Positions 1 to 11,665 of a stretch of 11,665 nucleotides of DNA are shown piece by piece (position 1 is the first letter of the stretch; each line of letters starts with the position of its first letter). The DNA comes from Thermoplasmata archaeon (GTDB taxonomy: Archaea; Thermoplasmatota; E2; DHVEG-1; B8-G13): the NCBI GenBank assembly GCA_003649745.1, contig QMST01000005.1, positions 1-11,665 on the forward strand. The letters are read 5' to 3'. A model generated the notes under the pieces. That model was not told where the DNA came from and made no database searches. It saw nothing but the letters and a program-made list of their open reading frames with translations. A program made the translations under genes and the position numbers.

Positions 1-1
1 A

Positions 2-1789
2 CAAACAACTAATGCCTATAATATAGATTGGTCAGGTGAATGTAAAGACATTATTGCTGTTGGAGATGCAACTGCAGGAAATTATAACCTTTTACTGAAA
101 GTAAGAGACCCCAGCAGACCAGGGTTACAAACACTTTGCATAGTAAACAAAGGATACGAATATGATTATCATTCTCCCTCAATATTTGGTAAGAAAATAC
201 ATTTTAAAGTTGATCAAAAGTTTATTGGTGTTGTCACCAAGGGTGATGCACCGCCAAATATTGTTAAACCAGGCATGGCTTTTAGTGACACTGGTATAGC
301 ATATGGAGATGCTGACTCACCCATTGGATGGATAAGATTAAACAAAAACGCATGGGATGATTTTGATTGGATAAGATATGCATGCCAAACAGCTGAAAAT
401 GAAGATGACGCAATCTCTTTACTTACAGAAGATGTTGTCAAAAAAATGCACGCCCCAAGGGTTGCTGAAAATTTATTTATAGTTGGTCCAAAAAAAGCTT
501 TTCTAATAGAAGCTGATGCATATCACTATAGAGTGAAAGAAATAAAAGACATTCTAGTTATGTCAAACTATCCCAAAGAACTATGGAGTAACAGACCCTT
601 AAGGAGAGTACTTATCTCTTCTTCTTTTGACAAAAACGTTGAAAAACAGGTTCATAAGGGATCTATAGTTAGACTAGGAGCGCTTCTCGGGATAAAAATA
701 CTAAATGTAAACAAAGACAGCATAGTGGTTAAAAGATTTCCCCTTGGCAAAAAGGTTATATTAAACAAGGGGGAAGAAAAAACAGTTGATTATTTCCAAG
801 TAAAACTAGTGGATAGCAATGGCAAAACAGCAAGAATTAATGTATGCTATAAATATTATGCATGGGAGCAAAAAATGATGAACTACATATTATCAAAATA
901 TGGAAGTATTGATGTTAGAGATATGATGAACTGGTCTAGACTGCATAGCGATGATCTAAATGGGCTGAGAGGCATGTGCGAAGGAGGGTACGAGGCGTCC
1001 ATGGTGTATAGAATACCCAGTGAGAATTATGATATTTTGAGCATGGGCTGGTTTGCCCCCAATCAATGCTCCTCTATTTTTGTACCCGTACATATTTGTG
1101 TTAACGGGATATATGAACCCTATCAATCTGGAGAGGCAGCGAGGTTTTCATCAGAACTTCTAAAAAAATACGGGCATAAAACACTAACACCGGTTTTTGA
1201 GAACACTGAGAATGTATTCTTAAATGAAAATAACAAAATAGAAAAAATTGTAAAAAACACTATAACCAACAAAACAGAGCTCGCTGAGATATTTACAATC
1301 TCTGACACAGAAATGCAAAAACAAGCGTTCATAACATTATCCCTATGGTATGATTTAGCTAAAAACAAAAATCTTTACATCTCTTCCAAAATTGCTAATA
1401 TATGGGAGAAAAACTATTATATTACCCTCCAAAACATCAAACGGGTTTTTAATGATTTAAAAAATGATTTGAAAGAGAAAATACTAGACCTAGTTCTAAG
1501 CATTGGCAAAAGCAGGGAAAAACTTTCTTTCCTTATCTTCGGTAGAAATTTATCAAAATACTACAAGGATGCAAAAACATGTTTTGATAATAAAAATTAT
1601 GAAAAAGGTTTTGAAAATATAGAAACCATTTTAAACACATGGAATCAAACAACATTTAATGAGATAAAAGCTATCAATGCAAAAAACGACAAAAACATAG
1701 GTTATATTATTATCTTTGCTTTTGTATCCATTGGTCTTTTGGTTTTAACATTGTTTACAGTTATAATAAAAAGAAAGAGAGTTAACTAG
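2..1789 (+). CDS. Membrane-anchored Ntn hydrolase, peptidase C69/secernin-like (5' partial)
   Basis: The frame is open from base 2 to the TAG at 1787-1789, giving 595 visible residues; the true start lies off the left edge. An internal ATG at 275 is not the start, because the homologous part begins well before it. The probable nucleophile is Cys at 41-43, in a C-x-D-I-I-A-V-G-x-A-T context followed by K-V-R-D-P-S-R-P, resembling the C-D-T...A-T...K-N-S-D-R-P pattern of the C69/secernin group. A later segment ending S-S-I-F-V-P-V-H (about 1070-1095) matches the closing strands of these enzymes. About 150 mostly helical residues follow, then a hydrophobic helix (about 1698-1770) and the tail KRKRVN, so the catalytic domain should sit outside the cell on a C-terminal anchor. 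Family members cleave linear amide or dipeptide bonds; the substrate here is unknown. Family assignment rests on motifs, with a C45-like acyltransferase as the alternative. Confidence 0.72.
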   Translation, partial: QTTNAYNIDWSGECKDIIAVGDATAGNYNLLLKVRDPSRPGLQTLCIVNKGYEYDYHSPSIFGKKIHFKVDQKFIGVVTKGDAPPNIVKPGMAFSDTGIAYGDADSPIGWIRLNKNAWDDFDWIRYACQTAENEDDAISLLTEDVVKKMHAPRVAENLFIVGPKKAFLIEADAYHYRVKEIKDILVMSNYPKELWSNRPLRRVLISSSFDKNVEKQVHKGSIVRLGALLGIKILNVNKDSIVVKRFPLGKKVILNKGEEKTVDYFQVKLVDSNGKTARINVCYKYYAWEQKMMNYILSKYGSIDVRDMMNWSRLHSDDLNGLRGMCEGGYEASMVYRIPSENYDILSMGWFAPNQCSSIFVPVHICVNGIYEPYQSGEAARFSSELLKKYGHKTLTPVFENTENVFLNENNKIEKIVKNTITNKTELAEIFTISDTEMQKQAFITLSLWYDLAKNKNLYISSKIANIWEKNYYITLQNIKRVFNDLKNDLKEKILDLVLSIGKSREKLSFLIFGRNLSKYYKDAKTCFDNKNYEKGFENIETILNTWNQTTFNEIKAINAKNDKNIGYIIIFAFVSIGLLVLTLFTVIIKRKRVN

Positions 1790-1817
1790 CTAAACAATAA
1801 AATTTAACATGGTAAAG

Positions 1818-1826
1818 TTTATAAAA
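1818..1826 (+). promoter_or_regulatory. TATA box of the winged-helix regulator gene
   Basis: TTTATAAAA is preceded by purine-rich GTAAAG, which could serve as a BRE. A transcript starting about 25 bases downstream (near 1848) would include the Shine-Dalgarno at 1857 and the ATG at 1869. It would exclude the upstream in-frame ATG at 1809. Confidence 0.6.
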
Positions 1827-1856
1827 CTATTCTATTTAATATATCTCTGGGAGTCT

Positions 1857-1864
1857 GGAGGGAG
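1857..1864 (+). promoter_or_regulatory. Shine-Dalgarno that fixes the start at 1869
   Basis: GGAGGGAG is a strong archaeal Shine-Dalgarno lying about 5-7 bases before ATG 1869. It argues for that codon over the in-frame ATG at 1809, which lies upstream of the TATA box. Confidence 0.7.
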
Positions 1865-1868
1865 AGAA

Positions 1869-2315
1869 ATGGGTTTCGAGATGCGCATTATAAGCAACGT
1901 CCCCCTAGTTGGTGACGAGGATCTGGAGCGTGTTACAAAGAAATTTTTAGAACAAATTGGGTATATATCCAAAGGGGCTGATCCAGAGATACCATATAGG
2001 ATTTTCTTTGACTTTTTCCTGAAACATCCCAACAAGGCATGGATGGTGGATGAGATAGCTAAAACTTTAAAATCATCTAGACCCACAGTTTACAGACATC
2101 TTAACAAGTTAAAAGGCTTGGATATATTAGAGGATGTACAAATTATAGATGAAGAAACCGGGCAGAGCAAAAAAGCATATAAGTTAAGATATGGCGATCT
2201 TAGTAAAGCCTGGAATTTTGTTGAAGCACATCTGAAGGTTGCAATCGAAAATTATGGAAAAACAGTTGAACACATACAAAACCTTCTCAACCAGCAGAGA
2301 AGAGGTGTAGAATAA
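1869..2315 (+). CDS. Winged-helix transcriptional regulator (148 aa)
   Basis: Residues about 40-108 form a winged helix: helices around IPYRIFFDFFLKHP, a MVDEIAKTL turn, the recognition helix SRPTVYRHLNKL (about 70-81), and a beta-hairpin wing containing DEETGQSKKAYKLR. The pattern resembles ArsR/TrmB-type archaeal DNA-binding domains. A C-terminal amphipathic helix (about 112-143) would suit dimerisation. No sensor domain or metal-binding cysteine cluster is visible. An in-frame ATG 60 bases upstream was rejected because it precedes the TATA box and lacks a ribosome site. The next gene begins two bases after the stop, so the two are co-transcribed. The target is not shown by the sequence; the ABC transporter genes downstream, which have their own promoter, are an obvious candidate. 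Confidence 0.82.
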   Translation: MGFEMRIISNVPLVGDEDLERVTKKFLEQIGYISKGADPEIPYRIFFDFFLKHPNKAWMVDEIAKTLKSSRPTVYRHLNKLKGLDILEDVQIIDEETGQSKKAYKLRYGDLSKAWNFVEAHLKVAIENYGKTVEHIQNLLNQQRRGVE

Positions 2316-2317
2316 AG

Positions 2318-2593
2318 GTGAAAAAAGACTCATTTCATCTAACAAAAGGTTCCCTATACGAAATACTATCGTTAGGGGAAAAAGATAATTTACTCAGAAC
2401 AAGAGGTACTTTTGAAGGTTTCGCATCATTGGGGATTGAGGATATAGGTTTATGTATAAGACTGGATAAAAAACATGGTAAACTCGCTGGTAAACTAAGA
2501 ATAATACCCCTCAATGTTATATTAGCCATAGATGTAATCTCTGCAGCACCACAAAAAACAGAAGAAAAAAAAGACGATACAGAATATGTCTAA
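2318..2593 (+). CDS. Small beta-barrel protein, possibly Sm-like (91 aa)
   Basis: The gene begins with GTG two bases after the regulator's stop, with AGAGGTG (2301-2307) as ribosome site inside the end of the upstream gene. The product looks like a compact barrel. Residues 27-50 alternate hydrophobic and polar (TRGTFEGFASLG, then GLCIRLD), a GK-rich turn follows, and residues 60-75 (LRIIPLNVILAIDVI) form the last strands. The layout, with a charged unstructured tail (QKTEEKKDDTEY), suggests an Sm/SH3-like fold. I recognise a conserved archaeal hypothetical type but no named family with certainty. Tight linkage to a DNA-binding regulator suggests a nucleic-acid or accessory role, which is inference. 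Confidence 0.6.
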   Translation: MKKDSFHLTKGSLYEILSLGEKDNLLRTRGTFEGFASLGIEDIGLCIRLDKKHGKLAGKLRIIPLNVILAIDVISAAPQKTEEKKDDTEYV

Positions 2594-2617
2594 TTTATTT
2601 TTTATTTTTTATTTTTT
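2594..2617 (+). terminator. Oligo-T terminator after the regulator operon
   Basis: Three to four runs of T separated by single A residues follow directly on the stop codon at 2593. T-runs on the coding strand are the usual signal for factor-independent termination by archaeal RNA polymerase. No hairpin precedes them. Confidence 0.6.
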
Positions 2618-2623
2618 AGATAA

Positions 2624-2633
2624 TTATTTATAT
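2624..2633 (+). promoter_or_regulatory. TATA box of the ABC transporter operon
   Basis: TTATTTATAT lies 27-36 bases before the ATG at 2661. A start about 25 bases downstream falls within a few bases of that ATG, and no convincing Shine-Dalgarno is present. The ATPase mRNA is therefore probably leaderless or nearly so. Confidence 0.55.
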
Positions 2634-2660
2634 TTGTTTGTGTAATTTACTAGTGAAATC

Positions 2661-3416
2661 ATGAAAAATAAGCGAAAACCATTGATTGAACTAAGAAAAA
2701 TTAGCAAAGTGTACACTCAGTATGGAACAGAGATTATCGCCTTGGATAACGTATCTTTGAAGATATTCCCTAGGGATTTTGTTTCCATAATCGGCCCCTC
2801 TGGCAGTGGTAAATCAACTCTTTTACATTGTATGGGGCTTTTAGACAGACCAACCAGTGGAAAAGTGTTTATAGAGAACAAGGACACCTCCAAGATAACT
2901 GGGAAAGAAATAGCGACTCTAAGAGGGAAAAAAATAGGTTTTGTTTTCCAAAACTATAACCTCATACCAAGGTTAACTGTTATAGAAAATGTTATGCTAC
3001 CTGGATTGATCATTGGTGGAGAAAAATCAAAATTGATTGACAAAGCTTCAGAACTACTAGAGGAGGTTGGTATAAAACACCGGGCACAACATAAGGCAGT
3101 TCATCTTTCTGGTGGTGAACAACAGAGGGTTGCTATAGCAAGAGCTTTAATCAATGACCCTGTGGTTGTAATAGCTGATGAGCCAACTGGCGCTCTAGAT
3201 TCAGAGAGCAGCGGAGGGATAATGGAGCTGCTTACAAAGCTCAATAGAGAAAGAAAAGTTACTATTGTTTTTGTATCCCATGATCTAGAGATAGCAAAAT
3301 ATGGAAAAAGAAATATTTTACTCAGCGATGGAAAAATTATAAAAGATAGCTATAAGAGCCGGATAAGAGACATTCTTAAAGAAGCAAGTAAAACTGGTAA
3401 GGAGGTATGGAGATAA
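2661..3416 (+). CDS. ABC transporter ATP-binding protein, MacB/LolD type
   Basis: This is a complete 251-residue ATPase that powers the permease encoded next. All motifs are intact: Walker A GPSGSGKST (45-53), Q-loop Gln97, signature LSGGEQ (149-154), Walker B VVVIADE (168-174) with catalytic Glu174, D-loop LDS, and switch His207. The EPTGALDS sequence and overall length match the MacB/LolD/FtsE branch. These proteins drive mechanotransmission across the membrane, for example macrolide efflux, lipoprotein release or hydrolase activation, rather than classical solute import. No substrate-binding protein gene is adjacent. The 3' end carries GGAGGT as ribosome site for the permease, and the stop codon TAA shares its last base with the permease ATG, implying coupled translation. 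Confidence 0.93.
   Translation: MKNKRKPLIELRKISKVYTQYGTEIIALDNVSLKIFPRDFVSIIGPSGSGKSTLLHCMGLLDRPTSGKVFIENKDTSKITGKEIATLRGKKIGFVFQNYNLIPRLTVIENVMLPGLIIGGEKSKLIDKASELLEEVGIKHRAQHKAVHLSGGEQQRVAIARALINDPVVVIADEPTGALDSESSGGIMELLTKLNRERKVTIVFVSHDLEIAKYGKRNILLSDGKIIKDSYKSRIRDILKEASKTGKEVWR
3401..3406 (+). promoter_or_regulatory. Shine-Dalgarno that favours permease start 3416
   Basis: GGAGGT abuts the in-frame ATG at 3407 with no spacing but stands nine bases before ATG 3416. The second ATG is therefore the better start. Confidence 0.6.
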
Positions 3417-4858
3417 TGAACATCAGTAGAAGCTTTGCCTGGGGTGAGATAAAAGAGCACAAGTTCATTTATACAATCATAATAATAGTCATTGGTTTAA
3501 CAATGACCTCTTTCATCCTAGAAAATGCATACCTAAACTATATGATGCAAGTTGTTAATGATACTACAAAGATTCTTACTGCAGATGCTGTAATAACCAA
3601 CCCTGATTGCAACATAAGGGACTTATATGGGACACAGCCAACTATAGAAAACGCTAGAGAAATTGCTAATAGAATAGAAAGGATTTTACCAGGGTACAAA
3701 ACCACGATTAGAATAACTGCGCAGGCAACATATGGTGTAGGTGTTTCAAGTGAAGCAGTGGATGGCTGCACAATCCAAGGGATTGACCCGGAGGAGGATG
3801 AAAAGGTCATAGATATAAAAGACAAAATCGTCGAGGGTAGATTTTTTGAAAAAGAGGACCCTATCCTAAGAGGGCATACACCATTATATATAGAGATAAA
3901 AGGACCTGGTAACCTACCTGATTTCACATATGGCTCTGGTCAACGCCTATTCAGATATGATAAACCCTACCCGATAATAGTTGGTGCAACTGCTGCAAAA
4001 ATACACCCATCTATAATAAAAGTAGGTAATGTGCTTAATCTAATTGTGAGCACCTCAGGCAGAGGCACAAAGTATGCCTCCGTGACTGTGAAAATCATAG
4101 GCCTATATGAAAGCGGTACACCAACATTAGATGCAATGATATGGTTTATGCACGCGGATTCACTCAGAGAGATAAAAGGATATGGAGAGATCAAAGGCAA
4201 AGAATGGCATGTACCAGGTGTTGGAACATTTAGAGGATTCTGCCCTATAGATGTAAATCGAGACATGGGTGACACAATACTGGTTAAAGGCCCTGAACCA
4301 TTACATCAACTAGACCCCATAGGCCAAGCGGAGCAACTAAAAGAAACATTAGCCTCAGTTGTCCCTGGTATGAAAATATTCTCATGGCATGACTTACTGG
4401 TATATGCAGCTGGTTCAATGCAAGATGTGGTAACTATCATGCTCTGGGGTAGCATAGTGGTCACTCTTTTCCTCTGCGGCGCAGCTATAAAATATGTTAT
4501 GGACTCTATTGTTATCAGAAAAACAAGAGAAATAGGATCCCTCAAAGCATTTGGAGCGAGAGATAGAACAGTGTTTAAAATATTTTTATACCAGGGTCTC
4601 TTCATTGGCTCCCTAGCTGGTGTTTTAGGTATAATAATATCAGTGGTAGTGATGAATATTATAAACTGGTATGGCGTAAGCGTTCAGTTTGTCGCAGGGA
4701 CTCAGCTAAATATTGGTTTTGTTGTGAACTGGCTCACCGTATTGGTCGCTCTGGTTTTACCCATTTTACTCTCTATATTAGCTGCCTCAATACCTGCAAA
4801 AAAAGCGTCTATGCTACCCCCTGTAGAGGCTCTAAGAAAAGGGGAGATGGCATTGTAA
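3416..4858 (+). CDS. ABC transporter permease, MacB/FtsX family
   Basis: The 480-residue product has the MacB layout: an N-terminal transmembrane helix (about 17-37), a large extracytoplasmic domain of about 300 residues, then three C-terminal helices of the FtsX domain (about 337-360, 394-422 and 436-462). The cytoplasmic coupling segment IVIRKTREIGSLKAFGAR between the first two C-terminal helices and the closing LPPVEALRKGE are diagnostic. The start at 3416 overlaps the ATPase stop (TAATG), with GGAGGT nine bases upstream; an alternative ATG lies three codons earlier. With the ATPase it should form a 2+2 complex in the cytoplasmic membrane. The extracytoplasmic domain holds two or three cysteines (for example in NPDCNI and DGCTI) that could form a disulfide. 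The substrate is unknown, and no outer-membrane or adaptor partner is encoded here. Confidence 0.9.
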   Translation: MNISRSFAWGEIKEHKFIYTIIIIVIGLTMTSFILENAYLNYMMQVVNDTTKILTADAVITNPDCNIRDLYGTQPTIENAREIANRIERILPGYKTTIRITAQATYGVGVSSEAVDGCTIQGIDPEEDEKVIDIKDKIVEGRFFEKEDPILRGHTPLYIEIKGPGNLPDFTYGSGQRLFRYDKPYPIIVGATAAKIHPSIIKVGNVLNLIVSTSGRGTKYASVTVKIIGLYESGTPTLDAMIWFMHADSLREIKGYGEIKGKEWHVPGVGTFRGFCPIDVNRDMGDTILVKGPEPLHQLDPIGQAEQLKETLASVVPGMKIFSWHDLLVYAAGSMQDVVTIMLWGSIVVTLFLCGAAIKYVMDSIVIRKTREIGSLKAFGARDRTVFKIFLYQGLFIGSLAGVLGIIISVVVMNIINWYGVSVQFVAGTQLNIGFVVNWLTVLVALVLPILLSILAASIPAKKASMLPPVEALRKGEMAL

Positions 4859-4861
4859 ATT

Positions 4862-6142
4862 TTATATCAGTCTTGCTTGCCCTCTTTTCTTATAAGCAAC
4901 AATATATTCTAAAATATCATCTTTTTCTTCCCTTAGAATCCTTAGTATCTCATCCTTGGAAATCGCGGTTTGTATCTCCCTTGTTCTCCCATATCTGCCT
5001 TTGGATATTGTCCTCGCATTGATTACCCCTAGCATATCAAGCTCTGAGATCAAATCAGCTATCCTCCGCTGTGTTAAACTCTCAACCCTTGCTTTTTTAC
5101 AAAGATCACGGTATATATCAAAAACTTCTCCTGTTGTGAGCATAGAGGGTAAACCATCTTTTTTATGCTCCTCCTCCCCAATCATTATTGAGGCCAAAAC
5201 TAATTTAGAATGAACAGGCAACGTCCTAATTACCTCTGTAACTCTATCTATTTCTATCTTATTCTGCGCCATTCTTACATGTCTCTCTGTGATATTCTTC
5301 GCCCCTTCTCTTTCTGCAAGCTCTGCAGATATTCTAAGCAAATCCAAGGCCCTTCTTGCATCCCCATGCTCTTGTGCTGCTAATGCCGCACAGAGAGGTA
5401 TCACATCCTCCTTTAACACCCCTGGTTTTAACGCAAGCTCCACCCGTTGTTTAAGAATATCCTTTAATTGCTCTGCGTTATATGGGTAGAAAACCATGTT
5501 CTCCTCTCCAAGACTAGATTTCACCCTAGGATCTAGGAACTCTGTAAATTTTAGATCATTAGAAATACCCGCAACAGAAACCCTAGCTTTTTCTAAATCA
5601 GAATTTATTCTAGATAAATTATAAAGAACCTCGTCCCCCTTCAATTTATCAACTTCGTCTAAAATTATTACAGTTACACCACCATCTCTATCCATCATCT
5701 GCTTAAGCTTACTATACACCTCATCCGTGGGCCATCCTGTGAAAGGAATGCGGTCTGCCCATTCCTCTATAAAATGATTTGCTATATTCTGCAAAACCCT
5801 ATAATGTGTATCAACAACTTCACAATTAATATAGATAAAATGTACTTTTTTACCAAGTTTTCGACCTTTTTCAAGTAATTCTTTGCCAACAAACTTAGAC
5901 ACCGCTGTTTTCCCAGTACCTGTCTTACCATATATAAAGACATTAGATGGAGTCTCTCCTCTTAGCGCTGGTGCTAAAATCGAGGCCAAATTATTAATTT
6001 CTTTCTCCCTATGAGGGAGAATCTCTGGCATATATGTTGGCCTCATTACCTCTCTATTTATGAAGAGAGGCTCAGATTTTAATATCTCCTCAAATATATC
6101 TTTTTTCGTATTAATGCCTCCTCCCGTGAAATCTATAAACAC
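4862..6142 (-). CDS. orc1/cdc6: Orc1/Cdc6 replication initiator
   Basis: This 426-residue protein is the archaeal initiator that binds origin boxes and loads the MCM helicase. AAA+ motifs are complete: Walker A GKTGTGKT (72-79), Walker B VIILDEVD (158-165), sensor 1 in GISND (Asn195), the DPRVKSSL arginine region (204-211), and sensor 2 in GDARRALD (260-267). The C-terminal winged helix (about 305-395) contains LTQRRIADLISELDMLGVINA and SKGRYGRTREIQ, the DNA-reading part in this family. NCEVVDTHYRVL and GWPTDEVY are typical of euryarchaeal Orc1 proteins. The chosen start is GTG at 6142. A strong internal GGAGG at 6117-6121 leaves the true start uncertain, although no canonical in-frame start follows before residue 33. 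The gene lies directly beside the origin elements. Confidence 0.95.
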   Translation of the reverse strand: MFIDFTGGGINTKKDIFEEILKSEPLFINREVMRPTYMPEILPHREKEINNLASILAPALRGETPSNVFIYGKTGTGKTAVSKFVGKELLEKGRKLGKKVHFIYINCEVVDTHYRVLQNIANHFIEEWADRIPFTGWPTDEVYSKLKQMMDRDGGVTVIILDEVDKLKGDEVLYNLSRINSDLEKARVSVAGISNDLKFTEFLDPRVKSSLGEENMVFYPYNAEQLKDILKQRVELALKPGVLKEDVIPLCAALAAQEHGDARRALDLLRISAELAEREGAKNITERHVRMAQNKIEIDRVTEVIRTLPVHSKLVLASIMIGEEEHKKDGLPSMLTTGEVFDIYRDLCKKARVESLTQRRIADLISELDMLGVINARTISKGRYGRTREIQTAISKDEILRILREEKDDILEYIVAYKKRGQARLI

Positions 6143-6178
6143 TAGATTCTCTAATAAACTTTGTTATTCAACAACACC

Positions 6179-6200
6179 AACCCCTTCATTTCATGTGGAA
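6179..6200 (-). repeat. Origin recognition box, left copy (ORB-L)
   Basis: Read on the minus strand, this is TTCCAC-AT-GAAA-TG-AAGGGGTT. It agrees with the right copy at 18 of 22 positions, and the four differences fall in two pairs. The G-run points away from the AT-rich centre, toward orc1. It probably binds Orc1 more weakly than the right copy, because the TTCCA/TGGAA dyad is imperfect. Confidence 0.75.
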
Positions 6201-6230
6201 GGATAAGAATAAAGAGATTAACTTAGAATG

Positions 6231-6310
6231 AAAACATTATTTATAAAACCTTTTAATTAGAGCTTCTTTTATACTATATATTTATATCTTGCAGTTATAA
6301 GTTTATATCT
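6231..6310. other. AT-rich tract, candidate duplex unwinding element
   Basis: Only 14 of these 80 bases are G or C, making it the most AT-rich stretch of the intergenic region, and it lies between the inverted ORBs. It contains TATA-like steps (ACTATATATTTATAT), which are also easy to melt. Confidence 0.6.
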
Positions 6311-6395
6311 AGGTTCACATCCTATACATTCTATAGGTAGATGATGGTGATGGATGATATCATATGTATCATTACCCTACATAGACTCTTCTTAT

Positions 6396-6420
6396 TTTCC
6401 ACTGGAAACCAAGGGGTTCC
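6396..6420 (+). repeat. Origin recognition box, right copy (ORB-R)
   Basis: The core dyad TTTCCA-C-TGGAAA (6396-6408) is followed by ACC-type bases and the G-string AAGGGGTT (6411-6418). This is the composite layout of the archaeal ORB: a TTCCA(C/G)TGGAAAC dyad plus a downstream G-run. The G-run points away from the AT-rich centre, opposite to the left copy, and the element ends 12 bases from the PRC-barrel stop codon. Confidence 0.85.
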
Positions 6421-6432
6421 TCCTCTTTCTGT

Positions 6433-6681
6433 TTAGGAGCTAATTATTACTACATCTTTTATGGATTTTATTGAGTCAAAAGGAAATACAAGGTATCCTT
6501 CATCATTAATATGGTATAATCTTAGATCGATTTCCTCTGAAGGTTCCACTAATATTTCCAATAGCTTTCCTGTTTTTTCATCTACTATTGAATTTCTCAA
6601 AACTCCTAAATATGTACCCTCTTCACTCATTACTGTCTTTCCTCTAAGCTCATTTTCAAATATTCTCATACTTAACATCAT
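6433..6681 (-). CDS. Single-domain PRC-barrel protein (82 aa)
   Basis: The whole protein is one PRC-barrel: FENELRGKTVMSEEGTYLG, then VLRNSIVDEKTGKLLEILVEP, then GYLVFPFDSIKSIKDVVII. The G-K-x-V, DEKTGK and FP-F-x-x-(V/I)-K-S motifs are characteristic. Free-standing archaeal PRC barrels act as protein-interaction modules; the haloarchaeal CdpB proteins of this kind join SepF in the cell-division machinery. Three in-frame ATGs compete (6681, 6678, 6669). GGGAGG at 6682-6687 abuts the first, and the conserved domain begins at the third (MRIFENEL), so the product may be 78 residues. The gene has its own TATA box near 6716-6724 and ends 12 bases from an ORB. Confidence 0.87.
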   Translation of the reverse strand: MMLSMRIFENELRGKTVMSEEGTYLGVLRNSIVDEKTGKLLEILVEPSEEIDLRLYHINDEGYLVFPFDSIKSIKDVVIISS

Positions 6682-6714
6682 CCTCCCTGATATATTAATA
6701 ATTATTAAATTTCA

Positions 6715-6724
6715 CTTTATAAAT
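6715..6724 (-). promoter_or_regulatory. TATA box of the PRC-barrel gene
   Basis: On the minus strand ATTTATAAAG lies about 35 bases before the first ATG. A start 25 bases downstream (near 6692) would give a very short leader that retains the GGGAGG site. Confidence 0.5.
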
Positions 6725-6767
6725 CTTTATGATGAGTATTATGAGTATTGTTAGACTAGGGAGTACA

Positions 6768-8975
6768 CTAGAGGTATTGGATTTCTGTTTCTTTTCGCCC
6801 CTTCCTTGCTATCCCACTGCCTAATTCCTCAGATATTCTCTGGTAATATTTCACCATGTCAGGTGTTAAAGATGCTCTAACACTTTTCATTGCTTCTTCA
6901 AAATGTCTTTTTTCAACTATTTTTGCATCAATGTTTTCTCTTAATGCCAACATTCCAGCCTCTTTACATAAAGCCTCGATGTCTGCACCAGAATACCCCC
7001 CCGTTATATCTGCTAGTTCCTCTAAATTAACATCTTTTGCAAGGGGCATGTCTCGAGTGTGAATTTTGAAAATTTCTAACCTAGCTTTTTTATCAGGTGC
7101 TGGTATCAAAATCAGCCTGTCAAATCTACCAGGTCTTAGTAGACCAGGGTCAAGTATATCTGGCCTATTTGTTGCCCCTATCACTACTACTCCCTCCATG
7201 CTTTCTAAGCCGTCTATGCTTGTAAGCAATTGATTAACTATACTCTCCATTACATGAGAATCCCCATATAACCCTCTTCTTGGTGCTATCGCATCCAGCT
7301 CATCCAGAAACACAATAGAAGGGGCAGCCTGCCGTGCCTTTCGGAATAACTCTCTTACTGCCTTCTCAGATTCACCAACCCATTTGCTCAATACCTCAGG
7401 TCCTTTTATCGAAAGGAAGTTGGCATTGGATTCATTTGCAACAGCTTTTGCAAGTAATGTTTTACCAGTGCCAGGTGGACCGTATAGTAATATTCCTCTA
7501 GGAGGTTTTATACCCATTCTCTTAAACGCCTCTGGGTGTGTCAATGGCCATTCTACAGCCTCTCTCAGGTTTTGCTTGACATCCTCAAGACCACCGATAT
7601 CCTCCCAGGTTACTTTTGGCATCTCTATAACAAATTCTCTTAATGCAGAGGGTTCTATCATTTTAAGAGCTTCTTTAAAGTCCTCCATTGTTACCTCCAT
7701 TTTTTCAAGAACCTCTGTTGGTATAGGTTTTTCTAGATCAATCTCTGGTAAATACCTTCGTAATGCGTTCATAGCTGCTTCCCTTGCCAATGCAGCTAGA
7801 TCAGCACCTACAAAACCATAGGTTACATCTGCTAAGTACTCTATGTCAAAATCTTTGCTCTTTGGCATACTTCTAGTATGAATCTGTAAAATCTCTTTTC
7901 TCCCCTCCCTATCAGGCACTCCAATTCTTATCTCCCTATCAAATCTACCAGGCCTTCTCAGCGCAGGATCAAGCATATCAGGCAGGTTGGTAGCACCAAT
8001 CACAATAACTTTACCGCGACCCTTAAGCCCATCCATCAATGTAAGAAGCTGAGACACAACCCTTCTCTCAACCTCACCATGAACCTCACTTCTCTTTGGA
8101 GCTATAGCATCTATTTCATCTATAAATATTATAGATGGTGCGTTTTTTTCAGCCTCATCAAAAATTCTACGAAGGTTTTCTTCACTCTGACCGTAGAATT
8201 TACTCATTATCTCTGGACCATTTATAGTATAAAAATTAGCCCCAGACTCATTTGCAACAGCTTTAGCAATCAATGTCTTACCAGTGCCAGGTGGACCATG
8301 AAGCAAAACCCCCTTCGGCGGGTCTATACCAAGACGATCAAACAACTCAGGATGTTTCAAAGGCAACTCTATCATTTCTCTAACCTTTTGCAACTCCTCA
8401 TGAAGACCACCGATATCCTCATAGCTAACCTGAGGGCCCTCTACCTCACTTATGCGTACAGCCTCCTCTTTTACCTTGAAAACAGTGTCCTCATTTACAG
8501 AAACAACCCCACCAGGGACTGTACTCACAACAATAAATGGCAAGGCACTACCAAATAAGGCAATACCAGGTATAATAACAGTATCACCTTTTGTCAGAGG
8601 TCTCCTTAGGAGCCCTTTTCTAATCAAAGCATCTATCCCCCGGCCGAATTGAATCTGCTGCCCCTCTGATATCAAAGGAGCCAGTGTAATCTGCTTTGCA
8701 TCTCTAACAACGCCCTTTCTAACCTTTACCCTATCACCCAAGGTAACATCGGCGTTTTTTCTAGTCAAATTATCAATTCTTATAATTTTTTTACCCTCAT
8801 CATTTGGATGAGCTCTCCAAACAATAGCAGCTGTGGTCTTGTTACCCTCTATCTCTATAACATCACCTATAGAAAGATCCAACAGGATTCTCGTTTCATT
8901 GTCAATTCTTGCTCTCCCATAACCCACATCCTGCTGGAAAGCCTCCGCCACCTTAAGAATAACTTCTTCAACCAT
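6768..8975 (-). CDS. cdc48 (VAT): Cdc48/VAT AAA+ unfoldase
   Basis: The 735-residue protein has full archaeal Cdc48 architecture. An N domain with a double-psi barrel and second subdomain (about 1-185) is followed by AAA domains D1 and D2. Walker A GPPGTGKT occurs at about 227-234 and 499-506. Walker B is [12 protein letters not shown] in D1 and [12 protein letters not shown] in D2. Both arginine-finger blocks ([20 protein letters not shown]) are intact. Pore loops are KFYG (D1) and KWVG (D2), consistent with substrate threading. As a hexamer it unfolds proteins, probably for the 20S proteasome. The tail ends TEIQYL, with the penultimate Tyr of HbYX docking motifs but Gln in place of the hydrophobic residue. 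The start is ATG 8975, under a clear TATA promoter, with GGGGCGAG as a modest ribosome site. Confidence 0.96.
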
Positions 8976-9036
8976 AAAACAATCTCGCCCCTTTTTAACT
9001 ATTAACTAATACCTAAAAGAATGTTGTATAAACCTC

Positions 9037-9046
9037 TTATATATAA
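9037..9046 (-). promoter_or_regulatory. TATA box of cdc48
   Basis: On the minus strand TTATATATAA is preceded by purine-rich AAAAGG as a likely BRE. A start about 25 bases downstream leaves a leader of roughly 38 bases before ATG 8975. It is one of the best TATA matches in the window, in keeping with a strongly expressed chaperone gene. Confidence 0.65.
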
Positions 9047-9100
9047 CCTTTTCTCAATAATACCTTTTACCCCTCCCAAAAAATTATTATGTAAAAATAT

Positions 9101-9108
9101 TTTAAATA
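9101..9108 (+). promoter_or_regulatory. TATA box of the OB-fold/TctA operon
   Basis: TTTAAATA lies 68-75 bases before ATG 9176. With a start near 9133 the leader would carry the G-run at 9157-9163. This promoter is divergent from that of cdc48, and the 200-base gap 8976-9175 holds nothing else that I can identify. Confidence 0.4.
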
Positions 9109-9175
9109 TGAATTATATTATTACTCTTTAAAAAACAATGTATAAGACTATTAGAAGAGGGGGCGAACAAACAAA

Positions 9176-9838
9176 ATGGATGCAAGACCTCTTTCTATCC
9201 TTTTTTCAGTCATAGGCATATTTGCTCTATTTCTTCTATCATTATTAGCAGAACCAATCCATATAAATCTTTCAGAGATAAACAAATACAATGGAAGAGA
9301 GGTAATCATACAGGGAATAGTAGTGGATAAACAAGAAACAAGATATGGAAATACCATATTAACCCTAGCAGAAAACCACTCTATACAAACAGGCTATACT
9401 GTAAAGGTTTTTATAGAAGGGCAGCCAGAAGAGATAGAATATGGGGACAAAATTATGTTACAAGGAGAGGTACATAGATACCAAGGAGAAATTGAGATAT
9501 ATGTGAGCGATATCAGACAGATAAAAACAATGGAAAAATGGAACAACCACTCGATTCCCTTGAGAGAGATAGCAAAGAAACCATGGGAATATAAGGGAAT
9601 TAATCTAAAGATTTTATGTAGGATAGAAAAGATATATCATACATATATTGTTTTAAAGGACATCAGAGAAGATCAAAAAATCATCTTGTTTTGCAATACA
9701 GAAAATATAACTGAAACCCTTAGAGAAAACGAGATTGTAAATGTTGAAGCCATGTTGAGATACAATCCAAAGGATTTCAGCTACTTTTTAGAAGAACCAT
9801 TAGGATACAGAGTTGAGATAATGGAGGTAGAAGAATAG
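9176..9838 (+). CDS. Membrane-anchored protein with two predicted OB folds (220 aa)
   Basis: An N-terminal hydrophobic helix (about 6-25, PLSILFSVIGIFALFLLSLL) is followed by two beta-rich units. The first (about 34-116) has the five-strand OB pattern: REVIIQGIVVDKQ, NTILTLAE, VKVFIEG, DKIMLQGEVHRYQGEIEIYVSDIRQI. The second (about 127-215) repeats it more weakly: INLKILCRIEKIY, TYIVLKDIR, KIILFCN, EIVNVEAMLRY. The fold is inferred from this pattern; I know no named family with confidence. The anchor could be a signal anchor or an uncleaved signal peptide, with the OB units probably outside the membrane. The stop TAG shares a base with the GTG of the next gene, and GGAGGT at 9823-9828 serves it, so the two are translationally coupled. 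Confidence 0.75.
   Translation: MDARPLSILFSVIGIFALFLLSLLAEPIHINLSEINKYNGREVIIQGIVVDKQETRYGNTILTLAENHSIQTGYTVKVFIEGQPEEIEYGDKIMLQGEVHRYQGEIEIYVSDIRQIKTMEKWNNHSIPLREIAKKPWEYKGINLKILCRIEKIYHTYIVLKDIREDQKIILFCNTENITETLRENEIVNVEAMLRYNPKDFSYFLEEPLGYRVEIMEVEE
9823..9828 (+). promoter_or_regulatory. Shine-Dalgarno for the TctA-type gene
   Basis: GGAGGT nine bases before GTG 9838 supports a GTG start overlapping the upstream stop codon by one base. Confidence 0.6.
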
Positions 9839-10092
9839 TGGACCTCTTTTTTATATCTTTTTTAGTTGTTCTCTCTACTTGTGGTGCTTTTCTAGGTTGT
9901 CTAACAGGACTGGTGCCGGGTCTTCATGTCAACAACATTGCACTAATACTATTATCCCTATCCTCTTTTATCATTTCACTGTTTGTTTTTCTTGGCGAAA
10001 ACAATGCTTTACTTTTAATAGCAGCGTTTATCACCTCTGTAGCCCTAGCACATACCTTTGTCAACATTCTACCAGCCACTTTTATTCAGTAG
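9838..10092 (+). pseudogene. TctA/DUF112-type membrane protein, truncated by an insertion sequence
   Basis: Only 84 codons remain of what should be a multi-pass membrane protein of several hundred residues. The visible part holds the family start: a first helix (FFISFLVVLSTCGAFLG), the motif LTGLVPGLHVNNIA, further hydrophobic helices, and AHTFVNILPATFI. In TctA/DUF112 proteins, and particularly the archaeal branch, this last motif normally continues into a Gly-Ala-Pro stretch. Here it runs into CAG and a TAG stop at 10090-10092, exactly where unrelated DNA of the transposase unit begins. The remainder should lie past the far IS end, outside the window. The gene shares a transcript with the OB-fold gene. 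Its substrate is unknown; family members with binding-protein partners import tricarboxylates, but none is present here. Confidence 0.72.
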
Positions 10093-11665
10093 TTCCGAAA
10101 GTAGTCTTTGAATTGGATGTAGATGCTATTTAAAAGATTTTTTAAAAGACTTTTAGCAGCTGAATATAGAGAGTTTTGGTAAAAATAGGGTGTTTGAGGA
10201 GAGAGAATAGAGGAATCTTCTATGTTTTACTCTGGCTATAATTGTATTAAATCGGTTAAAAACAGCATCTTTGTTTATCCTCCTGGGTCTATGTTTTTGA
10301 GCATCTCTCCAAAATATTTTGATCTCAGGATATGGTTTTCTCCTATGAGTCCATATAGGTGTAGCCATATGAGTATGTCTGCTAGTATCCATAGGTTGTA
10401 GAGTAGTACTGAGAACATGAAGTAGAATAGTCTGATTTTGTAGTTTTTTGATGTTGTTTTTGGTCTAAAGGAGTGTTTCTTTACCCTGTAGCTTGTTTCT
10501 ATTCCCCATCTTTTTGAGTATAGTTGGAATAGTCGGTCTATGATTTTTGTATCGTTTTCTGAGAATGATATGTTGGTGGCGAATACTCTTTTTTCACCAT
10601 CTTTCTCATCTATTACTAGGTTGAATGACGTGTTTTTCATTTTGAAGTTTTTTACTATGGATGGTGTTGGCATTACATCCATGGTTCTTCTTATTGCATA
10701 GTTCATGTGCCCTGGCATCAACCATTTTATGCCATGTCGGTTTAGTGTTGCTATTGATTTTGAGTCGAAGAATCCTCTGTCTAGGTAGATTTTGTTTATC
10801 TTTATTCTTTTTGTGGCATAGTTTAGCAGTTTGCCTAGTGTTTTATCTTTTGTGTCTAGTCCGCTGACTGGTATGGCTAGTAGTGTGAATCTTTTGCCAG
10901 ATTCTACTATGTTTATGGTTGCGAACCTGTAGCATCTATCTGTTCCTCTGTCTGGTTGCATTCCTACAACCATTGGTGCTTTTCTGTTTCCGTAGAAATG
11001 CCAGTTTGTGAAATCAATTGCGCAGTCCACTGGTTTTCTTGGGTCTATGATGTTTGCTCTTCTTGCCATTTCCCAGATGATTTCGAAAAGGGTTATGAAC
11101 ATTTTTTGCAGCTCTGCGATATTTGAGTATTTTTTGAGATGGTAGAGTAGTGTGTCGCCATCTGGGCTAGAACCTCGTTCTATCCTGAATGTTTTGCTTC
11201 CATTTTCTGCGAAATCCTGATGCAAAGCTAGGTGTACAATCAGGTCTATGAACTGGTTTTTAGTATAGATTGTATTTGGTTTTAGATATAGGTTGATAAA
11301 AGGAGATAGGCGCTTTTTGAAAACCTTGCAGATCTCCCTTGTTGTTTTGTTTTTCTGTAGGAACTGATTTCGCTCTTTGGTTTCTCTCCTGGGTTTTTCT
11401 GGTTCAAAGATTTTTATATCAAAGATTATCCCGAATTTTTCTGAAACCTCTGCTATTTTATTGGCTGTGAAATCTAGCAGCTCCTTTGTTTTGTCATCTA
11501 GTATGTGGTTGATGAAGTAGCTTATTGTTGTCTGATCTGGTGTTTTGCTGAAACCTAGTTTGAACTTTTCCTTTGGATGTCGTTTTAGATGTCTTACAAG
11601 TTGTGTCTGAAACCTTATGCCTTTTAATTTCTGGAATAGAATAAGTTTTATGAGTGATTCATAGG
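10087..11665 (-). mobile_element. IS4-superfamily insertion sequence (right end outside)
   Basis: The element is placed from the break in the TctA-type gene to the window edge. Its near end carries a short direct repeat AGTAGT (10088-10093 and 10100-10105) around TCCGAA. The 182 bases between the break and the transposase stop codon hold no gene. They include TTTAAAAGA in two copies and the palindrome AAAAGACTTTT (10144-10154). The exact left boundary is uncertain by a few bases, and inverted repeats or target duplication cannot be checked without the other end. Confidence 0.7.
10275..11665 (-). CDS. IS4-superfamily DDE transposase (5' partial)
   Basis: The frame is open on the minus strand from the right edge to TAA at 10275-10277, at least 462 codons. 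A TTG at 11225 is not the start: upstream codons continue as a coherent protein (including SYFINHILDDKTKELL and KPRRETKERNQFLQK). Catalytic residues are Asp in AIDFTNW (11013-11015), Asp in YLDRGFF (10779-10781) and Glu in RWGIETSYR (10497-10499). The segment YSKRWGIETSYRVKK satisfies the Y(2)R(3)E(6)K signature of IS4-type enzymes. The N-terminal part resembles the helical domain before the catalytic core in ISH3-like archaeal elements, which is a tentative subgroup. The gene lies opposite in orientation to the TctA-type gene that it interrupts, and no internal stop is seen, so it may still be active. Confidence 0.88.
   Translation of the reverse strand, partial: YESLIKLILFQKLKGIRFQTQLVRHLKRHPKEKFKLGFSKTPDQTTISYFINHILDDKTKELLDFTANKIAEVSEKFGIIFDIKIFEPEKPRRETKERNQFLQKNKTTREICKVFKKRLSPFINLYLKPNTIYTKNQFIDLIVHLALHQDFAENGSKTFRIERGSSPDGDTLLYHLKKYSNIAELQKMFITLFEIIWEMARRANIIDPRKPVDCAIDFTNWHFYGNRKAPMVVGMQPDRGTDRCYRFATINIVESGKRFTLLAIPVSGLDTKDKTLGKLLNYATKRIKINKIYLDRGFFDSKSIATLNRHGIKWLMPGHMNYAIRRTMDVMPTPSIVKNFKMKNTSFNLVIDEKDGEKRVFATNISFSENDTKIIDRLFQLYSKRWGIETSYRVKKHSFRPKTTSKNYKIRLFYFMFSVLLYNLWILADILIWLHLYGLIGENHILRSKYFGEMLKNIDPGG

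Follow-up and report, generated by a model that had tools for sequence, protein, structure and literature searches.

Positions 6143–6432 of the window, by which we mean the whole analysed stretch of 11,665 bp, very probably (at a probability of about 0.9) represent a chromosomal replication origin of the oriC1 type of a Thermoplasmatota archaeon. The origin is ordinary in kind and well supported. Observed directly are two ORBs, their conservation and synteny, and the adjoining gene for an Orc1-family protein. Unusual features surround the origin, namely the start codon of orc1, a change of polarity in the box on the orc1 side, and a near-frozen box spacing with a core element that is absent from this genus.

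The box pair and its genomic setting

The box distal to orc1, TTCCACTGGAAACCAAGGGGTT, is located on the plus strand at positions 6397–6418, the proximal box, TTCCACATGAAATGAAGGGGTT, on the minus strand at 6179–6200. An earlier, sequence-only reading had described two 22-base elements agreeing at 18 positions, in opposite orientation, with inner edges 196 bases apart and G-runs pointing outward. Re-measurement returned the same identity (18/22), the inverted arrangement, the gap of 196 bp and an outward G-run in both boxes. With a matrix derived from a related family (f3; 28 loci), leaving out the window's genus, the distal box scored 27.9 bits and the proximal box 28.8 bits. Over the 11,665 bp, this held-out matrix detected the two boxes only; all other sites reached 5 bits or less, and the top score of a reversed-matrix control was 4.3 bits. 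Each of the two boxes differs at a single position from the common motif given for DoriC (PMC4164010). Three sequence features of an oriC1 are thus present in the window: the ORB sequence TTCCA-N3-GAAA with a terminal G-run, an AT-rich tract enclosed by at least two inverted ORBs, and adjacency to orc1/cdc6.

Judged by the window sequence alone, the rarity of the pair is only moderate: an inverted 22-mer pair with at least 18 matches was obtained in 13 of 2000 dinucleotide shuffles of 6143–6432. Since shuffling alone makes the pair only moderately unusual, the case for the boxes rests on relatives.

The spacer between the boxes (6201–6396) has an A+T content of 74% and is presumed to be the duplex-unwinding element. 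It holds the 82% A+T tract at 6231–6310, for which the 14 G/C per 80 bases counted earlier were found again. By itself, this tract is nothing special within the window, where 80-bp stretches with at most 14 G/C occur at three more places (1761–1844, 2548–2683 and 9054–9162).

The gene order is cdc48 (8975–6768), PRC-barrel (6681–6433), box pair and orc1 (6109 or 6142 to 4862), with all genes on the minus strand. The PRC-barrel protein gene (Pfam PRC) is the constant neighbour of the distal ORB; cdc48, encoding an AAA+ ATPase according to Pfam, is next in the conserved block, and synteny supports both assignments. The orc1/cdc6 initiator gene (Orc1.1, 4862–6109) encodes a protein in which the parts of an Orc1/Cdc6 initiator are all present, from the AAA+ ATPase through the Cdc6 lid to the winged helix at the C-terminus; the Pfam scores are 103 bits for Cdc6_lid and 100 bits for Cdc6_C (winged helix). 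Its top relatives of solved structure are 2qby_A (Cdc6 homolog 1) and 2v1u_A, which we take to be the Cdc6 proteins of Sulfolobus and Aeropyrum, respectively. Elsewhere in the window, a DDE transposase gene (PF01609) was found at 10275–11225, about 4 kb off the origin, and an ORF of 504 amino acids without a Pfam match at 275–1789. The latter shows 45% identity over 426 aligned positions to an ORF flanking the ORB pair in genome G002 (L010 7994–9508).

The window belongs to an assembly of 756 kb in 154 contigs with a completeness of 61% (G000; genomes of relatives are designated G and loci L, each with a number). Of the 52 genomes of its order, 2 belong to family f1 and are those of the window's genus, 5 belong to f2 and 45 to f3; the order perhaps corresponds to MBG-D/Thermoprofundales. 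Sequences related to the window orc1 come from MAGs labelled Thermoplasmata, Thermoplasmatales, Thermoplasmatota or Euryarchaeota, the nearest being L002 of isolate AUK181 with an amino acid identity of 92%.

Conservation and variation of the pair among relatives

Including the window, 34 orc1 loci of f1 and f3 were available, of which 30 with at least 400 bp upstream were eligible for counting the pair and four were left out. An orc1 N-terminus was found in all but 11 of the 52 genomes of the order, and those 11 contribute no locus; L073, L077 and L081 are duplicates of other loci, and L087 is a second orc. A divergent ORB pair with at least 20 bits per box was present in 30/30 eligible loci, window included, as counted with a matrix trained on the same 30 loci. 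In these loci, the upstream region of orc1, covered over up to 700 bp, contained no third box of at least 10 bits. Two later loci with N-terminal orc1 fragments (G038 and G011) both carry the pair, PRC and cdc48, with gaps of 147 and 146 bp. The divergent pair is hence found in 32/32 f1/f3 loci with at least 400 bp upstream, in no case with a third box. The same design in all of these loci supports the earlier interpretation as a minimal oriC with two boxes.

The pair is preceded by PRC in 28 f1/f3 loci out of 34; the six other contigs end 178–524 bp upstream of orc1 codon 14. In 27 of the 28 loci with PRC, cdc48 was matched as well, the exception being L029, whose contig starts inside PRC. 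The distance from PRC to the nearest box centre is 652 bp in G021 and 379 bp in G039.

The two boxes differ in how their G-runs are conserved. The distal box has GGGG in 29 of the 30 loci and GGGC once. For the orc1-side box, 13 loci show CCCC, 10 show GGCC and 7 a run of GGGG, where three of the 7 are shifted by one base (printed GGGC or GGGT). The orientation of the TTCCA-N3-GAAA core is unchanged whatever strand the orc1-side G-run is on. As 23/30 loci have GGCC or CCCC on the orc1 side, the order does not follow a general rule of outward G-runs. The CCCC loci fall together in the orc1 tree, in a single clade of 14 members with support values of 100/99 (L003–L007, L018, L019, L024, L032, L034, L038–L040 and L075), which includes L004 with less than 400 bp upstream. 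Over the whole tree, the three states of the G-run require 7 changes. The later loci of G038 and G011, which are outside the tree, also have CCCC in the orc1-side box.

The gap between the boxes is 144–151 bp in 25 of the 28 f3 loci and 169, 171 (contains N) and 185 bp in the remaining three. For f1, the values are 196 bp in the window and 214 bp in the sister species. The alignment of the f3 inter-box region has 33 of 147 columns conserved at 90% or more, and its conserved core reads AGTAT-N2-CC ... TATTTGAATATT-N-C-N-ATTTTTAAAA ... AAAAATTTTAAAAT. When this element was sought in the window and L002, the match was no better than in shuffles. The comparison suggests that the window's genus lost the f3 core element or never had it. 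Sulfolobus has a short element, the ucm, in the interval from ORB2 to ORB3; it is essential and is a binding site of UBP (PMC12141716). By analogy, one may guess that the f3 core serves a similar role.

Several described origins resemble the window locus in part. ORB pairs were predicted as origins in the Methanomassiliicoccales, which also belong to the Thermoplasmatota (PMC4153887). The ORB sequence described there is similar to that of the window, and the boxes are mostly paired and located beside one of two orc1/cdc6 genes (PMC4153887). The pair at orc1/cdc6.1 of 'Ca. M. intestinalis' is inverted like that of the window, with a spacing of 256 (PMC4153887). Among the pairs listed for this group, the spacings are 39, 47, 113 and 256, and three of four lie downstream of orc1/cdc6.1 (PMC4153887), whereas the window pair lies upstream of orc1, adjoins the cdc48-PRC block and has a spacing of 196 bp (144–151 bp in most relatives). 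With its two inverted ORBs around an AT-rich tract at orc1, the window locus is also similar to the ORB3-DUE-ORB2 part of Sulfolobus oriC1 at orc1-1, and the conserved element between the boxes of that origin (PMC12141716) is paralleled in the f3 relatives. Unlike the window, which has neither a third ORB nor the f3 core, the Sulfolobus origin as described includes a third ORB and, as the target of UBP, the 11-bp ucm (PMC12141716). Inverted ORBs with a terminal G-string adjoining cdc6 are likewise described for haloarchaeal oriC1 (PMC4010727, PMC3528665); in contrast to these, the orc1-side G-run varies in the window's order between GGGG, GGCC and CCCC.

The start of orc1

The apparent lack of a canonical start in orc1 is the most surprising of the new points. 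All elements discussed here are on the minus strand. A TATA-like element, TTTATTA, at 6152–6158 is identical in the alignment with the sister species and is the presumed orc1 promoter. Comparison with relatives places the Shine-Dalgarno sequence of orc1, GGGAGGAGG, at 6117–6125 and points to a near-cognate ACG codon at 6107–6109, 7 nt past the Shine-Dalgarno sequence, as the likely start; ATT at 6113–6115 is an alternative. The ORF caller chose GTG 6142, a codon located ahead of the Shine-Dalgarno sequence and replaced by ACG in the sister species.

A fixed script applied to the 34 f1/f3 loci assigned a near-cognate start (ACG, ATT, ATC or ATA, 7–10 nt past a strong Shine-Dalgarno sequence) to 21, ATG to 4, GTG to 1 and none to 8 loci, a tally that varies with the choice of Shine-Dalgarno sequence. 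Two of the eight loci without assignment (G019 and G033) show ATC or ACG if another Shine-Dalgarno sequence is selected, and in G025, one of the four ATG loci, ACG directly precedes the ATG. Applied to 12 loci from outside f1/f3 (f2 and other families), the script yielded ATG in 7, GTG or TTG in 3, a near-cognate start in 1 and none in 1; in the latter two (G055 and G053), ATG is present at another spacing.

Between the upstream in-frame stop and a conserved Asp-[Ile/Leu]-Phe motif, ATG, GTG and TTG are wholly absent in 14/34 f1/f3 loci as opposed to 0/12 elsewhere (Fisher p 0.009, relatedness ignored). The later loci also have no canonical start (ACG and ATT), giving a total of 16/36. In 20 of the 34 f1/f3 genomes, the window included, there is some in-frame ATG, GTG or TTG upstream, and in at least 8 f1/f3 genomes an in-frame GTG inside a Shine-Dalgarno sequence of the GGGGTGA or GGAGGTG type is a possible start. 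Loci with the start anomaly comprise the window (6107–6125), L002, L003, L005–L007, L013, L019, L022–L025, L031–L033, L037, L039, L040, L272, L273 and others.

As a control, 145 reciprocal-best ORF pairs from samples of G022 and G021 were compared. A candidate start close to where the alignment begins was missing in 8 ORFs of G022 and 16 of G021, and in both members of four pairs, among which orc1 is the clear case. Two of the three other pairs are 38–42% identical and aligned only from residue 38–50, and one has an ATG just downstream. A looser control, which flagged 12/160 ORF pairs, was dropped, as it counted shadow ORFs and alignments beginning before the ATG; orc1 was not flagged by it because G022 has a TTG far upstream. 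For the large subunit of PolD, ATG was found at the homologous codon in 27/30 loci and one codon later in 2.

From these comparisons, translation of orc1 in f1 and f3 seems to begin at near-cognate codons, in most cases ACG, that follow a strong Shine-Dalgarno sequence. Such a start would probably keep Orc1 scarce. Non-AUG starts with an extended Shine-Dalgarno sequence are described for infC, cvfC1 and ccpN of Staphylococcus (PMC13009471). The arrangement is alike in that a strong Shine-Dalgarno sequence precedes a near-cognate start; it differs from the Staphylococcus genes (PMC13009471) in that it concerns an archaeal replication initiator and is predicted to involve mostly ACG. Among the open-access matches listed, there is no description of a non-AUG start of an archaeal orc1.

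Alternative readings and significance

The ORB pattern TTCCANNNGAAANNAAGGGG has two perfect matches in the window's own assembly, both at the window locus. With up to 3 mismatches, 30 sites were found compared to 22 for a backward control; therefore, only strong ORB matches are telling. Samples of 800 kb per genome from G022 and G021 contain no pair besides that at orc1. A whole-genome pattern search in four single-contig relatives detected one extra ORB with zero mismatches each in G022, G016 and G021 and none in G046. As these ORBs have no partner, a single ORB does not mark an origin. Many equally good ORB copies, which according to the sequence-only reading would have spoken against an origin, were thus seen neither in the own assembly nor in the relatives. 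No second close pair was seen in the relatives, though one strong lone ORB is found in three of the four single-contig genomes.

The extra ORBs of G022 and G016 are located between the genes of two PolD subunits (PolC_DP2_N and DNA_pol_E_B in G022 according to Pfam). A survey covering 30 PolD loci, out of 45 genomes in which a match was obtained, revealed a lone ORB about 93–96 bp upstream of the large-subunit start in 7/30 loci (L202–L206, L208 and L228, from five g11 genomes, G049 and G013). Based on this position, a control of PolD by Orc1 via the lone ORB is possible. The strong lone ORB of G021 (zero mismatches, L192 1501, G021:C1:684555) lies away from PolD. A partial ORB (TTCCATGTGAAATAAAGG) was observed in the own assembly close to a contig end (L088 at about 1465, G000:C29:6464); the sequence preceding it resembles a tRNA end, and the only tRNA predicted by ARAGORN at this locus is tRNA-Arg at 1012–1087.

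An ORB upstream of PolD means that ORBs may regulate genes, and the boxes might accordingly be read as an operator for self-repression of Orc1, with the real origin elsewhere. The position of the f1/f3 pair directly upstream of orc1, with the TATA-like element between, would also fit this reading, which we nevertheless regard as very unlikely. Two divergent boxes and a near-fixed spacer length exceed the needs of an operator. Moreover, the pair is kept at PRC in the f2 genomes G008 and G002 (L009 4502–4634 and L010 9544–9710, at cdc48-PRC), although orc1, which starts with ATG there, is 1.4 kb (G008) or 4.4 kb (G002) away. Since the pair stays at cdc48-PRC when orc1 has moved, it is not merely an orc1 operator. 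The f2 genome G010 has one box by PRC at a contig end and another by orc1 at a different contig end. Roles as origin and in autoregulation can coexist.

It is very unlikely that the locus is a dormant or secondary origin and that the main one uses another initiator. A second orc paralogue with about 30% identity does occur in many relatives, but the one locus of this kind inspected (L087 of G001, 2.7 kb) contains no ORB of at least 13 bits, and the ORB pairs described for Methanomassiliicoccales accompany just one of two orc genes (PMC4153887).

The absence of a clear skew signal at the locus would also be compatible with a dormant origin. Archaeal origins are often, yet not always, located near an extreme of the base-composition curve. 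As the own genome consists of 154 contigs, skew was examined instead in three single-contig relatives (G022, G021 and G016). Samples of 40 × 20 kb each of G022 and G021, containing 8,300 and 9,600 N, respectively, gave no convincing origin signal in raw GC, AT or purine skew or in gene-strand bias. Permutation p values for raw GC skew were 0.21 (G022) and 0.48 (G021). The best arc ends at 1186 kb in G022, with orc1 at 1252 kb, and spans 1698 to 483 kb in G021, neither end being at orc1 (154 kb). The only low permutation value, about 0.01, was that for gene-strand bias in G022; the corresponding arc spans 1762 to 466 kb, and orc1 is not at its end. Skew at third codon positions was corrected for gene strand and calculated from samples of the three relatives with orc1 as origin and the terminus opposite; it gave t values for GC and AT of −1.91 (rank 31 of 80 positions) and −2.33 (rank 5 of 80) in G022, −0.62 and 1.20 in G021, and −0.75 and −0.15 in G016. 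The GC value for G022 with a free terminus was 3.25. The best GC positions are weak and lie within about 125 kb (G022) and 75 kb (G016) of orc1. The skew extremum that the sequence-only reading had named as support was therefore not found as a convincing break at orc1 in the three sampled relatives, and skew is neither convincing support nor refutation of an origin.

A chance inverted repeat in AT-rich intergenic DNA, conceivable given that 13/2000 shuffles reach 18/22, is hardly credible, because the divergent pair recurs in 30/30 eligible and 2/2 later loci and this comparison already refutes chance.

Returning to the replication origin, a mechanism can be proposed on the basis of what is generally known about Orc1 and of publications on Sulfolobus and haloarchaea. 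Orc1 (4862–6109) would bind the two inverted ORBs with its winged helix on the TTCCA-GAAA core and its AAA+ region on the G-run side. Bound Orc1 would guide a pair of MCM helicases to the AT-rich spacer; the spacer would then melt, and bidirectional forks would depart upon firing. Besides the skew results and the lone ORBs, it counts against an origin that this genus is without the core common to the 28 f3 loci.

With some reservation, we favour the joint view that two families throttle replication through a near-cognate Orc1 start (mostly ACG, also AUC, AUU or AUA) combined with a strong Shine-Dalgarno sequence, and that the origin evolves asymmetrically: the orc1-side G-run has switched strands in one clade, whereas the spacing and the distal ORB are nearly frozen.

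Among the open-access matches listed, none describes an origin of this order. The results place the likely chromosome origin, with a simple two-box design, for an uncultured lineage of Thermoplasmatota and for many members of its order. The natural series of GGGG, GGCC and CCCC with an unchanged core offers a ready means of testing in what way the G-string is read by Orc1. If true, the ACG/AUH start of orc1 would represent an archaeal replication initiator limited by the choice of its start codon.
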